Positions 1 to 64,000 of a DNA stretch of 64,000 bases are shown here, in pieces; the first letter of the stretch is position 1; every line of letters begins with the position of its first letter. Under the pieces are notes generated by a model. The model was not told where the DNA came from and searched no databases. It worked only from the letters and a program-made list of their open reading frames with translations. Source of the stretch: Amphirosellinia nigrospora (taxonomy: Eukaryota > Ascomycota > Sordariomycetes > Xylariales > Xylariaceae); assembly GCA_004123355.1 (NCBI GenBank), contig SCHM01000003.1, forward strand, positions 7,769,058 through 7,833,057, read 5' to 3'. Position numbers and translations under genes: made by a program.

Positions 1-1374
1 CTCATCGCTCACCTAAGTCCGATCTGGTTATGGTACATCAGTTGGCGCGGCATCGAGTGCACGGTGCTTGCTAGACTACACGAGAAGTACGGCCCCGTTA
101 TTCGTATCGCTCCCAATGAAGTCGACATCTCTGACGGCACCGCTGTTCCTCTTATTTACGTGAAGAATGGCGGATTCCGCAAAAGTCCCGTTTATCGCAA
201 CATCGATATTAATGGATTCGCCACCCTTTTCTCCGTCTTGGATCCGGCGCATAGGGCGATTCGAGCAAAGGCTGTCGCGCCTCTTTTCGCTCAACAAAAG
301 CTTGCCCAGGGTAGACCCGAAGTCCAAACAGCCGTGGACGCCATGGTGACTGAGCTCAAACGAAGAAAAGCTGCATCTCACGGCCACCCTGTCGATGTGC
401 TGAATCTTTACCGTTCTACGTTCATCGATTGTGTCTCAATCTACCTACTAGGTGAATCGTTCAATGGCGTTGGTAAAGATAGACTCGTCGCGACAGAGTT
501 TGTAGATGCGTTTGCCTCTAGCGGTCGCTTTTTCCTCCTACCAGGTTGGATATTCTGTCAGGTTGAGTCCTGGGCTGGCAAGTTAAACAAAAACCAACCC
601 GCTACTGATAAGAGCACGCAGTACGTTCAGGACTTCGCTACTCGTCTTGTCGACGGTCACATATCTGGAGAGAAAGACAGTTCCGACACTTATCATGGTC
701 GTCTACTGAAAGCCGGGGTCTCACGAGAGGAGGCCATAGCGCAGATTGTCGATATCCTATTCGCAGGAACCGACGGCGCTGGCAGGGTCTTTGCGTCGCT
801 ATCGCAATACCTAGCTAAACATCCGAAAGTGTGAGCAAGCAAGGCATTTCTTACATCAAAGGACAATCCCACTAAGATAGTTTTACTAGATACGAGAAAG
901 CCCGTGAAGAGATTATGAACAATCCGGATGGGGAGATTCATTCTCTATCCTACTTACCAGGTATAGTCAAAGAGAGCCTACGGCTCGCCTTGGCTAATCC
1001 GACACGGTTGCCGCGCAGTGTTCCCGAAGGCGGACTACACGTGCCTGGTCTGCCATCAATCCCAGCTGGCACAAGAGTCGGCGTCAGCGCATACAGCCTA
1101 CATCTCAATCCTAAGGTCTTCCCCAGAGAAGTTCTTGCCCGAGCGATGGGTTAATCCGTCGTCTGATATGATCCGGGACAGCTTCTACTTTGGCCAAGGC
1201 CCGCGTCAATGCATCGGTCGCAATCTTGCGTGGGCTATGTTGTGCTGGGGCGCCGAGACCCTGATCCGTAGCGATGTGCTGAAGGGAGCCAAACCTGTTG
1301 AAGACAATAGTGAGATTTATGAATGGTTTAATGCTGTTTCTTGCAGTGGAAAGAGCGAGCTTGTTTGGGAGTAA
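1..1374 (+). CDS. Cytochrome P450 monooxygenase, 5' end outside window
   Basis: Heme-thiolate monooxygenase of the fungal pisatin-demethylase-like kind; substrate unknown. The frame is open from base 1 without an ATG, so the N-terminal membrane anchor lies outside the window. Visible in order: the early HEKYGPVIRIAPNEV segment, an I-helix AGTDGAG (most P450s have a Thr where this has Ala), the K-helix ExxR in KESLRL, PERW, and the heme loop FGQGPRQCIGRN with the Cys ligand. One intron fits at 831-889 (GTGAGC to TAG) and joins HPKV to YEKAREEIM. The frame changes at about 1119-1125, between NPKVFP and PEKFLPERW; exon arithmetic needs one extra base or two missing bases there. It lies 210 bp upstream of a co-oriented dehydrogenase that also has frameshifts. 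Family assignment is secure; whether it is functional is not. Confidence 0.87.
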
Positions 1375-1584
1375 AATTCCCATGATGCCCGGTATTTTGG
1401 CGGCGGTTTCATTCTAAGGGATCGGGTCCGGTTCGGCTATGTGCACGTGCTGGCCGCTTCGGCTCCGGACGATTGTCACTAGCTCCCCATATACCACTAC
1501 TACTTAATGAGACCCGATCAGACAAATCTTTATCCCTTTATCAGTCCCATCTATCTCCATCATTTCTCATACTAACTGATAATA

Positions 1585-2662
1585 ATGTCTTCGCCATCCT
1601 CTGTAGACCCATACGCCAAGGTTCACGCCGACCCCAAGGGTCTGGTGATAGCCGGCCAACGGCAGTTCAGATCATCCGCGATGAGGGTCTGGTTAATGCT
1701 ATGGGAGGGAAAGTCATTCTCGTGACGGGATCAACTTCTGGTATCGGTGTCGACACCGTTGAAGCGCTTCACCTGACCGGGGCCGATGTGTATATGCAAG
1801 CGCGGACCTAAAGAAGGCAGAAGTTGTCCGGGACGAGATCCTTAAAACAAGTCAAGGAAAAGGAAAGCTGGAGATTGTACTAATGAACTTCAATTCTTTG
1901 AAGTCGATTCGAGAAGGTGCCAAAGATTTCCTGAGCAAGACACAGAAATTGAACATCCTCGTCAATAACGCAGGTACGTTAATGTCTGCTGCCGCAACAG
2001 CTTTCTGCCAATACGCTAACCAACGTAGGAGTTCGCAACACCCCGGAGGGTAAGACCGACGATGGTTTCGAGACACAGTTCGCCGTCAATCATCTCGCAC
2101 ATTTCCTCCTATTTCAGCTACTCCAACCGACTCTTCTTGCATCTAGCACACCTTCGTTCAACTCCCGCGTCGTCAACGTGACCTCGGGCGCCCACAAAGG
2201 CAGCCAGATAAATTTCGCCAATCCGAATCTCGAGGGGATCTATAACGCCCGGTTGGCTTATTCCAGAGCAAGACTGCAAATATCCTGATGGCCAACCAAA
2301 TCGAACGTCTCTATGGACCATTGGGTATCCACGGTTTATCCGTCCATCCCGGGTGTATCATCACGGGTCTTCAAGTACACAGCCATCCCACTCAGGAGGA
2401 TCGCGATAATTATGTTCGTGCCAATCCAGTGCTAGCGAAGGTTCTTAAGAGCACTGCCCAAGGAGCTGCAACCCAAGTGTGGGCTGCCGTGGCCAAAGTC
2501 TGGGAGGGTCAGGGGGCACTGTACCTGGAGGAGTGTAGGAAAGGGCACGAGTCCGAGGAACCAGACTTGCTGCACGGAGGTTACAAGGCGTTCATCTTCG
2601 ATAAGGTCGCGGAAGAGAAGTTGTGGGATATGAGCTGTCGCATGGTTGGTATCAGTGAATAA
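1585..2662 (+). CDS. Short-chain dehydrogenase/reductase (SDR, WW-oxidoreductase/retinol-dehydrogenase-like)
   Basis: NAD(P)-dependent oxidoreductase with a Rossmann fold. The start is the ATG at 1585 (MSSPSSVDPYAKVHADPK). The sequence shows the cofactor motif TGSTSGIG, NNAG across the intron, and a YxxxK catalytic pair in the AYS-SKTANILMA segment. One intron at 1974-2028 (GTACGT to TAG, CTAAC branch) joins NNAG to VRNTPEG. Three one-base deletions are needed for a continuous protein, near 1640, 1806 and 2262, each beside a short run of G or C. With them the exon lengths close exactly at 341 residues, normal for this family. Retained codon sense on both sides of each break favours consensus error over decay. 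It could act with the upstream P450, which is inference from adjacency only. Confidence 0.85.
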
Positions 2663-2934
2663 TTATGTAGCGCATGGGGCTAGAGTTATTACTTGCGTAG
2701 ACTCGTTACGTCGCCTGCATACTAATAAACTCAAGAGTTTGGATATGGCATCATTCACGAATTTTTTGGCACCCATGAAACAATCTTGTCTTCTCTACAC
2801 TTCATGATTAAGATATCGATTTGAGTCGTGCCGCGCTATAGTCATGAACCCTTTTATTTAACGTCGCAGATAAAGGGTTCTACGAAGTTGAGCTCACGGG
2901 CTTTATTGCTTCTGCTCGTAATAAAGGTAAGTGC

Positions 2935-4455
2935 CTACAAGAAGAAATCCCTCAAGCTCTCACTCATCCCCTCTGTTTCACCCTTCCTCCCCTTCTCCAG
3001 AAGAGTAAGTGCTTCCTTGATGGGAACTCTTATCTCCTTCACACCAACAACTGGGAAATCGAGCAATTCATCTCTTGTCCGACCCCATACGTTCCCGTCC
3101 CATTTCCTCCGCACCAGAAGTACCCCTGTCTTGGGCACATCGTCCCCATCCACACACATGAAGAAAGTTGTGTCCAAACCCTCAACAAACCGCTTTTCTC
3201 GGCAAAACCAAGGAAATCGTCTCACAGCCTCATCGTAGTCCCATCCAATCTTCTCTAGGCCGTGCCCTGGGCGTTTGACCAATTCGGGCGCATAGACCAA
3301 TCGCTCCTCGCCAGGTTTCCGCTTCGCAGCGCCGGAATCAATCAAGCTTGCGCCGAAACCAAGCTCCTTTCCGTGCGTGTTGTATTGGAAGACAACGAAG
3401 ACGGGTTGGGCGCGCACGTCCTCTGATGGCCAGTCGGCGTCGCCGTTAGCTAAGATCAGGAAGCGTGTCTGCAAGCCCTCGTAGCAAGAATACGGGATGC
3501 GGATATTCTGAGAGGTATTAAGGGCCAGTTCTTTGCCGATATTGTGTAAGTCTGTCTTTGACGTCGCCCTTAAGTGGTTCGCGTCCCATGACGGCAGTTT
3601 GACCATTAGCATGCCGTTTTCCACGGGGTCGGGCGTGTCAATTACGAGAATGTGAGTTTTGTGTAAAAATGGGTTCTTTTTACAGCGCAAGGGGTGTAGG
3701 GCAGCGGCTTGCTGTATGAGGTCATCAGCTGATGTTGTGTCTGAGGCGGAGGATGTAGGCGTGAGTTTGGCTTGGACGCGGCAGGCGAAGTCCTCAGGCA
3801 GCTTCTTTTTGAACGCTGGCTCCAGCTTGGCAATTACTTCATCTTCAGATAGACTTGAGTGGATATAAATGGGAATGTAGTAGCCTAAGGGAACATTCTT
3901 GGTTGGCGCGGGTGGTCCATCGTCATCATCATCATCATTATCGTTGTTGTCGCCGCCGCCTCCATCTTCAGTATCAAGATGGAACTCATAACACTCTTTC
4001 TCTTCGGCCCACGAAGAATTCCCAATTTGCAGATTCACTACACTCAAGCCAGCATCAACAGCCTTGATGCGAAACGAGTCAACGTTGCATTCAAGGTCAT
4101 CATCGTCTAGAGTTACCAATATGACTCCCTTAGTTTTCCAGTCTTCGTCGACGGCGGCAATGAAGTACCTGGGCTCAAACACGTTTTGCGTTCCCAACTC
4201 GAGATGGTAGTCGAAGACGGCGCGCAGTGGCTGGCCGACAAAGCGTGACTGCGGGGCAAGACGCACACTGCTGCCCGGCTCGTTGCCTGTGTCGATGCAC
4301 CCAGTTTCGCACTCACGCTCGAGATTTTCAAACTCCGCGTCGGTCAAGCTGATAAGAGTATAGAGAGCTGCGGGATGCAAAGTCATAGGCTCGTCGTGGT
4401 AACGTGCCATCGACGGTGCCTTGGGAGGCAAAGAAAGGTCTGGACTATTGGACAT
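2935..4455 (-). CDS. Unknown 506-residue fungal protein with a triplicated module
   Basis: A single uninterrupted frame with no obvious intron and no family I recognise. There is no signal peptide or membrane segment, so it is probably soluble and intracellular. A module of about 60 residues appears three times, each opening with a hydrophobic-Val-Asp pattern followed by GVxLV and ending in a hydrophobic strand: near residues 97-150 (FIAAVDEDWKTKGVILV), 265-325 (HILVIDTPDPVENGMLMV) and 430-485 (FFMCVDGDDVPKTGVLLV). Between the first and second lies an acidic, low-complexity linker (D/N/G run) near residue 170. It is surrounded by the SDR on the left (tail to tail) and a 1.4 kb gap on the right. 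Its codon composition looks like the coding genes here and no frameshift is seen. Function unknown. Confidence 0.75.
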   Translation of the reverse strand: MSNSPDLSLPPKAPSMARYHDEPMTLHPAALYTLISLTDAEFENLERECETGCIDTGNEPGSSVRLAPQSRFVGQPLRAVFDYHLELGTQNVFEPRYFIAAVDEDWKTKGVILVTLDDDDLECNVDSFRIKAVDAGLSVVNLQIGNSSWAEEKECYEFHLDTEDGGGGDNNDNDDDDDDGPPAPTKNVPLGYYIPIYIHSSLSEDEVIAKLEPAFKKKLPEDFACRVQAKLTPTSSASDTTSADDLIQQAAALHPLRCKKNPFLHKTHILVIDTPDPVENGMLMVKLPSWDANHLRATSKTDLHNIGKELALNTSQNIRIPYSCYEGLQTRFLILANGDADWPSEDVRAQPVFVVFQYNTHGKELGFGASLIDSGAAKRKPGEERLVYAPELVKRPGHGLEKIGWDYDEAVRRFPWFCREKRFVEGLDTTFFMCVDGDDVPKTGVLLVRRKWDGNVWGRTRDELLDFPVVGVKEIRVPIKEALTLLEKGRKGETEGMSESLRDFFL

Positions 4456-5872
4456 ATTTCTCGACCATGAATGAAGTGGTAATATTAAGCGTTTGAGTTT
4501 CGAGCAAGTCTCCTCAACATCAAGTTTCCTTATGAATGCGCAAAGCCGTGTATTTCAGGCAGAATAATCTTGATAGAATAGAAAGAAGTGTGAAATGATT
4601 GCGTAAAATAGAATGTGCTTCACTTTTTCCTGTAGGAGAACAAAAAGGTTGATAGAAGGTGATAGCTTAGATACCTGGATAAGCAGATTACCATTACCTA
4701 AGCCATCCCTTTTTATATGTAGTCAGCTGAACAGCCCCATTATGCAGTACTTATAGCATAGCCTGATAGGCCAGTTTTGACGTCACTCGAGGCACAGCGC
4801 ATAGCATTTTTGGATCCTAGGGTAGTTTTATTGTTTCAATGTTATTGCTAGTCCTGTAACCAAATTCTAAGAATAAGTAATGGGTGGGCCTACCTATTTA
4901 CGTTACATGGCGTCTACGACGAGCGTCATCTGAGGCAAAGTACCAGTTACTGCCTCTTTTAATGCTCGGAGAAGGATCAGAATTCCAAAATATGACGGTC
5001 GAGTGATGCGTGCGATTTTCCCGTCGTCGCATAGCCCGAAGGATGATTCAGCTGAAAGCCACGTTTGATGCAAATGCCGACGATCATTATTAACACTATA
5101 TAGATGGCTGTTGATGATCTTGGCAGCATCACATTTATAGAAGTGAGAGTAGTAGGTTGCCTCATGTTATTGCGCTTCTAACAGCAAACACGTCGAGGGT
5201 TGTATTCTCAATTCTTTTGTCCAGCCTCTTACTAGACATGTTGTAAGCCGATGTTGACTTCTAAGAAGTTTTAGCTCTCATGAATATCTTTATTTCCATC
5301 GCTAGATGAATTGCACTTTGCATGTCCTTTAGAGCTGAGACTAGACATTCAAAAAATCATGATGTCATCATTTATTGAGCTTGTCAGCCTAGCCTCGCCA
5401 ATATTGGCGATCAGTATGCCACATCTACTCCCCGCGTGTGAGATGGTCCTTCAGGATGTCCACTAATGGGACGCTTTGTCAATACCCGAAGATCAACTCT
5501 AGGCTGACGGTAAGCATCGACAGGATTCAATATTGAGTCAGATTTCCTACGGCTCCAACCTAGCTAGAATCTCACATTCATGTCGAAATCGGGAGTGAGC
5601 GGCAGTGATCAACAGTCTTGTTCGTCTCACATCAGATCTCATGATGCTGCAACCCCTATTTGCAAAGAGGATGAAGAATATTATGGAGAAGAGGAACATA
5701 GAGAAGATTGGGTGACTTCTAATATGAAACGTTAGCCTAAGTGCTGGTAGAGATAATTCTATAAAGTCGTGCTCTCGACACTCCAAAGAGTTCATCGACC
5801 AAGCATCCAAACATCTCAGACACAGAGCCTCATAATCCACAAGTTCCTACCTTTAGGAACCTATCCATCACC
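4456..5872. other. Gap between divergent genes, no gene seen
   Basis: About 1.4 kb between the start of the 506-residue protein (minus) and the secreted nuclease (plus). It should hold both promoters. An open frame on the minus strand at 5547-5840 has one hydrophobic stretch but no homology I recognise and no supported start, so I do not call it. Confidence 0.6.
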
Positions 5873-7002
5873 ATGAAAAACCTTCGCCTTCTTGCTTCTC
5901 TGCTCGGTCTGGCCGCGGTCTCATCTGCTGTCAACGCCCCTACCACAAATCTCGAAGCTCGTCAGGATCCCGATGATCTTCTAATCTTCGTGTGCAACGA
6001 TGGCTTGGACGAGATTTGCACCAACATGTGCTACGGTATCAATACTTCCTTCCTCTTAACTTCGTCGTTACTTTTTCCATGGCCTCCCAACTAACGCTGT
6101 TTATCATAGGAGCCTACTGCGCTGGTATCGGTGAAGGGTTGCAATATGACCAGCCCGACTCGGCCACAAAGCGCAACCGCCGCAAGGCTGCTGGTTGTAT
6201 CGCATCAGGCGGTAACCGCTGTTCAACCAAAAAGGGGCATGCTTCCGGTTTCCAGTGCGACGAGTATCCGTTCGCCTCATCGGTGCCCACTAACGGTGCC
6301 ACCACGCGCCTCAACCGCTGCGTGCCAGCGGATCAGAACCGTAAGCAAGGCGGGATCATTAGCGCTTTCTACAGGGGAAGCTACTGCACGGGTAACAATG
6401 GTGGCAAGTGTCAGTTCTCTGTGGAATTTTCTAATGCCGGAGACATCATGTACTGCGACCAGCAAGACTGCGACGCCGATGATGATAATGAGGTAACGGG
6501 GCCCGGTGGTACCGCCGGTGATGGCGACTCGGCCGAAGATGGGACAGATAACGACCCGGATGCTGGCCAGAAGAAGAGGAAGACCAAGAGACGCAACGGA
6601 CTGGGTAAGAGGCTCCCCGGTGCCCCTGTATACCGAACAAGCTCGGGTCTCGAGTTGGATCTACCTAGAGGAGCTCAGATCGGGCAACGGGCTTTTGTTG
6701 TCTTGCCGCGCAACGTGACGCTGTGGGACGAGCAGGCGCAGTTTGGGAACCCTAACCGAATGAGAGCTCTTGACAGTGACGAGGATGATGACGACGACGA
6801 TTATGAGTACATGTTGGCAAACTTGGAGTTGAGAGAGGACACAATTGTTGAAGAGGTTACGCCGGCTGTGTCACACGGACCCTGGCCAGTGCGCAATACA
6901 GTGCCACACAGGGTCACATACGGAGCTCGCGAAATACTACCCTACGAGGCTGAGGCAGTCGTACGAAGTTATCGTGAGTCTCAGAAGCAGATACCGAGCT
7001 GA
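5873..7002 (+). CDS. Secreted NucA/NucB-type deoxyribonuclease-like protein
   Basis: Predicted secreted protein of 351 residues. A signal peptide is clear (MKNLRLLASLLGLAAVSSAVNA), followed by a cysteine-rich region and the NucA/NucB signature: CDEYPFASS near residue 100 and, downstream, the PADQNRKQGG segment, which matches the DEYP...PASEN...G pattern of bacterial sporulation nucleases. One intron at 6036-6109 (GTATCA to TAG) joins CYG to AYCAGIGEG with phase preserved. After the domain come an acidic/Gly-rich linker, a very basic stretch (KKRKTKRR), a hydrophobic core and a second acidic run (DSDEDDDDDDYEY). The family cleaves DNA; that this member is active is inference. Fungal relatives are often annotated as hypothetical or as killer-toxin-like accessory domains. 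No frameshift is seen. Confidence 0.8.
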
Positions 7003-8919
7003 ACTCGAACCCGAAACACTCGCCTCACCGGCTACAGAGGTCTTACCTTTCGGTCCCGTGAAGAAGGGAAAGGAAAGGAAAGGAAGGGGAATTCTGAGCA
7101 TAAAAGGCGGCGAATCCTCCCCTCAAACGGAGGAAGGAATTAGATCTATATGGCCCCTTTGGTACCATAGTCGTTTATTACTCAAATTGAACCTATTCCA
7201 AGCCCTCAATTAGAGCCCTTGTGACAGGCTGTCTAAATCTACGGAGAGCTTCACGTATCTGCTTCATCACCGGAACTCAGAAGGATATTGTCACAGAACG
7301 CTACGAAACAGCTACCGGAGACTAAGGGGCATGGTATACAAGCTCATAGCATATGCATATATATACCAGCAGTACAGACTCTATTGAATAGACAGGGCTT
7401 ATCTTCTTTATCCAAAAATAACAAGTTTGTACAAAAGCTACTAGTAGTAAAAGACATGACAAAGATAATAAGAGTTTTGACAAGTAGGAGTTAATAGTTC
7501 GAGGGATAATACTGAGCGTCTGAGGCTCCTAGTGTTAAATGAATGAATCAAGTATAAAAAGTACGAAATGCTTTTTAACTTGGATCAGCTAAACTGACTG
7601 TACTAAGGTGCATTAGGATTTAAACCTTATCAACAAATCCTAAAGTATTGTTATGATGAATAGTAGAAACTAGATGCTAGCTGATGCTCATTTGTATAAA
7701 AAATTTAATTTTTTACAACTTTGTGGCCTTGAATCGCAACATTCGTTAAATCAGGGGGATTTCCAGCTTGAGCTAAAAACATATAATTTATTTGATTGGC
7801 TGATTGTCTTACTGCGCTGCTCCTAATACGGTTAGAGCATAGCTCGGGCCGGGCGGATCTATTCTATTCTTAGGTACCGACGCGCTAGACAACTGCCCCA
7901 ATTTCTTCTCGACTACCTACCGAAACATATGTGCTTTTGCATATTAAAAAAGGCCCAGAAACCGATATCTAGAGAAATACTATTATTGCTCAGCGCTATT
8001 ATGAATTAAACTCTATCCTACTTTCTATTTCTCTATTCGGCCAATATTAAGTTACTAGCTCATAGCTATTATCATAGTATATCTCAAGTAGGATCCTATC
8101 ACTTTCCAGAGGTGAATAACTTAGAACTCCAATATCAGAGTGGGGTTAATAAAAGCACAGTTATAAAACCGCCTGATCTTGCGGAACCCTTGCCGACACA
8201 GTTGGGGAAGCGGGGTAGAATCCCACCTCGTCAGACCTGGTATTGCTCCGAGTAAGAGACCGTGCGTATGACGATTGACAGGGGGTGATCTCGATCTACC
8301 TGCTCATGATATCGCGTGATACCATTTTGTAGGCTTTAAGACCGACGCATAAAGATTCACCATGTCAATTTTACAAGGTCCTTTGATCACATGAATTGTA
8401 GTTGTTTAAGTCTTCGGTTAGTCTGAAGATTCGGGAATCGCTGGAGTCGCTAATCACAACTCGACTAGCCAGGGGAGAGGAGCGGCATCGGTAGATCATA
8501 CACAGGCATATCTACCTAATCCTGCTCTTCCCCATACTCATGTATGGAGAGATGTGGGGGACGTGAGACGAAGCCGGCAGATCTATCGCCGAATGATGCC
8601 AAACTCGGCCGGCTATTGCCGCTCTCTAAGGTAGATTATGAGCTCATCATCAGACGTCTGCGCACATCTGTATGTTAGTTTATCTTGTTGTAAATAATCG
8701 CTACATAGGTAGTAAACTTCTACTAAAGGAAAAGGGTGTCATAGGAAACTTTGAATAACTCGCAAGTTATACCCTAGCCAAGTGTTGTTGTAACACTTGT
8801 GGCCACAGATCAGACCATTTGTGCTATATAGTTAATTTCTTCCGCCTCAATACGGCTCTCAGCATTCCCTTCTCTCAACCCAACTCCTCACTTGAAAACG
8901 TCCCCTGATCAGAACGACT
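7003..8919. other. Gene-free interval
   Basis: About 1.9 kb, increasingly AT-rich in the middle, with no frame that resembles a protein. A TATA-like ATATAG at about 8826 lies roughly 90 bp before the transporter start and may belong to its promoter. Confidence 0.55.
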
Positions 8920-10960
8920 ATGGACAAAAACAGCCCTACTTTGGGCTCAGGGGCAAATGGCTCACCTTTTGGATAACGGCAAGCGCCCATGAGCTGCGGT
9001 CAAATGTCATTGTCCACTAACCTATAGGATAGGTAGCCTGTGCCACAGATATGAGTTTGTTTGGCTACGATCAGGGTGTTTTCAGTAAGTAGTGACTCTG
9101 AACCCCACCCTTTCTAACTCTGCCAACACTATAGGCGGCGTTGTGATCACGCATGACTACCTCGAAGTTCACAACCTCGACGGCCCGGGGAAGACGAATG
9201 TCCGTTCAATCGTTACGTCTATATATACCATTGGCTGCTTCTTCGGTGCGCTACTAGCCTTTTCCATTGGGGAAACCCTTGGTCGCAGAAAGACGATTGT
9301 CATTGGCACTACGATCATGACAATCGGCGCCATTTTGCAAACGACTTCGTTCAGTGTACCCCACATGATTGTAGGGCGTATCGTCACTGGGTGAGTAAAT
9401 TGAATGAGGTTTATTATACTGCGGGAAGCTCGACATCGTTAAACATAATAAGCATTGGGAATGGAATCAACACCGCGACCGCGCCAGTGTGGCAAACTGA
9501 GACATCAAAAATTCACAACCGCGGCAAGCTCGTGCTTCTCGAAATGAGTATGAACATTTTTGGCTTTATGCTGAGCAACTGGATTAATGTAATCTTCCCT
9601 ACAAACTACTTGACCAGTGTCTTAAATGAATGCTAATTACTCAACAGTATGTAAGTCACCGGGATAATTCCCCTTCAGTAAAGATACTATAGGTCACGAT
9701 ACAACTATACACTGAGTCCGAGCTACCAAACGAAATGTTAACAATGATAGGGGCTGTCATACGTCGGAGGCCCTATCGGATGGCGGCTACCATTAGCGCT
9801 TCAGTTGCTATTTTGCGCAGTCCTGTTCAGCACCGTGCCATGGCTCCCTGAGTCTCCACGGTAAGTACTCAGGGGCGCTTTCTCAAAAGCGACTCTCATT
9901 TAACGTATTGCTGATAGATGGCTACTTGCGCACGGCCGAGAAGATGAAGCTAGCATCATTCTAGCTGACCTCGAGGACAAGGCAGTCGATGACCCGGAAA
10001 TTGTTGCCGAGCGCAAAGCGATCATGTTTAGTGTCGAATATGAACGGAAAAATGCAATTAGATGGCGGGACCTTCTTCGCGGCCGGACGACTTCAGGAAC
10101 AAAGACGGTGAGACGACTGCTCCTTGGCTGCGGCACGCAGGCTTTCCAACAATTCGGTGGCATCAACGTGATGAGGTAAACAATATCCGCGGCTCAGTTT
10201 CGAGACGCGTCTATTAAACTGTGCTAGCTATTACTTGCCTACGCTCTTGATAGAGTCTGTCCGACTAGAAGATCAAATGGCACGGCTAATTGCGGCCCTT
10301 GCATCCGTTGCGTATCTCTTCGCCTCGCTGGCTGCAGCCCCAATGGTCGAACGATTTGGGCGACGTGTAATGATGCTGACCTCGACATTTATTCAACTGA
10401 TCTGCTTCATTCTCATAACTGTGCTTCTGCGTTTTACCGAAAAGCCGGGATATCCACACCAAACCGAAGTCGCCAAAGCCAGTGTTGTATGGTTCTTCGT
10501 GTACTACATTGGCTTCGGTCTAGGGATGCTGGGGATCCCTTGGCTGTACCCAACCGAGATCAACAGTCTACCTATGCGAACTAAAGGAGCCGCAGTGGCA
10601 ACAATGACAAACTGGATTACCAACTTTCTAGTAGTCGAGGTCACTCCTATTGGTATTCAGAACCTTGGATGGAAATTCTATGTCATCTGGGCCGTGGTCA
10701 ATGCCGTCGCATTACCGATAATCTGGGCGCTTTTTCCAGAAACGGCCAATAGGACATTGGAGGACCTCGATGCCTATTACCGTGAAGATCCGCCTTTGCT
10801 AGTCATCAAAGACAAGGATGCCACTTGTGTGCATCGACCTCAAAAGTTCGCAATAGCGCAGAGCCGTGATGTCGAGGACGTTGCAGCAGCTGGGTTGAGG
10901 GGGCGCTCTATTCACGAGGACGGCGACGAAAACCTGTTTACGAATGATAAAGGGAGATGA
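8920..10960 (+). CDS. MFS sugar (hexose-type) transporter, eight exons including a 3-nt microexon
   Basis: Plasma-membrane sugar porter of the major facilitator superfamily, 12 membrane helices expected. Exons: 8920-8978, 9033-9084, 9135-9390, 9453-9588, 9648-9650, 9751-9860, 9918-10175, 10228-10960. Family signatures are present: SLFGYDQGVFSG, GETLGRRK, PWLPESPRWL, QQFGGINVMSYYLPT, ERFGRR and PETANRTLEDLD. The spliced product is about 535 residues, normal for the family. The first intron would start with GC (8979, GCAAGC) instead of GT. The N-terminal frame needs one added base near 8943 to join ATG 8920 to LRGKWLTFW; no other in-frame ATG exists. The fifth exon is only TAT and supplies the conserved Tyr of WINYG. 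The C-terminal tail is cytosolic and charged. Confidence 0.9.
9648..9650 (+). other. Candidate 3-nt microexon (TAT, Tyr)
   Basis: Flanked by an intron at 9589-9647 (GTAATC to CAG, with CTAAT near the acceptor) and one at 9651-9750 (GTAAGT to TAG, with TTAAC). Skipping it deletes the Tyr from the strongly conserved WINYGLSYVGG segment; including it restores the motif in frame. The arrangement could equally be spliced as a stepwise twin intron, giving the same mRNA. Confidence 0.7.
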
Positions 10961-13321
10961 ATCAAGTTAGAATTTAGAAGAATTGAGGACAGGAGATACA
11001 GTACATCAAAATAAATCAATAGTTCAATATAATTTAGCTCCGTTGGTCTACCTCTATACGAGAAAGAGACTTCAATATAAATATGAAGCAAGAACATTTT
11101 AATTCACACTTAGAAGAATTTCTATGCTGAGCACGCTGTCAAGCAAATGCAAAACTCCAGTCGGGCGACCTCCTTTACGGATCATGTTTCGTTCAAGCAT
11201 AATAGTTGACACGACCTCAGGGTTGAGAGCATTTCAGGAACCATTCTACGATATCAGTCATGAACTACAAGTAGTATCTAGCAGCGGAAGGGCAACGTGT
11301 TTGCGTACTTCTTCGGTTCCGAAAATCGCGATTGTTTGTCACACAGCTCCAGGTGGCCAAGCTACAGAGCGAGACATACAGCTGTATCTATCGACCGACG
11401 ATAATCGAAAGGGCTTGGGTACCTACGAATAAACTTGCGATCGTAGTTGCATCGGGAGAGGGTAGATCGCAAGCTACGAGCATAGATAAAATAGGGGGTG
11501 AAGGGCAAGGTTATATTGAAGGGCATCGCGGTATTTCCACTACATCAGACTGATAAATCAAGCTGTGCGAGTGTTGATATTATCGCATCTCTGGCACTAT
11601 GTCGAGAATATTTGTTAGATATCAAGGTCGTGTCAATGAATCCAATTCAACCGCCTATAGTAAGCCAGGTATATAGCCTTTCTCCAATAACTCGTAGACC
11701 ACTAACGAGACAACAATGGCGCGAATAGCACGGCTAGGTATAGCAGCTTAGTAGCAGCCATGTATCCAAGTTATATATCAGTATCTCATACAGTCTCGGC
11801 CTTGGCTTCTCCGAACCAAAAGAAGCTATCTCGCGCCACACGTACCGAGAGACTGGAATCAGGTCTACTGCTGGGAACCGGCGTACATGCACGTAATAAT
11901 ACTAGTAAAACTCTGCAAGACGTAGATATTTCCCGACCGTCAGGAGACAGCTATACGAAATCTAGAAGACATGAGAACATGGGAGCGAGGCTCTCAAAAC
12001 ATGTCGCATAGATTGAAAATTCCTCACTTAGCTAAACAGGGGCCAAGACCTGCATAACCCCTTGACACGCTAGAAGGTTGTCGAATTTGAATGTTTTTCC
12101 AAGCCGGGGTTCTTGAACAAGAGCTTTTGCTGCGACGTGCATTCTGGGTTCAGCAGGCCCGCTGAGCCGGCCATCCCACTGCCTCGGTTGTGATTAACCA
12201 TGCACCTTCCTATTAACGACTACGAGATTTCGGCCGAAGGACCCTATTCCTAACAGCGAGCTCATGGCAGCAAAGAAGACTTCATAGACAATGCTTCATT
12301 CTACCTTCATACAGTCTTTGAGAAGACGTTATCAGTCGAAGGTATCAACCTTAGAAATGATTGAATGTTAACGATGCAGTTGTTATGAATGGTCTAGATA
12401 TAACAGTAGAGTGCTATGGGAGGCGTCCCAAGTAGAGTTGAAGGGTAAAACGCTTCGTCACATGCAGGTCTTAATAAAACCTATTCCTTTTAAATGTTAG
12501 ATATTACAGGATATCTGAGGGGTTAGCTATGACGAGCTCGCGCGAACACAACTTAAGGATCGCGACCACGAAGCGTGCTTCAAAGGACTGACACCAGAAG
12601 TTTTTTGCCTCAAAGTGGGGGTGAATAGGCCATTGATAGGTCAGTTCGGGTAACCGTGCGGGTATCAGCTACCGGATTCTTTGCCGACAGGGTAGTGACA
12701 AATTTAGCGGTCCTTAACTTTTAACTATTTCTAGAAGGGGTAAGAGTTGAACCCTGGGCTAAAGTAATGATTTAGCGGGTGCGGTCGTATTGCTGTTGGT
12801 CCGTTTGTGTGTAGACTAGGAAAGCTAGCGAGCTTTAGAGCTTCCTAAGAAGCTAGGGAAAAGGAACGGCGTGAGCTTACCATCGGATAACTATCACTCA
12901 TCGGAATATATGCATGGTTCTAGTACTGAATGTATCAACTCAGTTGTATCTCGTTCTCTTAAGGATATGTTGGTAATTATGATGACAAGGGCTATTTAAA
13001 ACGTTAGTGATAGGAGTCAGTACCGAATGTTCGGGATGTATGAAAAATTCCCCAAGAGCCCCGTGAATGGAGCCATTTAGTGTTGCTCAGAAATGCCTTT
13101 TCCAACGTCACTGTTGGCGTACATCGAGTGAATCACAACCTAGAGGGTTACGACGAAGAGTCGAAACACACAGCTAGGAGGGAACTCGGACTGTAGTACT
13201 ACCAACTCGGAAGTATCTGGTTATCATCATCGCTAAATCATTGGGGATTGCCCATCATCTAAAAATTCGTCCTTATATGAAATTCTAAGTCAAACTCACC
13301 CATCGTTGACTACTTCGGGAT
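10961..13321. other. Gene-free interval
   Basis: About 2.4 kb between the transporter and the ASNSD1-type gene (convergent ends). Several short frames exist but none shows a domain, codon bias or splice pattern I can support. It may contain old, unrecognisable repeat remnants. Confidence 0.55.
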
Positions 13322-15191
13322 TCAGGCGGATACCTGGGCTGTGCCTCGGAGACGTCCTGTTGGGCTTTCAATCTTGGCGGTCCGCGAACCAAATTGTATC
13401 TAGTATAAGTGAGTAAACCAGCTCGCTCCATATGACAAGCTCTCTTACCGCTTTCTTTTTCTGTCGTGCAGCAATAGGAAGGTTAAGCTGGTCAGCCAAT
13501 AGCCTCAATATCCGCTTGGCCGGGTCGATGACAGCAGGGTGAAATGGGTTTTCAAAATCGCATTTCTCCCACACAGGACTGCTGATGGCAAACCTGACAA
13601 ACTCCTCGTCTAGGTACGGGAACCGCACTTCTCTACCCCAGTGAGCCATGATGCGATCATCTCGGCCGAGGTTCCGCTGTCCGATGCGACTGACATCTAG
13701 CTTCAATTCATCGATAAGACCACCGTAACCTCTACTTTTGAATGCCGCCTCGTGTCGAGAATAACCGCCAAACAACTCATCTGCACCAAGGCCAGATAGA
13801 AGCACTCGCGCTGAGGTGCTAACTACAGGGGGCGAAGACTGCCACTCAACCTGGTCGACATAGCCGTCTCCGGTGCCCCTTGCGGCAAAATATAAGGCAA
13901 AGGCAATAGACAGATCCATTTCGGTGTCATGTGGGTAGATCAATGACAGTACCTTCTTCTTATGCGCCATCGCTTCCTCGAAAGGAACATTAACCTGCAA
14001 ACGAGTTAATCCTGGGCTAGCGTACATGGGGTGAGTGCCCCCCAAAAGTCCCACATACAGCAATGAAGCGCCAATGCCGGCCGGGACAGGAAGACTTCAG
14101 TTCAGCAAAAGCTCTCCGTCCTGTGGCCCTATCGGGACATCCTTCGTAGGTATCCGAAGCTCGCAGGTGTGGTTGCTTAGCCTCCAAGGCTACCAGGCGT
14201 GGGTTTTCAAATGCAACATTTATGAGGTCCAAACCCTGCCCTATAGGTACGAGGTCGTGAGCCAGTCTCGCAAGCACAGTGCAGTCTAAACCACCTGAAA
14301 ATAGGATAGCGATGCGAGCATCTACACATGATACCGTGTTCGGCGGCTCCGGTACGTCAAGAACGCGTGGCTTCAGGGATTCGATAAGTTTCTGTCTAAG
14401 AACTTGAAGTGAGGGTGAGCTGAAGTCTAACTCGTGATTTGGCGGCGGTAGCTGTCGGTTGAAAACGCCAATACTTGACACCTGACCCGTTGAGTACTAG
14501 ATTTCAGCCACAGGTCTCCACAACTTACCATCTCATCTATGTTAGATTGTAACCAGGCATGCTTGGTAATATGGTCCTGCAAGGGTAACTCACTCGAGAT
14601 CCCGCCATAGGTTTCAAGGTTGATAGACCAAATCCCATCTGAAGTGACTTCTTCCCAACCGGATGTGGGCACTGAGGCAATGCTAGAGAAGGTAACAAAG
14701 CCAGTCTCGCTCGAAGACTTGGTCAGGAGAGACCTTCTGCCAAGGCGATCACGACCATAATACAACCGGCTGGCGGCAGAATCATAGTAAACAAAGGCGA
14801 AGGGGCCCTCAATACTCCTCAGCACATCTACAACGTGAGTCTCTCGGACCTGGCTGGGGGGTGAGGCAGAAGATTGAAGCATAGAGAAAACGGCTTCACC
14901 ATCGTTGCCACTAACGGGTTGGCCGTTGATGCGCCATGCCTCGCCATTCCAGCATAGGACCGACCCATCGCCAGTAGCGTCCTGGAGAGGCTGCTTCGCA
15001 ACATGGTCACCTCGCAGGGCTAAGACGGTTGACGTAAAGTAGAGACGGAGCTGGCGGCTTGGGTTGGTACAGGGGGGTTGGCGTTGGGCCTGACCGACAT
15101 GATCCGGCCCGCGGTTGATGAGAGATTGTCTGAGCTCCGACGTTAATCCAGACTGAGAAGACGTGGTGAGCGTCGCATGGATGCCGCACAT
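13322..15191 (-). CDS. Asparagine synthetase domain-containing protein (ASNSD1/YML096W type)
   Basis: Class II glutamine-amidotransferase domain joined to an asparagine-synthase-like ATP pyrophosphatase domain. The true start is ATG 15191, because it places the catalytic Cys at position 2 (MCGIHATL); the open frame extends only to a GTG upstream. RGPDH follows near residue 30. The synthetase P-loop SGGLD is near residue 283, and GLGADELFGGYSRH, YPHDTEMD and GREVRFPYLDEEF follow. Four exons (15191-14529, 14481-14059, 13994-13449, 13399-13322) give 569 residues; all three introns are phase 0. The last small exon encodes IQFGSRTAKIESPTGRLRG, the usual end of this family. Homologues are distinct from true asparagine synthetase and their substrate is not established. 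No frameshift is seen. Confidence 0.92.
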
Positions 15192-15634
15192 GATTCCATA
15201 CACGTGGGGGAGGGCGCATTTGGGGTTGCCGTTATTTCCAGAAATAGGCTGTCGCAGTAAAAGAGGATGTAGAAGAAGAAATGCAGATCGATGTGCGCCG
15301 CAAGACTAGGCTGAAAATGATATCGCGCTAACCTATTTTAATCCGCCTATTTTGATGCACCTACGTCACAAGTGATGCCACCTGGTACCCAGTAAACCTA
15401 TCTAGGTACTTGTACACACAGTATATATGCCAGACACCCATCTTTTAGCACACCTTTAGCACAGAATTAGATCACTCATAAAAAAGTGCAAGGGAGGGAA
15501 AGTATTAGCGATAGCAGCATAATTGAAAATTAGGCAAGTGAACGCATATGCAAGTTTGAAAGGAGTCTAGTATTAGCGTTAGTATCATCGTGCCGTAGGA
15601 AGGCATAAAAAAGTCGCCAAAAGAAATTATCCGT

Positions 15635-15706
15635 TAGCTAGCGATTGTTTCGATCAATCGACCTCCGGGTTATGAGCCCGGCGCTCTTCCACTGAGCTAG
15701 CTAGCT
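15635..15706 (-). tRNA. Initiator tRNA-Met (CAT)
   Basis: A 72-nt intronless cloverleaf without encoded CCA. The acceptor stem pairs 7 of 7 (AGCTAGC with GCTAGCT), the D arm is GCTC/GAGC with loop AGTGGAA, the anticodon stem is CCGGG/CCCGG around CTCATAA, and the T arm is GATTG/CAATC around ATCGAAA. Initiator rather than elongator is supported by A1:U72, three consecutive G:C pairs next to the anticodon loop, and A54 with A60 in the T loop, all hallmarks of eukaryotic initiator tRNA. On the minus strand a short T run lies just beyond the gene at 15603-15612, as expected for Pol III termination. Confidence 0.93.
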
Positions 15707-16132
15707 TGGGTCATTTTTGCGAATTGTGGGATTTGTGGGGTCTATAATGACCCCTGCCCTATACTCTGGTACACTTACAGCGGATAGATCTCGGCGCTAG
15801 TCCCCTTTGGCTTTGGCACATGGCAGCCATTCATGCTAGGGATAATTCCGGGATCCTCCCTTCTTATACTAAATCCCACGTTTGCCTCAACAAGTACTAA
15901 ACAACTACACTAAACACCATGTCCAAAGGATTTCTAGTTTCGCATTATGCATACTTTGAAGGTATTATTTTACACTAAATATTTACTTGTACGTACCAGG
16001 GAGCATAGACACAGTGCTGTTAGCCATCTGCTAGGAGCTCAGCTTAGAATATGATCACTTCATCAACTGAATCACTCCTGTTAGGGAAGCGTGAGACACC
16101 AGGTTAGAAGCTCGAGGTAGGCACATCACATA

Positions 16133-16151
16133 CAGACAGACAGACAGACAG
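16133..16151 (+). repeat. (CAGA)n microsatellite
   Basis: About five tandem CAGA units in the gap between the tRNA and the receptor gene. No further structure. Confidence 0.9.
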
Positions 16152-16637
16152 TGTTAATACGATTATTATTAGTCTATTGTTATCGTCCCCTTGGTCTGAG
16201 TAGAATAAACCTGGACTCTTTCATACGCATCGAGAACTATTCAGGCACTGTGACTGTGATGGTCCAACGGTCAATCCATAATGTTCGGTGTAGTAGCTTT
16301 CGCTTCCGGTTCCGTTATGGTGTTGATGTACTCGTGGAACTGAATTGCAAAGAGATATGTTGATAATGCAAGTCCATCGTCGTATGCGAGGTTGCCGAGA
16401 GTTATTGATCGTCGGCGGCTTAGCCCCTCCTCAGTGTCATTCGTAATTCAGCCATGGTGCATCTGAAATGATGTCCTGCCGTTTTTTTTTGTCCGTTCAG
16501 ACCGCGGAGAATGTCGTGGGACGTTCCAATGTAGGTAGCCAGAATGATCCTTTTCCAATCCACGCACCCCGGACCCAAATACCACGCCGTAAGATCTAAA
16601 GTCGCCCATTAACATAATAAATGACAGCGGTGCCAAG

Positions 16638-18535
16638 TTAATAGCCCGATCGGTTGAGGCTACTTTCACGCCCGCGCGGCAGAGGCCTACTCCAATTTTG
16701 ATTCCTATGCAGTTCGGCATCTTGTGCCTCGCCAAGATTCAAGCCCAGTTTCATCGGCATCAATTCGACGTCGGATTCGGACTTGGACATTTTGGTGCTC
16801 TGAACCGACCATTCTTCCTTCACCCTGATACAGCTTCCTGCGCCAGAGGAGTTGTCCGTCTCCTTTAACCGATTGAATTTTTGATTGGACGAATCGTTCT
16901 TCGGAGTTCTTCCGCTCGAGAACACCGAGCGGTTTACCGTCGTCGCGAAGATCTTGGGCATTGTCGTGCTAAGGAGTGCTCGCACGGCGGGCAAACAACA
17001 AACGACGATACTGATGGAAGCTTCGACAATGGAGTACAGGCCGGGCTCGACATAATCGTAGCTAAGATTCGTAGAATTCGCGAATACTACCAGGGTCTTC
17101 AGGCGAATGATACTAATAATTGTAACACTATTTCAAGTCGTCATTAGCATACCCACCAACTTAGATGGTATAATGCCACTCACAAGAAACCAACGCTAAA
17201 CATAATCATGATCTGAATCTTCTTCCGTGTCGAGGCAGTCAGTTTGGCCAACGCTGGAAGAGGTAAAATTACGACCACAAGATCTAGCAAGGCAAAGAGT
17301 CAGTAATAGCCCGTGTGTGAGTTCGCAGTCATAAGGGCGCATGTGATAAGAACCACAGTACACGCAAAGTTCCGCTCCTCTTCAGAATCAATGCGTTAAT
17401 AACGTACCCATAAAAATGTTGATTGCAGCTTGCGCCCATGATTGGACGTGGATGTTGTTGCAGTGACCTGTGAACGTTCCGTCCCAAAAGGTCCAGGCTC
17501 CGTAAACCGGATAGCATTGGAAGACCGTGACTAGCACAAAGGCGACCAAATTTGCGACGTTCAGCCCGATAAGACCCCAGCTCGCATATCGGATATGCAC
17601 CTGCGGGAATACTCTTAGGTAAAAGCAAAGGATCGAAATTCTCGTCAGGGGCAGGCCGATTTGGTAGAGAATTTCCGCCCACCAATAAAGCTGTTGCTGT
17701 GTCAGCTCCGTCCAAAAATATTACGCTTGAAGTGATGGCTAGGTTCCCATACGTAGAGGATTTTGGTGATGTTGTCTTGAGGGATCTCCCAGACGTCTTG
17801 TCCCAGTCCGTATCCGACCAGTTTGAAGGCGATCCACAGCACAGGGCCCGTGGCGGCCTAATATTCCCAGTTAGAAATTTCTGCGTCATAGGTCCATTGC
17901 TATAACTTACTACGGCCACACCTAAAATTACGTCGGCGGCATCGATGTTCTGGTGAAGTATAAATCGAGATAGCAGCCGCAAAAAGTAGAAACTGGTACT
18001 AAGAATGACAGTGACCAGTGGCACCAGCCACGCTGCTAAGGACCCTGTTCCAAGGAGTTAGTGAACAAGTTATAAAGAACTCCTCCATGAGCTTTAACTT
18101 GAGAAATGAAAGTAACGATGAACATACTATTTCTTATAGGAACATTGCATAAACCCTTCGCGATTTTCGCCGTCGCTGATTCGAGACATGTTAGAATAGT
18201 GCATTTCCGAAGAGGTATTAGTTCGGAGGCTCCTACTTAATGCTTCTCTAGGAGTGCATTCCTTCGCGAAACATGCTTCAATCTGCGCATTCAGAGGGGC
18301 GTTGGCGCATATACAAGGGAAATCGGTTATATCGCATGATGACTTCGATACTGTCTCGACTATGCAGAGCAGCTGTGATTCGGTGTTAACAAGGCTCGTA
18401 GGACTTTCAAAGGCTGGGGAGGATACATACACCGCACTGGGGGACTGTGGCCAGATCGACATCAGAGAGGTCGGAAGCGAATGCTACCGAGGCAAACACC
18501 GCCACCGTCCATGCGAATAATATCCTGCCCAACAT
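16638..18535 (-). CDS. CFEM-domain PTH11-type seven-helix receptor
   Basis: Predicted plasma-membrane G-protein-coupled-receptor-like protein of 468 residues. Eight exons: 18535-18431, 18372-18237, 18175-18128, 18044-17911, 17857-17753, 17696-17408, 17283-17184, 17127-16638; their lengths sum to an exact multiple of three. The signal peptide is MLGRILFAWTVAVFASVAFA. The CFEM domain follows (residues about 33-92) with eight Cys, including CGLLC, CDITDFPCIC and the last Cys in CNVPIRNRS. The rhodopsin-like part has LVPLVTVILSTSFYFLRLLS, a GYGLGQD turn, LTRISILCFYLRVFP and RKKIQIMIMFSVGFL with SYDYVEPGLYSIVE. A cytosolic Ser-rich tail of about 130 residues follows. PTH11-like receptors sense host surface cues in pathogens and other signals in saprobes; the ligand here is unknown. 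Confidence 0.92.
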
Positions 18536-20486
18536 GCTCGCCAACACGGATAATTATGACGAAGTAAACATAGACGGGATCAAACGAAACCCGAGATATT
18601 CCAGGACTTCACGGGAGAGGCAGACCCTCTTGAATATCAAGACTGAATAGGCAGTCTCTCCAAAGTCTGGAAGCTCCCAAAGAGGATATTTCAGATAGCC
18701 CATCTGGAGATAGCATCGGCAATGACCGGGGATCCCTGCACACAATTTGAAGCTTCCCCATACTTAGCCACGGTTTTTTCTGCAAGCTTGTCAACTTAGC
18801 TAGAGTTACTGATGTGCGCGCTAGTGTGTGATGACAGAATTAAATTGCAGATTAACCCACAATTTACTAATAATGGAATTGATCATCACCAGGACCCTGG
18901 GCACTGAATCGTACACTAGCTAGCGTACCATGGTAAGCAGAGGGTTCACGCGAACGACTACTAGTATTCAAGTCGCAGGATGCGGATGATATCGAATGTG
19001 CCGGTCTTAACACTATGCGTATCCATAGAACCAGGGGAAAGATTTAACGCGTAACCTCTATCTCGACCACATTTACTCTGTATGGCTCTCAAGGCCATGA
19101 GTATCTGCCGAGGTGCAGCGGCCACATAGCGTTCGCAACACATTTTCGTCATTCACACCCATTCGGCAGTGTGCTGCAAGCCTCAATCCCCGCCATGGTA
19201 CACGCTGTCTGTCGGTAATCAACAAGATCTGGATCTACGTGTGGTATGTTCGCATACGCCTGCTGCGATAACAATCAACGAGTCAGCCTAACGTTGTAGG
19301 ATTCAAGCCACATTTTACAATAGTACTACAAACATAAGGTGATGCTAATCTCTTTCTCCCGGCAACCTCTTCTCGGTTTCCTACCCCAGGCCTGAAATGA
19401 AGCCGCCGTTCTAGTCCTAATACTGTACCATACTTACTCATATCCATTGCGGCACATAGCAGGGACAACACAGCCGGAGAATCACCCCACAGCTGAATGC
19501 ACCGTTACGCAACGGCGCGCAAGACGGTTTTGTTGGTAGCGAAAACTAGCTACCCGGACCTGTTCCGGTTTTGGCACCGCGTCCTCAGTACAGTAGCGAT
19601 TGTCCGGAAACGAGGCAATCTGCCGTCCTCTAAAAAAACGCCAGCTTAGACAGCAACTATGGCAGTACTATGCGAGTAGCGTGTGTCACTTACCTGTTAG
19701 TAATAGCGTAGTGAGGTGGTATTGCATTAGCTTGTATGCAAGCCTGTCATCATACGAACTTGGGTTCAGGAGATCAGGCTAGCATAACTAGCATAAACAC
19801 CACGAAGTTCTGGACAACGGTCTATCACGGTATCGTGTATATCAACACGTGCATCCCCATGGCGTTCCAGACTCTCCGGTTAGTCTTCCGCCTCAGACTA
19901 AGAGATATAACCAGAGCAATAGTAGCATTCCTGAGGCGACTAAAGCATAGGTAAACTCTATTTCTCACCTAGCAAGTGGTGTATGTAGAAACCATCACAC
20001 GGCTTGCGTGCCATTGGATTATAGGACAGTACATGGATGAAGATACCATTCCAACAGGTTGGTACGTTATTATTGATGCATCGGTCATAATGGTTCCCCA
20101 CCCCTAATACTTTTCCAGTGAGGCACCTTGTCAGCTCCACAACTTCACATGTACCCCTGCATGTCGAGTGTAGCTAGTCATTCCTACAATGTTGGGAGGG
20201 TTTCACTACTAATGAGTAAATACACTAACGTAGCATTATCTGCTTTCGTCGATTATAAGCCTCGGTGGTCTAGTCTCGATCCATTACATAGGGTATAGTT
20301 CAGCACTGTAGCCTTGCCCCTATTTGCTAAGACTTGCGGTGGCGTTACCCACGCTTTTTGCATGCCTGCTGCTAAGACTTTCCCGCTTATACCTAGAAAG
20401 CATATAATACTCATGTTGTGCTGGATGCCAATGCTGTCGTGTTTGTCCGCAACTTGCATATCCCAGTCTAACACCAAAGCAACATA
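18536..20486. other. Gene-free interval
   Basis: About 1.95 kb between the receptor and the GMC oxidoreductase, which diverge from it. No supported frame. It should contain both promoters; a TATA-like TATAATAC lies at about 20404, some 80 bp before the GMC start. Confidence 0.55.
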
Positions 20487-22704
20487 ATGAAGTTCACCGG
20501 CCTAGTTTCGTTGACTTTATTGGCCGAGGCCGCCTTGGCGAAGTAGGTTGTTTCCCACGAACTTAGTCAAAGCGTTCCTAACCTCGAAGCAGCTCCCACC
20601 ACGGCCAGAGCCATAGCCCGTTCATTCATAATCTGAAGCGAGATAGCCCGACATATGACTACATCGTCGTTGGGTCAGGGCCGGGTGGCGGCCCCGTCGC
20701 CGCGAATCTCGCCCTTGCTGGCTACAAGGTCTTGCTAATAGACGCTGGCGGTGACTCGGGAACTGGTAAAGTGAACCTCTTTGACGCATCGTCGCCCACA
20801 TTAACGATTTCCAAATAGCAACAAAGGAGATTGTTCCCGCTTTGCACTTCGAGGCTTCGGAGTTCAGTGACACAGCATGGAGTTTCTGGGTCAATCACTT
20901 TGATGACTTAGGTCAGCAAAAGAGAGACTCCAAGATGATCTACAAATTGCCCGATGGCACTCAGTACAGGGGACTTTACCCACCAGCCGGCGCCCAGCCA
21001 GTTGGTATCCTCTACCCTCGGGCTGGTACGCTAGGCGGTTGCTCCCGGCACAACGCAATGATCACCATGTACCCGTTCGATCAAGATTGGGACAACATTG
21101 CCTCGTTGACCGGTGACCAGTCTTGGGCAGCAAGCAACATGCGCCAGTACTTCCAGAAGATAGAGAATAACAAGTACCTACCGACTAGCGTCGTCGGTCA
21201 TGGCTACAGCGGCTGGCTCACTACTTCAACAACATATCTCGGTCTCGTCCTACAAGACTTGAAGTTCCTTAACCTGGTGCTCTCAGGAGCTTCAGCGGCT
21301 GGACAGGGCCTTCTGTTGGGTCTCATCAACACCATCACGGGCTTGGCTCATGTCCTTACCCTCGACATCAACGCCCCAGGCGTACTTGGCAAGCCTGGAT
21401 ATTACCAAGTTCCCATTGCCATGAAGGACGGTGTTCGGGCCTCTCCAAGGGAGCGCATCCTTGATGTGGCTAATGCTGTCAATGCTGACGGTAGCCGCAA
21501 GTACTTCCTTGACATTAAGCTCAACACCTTGGTACGCTCTATGACCTTCGAGAACTGAGTATCTTATGTGGAACTGACAATTCGTAGGTAACAAAGATTG
21601 ATTTCGACCAATCAGGCAGTGTCCCCAAGGCCGTCGGTGTCGAATACATGGAAGGCCAGAGCTTATACCGCGCTGATGCACGCTCCGGCTCGGCCCAGGT
21701 CACCGGCACGGGATCAGTTAAGGCCTCGCGCGAAGTTATCATCTCCGGTGGCGCATACAACACACCACAGCTTCTGAAGCTCAGTGGTGTCGGCCCTGCC
21801 GCTGAGCTTAAGTCGTTCAACATTCCCGTTGTTGTGGATCTTCCCGGTGTCGTATGTTACCCCTTCATTTGCCCCTTTCTGGAACAACACAAGATGCTAA
21901 CTAAACAAACAGGGTACCAATATGCAAGACAGATATGAGAACGCTGTGATCTCCGTGAGCGGCTCAGACTTCCAGCTCTCCAAGCCCTGTACCTTTGGAT
22001 TGACCCCCGGCCCCGATCCTTGCCTCCAGACGTGGCAAGCCGGCACTGATCAGATCTCCAAGGGCGTGTACGCCACTAACGGAGGTGCTGTCGCTTACGT
22101 GCTCAAGTCGTCTGTCGCGGACAAGGACGCGGACGTCATCATCCTCGGTGCTCCCGGAGCGTTCCCCGGTTACTTCCCAGGCTACTCCAACTACACACTG
22201 GGCGACAAGCGTCACTGGTCGTGGCTGCTGCTCAAGGCCCACACTCGCAACCGCGCCGGTACCGTGAAGCTGGTGTCGAACGACCCCCGTGACATGCCCA
22301 ACATCACCTTCAACAACTTCGCGCAGGGTGGCGATGCCGACATCCAGGCCTTGTACGAGGGTGTCCAATGGGCTCGCCGGGCGATGAACGACTACGTCCC
22401 CACCTTCGGATCGTTCGACGAGAGCTGGCCCGGCAATAACTACACAAGCGAGGCCAACATCAAGCAGTGGTTGAAGGACGAGACTTGGGGCCACCATGCC
22501 TCGTGCACAGCCCCCATGGGCGCCAATGGCGACCCGATGGCCGTGTTGGACTCGAACCTGAAGGTCCGTGGTGTCACCGGTCTTCGTGTTGTCGATGCTT
22601 CCGTTTTCCCCAGGATTCCTGGCTTCTATATTGCCACGGCCATCTACACTATGAGCCAGAAGGCCAGTGAGATGATCATTGCCGACGCAAAGGCATCAAA
22701 ATAA
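20487..22704 (+). CDS. Secreted GMC oxidoreductase (glucose/choline/aryl-alcohol oxidase family)
   Basis: FAD-dependent oxidoreductase that oxidises an alcohol or sugar, probably secreted. Five exons: 20487-20542, 20593-20765, 20819-21531, 21588-21851, 21913-22704, giving 665 residues in phase. The signal peptide is MKFTGLVSLTLLAEAALA, followed by a His/Ser-rich stretch and a dibasic KR near residue 35 that could be a Kex2 site. The ADP-binding loop is VVGSGPGGGPVAANLA, the first GMC signature PRAGTLGGCS, the second GGAYNTPQLLKLSGVGPA. The catalytic His pair is in WGHHASC and the C-terminal end has GLRVVDASVFPRIPGFY. No frameshift is seen. The substrate cannot be read from sequence; secretion fits a role in lignocellulose attack or H2O2 supply. 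The retroelement island begins about 275 bp downstream. Confidence 0.93.
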
Positions 22705-22973
22705 GTCTGTTTAAGCATATAGGAAATAGCGATTGGTCGAACATAGGTGACCAATAGGGACACAATACAGTAATGGCCATTTATGTATTCTACATAGTAC
22801 AATGTTTTAATACTAATTCTGGGTTGATTATTGGACCAAGTATATAATTTGATGGAGCTAAGCTCTAGATCCGCGTGAAACTAATGTAGCATTTTGAAGT
22901 GAATGAAAACATGACGAAATTATTCCCGTGCGATGGGAGAATCTATGTAGATTGCATACGAGGCTAATGCTTT

Positions 22974-22978
22974 ACCAG
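22974..22978 (+). repeat. Target-site duplication of the outer element, left copy (ACCAG)
   Basis: ACCAG directly before the left LTR and again directly after the right LTR at 37523-37527. It fixes both outer borders of the AT island. Confidence 0.85.
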
Positions 22979-23154
22979 TGTCAGTATATAGATCTAGTAC
23001 CTGATTGGCCTAGTGATGGATTATGTAATCACTGGTGCCTGGGTGGCTGTATGGCACAGTGGCACGTGGCTTTGTGTGTGCGCTGGATACTGCGCGGCAC
23101 GCGTAGAAAGAGCCCTTTCTACGCGGGATAAAAGGAGTGTTAAGCTGCCGTAGC
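22979..23154 (+). repeat. Outer element 5' LTR, left part, barely mutated
   Basis: Matches the first 176 bases of the right LTR (37209 onward) once C/T and G/A differences are allowed. Unlike that copy it keeps normal G+C content. It continues at 30455 after the inner element. Confidence 0.85.
23150..23154 (+). repeat. Target-site duplication of the inner element, left copy (GTAGC)
   Basis: GTAGC precedes the inner left LTR and recurs at 30455-30459 just after the inner right LTR. The uninterrupted site is visible in the outer right LTR at about 37373. Confidence 0.85.
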
Positions 23155-23357
23155 TGTTGGATTACGCACCAACTGGTGATCTACTTATATATCACTAGAT
23201 AGATCACCCGGTTGCTTACTTAATATATGTGGCAGTGCGCCGGGGCTTAACTAGTGGCTAGTGCTCTTGTTAGGTATTTTATACTAGAAATGCTTTAATT
23301 GAGCTTAGGAGCGATATATAGATAGATTAATATATATATATATTATTAAATTTAATA
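23155..23357 (+). repeat. Inner element 5' LTR
   Basis: About 203 bp, starting TGTTGG. The first 170-180 bases keep normal composition; the last part enters the AT-saturated zone. It aligns with 30255-30454 with mostly transition differences and length changes in the TA run near its end. Confidence 0.85.
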
Positions 23358-26300
23358 ATTAAAAGTTTTATTATAATTTTATATTTTATTAAAAATAAAG
23401 TTATAAAAATATATACTAAAAGATTATTATTATGTTTATATTAATTATTGCGATTTTTAATTCGCTAGAAGATTTTTTACTATAAAAATAAAACTTTATA
23501 ACGTTTATAATTTTAAAGGATTTTTAAAAGTATTTATAACTAGAAAAAACGCGATTTTTTTAGTTTATAAAACTAAACGTACTAAATATATTTAACTTTT
23601 TTATATTTATAAATATTAATCTAGCGATTATTATACTAATAAATTTAATAATAAACGGATAAACTTTATATATTAATATTTAATAATGCTATAATATTAT
23701 TTTAAAATAATATAATATTTACCGAAATAAAGTTATTAAATTTTTTAAATAAATATAAAAAATAGTAAATTTAAACTATAAGTTAATTTATATAAAAGTT
23801 TATTAGATTTTTAATTAGTAGTATAATAATTTAAAAAAGCTTAGCAAAATAATAAGCTAAATTTTTAAATATAAATATTAAAATAATTATAAAGCGTTTA
23901 TTAGTTTTATAATAAAAAAACTTATTAAAAACTTCGCTAAATAAACTAATAAATAATTAAATAAAATTATTAAAGCAAATATTAAAAAATTAAATATTGC
24001 AGAATTATTTAAGCTTATAGTTAATTTAAAAAAAGCTTTACGTAATATTAATTTATTTTAGGTTATATTATTAAAAAAGATTTATAGCAATAAAATTTTA
24101 AATAATATTTTAAATTATTAAACAATAGTTATTAAGCTTTAATATAAAGCTTTTATATTAAACATAATATAAATATTTATAAAGATTATTAAAAAAAAAG
24201 TTTTTATTATTTATAAAACTAGTAAATAAAAAAATATAAAAATTATTTAATTTATTTTAATAAAAATTAACTTAAATAGATTTATTAAAAACGAAAAATA
24301 TATTTTTAAATAGTTTAAAACTAATTAAATAGCTAACGTAATAATTTTAAAAAGAATTTTTTAAATATTTTTATAAAACGCTTTAAAATAAATATATAAA
24401 CTAAAACTAAAAAAAAAAACTTTAATATAATAGATTATATAGTTTATTATAAAAAATATTTAATTATAAACTATTAATTTATTTTTTAAAGCTTTGTTTT
24501 AAAATTTTAAAACTAGTATTTATTTTAAACGTATTATTTATATACGAATAATTATTAAAAATAGCGTTAAAAAAATAATAAAACGTACTAAAAACTAGCA
24601 GAAAAAAAAACGCGTTAAATTTAACGATTAATTTATAAATTAATACGAAAATTAATTTATATAGCCGTTAATAGTATATACTATAAGCTTTTTTATAATT
24701 AATAAAAAGCTCGCTAAATTATATATATTATATAATTATATTATAATAAATTTTAAGTTTAATATATATATTTTTAATTAAATAAGTTATTTTTTAAATT
24801 TTAAAAATATTAACTTAAAAAATATAATACTAGCTAATAATAACGCGATTAAAATATATAGCTATAAAAAAATCAATATTAAAATATAAAACTAAAAAAA
24901 CTTATAGTTTATAAGTTTTATAATATAGCTTTTTGTTTTAATATAGTATTAATTTTATTTTATTATAAGTTTTTAATTATAAAAATATTTATTAAAAAAT
25001 AAATTTAATTTAAATTTTTTAAAATATTAATAAAAAAAGCTTTTATATTTATTAACTTAAATATATAAATAATTTATTATAAAATATTTTTTAGTACGTT
25101 TAATAAAGCACGTTTTTTATACCCGAAAAATTTTTTAAACTTTTATATAAAGCGTTTTTAATTATAAACTAGTATATATAAATAGTACTAACGTTTAAAA
25201 TATATAAGTTTTAAACTATTAAAATAACTATTAATATATATTAAAAAAATAATAATTATTTTTCGAAAAAATAATAAAATTAAAACTATAAAATATATTA
25301 ATTATAGTTTTATAAAAGTTTATTAAAAAATAATATAAAAAGCTCGATTAAAGTTTTTAAAGCTAATATTTAGCTAATAATTAATTTTATAAATTTAATA
25401 ATTTAATATAAAAAATAATTATTTATAAAAATAATATTAATTATTAATAAATATTTAAAATATATATAAAATTAGTATATTAATAATAAACGCGTTAATA
25501 TTATATAAGTAGTTTTAAAAATTATATATATTATATTTAGTTTTATTATAAAAATAATATAATTATATAAAATATAATAATAAGCTAATAAATACTATAA
25601 ATAAAACTATTTAATTAGTAAAACTTATATAAAATATTTATAGTATTAAATTTACGATTTTTTTATTATATATTTAAAATTTTAATAAAAAAATAAAATA
25701 AATTAAAATTATTATTAAATAATAAATAAATTTAATAAAAAAAAATATAAGCTTTTTTTTTTTTAGCTTAAAATAGTTTATATTATAATATATTTATATA
25801 ACCGAACTTTTTATTATATTAATAGCTAAAAAGCTTTTTATAAAAAGTTTTATTTATATTTTAATAATTTATAAAGCTATATAAATTTTAAACAGATTTT
25901 AAATATTTTATACTTAATAATATATAAATATATAGCTTTTATTATAATTATTATTATAAAACGTAAAAAAAAAAGTATAAAAAATTTAACTTTAAAGCTT
26001 AAATAAAATATTTAATAAAATATTAGTTTTTTAATATTTATTAAATTTAATTATTACGTAAAAATAAAATAATCGTTATAAAAAATATTATTTTTAATAA
26101 AAATAAGTTTTTTAATAATAATAAAAATAAATTTAAAAACGATTTTTTAAAAATAAACTAAAAACATTATAAAAAACTTATTAATTAAATTAATTATTAA
26201 AATATAGCTAAAATAATAACTAACGTTTTTTACGAACAAAAAAATAATAAACTAAAAAATTTATTATTAAAAAACTTTATTAAACTATTAAATTAAACTA

Positions 26301-26720
26301 AACAAAAAGCTAATTTAAATAATAATAAACTTATAAAAAACAATTTAAAAAATTATATACCGAAAAATTATTTATATATTAATTTAGAATTTTTTTTAAT
26401 ATATTTATATTATTAGAATTATTAAAAGCTATATTATTTAATTTAGCTATAATATAATTAAAATTTATTAATTTAAATATAAGCTATAATTAATCTAGCT
26501 ATTTATATTAAAATTAAAATAAGTTTATATTTTTAAATTAATTTATTAAACTATAAACTATATATTTTAATATAGTTTAATTATATAAGTTATTTATTAT
26601 AAAAAAAATAATATTAAAATATAAAAAGCTAAATTATTAAAAGTTTTTTTAAATATTATAATATTTAAATTTAAATATTAAATATAAAAAAATAATATTA
26701 ACTTATAAAAAAATACTTTT

Positions 26721-26976
26721 ATAAAAGCTTATAATTTATTATTTATTTAATTATAAATATTAAATATTAATAAAAGCTTTAAGCAAAAAAAAAAAAATAT
26801 TTTTATAAAAGCTTATTATTTATTATTTATTTAATTATAAATATTAAATATTAATAAAAGTTTTAAACAAAATAAAAAAAAAATATTTTTATAAAAACTT
26901 GCTATTTATTATTTATTTAATTATAAATATTAAATATTAATAAAAGCTTTAAACGAAATAAAAAAAAAAAATTTTT
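26721..26976 (+). repeat. Three tandem copies of an about 85-bp unit
   Basis: Units start at 26721, 26805 and 26891 (84, 86 and 86 bp), each beginning ATAAAAGC/ACTT and ending in an A-rich run, with a partial fourth from 26977. Copies differ by a few transitions and A-run length, so the array existed before or during mutation. Confidence 0.8.
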
Positions 26977-28805
26977 ATAAAAGTTTATAAACTAAATAAA
27001 AAAAGTTTTTTAAACTAATAATATTATTTTAAAGTTTATTTATAAAAACTATTATTTTAAAAAAAATATATATATTTTAAAATTTATTTTTATTTTTAAA
27101 ATAATATAAAAAGCTTAATTTATATTTATTAAAAATTATTTTAAATAAATAAAATATATTTATTTATAAAGCTATTAAAAAATAAAAATTAAAAAAAATG
27201 CTTAAAAGCTTAATTTTAAATAAACTAGTTTTTAATTATATATAAATATATATATAAATTTAATAAATATAAATATTATAATAAATATAAAGCTTAGCTA
27301 ATAGTACGTAAAAATTAAAAACTAAATTATAATAAAAAAATATTTATATAAATATTTTAATAAAAAAATTGTTTAAAATTTTAATAATTATTATTAAATT
27401 TAATTTTAAATTTAAATAATATAATATTATAAATACTTTTATTAACGTAAAATTTATTAAAAAAGTTTATATATATATTTTAGCTATAAAAAATAAATAT
27501 TATAATTAAACTATTATAAGTTTTTTAGCTTATAAAAGTTTTTTTTATTATAATAAAAAAGTTTTTAAAATTATTAAACGAAATTAATTTTAAACTAATA
27601 TTTTATAAATTTTATTATTTTTTAAAAAATAAAATATTTATTTTTTTATATTAATAATATAAATAATTATATATATTTTTAAAAACTTTAAAATAGCTAA
27701 TATAATAATTATTATATTAAAATCTTAGTATAAATTAATTAAAAGTAAAATTTATAATAGTTTTTAAAAATAAAAATAATTTAAAATAAATAAAAATAAT
27801 TATTATAGTTATTTTAAACTTTTTATATTAAAAAATTATTAAGCTTTAAAATATAACATTATATATATATATTATTATTTTAATAAAAGCAAATAAGCTA
27901 TTTTTATATAAAAAATAGCTTTATTTTTAATATATAATAATAATAAAAAATAGGTTTAATTTTATATATAGCTATTATTATATATTTAAATATAATATTT
28001 ATTATTTTTAAGCTATTATAATTTAATTATAACTTTTTTCTTAAATATTATAAAGCTATAAATAAAATATTTTTATATTTATTATTTATATAATATTATA
28101 TATTATAATTTAATAATAAAATAATTTTATAATAGCTAATAATATATTATTTATAATAATATTATTAATAAAAAAAGCTTTTAAGTTTATATTATAAAAC
28201 TTTTTAATAAAACTATAAATTAAAAAACTAATAAATAAAATATAGTTATAACGTTTATTATAAAAGCTAAATTATTAGCGTTAGTTTAAGCTATTAAAAA
28301 AGCTATATATATAATAAGCTTATTATTAAGTTAATATAATTTTATTTATAATATATTTAAATTTAATATAATAATTAATAAACTATAAAACTAGTTATTA
28401 AAAAATTAGCTTTTTTACGTATTAAGTTATAATATATTAATATTTATAACTATTAATTATATTAAAAGTTAAAAATAGAACTTTAATAATAATATATACG
28501 TTTATTAGCGAAAATATTATTAATAGTTTTATTAAAGCTTTATTTATTTAATAATAAATAATACTTTTTTAATAATTAAAGCTAATTAAGCTATTTATTA
28601 AGCTAATAATATTAACAAACTAATTATTTATATTAAAAAAAATCGAAAATTAATTAATAAGCAAAAAATTAATTATAAACTATTAATTAATATATTTTAT
28701 TTTTTATTTATTAAATATTAAAATTTAAGTTATAAGCGCTTATAATATAAGTAAAAAATTAATTAATTTTTGTTTAAAAGCTTTAAAGGTTATTATATAT
28801 AATTT

Positions 28806-28891
28806 AAAAAAAAAAAAAAAAAAAAAAAATAACTGCTTAAAAAGCTTGCGATTTTGCTACTTAAATAGCTAGAATTTAATTTTAACCGGCT

Positions 28892-28925
<34 letters not shown>
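28806..28925. repeat. Opposed poly-A / poly-T tracts
   Basis: Twenty-four A (28806-28829), a 64-base spacer of more mixed composition, then thirty-two T (28894-28925). The arms could pair into a long A:T hairpin. Located in the non-coding 3' part of the inner element. Confidence 0.85.
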
Positions 28926-28928
<3 letters not shown>

Positions 28929-29603
28929 GCTCCAGAAAACTTTTAATAAAATATATATTATAATATAAAGCAGCAAGCTAGCGTATAAGCTTAGCAGGAA
29001 AACGTACGGCAAAAATAGCAATAGTAATAATAATATATTCGATTAAAATATTATATAAAGCGTAAAAAGTTTATTTAATATTTAAAAGTTAATTATTATT
29101 AAATAAATTATTAATTAAAATAAAAAATTATTTATAGCTTTTTTATAAATATATTTAAAAATATACGTAATAATATATGTTTATTATTAATTATTTATAT
29201 ATAATATATTATTAAAACAAACCTACGAAAACGTTTTTAATATACCCGAAAATATAAAATTTTATAACGAACTAATAAACGTTTTAGCTTAAAGTAAAAA
29301 ATAACGTAATAATATATTATTTATTTTATAACTATATAAATAATAAACCGGGCTAATAATAATAAAAAATAACTATAATAATAATTAATAATAATAATAA
29401 ATAAACGTTTTAATAAAGCTAAAATAAAAACTAGCGTTATTTAAATTATTTATTTAACCGAGTTAATAAAAATATTAAAAAAACTTAACGTTAAACTAGC
29501 GATTTTAAAAATAATAATTATAGTAATAATAATTAAAGCTTAGCGAACTAACGTATAAAAATAATAATAATAAAGCTTTATAAACGCTATATATTTAATA
29601 TAA

Positions 29604-29703
29604 CCTAGATCGGCTAGCCGGGGCGAGCTAGGAATAGCGGGGGGTAGCAAGCAAAAATATTTTTTTCGCCCGAAAATAAAAATAAAAATAAAAATAAAAA
29701 TAA
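29604..29703. repeat. GC-rich patch followed by (AAAAT)n
   Basis: 29604-29671 keeps runs such as GGGGCG and GGGGGG in otherwise AT-saturated DNA and is followed by about five AAAAT units at 29674-29703. It is the only such patch inside the island. Confidence 0.75.
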
Positions 29704-30254
29704 GCTATTAAACTATTTAATAATAAATTATATAAATATATAAACAATATTTATAAAAAAAATAATAATATAATATAAGTTTTTATTATATATATTAATA
29801 ATTAAATATATATTAATATTAAGTTTAATAGCTATTAATATTATATATTATTAAAAATAATTTAAATATATATTAAAAGTTTATAATTATTTAATTAAAC
29901 TATATATAAATTAATATTAATTTTAGTTATTATTTAAAAAGTACGCGTATATAGGTATATATAACTGTTTATTTATAAGTTTTAAAACTATAGTAATTAA
30001 AAAAACAGAAAAAAAAAAAAAAAAGCGGCTAATATTTATATAAATAAATTAATTATTATTATTTATATAATTATTTATATTATTTAGTTATATAATAATA
30101 ATTAGCTTTATAATATTATATTAAATATAGGTTATAAAGTATTTATTACTATAATATATTAATAAACGATCTATTTATTATATTTTATATAAATTATACG
30201 TTTATTAATTAAAACCTAAAAAAAGTAATTAAATTTTTTTTTTTTAAAAAAGTA

Positions 30255-30454
30255 TATTAAATTATATATTAATTAATGATCTATTTATATATTATTAAAT
30301 AAATTACCCGGTTGTTTATTTAATATATATAATAATACGCTAGGGCTTAATTAGTAGCTAGTGCTCCTGTTAAATTTTTATACTAAAAATGCCTTAATTA
30401 AGCTTAAAAGCGATATATAAATAGATTAATATATATATATTATTGAATTTAATA
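30255..30454 (+). repeat. Inner element 3' LTR
   Basis: About 200 bp; aligns base for base with the 5' LTR through ACCCGGTTG and the GCGATATATA segment. Much more AT-shifted than its partner in its first half. Followed by GTAGC at 30455. Confidence 0.85.
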
Positions 30455-30602
30455 GTAGCTACTTAAGCAAATTTTTTAGTATTTAGTAAAAAAATAGCTT
30501 ACTTAGTTTATAACTAAAAAACTAAAAATATATAATAGTATAAATATATTAATTAAGCTAATTAATTTAATATTACCTTTTAATATTAATATTATTTTTA
30601 TA
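30455..30602 (+). repeat. Outer element 5' LTR, right part
   Basis: Continuation of 22979-23154 after the insertion. It matches 37374-37522 and ends at TATTTTTATA, corresponding to TATTTCTACA of the right LTR. A TAGTAGTTAGC stretch just after it sits where a primer-binding site is expected. Confidence 0.8.
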
Positions 30603-33600
30603 TAGTAGTTAGCATATTTTACGATTAATTAACCTTTAAAACGTTTAATTAGCATATTTTAGTTATTTTTAGCTATTAATTTAAGTTAATAAATATTAAC
30701 TAAAAAAAAATTAAAAAAATTATCGTAAATTTAAAAATTAAAATAATAAAATATTAATACTTATTTAATAAAATAACTAATTAATAAATTAATACTTAGT
30801 AATAATTAAAAGTAATAATATATAATTTTAAAATATATAAAAGTAAGCTATACTAGAAAAAAAAAAAAATAATAAAATTACCGGAGATTTTAAAAAAAAA
30901 ATTAAAAATAATTTATTAATTATAAATATAAAATAAAACTTATAAAAAATAAGTTTAATAAAATTATTAATAACTTAAAAAAATTAAACAAATTAAATAA
31001 AAAATTAGTTCTAGTTAATTTAATTAATTTAATCGATTAAATTAATTTAGCTAGTAAAAATATATTCGAAATATTTAATAATAAATAATATTATTAAGAA
31101 AATAATTAAAAAGTATTAAACTTTTTAAATAAAATAGCAAAAAAATAAATAAGTTTTTTAAAAAGTTTAAATCGATCGATTTTAAAAAAAAAAAACTAAA
31201 ATATAATTTTTAAAAAAAAGTTTAAAAGTAAAAAAAAAAAAAAAATTACCCCTATTTTAAATTTAAACCTAAATTTGTTAAATTTATTATTATTACCGTT
31301 AGATTTAAAAAAATCTAATAATATTTATATTAAATAATATAATTATTTTATTACGGAAAAACTCAGAAAAGCTTTTATTTATAAATAAAACTAAACTAAA
31401 ATAGCGTAAATTTAAATTAAAGCTCAATAAAAAAACTATTTAAAAAAAACCTAAAACTAATTAATATATTAATATAATTTATACTTTATTATAAAAATTA
31501 TTAAATATAATCCTAAAAACTTTATTAGTTCGTATAAAAAACTAATATTAATATAAATAATTATTAGCATATTAAAACTAGCTTTTTTAAACCTAATTAA
31601 AAATATTAAAAAAAGTTATATATATTAAAAATCTTTAGTAAAACTATATATATAATAAACTAAATATACTAAAAAAATATATAAAATAAATTATTATTAT
31701 AATATAATAAAAAAAAATCTTATTTTTTATTTATAAATTTTTTTAAAAATATAAAATAATATAAAAAACTAAAAAAAAAAATAAATTTAAACTAATAAAT
31801 TATAATATTTATAGCTATAATAAAAAATAAAATAATAGTTTAATATAATATTACTATTAAAGTTATAAAATATAAAAAATATTATATTTAAAATTTAATT
31901 AATAATTAATAATAATTTTAAAACCTATATAAAAAAAAGCTTAAATTAAAAGATTATAAAAAAAAAAGTTTAATAATAATATTACTAATAAAAATAAAAA
32001 TTAAACAAAGTAATAATAAAAGTAAAAATTATAAATTAAATTTTAAATTTAATTTTAAAAAAAAAAATAATAAAAAAAAAAAGCTTAAATATTTTAAATA
32101 TAACTAATAAAGTTATATTGCTAAAAATTACTTTAATAAAAATAATAATAACTAAAATTAAAACTTTAAACAATTAAAAACCTATAATATTTATAACAAG
32201 CTTATAAAAAATTAAAAAGCTATTTATAACTTTAAAAATAACTTTAGTTATTTTATATAAATATAAATATTTATAAAATCTAATAAATCTTTATAACTAT
32301 AAAATATTATTTTTTCTTTATTATATTTAATTTATTTTTTTTATTTTAAATAATTATAATATTACTAATTATAAATAAAACTACGTTATATAAAATAACC
32401 TTAAGTTAAAAAGTTATTATAGCTTAAAAAACTTTAATTTAAAAACTTTAACCTAAAAAACCTTAATTTAAAAAGCTTTAACTTAAGAAATTTTAATTTA
32501 AAAAATAGCTTTAGTTTTAATAATTATATTAAGCTAAAAAAAACAATAATAAATTTATTTATAAAAAAAATTACTATAAACTTTTTTTATAGAAAAAAAT
32601 AATTATAAACCTATTTATTATAGCAAACTTATTTATTAATTAAAAAATAATAAACTTTTTTATTAAATAAAAGCTAGTTTTAATAATAATAAATCTAAAA
32701 TAATTCGAAACTAATTATTAAACTAATTATTAAGCAAAAAACTATAACAATAATATTTTTAACTATATTATTTTTTTATGATTTTTATTTTAATAGCAAT
32801 TTTAAATAACCTAAGTTAAAAAAATATACTAAATATTAAAATTATTAATAATAATAGACTAAATATTAAAATTATTATATAAAAAAACAAAATATTTTAA
32901 AATATTTATATTTTAAAAAATTATTATATTTTAATATATAAGCGTTATATTTTATTTAATATAAAATTAAATATAAAAATATATAATAATAAACTAACTT
33001 TAAAAAAAAGTTAATAATAAATTTAACTAAAAAATAAAAAAATATATAGTTTATATAAAAAATAAACTATATAAATTAAAAAAATTAGCATTATTATAAA
33101 AAACTTTAAAACTTTTAATAAAAATAAATATAATATAAACGTAAAATATATTTATTTATTTTATTGTTTTTATTAAATATATTTTTAAAAAACAATTATA
33201 TAAATAAAAAATTATCTAAATAAATATACTATAAAAAATAACCGTAAAATAACTATTATAAATTTTAATATTTAATAATATTTTTTTATAAATATATAAA
33301 AAAAAAAGCTTTATATAATATATTAACCTTAAAAAAAGCTATAAAAATTCGCGCTAAATATAATAAATAAAATTAAAACATTAAAAAATTATTATTTAAA
33401 TTATTATTAAAAAAAAAATAAAAATAACTTTTAAAATCTAAAATAAATTAATTTTTTAATATTATTAGCTATATTATTTTAGTACTAAAAAGTTAATATA
33501 AACAATTAAATATATTATAAATATTAATATCGAACTTAAAAAAGTTAAATATTTTTTTTGCTTTATTTATAATTAAACTAAACTAAAAAATATATTTTAA

Positions 33601-36600
33601 AAAAGCTATTAAAAAACTAATTATTTAAAAAAAATAACTTAAATAAACTTTAGCTAAATTAAACTAATTTTAATCGAAAAATATAAATATTTTTTATTTA
33701 TAATAAATAATAATAATAAATATTATATTTTTAAAATATATAAAATAAAAAATAAAACAAAAAATATTATTAAAATATATTTATAATAAATAAATAAAAA
33801 ATTAATACTTTAAATATTTTAATTTAATAAAAACTACTAAAAAAAATACCGCATTTTATATATAATAATAGCAAAAAGTTTAATATAAAAAATCTAAAAA
33901 TATTTTATAATAAAATAAAAATAACTATTATTATTTTATTATTTATAAATTAGTATTAAAATAATATAATTAAAAAATTAATAAATTTTATTTAAAATAA
34001 AACTAAAGTTTTATTTTTATAAACTAAATTATTAACTAATTTTAAATATATAAAGTTTTAATAATTATATATATTTTTAATAAAACTAATTAATTTATAA
34101 TAAAAAAATAACTTTAGCTAAAAAATATTTTAATTATTTAAATTAAAAAAAAATAATAAATTTAACTTTAATAATTTATAAATAATAAATATATATTATA
34201 TAATATTTATTAATAAATTTATATATATATTAGCTAAAAAGCTAAAATTAAAAAAACTAATATTATATTTTTAAATTATAAAAATATATTTAATTATATA
34301 GTTTAACTTATTAAAAATAGCAAAATATTATATATATTATATATAATTTCTTATAAAAATATTAAAAATATAAATAACGCTTATAATTTTAAAATATTAT
34401 ACGTTTATTATTTTTTAAAATATAATATAAATTTAAGCAATATTATTAAAAAATTAAAAATTTTATTTAAATATAAAACTATAATTATAATATTATCGAA
34501 AATAATATTATAAATAATAAAAACGAACTAAAAAAATATAATTAACCGAAAAACAATAATAAAAAACTAACTTTTATTATTAAACGTAGCAAAAAAAAAC
34601 TTAAAAAAACCTAATTAAAAGTTTATATTTATTATATAAAATAAATAAAAATTATTTTAATATAATTTATATTTTAAATATAATATTAAGCTAAAAAAAA
34701 TAAAATATATATATAAATAATTTTATAAACAATTTAAAATATAAAACTAAAATAAATAAATTTAAAACTTAAAAAATTAATATAATATTTATAGCTTATA
34801 AAAAACTAAATTAAATAAATTAAATTATTTTTATATTTTTAAAAAACTACTTTTATATAAATTATTTATAAAAATTATTAAAAAAGTTTATAATAAAAAT
34901 ATTTATTTTTAATAAATTTATTTTAAAAAAACACTTATAAAAAAAATAAAAAAAATAGCTTAAAGCTATATTTAAAAAAATATATAGTTTATTTAAATAT
35001 AATATTTTAAAATTTATAAAACGTATAAAAGCTATTTATAGCTATTTTATTAATTTTATATAAATATTTAAAAAAAATATTTATTAATTAATAAACTAAA
35101 TAAATATAAAGCTAAAATTTATATTTATAAGTTTATTTAATATAAAAATATTAATTATAATAAAACTTTTATTTTTACGGCTTAAATAGCGTTATAAAAA
35201 ATTTTAATAGTTTTAATAGCCGCTTAAAAATAATATATTATTTAAATCGATTTTATAGCAATATATTTTAATAAAGCTTTTTATAAAAAAATATTTATAA
35301 AATAGTTTAAAATACTAAAAAAATACTTTAAAACTTTTAAATTAAAATAAAAAAAATATAACTAGCTAATTAAAAAAATTATTAAACTATAAAACTTTTA
35401 TATATTTTAAATAATTAAAACATAAATAATAAATTAAAACTAAAAAAATCGTAAATAAAATTAAATTTAAGCTTATAATTTTAATAATACTATATATATT
35501 AACTATAAAATAAAAAAAGTTATAATATTTTATATAAATAATTTTTTAATTATAAAACTTAATTTAAATTATTTAAAAAATATTATTATAAAAATTAATA
35601 ATAGTTTTAATAAGCAATTTAAACTAAACTAATTAATTTTTAAATATATAAATTATAAAAAATAAAATTAATAATAATATAAATTTTAATTAAAAATAAT
35701 ATATAATTAAAATATTAAATTTTATCGGCCTAAGTTTAATATATAAATATTTTATATTTATAAATATTAAAAAAATAATTTATACTATAAAACGTAAAAA
35801 AAAGCTTATTTTTAAAAATAAAATATTTAATTATATTTTTTATTTAATAAGTTAAGTTTTTTATTTAAATTATTAAGCTTAATATAAACTTTATTATTTT
35901 TATTTAAATAAAATTTATAATAAATCTTTTAATAAATATATTAAAAATATAAAATAATTAACTAAATATATAAAAAATATTTTAAATATATAAATTAAAT
36001 ATAATAAGCTAAAAAAAACTATTTATATAAAATTTATAATAATATAATTTATTGTTATTATTAATATTATTTTATATTAAATTTATAAAATAGCAATTAT
36101 TAATAAAATATATTATATTTTTAAATAGCGCGCTAATGCTATAATATTTTAAACTATAATTAGTTATAGCGAAAAATTTATTAAAATAAATATATTATAA
36201 TAAATAAAATAACAAATAATTTAATAAATAAAAACTTTTTAAATAAACTTAAAATATTATTAAATAGTTTATTATTTTTTTATATAATAATATAAAAGCT
36301 ATAAGTTAGTTTAAATATATAGCTATATTAAAGCAAAAAAAGTATATAAAATAATATATTATATTAACTAAAAAATATAAGCTAACTATATTAAGCTAAT
36401 ATATATAAAGTTAAAAAATAATCTAGCTAATAAGTTAACTAAACTATTAAAAAAAACTAAATATTAAAAGTTTTTATTTTTATTTAATTTATAAATTAAA
36501 AAAATTAGTAAAAAAAAAAATAAAGCTAAACTTTTTTAAAACTTTATATAATAAATAATTAATAGCTTAAGCTTATTATTATTACTAAAAAAAAAAAATT

Positions 36601-37208
36601 ACGATATATTAATTTTTTAAAAATAATTAACTTAATGTTTTAATACTTATAATACTTTAAAACTTATAAATTATATAAACCGATTTAATCTATTTTATTA
36701 TACGATTAATAAGCTTATTAAATATTAAAAAAAATAATACTTAGCTAAAAATAACTAGCGTTATTTATTTATTTTTTAGATTTAAAAAGTTTTAAAAGTC
36801 TAAATCTAAAAAGGTTTAAAGTTTTAAAAAAATAACGTTATCCGGTTGCTTATTTAATAAATACCTAAATAAATATAAAAAAACGGTGCTATTTATTTTA
36901 TATATTTTATAAAAAATAAAATATTTTAAAAGTTTTTTTTTTAAACTTTAAAATAAATAAAAATTATACTAAAATTATAATAGCAATAAAAACGTTTATA
37001 AAAACAATTTTAAGCTAAATAAAAAAATAAATCCGTTTTAAAATAAAATATATAGCTTATATATATAGTAAATATTACGTTTAGTTTAATTAATTAACTA
37101 TATTTTTAGTTAAAAAAAAAAGTTTAATTATAATTAAATTAATTTAAAGTTTTTTATTTTTTTTTTTTTCGAAGCTTATAATACTATAATACTTATAGCT
37201 AAAAAAAG

Positions 37209-37522
37209 TATTAATATATAAATCTAGTACTTAATTAGCCTAATAAATTACGTAATTATTAATATTTAAGTAGCTATATAGCACAATAGTACGTAGCTTT
37301 ATATATACGCTAAATATTATATAGCACGCGTAAAAAAAGCCTTTTTATACAAAATAAAAAAAATATTAAGCTGCGTAGCTACTTAAACAGATTCTCTAGT
37401 ATTTAATAAAAAAATAACCTACTTAATTTATAACCAAAAAACTAAAAATATATAATAGCATAAATATACTAATTAAGCTAACCAATCTAATATTGCCCCT
37501 TAATATTAACACTATTTCTACA
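37209..37522 (+). repeat. Outer element 3' LTR
   Basis: 314 bp. The first half is AT-saturated; the last 140 bp keep many C but few G, so this end appears to have lost G mainly. It ends TTTCTACA and is followed by the ACCAG duplication. Confidence 0.85.
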
Positions 37523-37527
37523 ACCAG
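37523..37527 (+). repeat. Target-site duplication of the outer element, right copy (ACCAG)
   Basis: Right partner of 22974-22978. Ordinary host composition resumes here. Confidence 0.85.
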
Positions 37528-40015
37528 TTTTTTTTTCTATGCTATATATACTATGTCATAGTACGCATATCGTCAACTATAAGTAGTTAAGTGCCCGGCT
37601 TTATAACGTTTTACCTTCGTATTATTATAGTATTATGCTACAGTTCTGTTTTATAATACATTATTTGTATATATTTAACAAATCATAAACTATATATGCC
37701 GAAGTGCTCTCTAGTTATGTCATCCATTGATTTTTCGAAACGCGGGAATCACAAATTAGGACGGGCCTATATTTTACAAGGCTGTGCAATATTAAGATCT
37801 CAACCTCCTTTCTCTCATAAGAGGTCTCACGAGAACATAATCTTGATCATACAAGTTTACCTCCGTGAAATTCCGAAGTACTTGTTTCATTGTAACAATG
37901 CATGATACATGCAGCTTCCACAAACAAAGGAAATCTCAGCACTAAAAACTATTCAACTAAAGTTTTAGACTGACTCAACTACAAATTTTTTTCAAGCCGC
38001 AAAAATAGCGTTAGTTAAGCGTAGTGTGTATGACTGACTAATCGCACCACGATAAGTATATAAGGTATCTTACCTAGACCATACCTCCAAATTCCTAACA
38101 CTCATGCCTTGCTATATAAATTGCGGTCTGTATTGCGCGAAAAAAGGAACAAATGTTCTCGATCATTAGGTTTTCAATCATGAATCCGTGCCAAACTTAG
38201 ACTTAGTCATTTTCCTACGGGTTTCTCCTACTTTCTAACTCGCAGTCTATAACCGAGTAGAACTTTCAATTGTCGAGTCCTAAAGAGAAGGTTATTTATG
38301 TTATTGTGGCCCAAGTACCAGACTGCTTTCTACTATTTAACTCAGTTGCGATACACAAATTACTAGAAGTCTGTTAATCAATACATCCTTCGCAGTTAGT
38401 GTCTAATATTTATCTTTTCAACTCATTCAGTGAAGCGTTACATACCCTAAGAGTCTCAGAGACCATCCACCCAACGTATTTGTTTCCTAAGCTGTCCCTT
38501 ACCCAACTTAAGTAGTCTGGCCAGCCCAAATCTCCACCCTACGAATATTCTGACATTCCACATAAGTCAAGTTGTCGATATGAATATCCAAGTTGTCGAC
38601 GTGCTAGGGAATCAAGAGGTACCAGTAGAGGTCCTTTCCAAGCAGAGATGCAGCTGATATTGTGTCTAAAATCATCTATACACACAATGAGGGTTTTTAG
38701 CATAAAGCTAATGGGATCTAGTTTAGTTACGAATCATCCTCCAACTTACCAAAGACCCTTTCCAGACCACTTTGGTAAACCCTCTTTTAATAGTAATGTA
38801 AGTTAGCCAATTTAGTAAACCGATTATCTAGGAAAAGTGAAGGCGAGGTTCCGAGGGACTGCATGTATATATGTAGGAACTAGCCCGATAAGACGGCTAA
38901 TGCCGTATGTTGTCAGATTTACCTCAACACCAAAAACTGGCTTGGCCAGTCAATTCCTTACCCCCTGCCTACCTCAAGGTTGTCCTACAGGGGTTAAGCG
39001 ACCCACCACACACCTTGTCTTCACAACACCACCCTCGAGGAATACACGATCCTTCCTTATTACTCTTCTATTTTATGCTTCAATCATCTTCGGTCTTATA
39101 TAATTGTTTACTAAGCAGACCCTGGTTAGGTTCCGAAGCCTTACTACTACTACTTTGAACTCGGGCCTGACTATAATAGGCGGCCTACGGTAGATAAATC
39201 TACGCCTCGCTGCAAAAACCAGCAGATATAGAATCGGTTTCCTCAATATACACGTTATACCAACCGACAGTGGGTGCTTCGGTAAGTTTTGTAGACTAAG
39301 TACATCATACCGTTTAAACTACGTGCTGATTATCAACAACCTTGAAAGCTGACGATCCTTCGCATCCTTACCTCTCTATAAAGCCATATACGCCGTATCT
39401 GTTTCCACCTAACCGCGCACGTACTAAATTCCAGCTTTCAATCAACTACATTCAATCAAAACGAAATATAACGATGCTAGATAGATAAGTAGCAATTTGT
39501 GTCACCAATCGGTATTCGTTTATCTATAGACTGTTAAACCATAAAGTAGAGATGTCGGAAAATGCGGGGCGCAACCCTAAGGCCTGATTGGTCGGTTATG
39601 ATTGTGGCGGTACGACGAAGACTTGATTAATTACTGTACTTACCACTTCCAACATTATATAAGCGAGGGGTTGGGAAATTAGTTCAAGGTTCGGTACTAT
39701 GAAAGGAATACTGGCGATATGTCGATATCATAGGTGTCAGCGAATATTACTATAGGTACCAGGAAATATCCCCGCAACAACACTAATCTCTGAGCTGACG
39801 ACCCCAAGCATCCTACTGGGCCTAAAGATTGGACGTAAGCTCACAGATATGGCTCTGGCACTGCCAGGTAGATACCAATAGACCATTACTGACTTCACGT
39901 CATCTTTAACTGAACTTCCATTAGATATAAGAATGCTCCGGACATTTAATGTACAATTTCAAATCATACTTTTCTCAACCTTCCTGTTACTGTAACTTTC
40001 AAACAGACAAGCAAC
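37528..40015. other. Gene-free flank right of the island
   Basis: About 2.5 kb of normal composition with no supported frame, tRNA or repeat. A short direct repeat (CAAGTTGTCGA) occurs near 38568 and 38590. Confidence 0.55.
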
Positions 40016-40630
40016 ATGCATAGCACCAAGGTCCTCTTTGCGTTAGCCGCTCTCACAGGCGTGTCTATGTCTCAAAAATCAGACAGTGAATTCTGTTCCG
40101 CGTTTTTCACGTCTTTTCTTTCCGTCATCTTAAACTCCGACGTCCAAACACCCACCGGCATCGTCTCTTTTCTTGCCCAGCAAACGCCCACGACTACCGC
40201 CGCGCCTCTGACTACCCTTGACTTCGCAAGCCACGCGCAGGAGCTCTGCGAGCTCGCCACCGAGCTGCCTTCGTCTCTGTTGCCCGAGTTCAAGACCTAT
40301 GCCGCCGGACTCCTGGAATGGGGCAAGTCCTATAGTAGCGAGCACATAGCATATGTCACGGATTGCGCCCCGGAGAGCGAGGTGTCGAGCAGAAGCAGCT
40401 ACCTCGAGTACATCTTCACGGCGACGGGCAACTTTTGTACGGAGACGCCCGCCCCCGGCGGCGCGGCCAACGGCACCTACCCAACTCCCACCCCCACGGC
40501 TACGAGCTCTTACCCCAGCTCTAACAGCTCGGCTACGTTGGTTCCCACAGCCGCCGCCGCTAAGCCCACCGGTATTTATTTCGGCGCGGCTGCTGTGGGT
40601 GGCATCCTCGGTGCTGCGGCCTTACTTTAG
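40016..40630 (+). CDS. Small secreted, GPI-anchored-type protein of unknown function
   Basis: A single-exon protein of 204 residues. The signal peptide is MHSTKVLFALAALTGVSMS. The mature part has a helical region with four Cys (near residues 27, 78, 116 and 141), which could form two disulfides, followed by a Pro/Thr/Ser-rich, probably O-glycosylated stalk (TYPTPTPTATSSYPSSNSS) and a C-terminal hydrophobic tail (GIYFGAAAVGGILGAAALL), the layout of a GPI-anchoring signal. Such proteins sit at the plasma membrane or cell wall. I recognise the layout but not the family. It stands alone between two large gaps, in the gene-poor zone beside the retroelement island, a setting often seen for lineage-specific surface proteins. 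Confidence 0.82.
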   Translation: MHSTKVLFALAALTGVSMSQKSDSEFCSAFFTSFLSVILNSDVQTPTGIVSFLAQQTPTTTAAPLTTLDFASHAQELCELATELPSSLLPEFKTYAAGLLEWGKSYSSEHIAYVTDCAPESEVSSRSSYLEYIFTATGNFCTETPAPGGAANGTYPTPTPTATSSYPSSNSSATLVPTAAAAKPTGIYFGAAAVGGILGAAALL

Positions 40631-43600
40631 ACGGTTCAGGCGGACATGATCGTCGCGTTTGGAAATTTCATTAGTCAACAACCAAGTTTCCGAGCGCTCT
40701 GTTCCAAGTGTCGTGATTTAGAGACTATACGTCTGAAATCGTGGGTGTGAGATTTGGGTCAAGGCTACCTGGGTATTTGCAAGCCTGGGAACTTTGTTAG
40801 AGTTTTACCAGCTTGCCAATGATTTACATTCTTTATATTTATTGATTTCAAACCATTCTTCTGAAAAGAGTTTATTGTCCAATTATATAGTTTGCTGCCG
40901 AGCTTGAATGTGCAGGATTGTAAGCTATCTTGCTGCTGATAAAAGAGAATGATATATGCAATATCCTATCACACACGTCGCGAGAACAACAACACTAGCA
41001 GCTATATATAAGTATCCAAGGTTCATACCGTGTAAGGAGCTTTAGGAGACCCTTACATGATAACAAGCATATATAGCCTACCTGAAAATACTATTTTCAG
41101 ACCGTTGATTTTGATACCAGTTTTTAAGGAAATGTAGGCGCGAACCTTAACTAAGCTATTTCTGACTACAATCAGCTGAACGTAGCCACAGGCAACCCGG
41201 AAACCTTTGCGCAATAACAGGAGTCTATCACATAACCCAAATAGTTCGTTCTTTAATAGAGGAATGATGTGCTGTCTATGTTCACGTACCGTCGGGGCTG
41301 GAGCCACCGCACAATCACGATGAGTCAATAAGACGCCTTCGTACCGACTTTTCAACGTTGCTTCTTGAATGGTTTCATTCAATATTGAATTCTCATCAAA
41401 ATTTTAACGATAAACTAATTACTAAAATTGGACATGCTCAGAACTTTGTGTCAGGAACTCGTAAGTCAATGTATAGATTAACATCTTATTATTACGTACA
41501 GAGTCTAATCCCCTCCATATGTTATAAACATTAATGCGCTTTGTTCCTAGAGTCCTCAATCCAAGGGGTCTGGGTGAGGCGTACGTAAGTGAGGCTTCAA
41601 GAGGTTTAGGTGACGTATCGTGAGATTACGTAGGTTGTGGCACCTTAGTCTAATTAAACCTAAACAGAATGAACTATGTCATGATACAGAACTGCACACT
41701 ATACCACAACACTACAACAGGTAGAACGTTGTCAAGTCGAGCACTTGACTGCTTGCAGTTGACTATACCTGTACTGGACTCGTAACAAACTACCTAGCTA
41801 ATAGAGTTGAATATACCCCGGAGGGACTTACTCAGCTTTTGTGACAAGGACTTCTGCTCGAGTTCTTGGAACGGGATTAACCAGGTTGTCATCTCGTTGA
41901 GATGATAGGGCTTCTAGTTTTCCTGTTTTTCTTTCAATGTAACCTCGCCCTTGCCCTTATTTATAGACAGATCTTCTAGGCCCTTCTTTCAGTAGGGCTC
42001 CCGGATATGAGCCTCCTACAAGTAGAATGTCGTTCGTTTCCCGTGATCTTATCGTAGTCGATAGCCGCCTTGTCTCTAGTAGCATGTGTTGAGCCTCGCG
42101 AGAGGGTCGAAGTGTGTTCGGCTCCCTGGGACATTAAGGGGCTCATGACCTCGTGGCTCGGCAATATGACGCCTCGGGTGAATTGAACTTCATAAATTCC
42201 AAAAAATAGGTCAGTCAGTAGACTTGCGACAGAAAAAGCGTTGTCGTCCATTCATGAACCGAAATAATACCTAGTGTATGTGGTTCGGTCGTCATAAGAG
42301 TTTGGCATGGTCGTTGGGTTGTAGATCATACATTCTTGATAGGCCAGACGTCATCGCGGACAAACTGTCTCATATATCTAGGCCAAACTCTTGCTTTTGA
42401 CTGCGATCCCCAAAGCGCCAACCTCATTCAACACCCCCGCTGTATGTGCACTTGATTCGTCTGTAGATTTACTCAGTAACACGCCTCTGATTTGTGAATG
42501 CAATCCTCTGCAGGGCGATTCCCAGCGATATAGCTCTTCAGTTAGTGTACCTAGGACGATTATCCCACTGCGATATGCTTAATTAGCAGGTGCTCCTAGC
42601 TGCTCGTCCAGGTACTTTTAAGCGCCAACGCGGCTATGCACGCGGGATTAGTACCCGGCATTGAAACATTGATTGCAGCAAAAACAATAGCACGACAAGG
42701 GAACCTTGAATATCTTCTCCACGCCAATTCTCCATTTTGGTCAATTGAGTTTAATAGCGTATTGAGCCTCATTTGTTCATTCCTCTCTAAAGATTCCGGT
42801 GCACTTTTACATATGCATTCCGATGAGAGTTGCATCTTGTAAGATGGCATTTAAAAGTAGCGTCGCGGTGCTTTTTCACTGCAACAACAACTACATACCT
42901 ACAAGTAGAGGCCGGGTGCCGGCAATCATTGCCCTTTTTAACCGCCACGACAAGCCGCTAGCGGCCCCATTTCAGCCCCTGGCAGAATATGCCGCTGCAG
43001 AAAGACGTAACCGGACACCGCTAGGACTGCAGCCGTCGCGGGAATCTGCCAAGTCCACCAAGTTTACCAAGCCCGCGCCACGCCGTACAGTGGTTGCACT
43101 GCACGGTCAGTAAAAGAGACCACCAAAACTCTACGAATTCGAAGCCACATAAACAGGCAATATAATTTGCAAAAGGCGAAGAGATAGCTAATGTTATAGA
43201 TTAAGTCTTACGAATTATAAGGGCAACATTTATCACTATATTCTATGTTGTTCGGCTCTGTTTCGTTCTGTTATCAACAAAGAATGAATTAGCACTACAG
43301 CACTTTCTAAGTGTTCCGTAGTGTGTGGTGTCTTATCGCACCGTCCACTGCACGGTGCTGTAGCGTGCGGTCGCCAGCCCACCGGTCAGGTCTAGACTGG
43401 AGATTCGATCGTCGATTGGCCCGTCTGCGTCCCAAGCCCACGCCCGATCCTTGTTCCAACCTTGTTCCAACACACGCCTTGCATCTCCTTTTTTCAACGA
43501 GGATTGCGTAATGTCCAACAGCAGGTCAAAACCTCGTCTTCTCCTTTTCCACAACTCGTCCGTTCGTCAACTTGCATCGAAGCGAAGCGATGCTGATATT

Positions 43601-43920
43601 CTGCGGCATCAAGTAATCTGATGCGAGTCAACTTGTCGTTCGATGCCGCGTGATTGAATTTTGAGCAGAGTCTCAGCAGCCTTTGTTTTGCAATTTGCAG
43701 TACTGTTTCCAGTCCCAGTTCCAGTCCCAGTCCCAGTCGATCGCTTATGGTGCCGGTATCGTCCCACTAGTGCAATTTGCCCACTCTCGTTTTACGCCGC
43801 GCCGCACACCGACTTGTTATCGTAACCGCCTCTACCTCGCGTCTATCGTCGTCCGATTCCGATACCGATTCCCATCTTGTCTGACACACACGCATCGCCA
43901 CCAGAGAAGAGGTGCTGACC
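40631..43920. other. Gene-free interval
   Basis: About 3.3 kb. Several frames of 60-130 codons occur on both strands (for example 41053-41382 minus) without domains, splice logic or codon bias. The last 350 bases before the glycosyltransferase are pyrimidine-rich with repeated CCCAGT/CCAGTT units (43705-43738), probably its promoter and 5' leader. Confidence 0.55.
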
Positions 43921-45381
43921 ATGGGGTTGGTCGGGCGACACGAGCTTCGCGCCCTCAACGCACGCCTGTCTCGATGGCAGAAGATCGCGCTCGGTCTCGC
44001 CCTATCTTTCTTCCTCATTTATGTCACATCACCATACGACGGCAGTTTGCGAGCCTTCTTCAGATTCCAACATAGCGTCGTCGTAGATTATTATCAGAGC
44101 CAACGCCCAGCGACGGCTGGCTGTACAGGAAACAATACTATCCAATCGATCCCGATAATGACATCGGTCTCATCATTAAAACGGGATATGGAACCAAGTA
44201 CCGTATGCCCTCGGCTTTACGGGCCTTGAGCAACGAATCTTTCTTTCCTGATATCCTCGTGGTGCAGGACTTTCCCCCTATACAGGAGCAGAAACATTAC
44301 AACTTGACCAATGGCAAAACGGTGGGGAAGGGGTTGGACATCGTCGATATTCTCGGCTGGAACCTGGATAGAGGCGCCATCAAGGGTAGAGAGCACCTGG
44401 AACGCATTTACAAGTACAAAAATCTCCGCGATGCTGTCGAAGCCGAAGAATGGGTTCTGGCCGAAGGCCTAGGCAGCGCCATGGGGTGGGAGCTCGACGC
44501 TATGAAGGTATGGCCCACCCTGCCTCATGCTTGGAAATTGTTGAGTTACATCACTAACAAGCTATTTCTAGTTTCTACCCGCACTCGAGTACGCCTGGAA
44601 CACTCTGCCCAAGAAGAAGTGGTATATCATGATAGACGACGATACCTACGTCATCAAGAGCACTCTCCGCCTACTCCTAGGACATCTCAACTTCGGACAG
44701 CCTCATTATATAGGAAACCCGGTAGGAGACTTCAAGGGCCGTTTCCCTCACGGCGGCTCCTCTGTCATCATGTCTGGCGCCTCGTTGAGAAACTTATTGA
44801 ATGGCACCCCGAAATCGTCGCCGAAGCCAACTTGGAATCCCCTTCACCATTTGGGGTGATAAACTGCTGTCAACAACGTTGATGAAGGTCGGCATATACC
44901 TGGACGAGACATACCGTCGCTTATTCAACGGAGAACACCCTTGGATCACGCGAATGTGGTTAGATCGGTTGTGCCTGCCCATTATAGGCTTCCACGGCCT
45001 AGGCGACACGCAGGCCATGGAACAGGTCGGGAGATCTTCAAAGACCAGCCTGGCCCGGTATTGTGGAGCTCACTAGCCAACATATACGGGGTGCCGGACT
45101 ACCAAACGTTTATCGACGTGCCGATCCGACCGAATATGAATTACGTGGGGCGGCTTGATGAGCTGAGCACAGCGTTTGAAAACGTAGCCAAGGTGGAGGA
45201 TTGCCTCGACATCTGCGTCCGGCAGTCGACGAAATGCTTGGCATGGGTCTACGATCCAAACGGCAAACGATGTGATATCGCTCCGTGGGCTATCTTGGGC
45301 GACATGGCCGATGGGCTTATGTCCGGCGTCAATGGCAAGTTGGGCAAGAGACTCGTCAACGGGTGTCACGCGCCTCGCTAA
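43921..45381 (+). CDS. GT31-type glycosyltransferase (fringe/beta-3-galactosyltransferase-like) with PAN/apple-like tail
   Basis: Type II Golgi membrane protein. It starts at ATG 43921 (MGLVGRHELRALNAR), with one membrane anchor near residues 22-36 (IALGLALSFFLIYV). The donor-binding DDD motif is in KKKWYIMIDDDTYV; GNPVGDFKGRFPHGGSS and IWGDKLLS are typical GT31 catalytic-domain segments. The C-terminal end (EDCLDICVRQSTKCLAWVY) resembles a PAN/apple module. One intron, 44508-44571, joins DAMK to FLPALEYAW. Four missing bases are needed, near 44125, 44790, 44855 and 45030; with them exon phases close and the protein is 466 residues. Sequence sense on both sides is good, so consensus error is the simplest explanation. 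Acceptor sugar and linkage are unknown. Confidence 0.87.
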
Positions 45382-46980
45382 CCAACTCACACATTCACCA
45401 CCTCGTTCTCTATTTGATTTTGTTTCTAGACTATATGTATATAGAATTTTTTTTTCTACGGGTATGTTTCGGTATCGGTGCATAATCAGGCTCGCAGCTG
45501 GAAAGCAGGAACTAAAACAGGCAGGGGACCTGCTGACGAGGATCCGAACCCCTGGGCTGGAATCTGGGAGGGATCTTTGACGAATTGGAATGATACCCCG
45601 GGGGTTTTGCCTTTGGTTTGGTCCTGTAATGGTAATACCTAGACAGCAACACTCGAGAACAGTGTCTGTAATCCTAATGGAGACACAAAATGCGAAGTGG
45701 CTATTTGCAACGAAGCGTTGGTGACGACGGCATGTGGCTTTGACTGTTACATTGAAATTGAACGAGGCCTGCACTTGGTCCCCGGTCACATTGAGTATCG
45801 CGTGGGGCAAGTTTACGGCTGTTGATGGAAATCTGTCTTACTCGGATGGTTCTGTATGGTATTTTTATTCCATTTATCGATTCATGGTGCCCCCAGTCCA
45901 GGACCCAGTCTGCCATCAAATGCTACCTAGTGCCCCTGTCATACATTAGTGTCAGCTGCGTACCACCCGTCCAAGCGGCATCGTCATCTCGATCGACGCA
46001 GGGGCGCCCAGAAACGTCGATATATAGTCACGGCCCTATAATATCAACTTTAAGTCTTGTCGAATGATAATGAGTTGTAACGCAGCCGCCCATCGGACGA
46101 ATCCACGAGTGCAAATGCCTAAGATAGTATGGTAAAATAGGGTAACATTCGCTGTGATTTTTAATGTTGTTATATCGGCTGCATTGCAGTTATAAATATA
46201 AGCCACAAACACTTGCGCAAGAATGATGAAATGAGGATAAGGTACTGGTTGATATTTGAAATAGCATGACGGGCAACGAATACGTTGGCCGGTCGGTGCT
46301 TGAAGCTACGAATACGCACCTGCAGCACCGGATCCAGAGGTTCCAAGTTGGTGGGGGCTTAGGACTGGACTGGGGCTTGGGAGGTCGATGACGTGCGGGG
46401 GGTTTCCGTTTGAGGGCTGGGATTGGTTGCAGCCTCGAGCCTCTAGGGAACCGACATGGAGGGGTATCATTCTTTTGACGTCAACCCTCCCTCCTTCAAG
46501 TATCTCACACACGCGACTCTCATCAGCTTGCCTACTCGATTATTCGTATAAATCAATCCACATATTTTAACAGAGGCAAAAGACTCAGAACCAAACAACA
46601 GGCAACCGATAGTAGACTAGGTTTATCTATTTGACTCGTGCTTGGATTTGTGGCATCCGGATCTTCCATCCTCCTCTCAACCTCGCCGTGTCTACCGAAG
46701 CGTACAAGAGTACAAGATACGCCACATTTTAACTGCAACCCAATTTCGACGGTAAACTTCCCCATCCCTCCACCTGGATATCTCGGCATTCAACCTGAGT
46801 TGTTAGATCGGTTTATTGATACAGTGTTCACACTAGGCCGTTGCTGTATTCTTCTGGTGATACCGATCGATACCGATCGATACCGCTATTAACTCTCCTC
46901 TAATATCAACATTATCGCGAACCCTTGCTTGGGGTTGCAATCATTTAAGCTCTAGTCTATATAGAGACGACGCCACAGTC
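45382..46980. other. Gene-free interval
   Basis: About 1.6 kb between two co-oriented genes: 3' leader of the glycosyltransferase and promoter of the Kes1-like gene. A short tandem GATACCGATC unit occurs about 2.5 times at 46859-46887. Confidence 0.55.
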
Positions 46981-48444
46981 ATGTCGGACCCGACACCAAA
47001 CCCCCAAGCGACCGGATCTAGCTGGACTGCATTCCTCAAGGTTAGTGTGAATGAAACACATCCATGGTTGGTCGCATTGTAGTCTTTACGATGCTGATGT
47101 TCGTCCCGTGTCGTCCGACGTCTGCATAGCTAATTTACTATGTAGTCCATCGCCTCCTTCAATGGCGATCTCTCCTCTCTGACCGCCCCTCCCTTCATCC
47201 TCTCCTCGACGAGTCTCACCGAGTTTAGTTCATATTGGTGTGAACATCCCAGCGTCTTCGCCGCCCGGCCAAAGAGGAAGATCCTGCCAAGAGAGCTCTG
47301 CTAGTGCTCAAATGGTTCCTTACTACCCTCAAGCAACAATACGCAAGCCGAAGCGAACAGTATGGAAATGAGAAGAAGCCGCTGAATCCCTTCTTGGGTG
47401 AGCTATTCTTGGGTAAATGGGAGGATGCGGCCGGCACGACCGACTTGATCAGCGAGCAAGTCAAGTAAGTGTTGAGAACGACCTGACCGGACCGAGAACA
47501 TCGATCGTATTGACATGATCCAATAGTCACCATCCGCCCGCTACGGCCTACAGCATCAAGAACGAAGCGTCCGGTGTCCACCTACAAGGCTATAACGCGC
47601 AAAAAGCGAGCTTCTCCAAGACCATCAACATAAAGCAGATCGGGCATGCCATGCTTTCCGTACCAGTGCCCAACAAACCGGGCGAGACCGACACATTTAT
47701 CATCACGCTGCCCTCCCTCCACGTCGAAGGCCTCATATTCGGTGCCCCCTTCGTGGAACTCGATGGCGCGTCATACATCACCTCCTCGACGGGTTTCACG
47801 GCCAAGACGAATTACCTGGGTAAGGGCTGGGTGAGTGGGAAGAAGAACTCGTTCACGGCGACCCTGTACCGGACAGGTAACGAGAAAGATGTGCTATACA
47901 ACTGCTCCGGGCAATGGACCAAGGCCTTCGAGATTCACAGCGGGCCGCCAAGCAAAATTCCCCGAAGACGCTCATCGACAGCTGGGACCCGGACAAGACG
48001 CCTATGAGCAAGCTCATCGTTGCGCCTACGGAGAAGCAGCACCCATTAGAGTCAAGACGCGCTTGGGCCGGCGTGGCTGAGGGTATCGCGAAAGGCGACA
48101 TGGAGTACGTCGGGCGCGAGAAGACGAAGATTGAGCAGGCGCAACGCGGGATGCGCAAGAAGGAGCAGGCCGAGGGTAAGCCGTGGGAGAGGAGGTACTT
48201 CTCAGCCCAGGCCGAAGACAACGCCCTCCGCACTCTGGCCGCGCACGTCGGACTGGACGCGAATGGAGATGCGGAGCGCACTGGAGGGCTGTGGCGTTCT
48301 GATGCTGCTAAGACGGACAAGGCTAAGGCGGAGACGCTGAGCGACGAGGAGAAAGCCGTGTTGGCGCGCGAGGTGCTGGGCAGTGAGGACTACGCACTTA
48401 GCTCTTCGCGTTACGTGCGTGCGAAACGAACTCCCCCTCGCTAG
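46981..48444 (+). CDS. kes1: Oxysterol-binding protein-related lipid transfer protein (Kes1/Osh4 type)
   Basis: Cytosolic lipid exchanger that in yeast swaps sterol and PI4P between membranes. It starts at ATG 46981; three exons (46981-47040, 47146-47464, 47527-48444). The family core is clear: [27 protein letters not shown] and the fingerprint EQVxHHPP, here EQVNHHPP with Asn formed across the second intron where most members have Ser. [12 protein letters not shown] and the Trp-rich WERRYF end follow. The protein is 432 residues, close to yeast Kes1 (434), with no PH or ankyrin domain. Two missing bases, near 47268 and 47946, are needed; both are confirmed by exon phase and both lie beside G/C runs. 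Confidence 0.9.
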
Positions 48445-48776
48445 TCGCCTTGTGTTGTATGGGGCAGAGGATGGGGTGCTGAAGATATTTGATATACCAT
48501 CGAGCCACTCGAGAAGGGGTGCATGGATTGGTGGCGTCTACATGAGTCGGGGTACAACTCCAATATCATTGTGGATTTTGTATAGACTGGAGAGATGAGG
48601 CGAGAAGGCAGTGGGTACCTGCTGGCGGGCGATAGTATCTTATACATACTAGCGCGGCTCGTTGGGTTTAGCTGGAAATGTATTACTTCAAAGGGGTGCC
48701 AGGAAGCAGTTGGGTAGTAATAGTAACAGGGCGAGGATGGATGCCCCTTGGAGAAATTTCAATTAATAATGATACA

Positions 48777-49439
48777 TTATGCTTGCTCCTTGACAAACAG
48801 CACTAAAAGTGGTACAGTGAATAGAGAAATCACGGCGTGGTGGCTGTGCATGGGCTTCCCACGCTGTAACTTTCTATCTGTGTTCAGTTCCACCAAGAAC
48901 AACGGCGACGTGAGGAGACCCCAAGACGCTGGGTCCCTCCAGCTCACCTTGTGTTTGGCTAACAAATGGAGCGTGATCCAACCTGGCTTTGTGCCGGTCC
49001 AAGACTTTTGGCAGTACTGGCATCGAAACCGTTGTTGTTGTTGTTGAGCTAGTGGCGGAATCTGATTATTTGGAGGGACCGTGCAAGGGACCGTGCAGCT
49101 GGCGCTTGGGGTACCCGTACCCGGAGCCGGCATGGTGGAGCCAGCGTGAGCACCATCGAGTAAGTGCTGGTCTGAAGGATAAACGTCATAAGGTCGGGTA
49201 CCGCTGAGATTGTTGGTAAGGTTACTTGAGCCATGGTTGAAGTATCTACGAATGACATCGAAGGCCACCTGAAGCTGGGCAGCATCAAACGAGTCCATTA
49301 ACGCTACGAACCAGTTCTCAAAAACCACGTCGGAGTTATCGCGGTTGGGTGTTCTGGGGGAGGGAGGACGATGTTAGTGCTCCGATTTTCTATGCTAGGT
49401 ACCTCTAGTAACGGGTCGGGTACTATTAGTACATACCAT
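48777..49439 (-). CDS. Small protein with a C2H2-like zinc finger, unknown function
   Basis: A minus-strand frame of about 190 residues. The finger is CQYCQKSW then HLLAKH, spacing C-x2-C-x14-H-x4-H, near the middle-to-end of the protein, preceded by a Gln run (QQQQQ) and a Pro/Thr-rich linker. The N-terminal part (VVFENWFVALMDSFDAAQL) is probably helical. I place the start at ATG 49439 in good context (CACCATG), with a GTATGT donor directly after it and an acceptor at 49354, so the first coding exon would be only the start codon; the phase closes only if one base in CCC near 49347 is extra. A GTGAGC at the end of HLLAKHK could be another donor, leaving the C-terminus uncertain. Confidence 0.5.
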
Positions 49440-50685
49440 GGTGAATAATTAGGTAGGTAGGTAAATGTAGACAGGATGATGTCGTGGACGAAAGGAGTCC
49501 TAGGAGGCGATGAAACGACTGGGAGTAAGTCAAGCAGGCTTGGGGATACGATGGAGGTATTAAGGGTTTAAATCATGGCTCGGATTTCTTACCTTGGATC
49601 AACTTTAATTTTGAATATCCAAGACTTCATGTCTACTTCTCTTTCGCGCCCCAAGCCCAGGCCCAAGCTGCCAATTGCCCTGCGGGGCCATGCTAGTCTG
49701 TAAATGACCTTGCTACTACTATCCTACCCCCATATCCAAACAGACTCCGCACGTACTGGTGGATTTTGGCGACCCTGGTCTACTCTAGTCAGTGGATCCG
49801 CCACAGAGTCGAATACACAAGGCGAATTATATATTAAATAATTCAACCGCAGTCTATCTACTGTTAAGATAATTAGTTTTTAAAGCATTGCTTTAATATA
49901 ATAAGTCGCTACACTATTATTATATTGCTAGCTAGGCGTCAAAAAATAGATATCTCTTGATACTGCTGAAGCTTAGGTGTAGCTGATGGCTGATGTACCT
50001 TACGCTGGCAGGGGTAGCTACACTACACTAAAATAGGTGTAGTTTTTCTAACCCTGGCAGCAGAGGTGCCTGGTGGGTCTGGGCCTCAACTACGTAAAAG
50101 ACCATCCAAAACATTTTGCTGCAGATAGTGGGGACCCAGAAAGAAGCCGGCTCTAACATCTTGCATTGTCGAAGATTCGTGGCGAGTCAGATTTACGGAT
50201 ATGACTTTTCACTATCTGACAAACGAGCCAGATTCAGTAACTCCCCAAGAAGCAGGGGGTAGAGAAAAATAAAAATAATAACAACAGTTTGGTCAATTCC
50301 AAACAAAAGCGCCGTGGAAGTACGGGAGTAGTAGTACTGCTAAGTGACCAGGACATGGACAACACAATCAAGGTAAAACTGACTAATTCACAACCTCCCA
50401 TCACCAGAAGAAGGTAAGAATTCAACTTAATTAATTTACACTACTCAACAACTGTTGGTAAACACAGATCACCGCTCCGCAATCGATGAGAGCGAGCCTC
50501 CCTTGCCGACGAATTTCCTTGGGGAGTTGGTGAATAGAGAACTGACGAGCCTTACGATTCGAGGCTCGGCTTCTCGACTTTTGCACCTCTGGGCGTTGGG
50601 TTTCTTCATCCTGCTCCCCCTGTTCATCCATCTCATCCACATCGCCGTCGTCATCATCATCCTCATCATCGTCGTCGACGACCAC
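49440..50685. other. Gene-free interval
   Basis: About 1.25 kb, AT-rich near 49.85 kb. Directly after the sec5 stop, the same minus frame remains open with a very acidic run (50685-50431, D/E stretch), probably 3' leader read by chance. Confidence 0.5.
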
Positions 50686-53600
50686 CTAGCCCGTCGCCGT
50701 CCTCTCCAGATGCGTGCCCGTCCTCCTAGGTTTCTTGAAGCACGCAAACTCCGTCTTGCTCTGCTCGCGCAGCCTCTTAAGCAGCTCGCGCATGCCGGGG
50801 AGTTCGTCCTGCAACCTGCTCCTGGCCGGGTTATCCGTCTTCGCATCCAGGATCGCGTAAACCTCTGTCTGCAGCGTCGACGCCTTTTCCGTGGTATACT
50901 GACTGAGCGTCTGCGCGACGAATTCGACGTCCAGCGTCGCCGCCATCAGCCCATCTAGGTCGTATCTGGGCCGTGCTTGAACACCTCGAGAAGCTCGCGA
51001 CTGATTTGTTCCAGGAGAAAGGAGATGACCTGGCTCGTTAGAGAGGGCGCAGTGGTGGAGACCTGCGTGTGCACGAGTACGAGAGAGAGTAGGGCCTCGT
51101 AGATGTAAGGTTTCGCCTCTGTAGGCTTGCTGGTTGGCGCCCAGCTCGGATCGTTCACGCCCGTGCGGATGATCTTGCGGAGAGAGTCCACTGCTGGCCG
51201 GGTGTAGGTTTGAAATAATCGGGCATCGATTTGACCAAGAACATCCTTAATGGTCTTCGCCTCATCGGTAAGTTTTACGGAGAAAGCGGTTTCCAAATTG
51301 AGCATTTAGGTTGGGTACGATAATAGAACGGAGTGCTTGCAGGTTGCTGAGGGTTAATAGCATGCGCACATTCTATTTTAGTTCCCTGTTAGTCTTGTAC
51401 CATTCAATTCATGAACTCATATGGAGACGACTTACTCTATCACCAGCGTCAATTGTTCCTTTCCCTGCGACCACAGATGTTTCTCTCGTTGTATGATCCT
51501 ATTGAGCCGTCTATATCCGTGGTCCACTCGTCTTCGGCTTTTTTAACTGCCTTCTCGGCATTCTCGACCATGCCGCTCAGTGCTTTGTACAGTGTTGTGA
51601 CGTATTGGCTTCGACCCATCTGCAACAGTTTTGTCGGTGGGGCGGGATGATGTCCCCAGGGCGGTTTTAGCGATTGCCTCAGAAACATACAATATCTTCT
51701 GGATCCCACTGAGTAGAAGCTCCCTCAACGCCGAGAAAGTGGCAGGCATGCAGGTCACATCTCCCATCTCCTTGGATCGTTGCCAATCTTCTACAAGCTT
51801 GATATTCTCGGCGTCCTTATTCCATGCCGCGCATAGAGCCACGACGCACCTTTCTCGTGCGGCGTCCAATCAATGTCCTCAATAAATCCATCTGTTTTGC
51901 GTCGTCTTGACTGACAGGGGCCACATTGGCCATCTCGGCTGCTCCGTACCGACGAGCCCAAGCATCTTGGACAGGTAATGAACGCCGCTGATGGAGTTGG
52001 ATGTTGGTGGCCAGAAGGCAAATTTCTCCCAAGACTCGCCTCGCTTGGGGGAAGGCGGAGGGGGTTATTAGAATCCAAAAGAACCGGATCGGGATCTCTA
52101 TTCGTAGGTGATAGCTGTGCCGACATGGGGATCCTGGGGAAGGGGGTAAAGGGCGAGAACAGTAGCGAGATATCCTCAGGGGGAGCACCAGCAAAGAATT
52201 CAAACACATGAGCGCGGATCATATCGACAAGCTCGATGGTGGCTTTCCGGAGGTCGAGCGTGCCCTGTGTAGAAAGTCGGTGATGTTCACGCGACTCTCC
52301 GTTATAACCCGTAGGTAGTGATTTCTGCGCTTTTCCGTCGATGAAACTTTCGACGGTCTGCCAAAACTCTAAAACTTCCCCTAGTACACCCTGGGAGGAC
52401 AAGAGACTAGATAAAAACGACACCATCTTCTCCCATAGCTCGATCACATCGGAAGTGTCGAGTCCGTTCGGCTTGCTTCCTACCGAATGTCGACTTAAAC
52501 TGCGTAGATGCGAGGCGAGAATTTGCGATGAAGGCTTATCGGCGTTAGCGAGTCGACGCCTGAGCACCTCGATCTCAACCTTGGCTCGATCTCCCACCAG
52601 AGAGATCTTGCCCTTCAGATAATCGTATCGGCTCAAAAGCCATACCCATATCGGATTATCCTCCACACCCAGCTCCAACAGCATACCGATGAGTTCCATG
52701 TGCTGATCTTGGGATGGGGCCCTCGTATCGGTTTTGGACACATTATGAAGTAATGTCAATTTCCTCCAAACCTCGCGTTTGAAGAGCTGTATTTGTTCCT
52801 CAACGTCGTACCACATTCGGGCCGCGATCAGGATCTGGTATGTTTGCGTCTCACTTGGCGGGGTCGATCCTAGATCTTGGACAAGCTTTTTTGTCTCTTC
52901 GGAAAACTTCCTGGCGCGACCATATTCTTCTATAAGTGCATCGTAGTCTTTTCGGCGTATACTGTCGGCGATGTTGGAGCTCGTCTCGATATACTCTTTG
53001 TACCGCTCCAGAGAGGTAGACACGGTCCTGAGGTTTTCCTCTTTTTCACGACCCCCCAGTGCCGGGCCCCAAACATCTTCTGCCTTTGCCGAGACATCTA
53101 GTAGTGGGCCCTTGATTCCGAACACACCGTAGTCGCTCTCCTTGATTAGAGCGTTCTTTTTCTTGGTATCTGCCAGGCCAGGCGATAGGAGGGGGTTGGC
53201 TACATGGGGAGCCGCACTCACGCTGGCGGTCCTGAAACTACCCCGACTGGTGTGGCGGGAATGCGCTCGCGCACGAGTGGGCGTCGCAGGTGGCTCCTCA
53301 CCTCGATATTTCATCTCCTTGTAGACATTGTCGATGGTGGCCTTGGCGCGAACGAACCTCTCGAAATTGGACTCGACTAGGACCTTCAACGACGCGGATT
53401 TCTGGTCAATGGATCTGGAGAGTACGTCTAGGCCGCTTAGGAGCGATTGTGTGTCGGCATTGGCGTGCATCTGGGAGAGGAACAGGGCAGGCGAGAAGCT
53501 CGTCGAGGACAGCAAGAAGCGGTTCCCTGCGCAGATCAAGGTGAGTTGAGTTTACGTATTCACATGGTCAAGCGCTCTGGCTGGCGGGCGGACTTACGCA

Positions 53601-53928
53601 ATCTCGTGTCGTCCTGGATGGGCACGCCGAGATCCTTGAGAGTCCTCACGACGCTGTCGGATGAGCCCAGCGGGTCGGGCTCGTCCCTCTGGACCAGGTT
53701 GCTGACGCCGCTGGCCGACGTCTCGGAGCCGGCGACGATGCTAGACCTGTTGCTGACGGCGCGTTCGAGGGCATCATAGCGGGACTTTCGGCGGTTGATC
53801 TTCTTCTTCTGCTGCTCGCGGTCGCTGTCCGAGTCATCGGCCTTGTCGTTCTTCTCGGACGGCCAGGTGGTGGGCATCAGTGTCGTTATGCCATAGAAAT
53901 CGAGAACGGTGCGGTCGAAGTCGGCCAT
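50686..53928 (-). CDS. sec5: Exocyst complex subunit Sec5
   Basis: Subunit of the octameric exocyst that tethers secretory vesicles to the plasma membrane, essential for polarised growth. It starts at ATG 53928 (MADFDRTVLDFYGI). Exons are 53928-53598, 53526-51436 and 51372-50686. The first 500 residues after the first intron are continuous and match the family: SSTSFSPALFLSQMHANAD, then LKVLVESNFERFVRAK, SDYGVFGIKGPLLDVSAKAE and LIAARMWYDVEEQIQLFKRE. Downstream, CVVALCAAWNKDAENIKLVE, YVTTLYKALSGMVENAEK and MLLTLSNLQALRSIIVPNLN lie in different frames. About six to eight one-base indels between about 50975 and 52055 are needed; the net sum fits both exon phases. An essential gene with this many breaks argues for poor consensus here. 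Confidence 0.92.
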
Positions 53929-54697
53929 GGTTGCAAACTGGCTGGGTAGCTGCGGCTGCTCAAGATCGAAGGTTGGAGGTCGGAGGGCGGAGGTCGGTTG
54001 GGCTGGGTGTTGGCGATTGGCTATTCCGTATGAGGGATTCCGGGGATCTTTCGAGGCTCCCTCAATCGAGTGTTATGCCAATTGAGATCCGAACATGAGG
54101 AAGCGTGGGTCTAAGAGAAAGGCTAAGATAGAGTGGGCAACAAATGACTGAACTAGTATTTAATTATAAGTAGGGAACGTCGAGTTCGGAAGGGATTTAG
54201 AGTGTTGAAGCTTGGACTGTAGATGGCGCCTGCCTACTGCGAGCTCAATGCGCAGCCCCTCAGGTTGCGCTTGAAGCTCCGTGGTGGTAATCGCGATGTG
54301 GTACCTACACATTGTATCGGTTCCCGTCGCAGGGCGGTGGGTAAGGTTACATCTTGGTAGCTCACTGAATGGTCCGTGCAGGTGAGGTCTTTACAGCATG
54401 CTGGGCAGATTAGCGCCCTTTTATAGCGGATACTGGCGGCATATAGCGCACTTTCAGATGTCAATGTCCACACTGCACAGGCTCAAGGCTGTACATTGTA
54501 GCTGGCTCCCGGCTTACCGGCTCCGTCCGACACCACCCGAGGCATGCAGGCCAAACCACCAATCGAAAATTCCCCACGCAGCGCAACGTCGCAACGTTCA
54601 AGCCTTTCTCCCGCGCCAGCATTTTTTTCCCTTTCATTTTCAACGCCTTGAAAGTCACAACTCTTTGTCTAGCTGCGTGCCCTAATTCCTCTTCAAC
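53929..54697. promoter_or_regulatory. Shared intergenic region between divergent sec5 and idh1
   Basis: 769 bp between two start codons pointing away from each other, so both promoters must be here. No specific site is recognised. Pyrimidine-rich sequence (54600-54695) precedes the idh1 ATG, as usual for strongly expressed fungal genes. Confidence 0.6.
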
Positions 54698-56197
54698 ATG
54701 CTATCCCTCCGAGCTGTCGCTGCCCCTGCGCGGCGCCAGTTCTTTGCTGCTGTGCCCCGCGCTACGGCCACACTATCGTTCCAGGTGAGCTACCAGTCCT
54801 CGAAAATGAAGCATGTGAAGACTTGTTGGTTGCTAACCAATGTTTTCTCCGACTTGCAGAACCACAGATTCTACTCGGACAAGGTTGCCAAGTTCCAGGG
54901 CACCAAGAACGCCGATGTACGTGCACCATGAACCACTCCTGTCCCCTCGGCGCTCGAAACCTGCATTGCGACATCGTCACGAAAATAACTCAATCTTGGC
55001 AATCACCTCGCAACCAGCGCATCTATCCGTATTTCCAGAGTAACACCATCGGGACTAATATGCCGCATGATAGGGCCGTTACACAGTCAGTATAATGGAG
55101 GGTGACGGTATCGGTCCCGAGATCTCTCAGGCCGTCAAGGACATCTTCGAGGCTGCCAAGGTATGTCTCTGGCATCTTGTCTCTTTACGTTCGCCAGATG
55201 AAAGCTAACCAGTTCTGTGTAGACGCCAATTGCGTGGGAGCCTGTTGATGTTACCCCTATACTCAAGAATGGCAAGACCGCTATCCCTGACGCTACCATT
55301 GAGAGCATCCAGAGAAACAAGGTTGCCCTGAAGGGACCTCTAGCTGTATGTCACGGATAATCCATTCAACCTAGGCACTTATGAGGCGACTACTAATAGA
55401 CGATAGACCCCTGTTGGCAAGGGCCATGTCTCTCTCAACCTTACCCTCCGCAGAACCTTCAACCTCTTCGCTAACCTGCGACCCTGCCGCTCTGTTGCCG
55501 GCTACAAGACCCCCTACGATAATGTCGACACCGTCTTGATCCGAGAGAACACCGAGGGCGAGTACTCAGGCATTGAGCACGTCGTTATTGACGGCGTCGT
55601 TCAGAGCATCAAGCTCATCACCCGCGAAGCCAGTGAGCGTGTGCTGCGATTCGCCTTCCAGCACGCCCAGGAGATCGGCCGCAAGAAGGTCCGCGTTGTG
55701 CACAAGGCTACCATCATGAAGATGTCTGACGGTCTCTTCCTACGCGTCGCTCGTGACGTCGCCAAGGATTACCCCGACATCGAGTTCGACGCCGAGCTGC
55801 TCGACAACACCTGCCTGAAGATGGTCACTGACCCCCTTCCTTACAACGACAAGGTTCTCGTCATGCCTAACCTATACGGTGACATTCTCTCCGATATGTG
55901 CGCCGGTCTCATCGGTGGTCTGGGTCTGACCCCTCGGGCAACATTGGTGACGAGTGCTCTATCTTCGAGGCCGTCCATGGTTCCGCCCCTGATATTGCTG
56001 GCAAGGGCTTGGCCAATCCCACGGCCCTGCTGCTCAGCTCCATGATGATGTTGCGTCATATGGGTCTGACGGAGTATGCCGACCGCATCGAGCGCGCCAC
56101 CTTCGACACCCTCTCTGAGGGTAAGGCTCTGACTGGTGACTTGGGCGGCAAGGCCAAGACCGGCGAGTACGCCTCCGCCATCATCTCTAAACTATAG
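54698..56197 (+). CDS. idh1: NAD-dependent isocitrate dehydrogenase, regulatory subunit 1, mitochondrial
   Basis: TCA-cycle enzyme subunit in the mitochondrial matrix; with Idh2 it converts isocitrate to 2-oxoglutarate. A mitochondrial presequence is visible ([20 protein letters not shown]). Exons: 54698-54784, 54860-54916, 55074-55160, 55223-55345, 55407-56197. Motifs: [62 protein letters not shown] and [36 protein letters not shown] is typical of the Idh1 rather than the Idh2 subunit. The product is 381 residues. One missing base near 55931-55936 ([10 protein letters not shown] junction) shifts the last 85 codons; counting it makes the exon sum exact. A housekeeping gene broken like this is best explained by sequencing error. 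Confidence 0.96.
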
Positions 56198-57221
56198 ACA
56201 AATATCTCTAACCATACCCCAACCTCACCTACACCATCATCTTCTCCTGATACCCCCCTCCCTTCGTCATCAGCATCCACAACTTCTATAATTGCATAAA
56301 ACCAGGCCCCGTCTTTGGTTCCTTTTCTACACCGAAACAGGGCAGAGCGAAGGACGACGGCACAACTACGAATCTGACTAGATAGAAATAGGTTGGTTTG
56401 GCGGGTAGTAGACAGGCAACTAACTTGTATAACAAGAGTGACGACGAGCGAAAGGCGTATGGGTAAATAAATGAAACCATGAATAAAAACGAGAAACATT
56501 GAAAGAAACCAAAATCCAGAAAGAGAAATGAGATTGAGAATGTGATTTGGTGATATCTATGATATGAAATGAGTTGTTATCTTTGGTAATGTACATCTAC
56601 TTACTAGCTACTTGAATAAGCAAGTTAAAAATTACAACTAGAGTGAGTTTATAACTGTAGTTATCATAAAGTGACATCTACTCACACCTTGCAACAAGAC
56701 GGAGCGTCACACGTACGGATCCGCATATTCCAAGTCGTGTATCCCATGTCTCGGACATTGGTTGAGAGTATCTGAGTGTAACTCCCGACCTCCGGACCTC
56801 CAGACAGGCAGGCAGCAGAGAAAAAGAAGAACAAGAAAAGCATGAACGAAGAAGCCTTTGGGTAGGTATACAGACAAGGTAAGGATTCTCCTGCAGCAGA
56901 GAAGACGAATACGTACCTAGGTAGGTAGAGATTCAAGCTCCACAGACTTACTCTCTAACCTACGGGAGAATCATCATAATCTGAACATATTCCGAGCCCT
57001 TGATAAAAGCCCTCATTGCACAAAGTAGGAGCAAATACGCGAGAGAAAAGAAATATCGTTCGGCGTGTGAGTATAGATAAACAAAGCAAACTTTGAATGT
57101 GGGCGTCGTGAAGACAGTTAGCATATACACACAACTTAAGCCTACTATAGATCGAGGCATGAAAATAGGTGAGGTCCAGTAGAATAGTTTACGGAAGCAA
57201 CAAGTCGCATTTTTATCATAA

Positions 57222-57262
<41 letters not shown>

Positions 57263-57920
57263 GTGTAGATGTGTGCGTTCTACGTAAGAGCAAAGAGCAA
57301 ATGAAAGAACCTTTTTTAGGTAGGCAACTGATGGGTTGATATCCACGTTATTGGAAGCAGAAAATTAGGTAGATGGGAAGCTTCTTATCCGGAGCCTTCC
57401 CCTCATTTATCTATCCATTGAACGCCTGATTCATTTGCCTGGAAGTTTTTTTCCCCTCATTTCCAGTTTATATACCGCCGCGTGACGGGAAGTAGTAACG
57501 TACTTTTTGTTTTCCCCTTTTCCCGACTCAAGTCATTCATTATCTATCCATCCATGCCTTGGAACGACACTTTTTCTCTATTCCGTCTATAGTGTGTGGT
57601 GTCTTTCATCCATTCGTGGTTCAAGTCCGGTTCATATAATACCTACCGCAAAATCGAAGCACGGTAAGCCGTCGTAATCATACAGAAACAAAGAAAATTC
57701 TCCTAACCCAGCCGAGGCGGGAGAGAATGTGGACCCAAGCGGTGCCAGTGTGACGAAGCATAGCGCGAGACTTCATGAAAAGGGCGACCTAGGAAGAATC
57801 CGCATCAGAGAGGGACGAAACTAGCTAGTAGGTGAACAGCCAGTTCGTAAGCTCCTGGTCGTCGGCCTCGATAGGCATGTCCAAGAGAGTATCGGATCCA
57901 TAAAGAGATGGCGGCGATGA
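56198..57920. other. 3' flank between convergent idh1 and the transcription factor
   Basis: About 1.7 kb, including the 3' leaders of both genes and a hexanucleotide repeat. No gene is supported. Confidence 0.55.
57222..57276 (+). repeat. (TGTGTA)n hexanucleotide microsatellite
   Basis: About seven units of GTATGT/TGTGTA, bordered by TG dinucleotides. Likely length-variable among strains. Confidence 0.9.
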
Positions 57921-60458
57921 CTAGGCGTCTTGGGTGATCTCTTGCGAATCCGTATCGGGCATGCCTGGCGACGCGACTTGAGGTACTACCTCTTGAGGAG
58001 GAGAGTCCAGGAGTGGAGTATCTTGAGGTGTTTCTCGGGATACGGGACGGAGCTGGGTGTGAGGTGGTGGCGCATTGAGCAAGAGTTGAGCACAAAACAG
58101 GAATTCCAGAGATCGTGAGTCCGTCGGCTGGAAAGTGTTATCCTGGTACCGCGTTCTCAGAAAACGAGCTAAATGACGTCAGCAGAAGATCCTGGAACAA
58201 GCATACATCATCCCACCAATGGGCAGCGACTTACGAGTGACATTGAGAAGATGGAAATACTTGTTCACGTCAGCTCCTTCCCCGTTAGCTACGATGGGCA
58301 CATCGGGGTCGTTCTGGACAGTCTTTGGAGGACATGCCGGATAACGAGTAGCATTCTCAAGAGTTCCGTAAGGTTGTGCCCTTGATTAGTGTACCCCGAG
58401 GTGGTCGTTCTAACGGCCACTTGGGACGCAGATTTTCTTGATCCCAGGCCTTAAAGGCCCAGGTGGTCTTCTCTAAACAGTTGAGAAAGAGCATGACGGT
58501 AAGAAACATGGGAAACCCGAGTTTCGTCTTGCCATCTTGTAAACTGCGCTGAATGCCATTCAACAGGTTCTTGCTGGCTATGGATGCCTTGCGCTCAGCG
58601 GCAGCAGTGAGCTGCATGCAGATATTACTGTATGCCTCACTCTCCGTGTCGTCTTTGATCCACTGATCCTCCACCTCGGGTTGGGGGAACTTAGCCAGCA
58701 TCGTCCACTGCCGCTCACGATCCATCATCTCTACAATGCCCCAGAGCTCAAGTGATCGTTTGAGGAGTTCATCGTTGGTCTCTCTGGCAATCTGGTCCGC
58801 GATCTCCAAGGTAACACGGACATGCGGCGATGGCTCATGTGTGATGTACTCTGGTAGCATGTTACGCATGTAAGCTTCGACCTTACCTGGAATATCCTCC
58901 TTATCATTATCAAGGAGGAGGACCGGCGTATGAGAGTCTAGCTTCATAGCGTTATCGTCTGCTTCTTTTGGGTAACCCTGGAACACTTGAAAAGTGACTA
59001 TATGTCCAGATTCCAGGAAATGCGAAGCCTCCACCACGGCGCCGGTGTTCTCTAGGTGATAGGACGTTTTGTACCCATTGATCCGCTTTTGGGCCATGAC
59101 TACCTGTACACCTGCAGAGTAGAGATCGATGAACTCAGAGAGCTTAGTCCGGACACAACCTGTTCGCCAGACTCGTGGCGATAGCACCTTCTTGCAGGTG
59201 TCACACGGCGTACCCTTTGAACATACCTTTCGCAGAATTCGACATCGAATACATGCGCCAATACGGCGTACCTCTTGTACCTCGATTCTGCGGTCCTTGT
59301 CAAACTTTGCACGGCTGTGCTTCTGCCGGATACCGTCCGGGCTGGTAGTGGTATCCATGCGATAACCACCTTTTAGATTCGGCCCTAATTGATGGGCATG
59401 ATCGGTGACAGTCGCAGGGCCGTGAATATCCTCGGCCATATATGTCATGCCGCCCCACGGAGTCGGGGTCAGTAGCACGCACTGGAGGGAGGGGTGACAT
59501 GGGCGACTTGGGAGGGGGGGGTAGGGTCGTCACCCTCAGGTTCTGGGTAGTCGATCATCATATCGGCAGAGGGCGTGGCTTGGGCGATCTGCTCGGCAAT
59601 GGCGGCATCGCTGAGCAATTGGGGATCGAGTAACGAGGACGTGAGTCGAGCTGTAGCCGCGGCTGCGGCAGCAGAGAGAGCGGCTTGTGAAGGAGACGAA
59701 GTTGGCTGTAAGAGCTGGTGTATTCGCTGCTCCTCGGCGGAGAGGTCATGGTGCACAAATTCGGAGGTCTTCTGTGGTGTGTCATCTACGAACGAGAGAT
59801 CAGTACGACTGCGACTTGCTCTACATGGTGGGGGCGGGTGCAGGTAATGAAGTGACACACCTTTCTTCTCGTGTTGAGGTGGAGTGTTATAGCTAAGCGG
59901 CGGGTTCTCTAAGGTGAACTGCTCATGAAGTTCAAAAGAATTACTTCCCGACGATGGAATGTTGGGGATAGCAGCGGCCAAGGTAGTCTGCACGGCCTCG
60001 GTAGTGGGATCATGGATGCCCACGGACATGTTGTCATCGTGCTTCTCATGAGCCTCTATCTGACGAGACACCTCGGCCAGGGTTTCCAAGGGCGTCCAGA
60101 TCTGATTCTGGGCTTGGTTGGCGACATGGTCGACAGAGAGAGCCGTGTTCAGACCAGCACCATGATGGTTGTGACCGGCGGACGGGCCCATGTTCGGGCC
60201 AGAGTGCAGCAGCCCATCATATTTGGGCCGGCCAGCACCGCTGCTGATGCCATGAAGAGCGAGGCAGGCGTTAATGCGGTCAGCTTCAGATATAGCAGGG
60301 CACTTCTTGGTCAGGTGGTTCGTCAGGCTGTCGATGCGGCCCTTGGGGAAATCCTCGCCACAGGCCTTGCAGCGGTGGTGATAGCGGTTGCTGTTGTCGT
60401 TTAGCTTTGCGCCGCGCTCGAAGAACTCGAGAATGAGGGGATTGGGTCGGCGGCCCAT
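57921..60458 (-). CDS. Transcription factor with BED-type and Zn2Cys6 zinc fingers
   Basis: Nuclear DNA-binding regulator, about 799 residues. It starts at ATG 60458 (MGRRPNPLILEFFERG). A CCHC BED-like finger is at residues 30-53 (Cys30, Cys33, His48, Cys53), followed by a Gln/Ala-rich middle. A Zn2Cys6 cluster is near residues 375-407 (CIRCRILRKVC then CDTCKK, last Cys 13 residues on, unusually far). The C-terminal half is helical, with a Pro/Ser-rich tail (FLFCAQLLLNAPPPHTQLRP). Exons: 60458-59861, 59785-58235, 58168-57921; the first intron is 75 nt and in frame, so it could be retained. Three missing bases are needed near 59488, 58397 and 58345; with them all phases close. Without the correction it would look like two genes. 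Targets are unknown. Confidence 0.82.
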
Positions 60459-61567
60459 CTTGCTATGGCTTGCGATGCCTGTGCACCAACAACACAGACG
60501 GGTAGGTGGGAGATAATAAAACGGGCAGAATCCGTGAAGCGGTGAGGAAATGTTTTCACCACCTGCTCTAGTCTACGAGCGCTGCTGGAGCAAGGGTCCG
60601 GGGGGTGCCAAGAATATTTGGACGGGTGTGGCGGATGCTTGGCCGTGCTTGGTACCTGCTACCTAGGCGGTGGGTAGAGTGGGTAGAGTGGGTTGAGTCG
60701 CCGATGGACCGAGATTTGATGGAACCCACCATGGCGTGCCGAAAGAGGGCACGTGCATCGACCCCTGTCTAGGACAGTGCCAACAACCGTGCCCACCCAT
60801 GCACGGTATATCCCAGGTCTATAGGTACCTCTACCTTAGTCGCTTTGCCAAGTATCTATAGTCAACAGAAGACATCGAAGAAAGATGTCCCGGCCTTTTA
60901 TGTGCACACCTTCAAAAGCACTCTAAATGAAATAATCAAATACTTTTCCGTCTTACACTTCATCATGATGTCGAGACAGGCCAGCTTTAATCAAAACCGT
61001 CCTCGTCTCATGCATCAACGCCACGTTACGCGGCTAAGTGGCCAGTCCCAGGCCATTTCTCACCCGACTTCATGACCGCGAGTGCAGCTCACCGAGATTG
61101 ACAATTTATTTCCATCAATACCGACCACCCAAGTTATTTTCACAAATAAAGAGGACCCTCATCTACGAGAGCCGCTACCCGTTGTCGCTAGCCTAGCATG
61201 CCTAGCCAATGATCTCGTATGTATTACCAAGTAATCACCACACACCGTGCTTTGTGGCGTTCCCACCCTACGCTAGATCACCCACGAAGGATGTGTAGGA
61301 TGGCCCAGGATGGCCGAGATGGTAAATGAGATAGACGACTTCGGAGAAAACACTTGAATATGTTGTTGGAGGGCTGGCCGGACTTCAGCGTTGGCCGAGA
61401 TGGTACACGCCGACCATCCTATAAGAGTCGGATGCCTCGCCCTTCTGTCGTTGGGTTTTGCTCTTCCTCCTCACGACAGGCAGAGAGATCTGAAGAATCC
61501 ATCGTCTTCTCTTCTCTTGAACTGCCTCCTCTCCTTCCTTCCCCCCGACCCGACCTACGCAGTCAAC
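60459..61567. promoter_or_regulatory. Shared intergenic region between divergent regulator and multicopper oxidase
   Basis: About 1.1 kb between two divergent start codons. No protein-like frame. Pyrimidine-rich CTTCCTCC tracts (61460-61560) precede the oxidase start. Adjacency suggests, but does not show, that the factor controls the oxidase. Confidence 0.5.
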
Positions 61568-63924
61568 ATGCGGTCTTTCCTCCCCCTCCTCGCCCTTGGC
61601 TCCTCTGCGGCTGCTTATACCTGTAGTGGCACGGCCAAGACGGTGTCGCTGAATTGGAGCCTCGGTTGGAAATGGATCTCCCCTGATGGCCATGGACGTC
61701 CCGTAGTCTCCGTTAACAACCAATGGCCGCCGCCAACAATCGATATGTGCAAGGGAGACCGTCTCATTGTACAAGTAACGAACAACCTAGGCAACGAGAC
61801 GAGCAGCATCCATTTCCACGGTCTCTATCAGAATGGCCAGAATCAAATGGACGGCCCCGCCATGACCACACAATGCCCCATCCCTCCCGGATCTGTTTTT
61901 ACTTATAATTTCACTGTTGGTGTCCTTCCCCCAATATCCCAGAGACTTGAGCAAGGCCAGGAATACGACCTGCCCAAGTTCAAAAATAATCAGTCCTAAT
62001 ACTAGTCATAGGTTCCAAACCAAGTCGGTACATACTGGTGGCACAGTCACGTTCAGTACGTATTCCTGGTTCCCATCTTATTACGCTGCTTAACCCTAAG
62101 GCAATGCCATAAACGGTAATAGCTAATACCTACTTCCATATAGTGGTCAGATCGCAGATGGGTTACGAGGCCCCTTGATCGTTCACGACCCTAGCCCGCC
62201 TTACACTGTGACCGGTGGGGAAATTGTGTTGACTGTTGCCGACTGGTACCGCACGCAAGCCCCCTCCTTGATCAACTACTACCAGTCGGCCGCCAACGCT
62301 GCTGACGGCGGTCCGGAGCCCATCCCAGACACCGGCTTGCTCAACGATGGACAGAACGTCAAGGTGAACGTCCAACCTGGCAAAACCTATTTGCTTCGTG
62401 TGATCAATCCTGGAAACTTCGTCGGTGCCTACCTTAAGATCCCCGGACACAACTTGACCATTGTTGAGGTTGATGGTGTCTACACCGAGCCTTACACCGT
62501 TGATATCCTGTACTTGACTGTTGCCCAGCGGTATGGTGTCCTTCTCACGACACATGCTACAAGCAGCCAGAATTTCCTTATTCAGGCTGCTCTCGATACA
62601 GGTGAGTTGCGAAGATGATATCACTTATCCTAAATTGCGCCCAAGAGAGCAGTATCTAACACGATTCCTTCCCACTTTTTAGGCATGTTCGACGAGGTGC
62701 CAGATGGGTACAATCCCAACTTTTATGGTTATTTAGTATACGATGCTACCAAGGCACTGCCTGCCCAGTCCCTCTACCCGACAGCCCCAGTTATTTGGAC
62801 GATACCCTACTCCACACGTCGTCAGCCTACCTAGCGGATCAGGTAGCTGTGTATGACCAGGTCGATACTCAAATTATCTTGAATCTGAACTTTTCCATCA
62901 TTGACAACCAGACTCGGTGAGTGATCCTGCCTGATGAAGAATTCCTCGCGGAGAAATTATTCTAGTACACGGCCAGGAAGGTTGCTGACTATAGATTACC
63001 AGCGCCACCCTGAATGGCACTACCGGCATTCCTCAACTTGTAAGTCGGCAGTGCCACAATCACACAGACGAGCCTTGCTAAGTAGTTGAATAGGTTCCCA
63101 CTCTCTATACCGCATTGGGCGCTGGCGCAAATGCCTTCAACCCCCTTGTATATGGAAAAAACGCGATCCCATTTGTTATCAAAAGCAACCAGATCGTGGA
63201 GGTCATCATCAACAACTTTGACGTAGGTCAACTTCCACATTCCTCTTGAATTGATGTACAGATGTAGACTAACTTGGATATCCCCGTCACTTTTTAGACC
63301 GGTGGTCATCCTTGGCATCTTCACGGCGCAACGTTCCAGGTCATCGCTCGCAATGGTATGGGAGGGGGTTACTACCCAGGCGGCCACTTGACACCGTCGC
63401 ATCCCAACCCGCTCCGTCGCGACACCGTCATGATCAACGCTGGTGGTTTCGTGGCTCTGCGCTTCAAGGCCGACAACCCTGGTGTGCACCTCATGCATTG
63501 TCACATCGAGTGGCACGTCGAAGCTGGTAAGTTCAAGACACCCGCCCGTCTCACCTCATGTCTTCATGCACTCGCATCGCGACTAACATCCCCAGGCCTT
63601 ACTGCCACTTTCATCGTCGCCCCAGATATTCTGCAGAAAACAATCACGATCCCACAAGATCACCTCAATGCCTGCCAACGACAGCACATCCCCACGACTG
63701 GCAATGCCGCGGGTAACAGCCAAAACTACTTGAACCTGACGGGAGCGCCAACGACCCCGGACAAGAACCCCATGGGCGCCCTGATCAATCCGTCATCGCT
63801 GACCACAACGGCCAAAGTAGATGAATTCTGGCCGTCTACTCGCAAGCACTGGGCATCCTATATGCCCCGGTGCCAGCTGGTCTCTAGGTGGATCTTGGAA
63901 TTTAATTTCTCACGTGGTTGCTGA
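61568..63924 (+). CDS. Secreted multicopper oxidase (Fet3-type ferroxidase/laccase-like)
   Basis: Copper enzyme oxidising Fe(II) or phenols with reduction of O2 to water. The signal peptide is MRSFLPLLALGSSAAA. Eight exons: 61568-61915, 62012-62055, 62144-62601, 62683-62916, 63003-63039, 63094-63222, 63298-63526, 63596-63924; about 602 residues. Copper motifs are HFHGLYQNGQNQMDGP, YWWHSH, HPWHLHGATF and HCHIEWHVEAGL, so all ten ligand His and the T1 Cys are present. The last His of the usual HLHGH is Ala here; it is not a copper ligand. HCHIEWH and NQMDGP favour the Fet3 group over true laccases. One missing base near 62795 is needed (APV/YLDDTLL), confirmed by phase. The first intron donor (GTTGGT) is weak. 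No C-terminal membrane helix is seen, so it may be soluble. Confidence 0.92.
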
Positions 63925-64000
63925 TAGCGCACTGTTAATATCTGGCTCTAAAGTCTAAGCATCCATATAAATATTAAATAGATGGGTACATGTACAATAT

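Follow-up and report, generated by a model that had tools for sequence, protein, structure and literature searches.

The question raised by this locus is whether a fungal sugar transporter gene carries, between two complete introns, an exon consisting of a single codon. The window, i.e., the whole stretch of 64,000 nucleotides that was analysed (positions 7769058–7833057 of one contig, in a genome of 48.1 Mb in 11 contigs), contains a sugar porter gene in which, according to the original prediction, two complete introns lie back to back with only TAT (9648–9650) between them; the boundaries are as it had placed them. The sequences analysed here argue strongly for a constitutive microexon of 3 nt, which gene callers have very probably missed in relatives of this gene. 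That the two introns are spliced, the order of their removal, the constitutive use of the exon and its presence in other species are what we infer from these comparisons.

Gene Model and Source of the Sequence

The modelled translation (Table 1) runs through 544 residues with no inner stop, and the modelled introns of the gene span 50–100 nt. The product shows full-length similarity to STP10, XylE and the GLUTs, and its listed relatives carry PF00083, which places it among the fungal sugar porters (MFS, Sugar_tr). The best relative among the matches listed is the Xylaria acuta protein P0001, with about 90% identity, and the other near ones are proteins of Xylariales, Xylaria included. On the strength of these listed relatives, the source organism is to be regarded as a Xylariaceae-like ascomycete.

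Table 1. Coordinates of the sugar porter gene and of its predicted exons and introns around the 3-nt exon (positions in the window).
Feature	Position	Strand	Description
Sugar porter gene (MFS, PF00083-type)	8892–10960	+	8 predicted exons, 7 predicted introns; 544 aa, modelled from a TTG
Modelled exons 1–3	8892–8978, 9033–9084, 9135–9390	+	gene model
Exon 4	9453–9588	+	ends ...TGG ATT AAT (W I N), phase 0
Intron 4	9589–9647 (59 nt)	+	GTAATC...CAG; branch-like CTAAT at 9633
Exon 5 (putative 3-nt microexon, TAT)	9648–9650	+	Tyr178 of the model, within WINYGLSY
Intron 5	9651–9750 (100 nt)	+	GTAAGT...TAG; branch-like TTAAC at 9738
Exon 6	9751–9860	+	starts GGG CTG TCA TAC (G L S Y)
Modelled exons 7 and 8	9918–10175, 10228–10960	+	gene model

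Splice Elements and Predicted Order of Splicing

The sequence across the junctions reads ATTAAT/GTAATC...CAG/TAT/GTAAGT...TAG/GGGCTG, with 162 nt from the first donor to the last acceptor. The donors, branch-like sites and acceptors that had been claimed for both introns are all present (GTAATC, CTAAT and CAG in intron 4; GTAAGT, TTAAC and TAG in intron 5), the branch A lying 11 nt from the end of intron 4 and 9 nt from that of intron 5. Measured against the consensus, the TTAAC branch site and the GTAATC donor are not the strongest forms. Both introns are in phase 0, so that TAT forms a whole codon. If a microexon is taken to be an internal exon that does not exceed roughly 30 nt and is flanked by two introns whose splice elements are complete, the one predicted here, at 3 nt, belongs to this class.

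The proposed course of splicing is the following. Each flanking intron, having its own donor, branch site and acceptor, would be short enough for intron definition, while the acceptor CAG and the donor GTAAGT, being 3 nt apart, could hardly be occupied at the same time; because only these 3 nt separate them, the introns should be removed one after the other. Removal in either order would leave the other intron complete and lead to AAT-TAT-GGG (WINYG). The earlier suggestion of a twin intron with stepwise splicing thus stands insofar as the same mRNA is predicted in either order, but not in the strict sense of a stwintron, in which a splice element is interrupted: no element is split here, the base before intron 4 is a T, and the donor GTAAGT of intron 5 is whole and starts 3 nt past intron 4.

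Alternative Splice Paths and the Possibility of Regulated Inclusion

Splice paths were enumerated by taking each GT (or GCAAG) at 9560–9759 as donor and each AG at 9590–9799 as acceptor, with one or two introns of 40–250 nt and a loose branch-like site, and were scored against seven reference proteins picked by hand from outside the clade described below. Among the 45 paths tried, 6 are in frame and free of stops. The path with the 3-nt exon is the best (mean score 336.1 against these seven relatives) and the only one of the 45 to give WINYG without gap or insertion; the second is the single intron 9589–9750 (318.1), which is in frame and stop-free and lacks the Tyr. Reading through both introns meets stops, and with intron 5 retained the frame TAT GTA AGT ... 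CTA TAG soon ends in one. A direct junction of 9588 with 9751 removes 162 nt, the length of 54 codons, and therefore stays in frame but loses the Tyr, so the expectation that skipping TAT would delete this residue, and that inclusion would restore the exact motif in frame, was borne out.

A skip that is neutral for the frame is also what a regulated microexon would use, i.e., a switch by which AAT-TAT-GGG and AAT-GGG mRNAs, and hence transporters with and without the Tyr of a conserved helix, come from one gene. The skipped form is what databases contain for 14 of the 24 clade proteins, codon-sized microexons in the nank family of Tuber melanosporum are said to be alternatively spliced (cited in PMC3689799 and PMC4986451), and Trichoderma Xlr2 is reported to have a microexon that acts like a switch (PMC11121469). 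Constitutive use is not to be assumed, since alternatively spliced exons of this size are known in Tuber, and some of the 14 deposited orthologue models without Tyr may rest on RNA, which would count against a constitutive microexon. However, removing one residue of a conserved helix motif would hardly bring an advantage, a single intron of 162 nt would exceed every intron of the gene, and annotations often miss tiny exons (PMC8831610), all of which makes the switch an unlikely reading. If it were true, a 3-nt microexon in one sugar-porter gene would provide two transporter forms without frameshift across much of a fungal family.

The Tyrosine Among Relatives and Paralogues

In an alignment of the query with 120 listed homologues of the 3024 found (121 rows), the Tyr column holds 95 Tyr (query included), 10 Phe, 14 gaps and 2 Ala. 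A closer comparison was made on the 58 closest rows of the listed homologues' alignment, where the only isolated single-residue gap in residues 16–519 is in the Tyr column, in 14 rows, among them those of Xylaria telfairii, Nemania serpens and Ustulina deusta. Nine of these have no other indel in residues 15–520; P0013, P0015, P0023 and P0030 also have indels in residues 15–47. The remaining gap row, P0010 of Xylaria cf. heliscus, also lacks query residues 252–263 (12 residues) in an otherwise intact core, perhaps through a wrongly called intron. In two further rows, P0049 and P0055, the gene models are locally scrambled at the Tyr site.

All 14 gap rows and both scrambled rows fall into one clade of 24 rows, query included (support 100/99), made up of Xylaria, Nemania, Poronia and similar fungi, in which the remaining 8 rows, the query among them, have Tyr. 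The 34 rows outside it comprise 28 Tyr, 6 Phe and no gap (16/24 inside versus 0/34 outside; Fisher p = 9e-9, descriptive only, as the rows are related). Arabidopsis STP10 has INYG at the aligned position. The description of this site as one of the best conserved in the family holds for these 34 rows, in which Tyr/Phe is constant, but less well for the paralogous sugar porters of the same genome, where only 13 of the 18 loci examined have Tyr (counted by eye).

The tree was built from 42 of the 58 rows (41 named relatives and the query), the 16 rows left out, the majority from Hypoxylaceae and elsewhere outside the clade, being counted among the 34 outside; the Tyr column was kept in the alignment, with its gaps as missing data. 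Given its well-supported branches, the gap state must have changed at least 7 times, or 6 times when the two scrambled rows are scored as gaps. There is some clustering of the gap rows on the tree, a value as low having come up in 18 of 500 label shuffles, which is expected if the arrangement is confined to the clade and also if some of the losses are real. A discordant pair is provided by P0004 (539 aa, from a 2069-base contig, source lgn), which has the Tyr, and P0013, a Nemania serpens gene model without it, the two being 93.5% identical over 538 columns. The contig of P0004 may be genomic or a transcript; a genomic origin is possible because its 2069 bases would just hold 1620 nt of coding sequence together with about 434 nt of introns.

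According to the original prediction, orthologues with a single ordinary intron at this site and without the Tyr codon would speak against the exon, and the 14 annotated orthologue proteins seem to be of this kind; their scatter on the tree and the discordant pair nevertheless fit missed microexons better. It could be argued that the Tyr and the split intron are true here whereas in many of these 14 species the introns have fused and the Tyr is gone, in line with the 14 proteins without it, the partial clustering on the tree and a published case of exon loss beside a stwintron (so far as described in PMC6616335). The interleaving of the two states within the clade, with the number of changes given above, the complete absence of proteins lacking Tyr/Phe among the 34 outside it and the disagreement at Tyr within so similar a pair all weigh against such losses, which we regard as very improbable.

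An old microexon common to the clade and usually merged with its flanking introns by gene callers is the simplest reading of these data, and it draws together the mixed pattern within the clade, the gap lying exactly on the exon and the disagreement between P0004 and P0013. The exon would most likely have originated in an ancestor of the Xylaria/Nemania/Poronia-type lineage and would have been kept there as the Tyr is needed, the gene callers usually taking the 162 nt as one intron. Annotation of this gene appears to be error-prone at introns generally: 12 of the 58 rows have indels in residues 15–47, near introns 1 and 2. In residues 290–310, near intron 7, 9 of the 58 rows, mostly of Hypoxylaceae and Biscogniauxia/Camillea, have indels that are likely gene-model faults. 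The indels near introns 1, 2 and 7, which occur both inside and outside the clade, are longer gaps or insertions, with some one-residue insertions and no isolated one-residue gap. As the gene models err at other introns too, a fault at residue 178 is easier to believe.

Frequency of Comparable Sites by Chance

The 162 nt were shuffled with the first 6 and the last 30 nt fixed and the dinucleotides of the interior kept. With patterns defined post hoc, after the site was known, a YAG-Tyr/Phe codon-GT site flanked on both sides by 40 nt or more arises in 332 of 20000 shuffles, in 7 of 20000 when a GTRNGT donor is demanded and in 3 of 20000 when a branch-like site is demanded as well; by the same post hoc patterns the whole 64-kb window holds 9 loose-pattern sites on the + strand, only the TAT site also having a GTRNGT donor, and 14 on the – strand, none with such a donor. 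The view that 9589–9750 is a single intron here too, with the Tyr lost and CAG-TAT-GTAAGT arisen by chance, is hardly credible, for in spite of the in-frame, stop-free path that ranks second of 45, it has against it both this rarity in shuffles and the constancy of Tyr/Phe outside the clade.

A Probable Trace of Intron 5 and the Origin of the Two Introns

In the scrambled model P0049 from X. polymorpha, exon 6 is read in the wrong frame and is preceded by SELVNAMLTRA, where the window in the same frame reads SELPNEMLTMI up to the acceptor. The identity of this model with the end of intron 5 amounts to 7 of 15 residues, a value reached in 1 of 2000 base shuffles of the intron, and the joined stretch, when searched by tblastn against no more than the 551-base region, gives an E of 5e-14, to which exon 6 contributes most. 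Indirectly, this makes it very likely that X. polymorpha has the 3' end of intron 5, with its branch-site region, at the same place. P0055 was considered as a second trace and set aside: its match to the microexon region is weak (E 1.1), and the segment also fits the sequence across the boundary of exon 6 and intron 6.

Both introns look specific to the lineage of this gene, with no recent copying seen, because the 18 paralogous loci examined have no intron at this place and the genome search returned no second copy of either. Inheritance of their positions from paralogues was rejected on the finding that 18 of the 18 loci aligning across the site lack an intron there (counted by eye from 43 overlapping locus records, with the query locus and the weaker paralogues without a locus left out). 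A recently copied, introner-like origin was likewise discarded: for intron 4, and equally for intron 5, a search of the own genome that skips simple repeats and very common words returned the intron itself and no second copy. A scan of viral contigs returned no relatives of the locus.

Relation to Known Ultra-Short Exons

Exons of 3 nt as such are not new in fungi, given the codon-sized, alternatively spliced microexons reported in the nank (NACHT-ANK) family of T. melanosporum (Iotti et al., 2012, as cited in PMC3689799 and PMC4986451). The present case resembles these in being a codon-sized exon of a filamentous ascomycete and differs in that the Tuber exons, as cited there, number tens in one family, are alternative and diversify the protein, whereas here a single one lies in a transporter and constitutive inclusion is the better fit. 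Closer in kind is CYP621A of Fusarium, whose single-nucleotide exon is described as confirmed by RNA reads (PMC12940212, in the part dealing with this gene): it too is a very short exon of a filamentous ascomycete gene that lies within a conserved motif of the protein. The Fusarium exon is conserved among orthologues and missed by nearly all gene models, which would hold for the present exon as well if the proposed reading is right. Unlike that RNA-confirmed exon of 1 nt, the omission of which breaks the frame, the exon of 3 nt is predicted from sequence and its omission would silently drop one residue.

Outside the ascomycetes, the shortest exon given for P450 genes of Phanerochaete is 6 bp (PMC1184071, in the section concerned), and a 1-nt exon is mentioned for plant VPS55 (PMC8831610). 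Arabidopsis APC11 has a constitutive 1-nt exon that was tested with reporter constructs, before which, in the words of the abstract, the smallest constitutive exon known was of 6 nt and the smallest alternative one of 3 nt (PMC4674806); it is likewise an ultra-short exon between two introns and constitutive, as proposed here, but of 1 nt and in a plant gene. Animal microexons of 3 nt, in Drosophila homothorax (PMC7392893) and troponin T (cited in PMC8042270), also amount to one codon but are, by these accounts, alternatively spliced. Two candidate precedents were dropped on the relevant passages: the "3-bp exon 2" of Ganoderma gpd seems to denote the initial 3 bp of that exon, as carried by a construct, and no microexon (PMC8379801), and the Cryptococcus paper PMC3990503 mentions a mapping option only.

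Stwintrons are reported in Xylariaceae/Hypoxylaceae (PMC12403724, PMC9024468, as excerpted), that is, in the same fungal group, and share with the present arrangement two adjoining introns that are removed sequentially, as is proposed here; a stwintron has a splice element of its outer intron broken up by the inner one, whereas the two introns here are each complete and separated by coding sequence. The words microexon, micro-exon and short exon are absent from the available text of PMC12403724, and no paper pairing "microexon" with "Xylaria" was found in the open PMC literature.

If the constitutive reading is true, few constitutive exons known in fungi would be as short, and this one would have been kept through many speciations, since losing the exon costs a conserved residue. 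The more useful side of the case is the likely misannotation, which would be silent across the clade: as 162 is divisible by three, a gene model that absorbs the exon into one intron yields a plausible protein one residue short, with no warning. A one-residue gap at a conserved site, confined to a clade, may thus serve as a signature of hidden 3-nt exons in protein databases. The handling by the spliceosome of an acceptor and a donor 3 nt apart would also become directly testable.

Start of the Gene and Other Introns

The transporter has no in-frame ATG near the expected start, the frame being open back to a TAG at 8829 (window 8829–8925), and the ATG at 8920 sits in another frame. Among the 22 nearest relatives with a readable start, 21 begin 4–10 residues before QPYFG, and P0020 begins 11 before it. 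The gene may start at a codon other than AUG or have a further exon upstream that escaped the model, and a fault of the assembly or recent loss of function could equally underlie this; because the ATG is absent, the gene could be a decaying copy, a young pseudogene in this strain. The core nevertheless shows no decay: at columns that are invariant in the other rows, the query nowhere deviates (residues 30–489 in 55 of the 58 rows, P0015, P0049 and P0055 having been dropped before counting). Intron 3 (9391–9452) needs the uncommon acceptor AAG and is without a CTRAY-like branch site, and intron 1 (8979–9032) appears to be of the GC-AG kind (GCAAGC...TAG), with a branch-like CTAAC.
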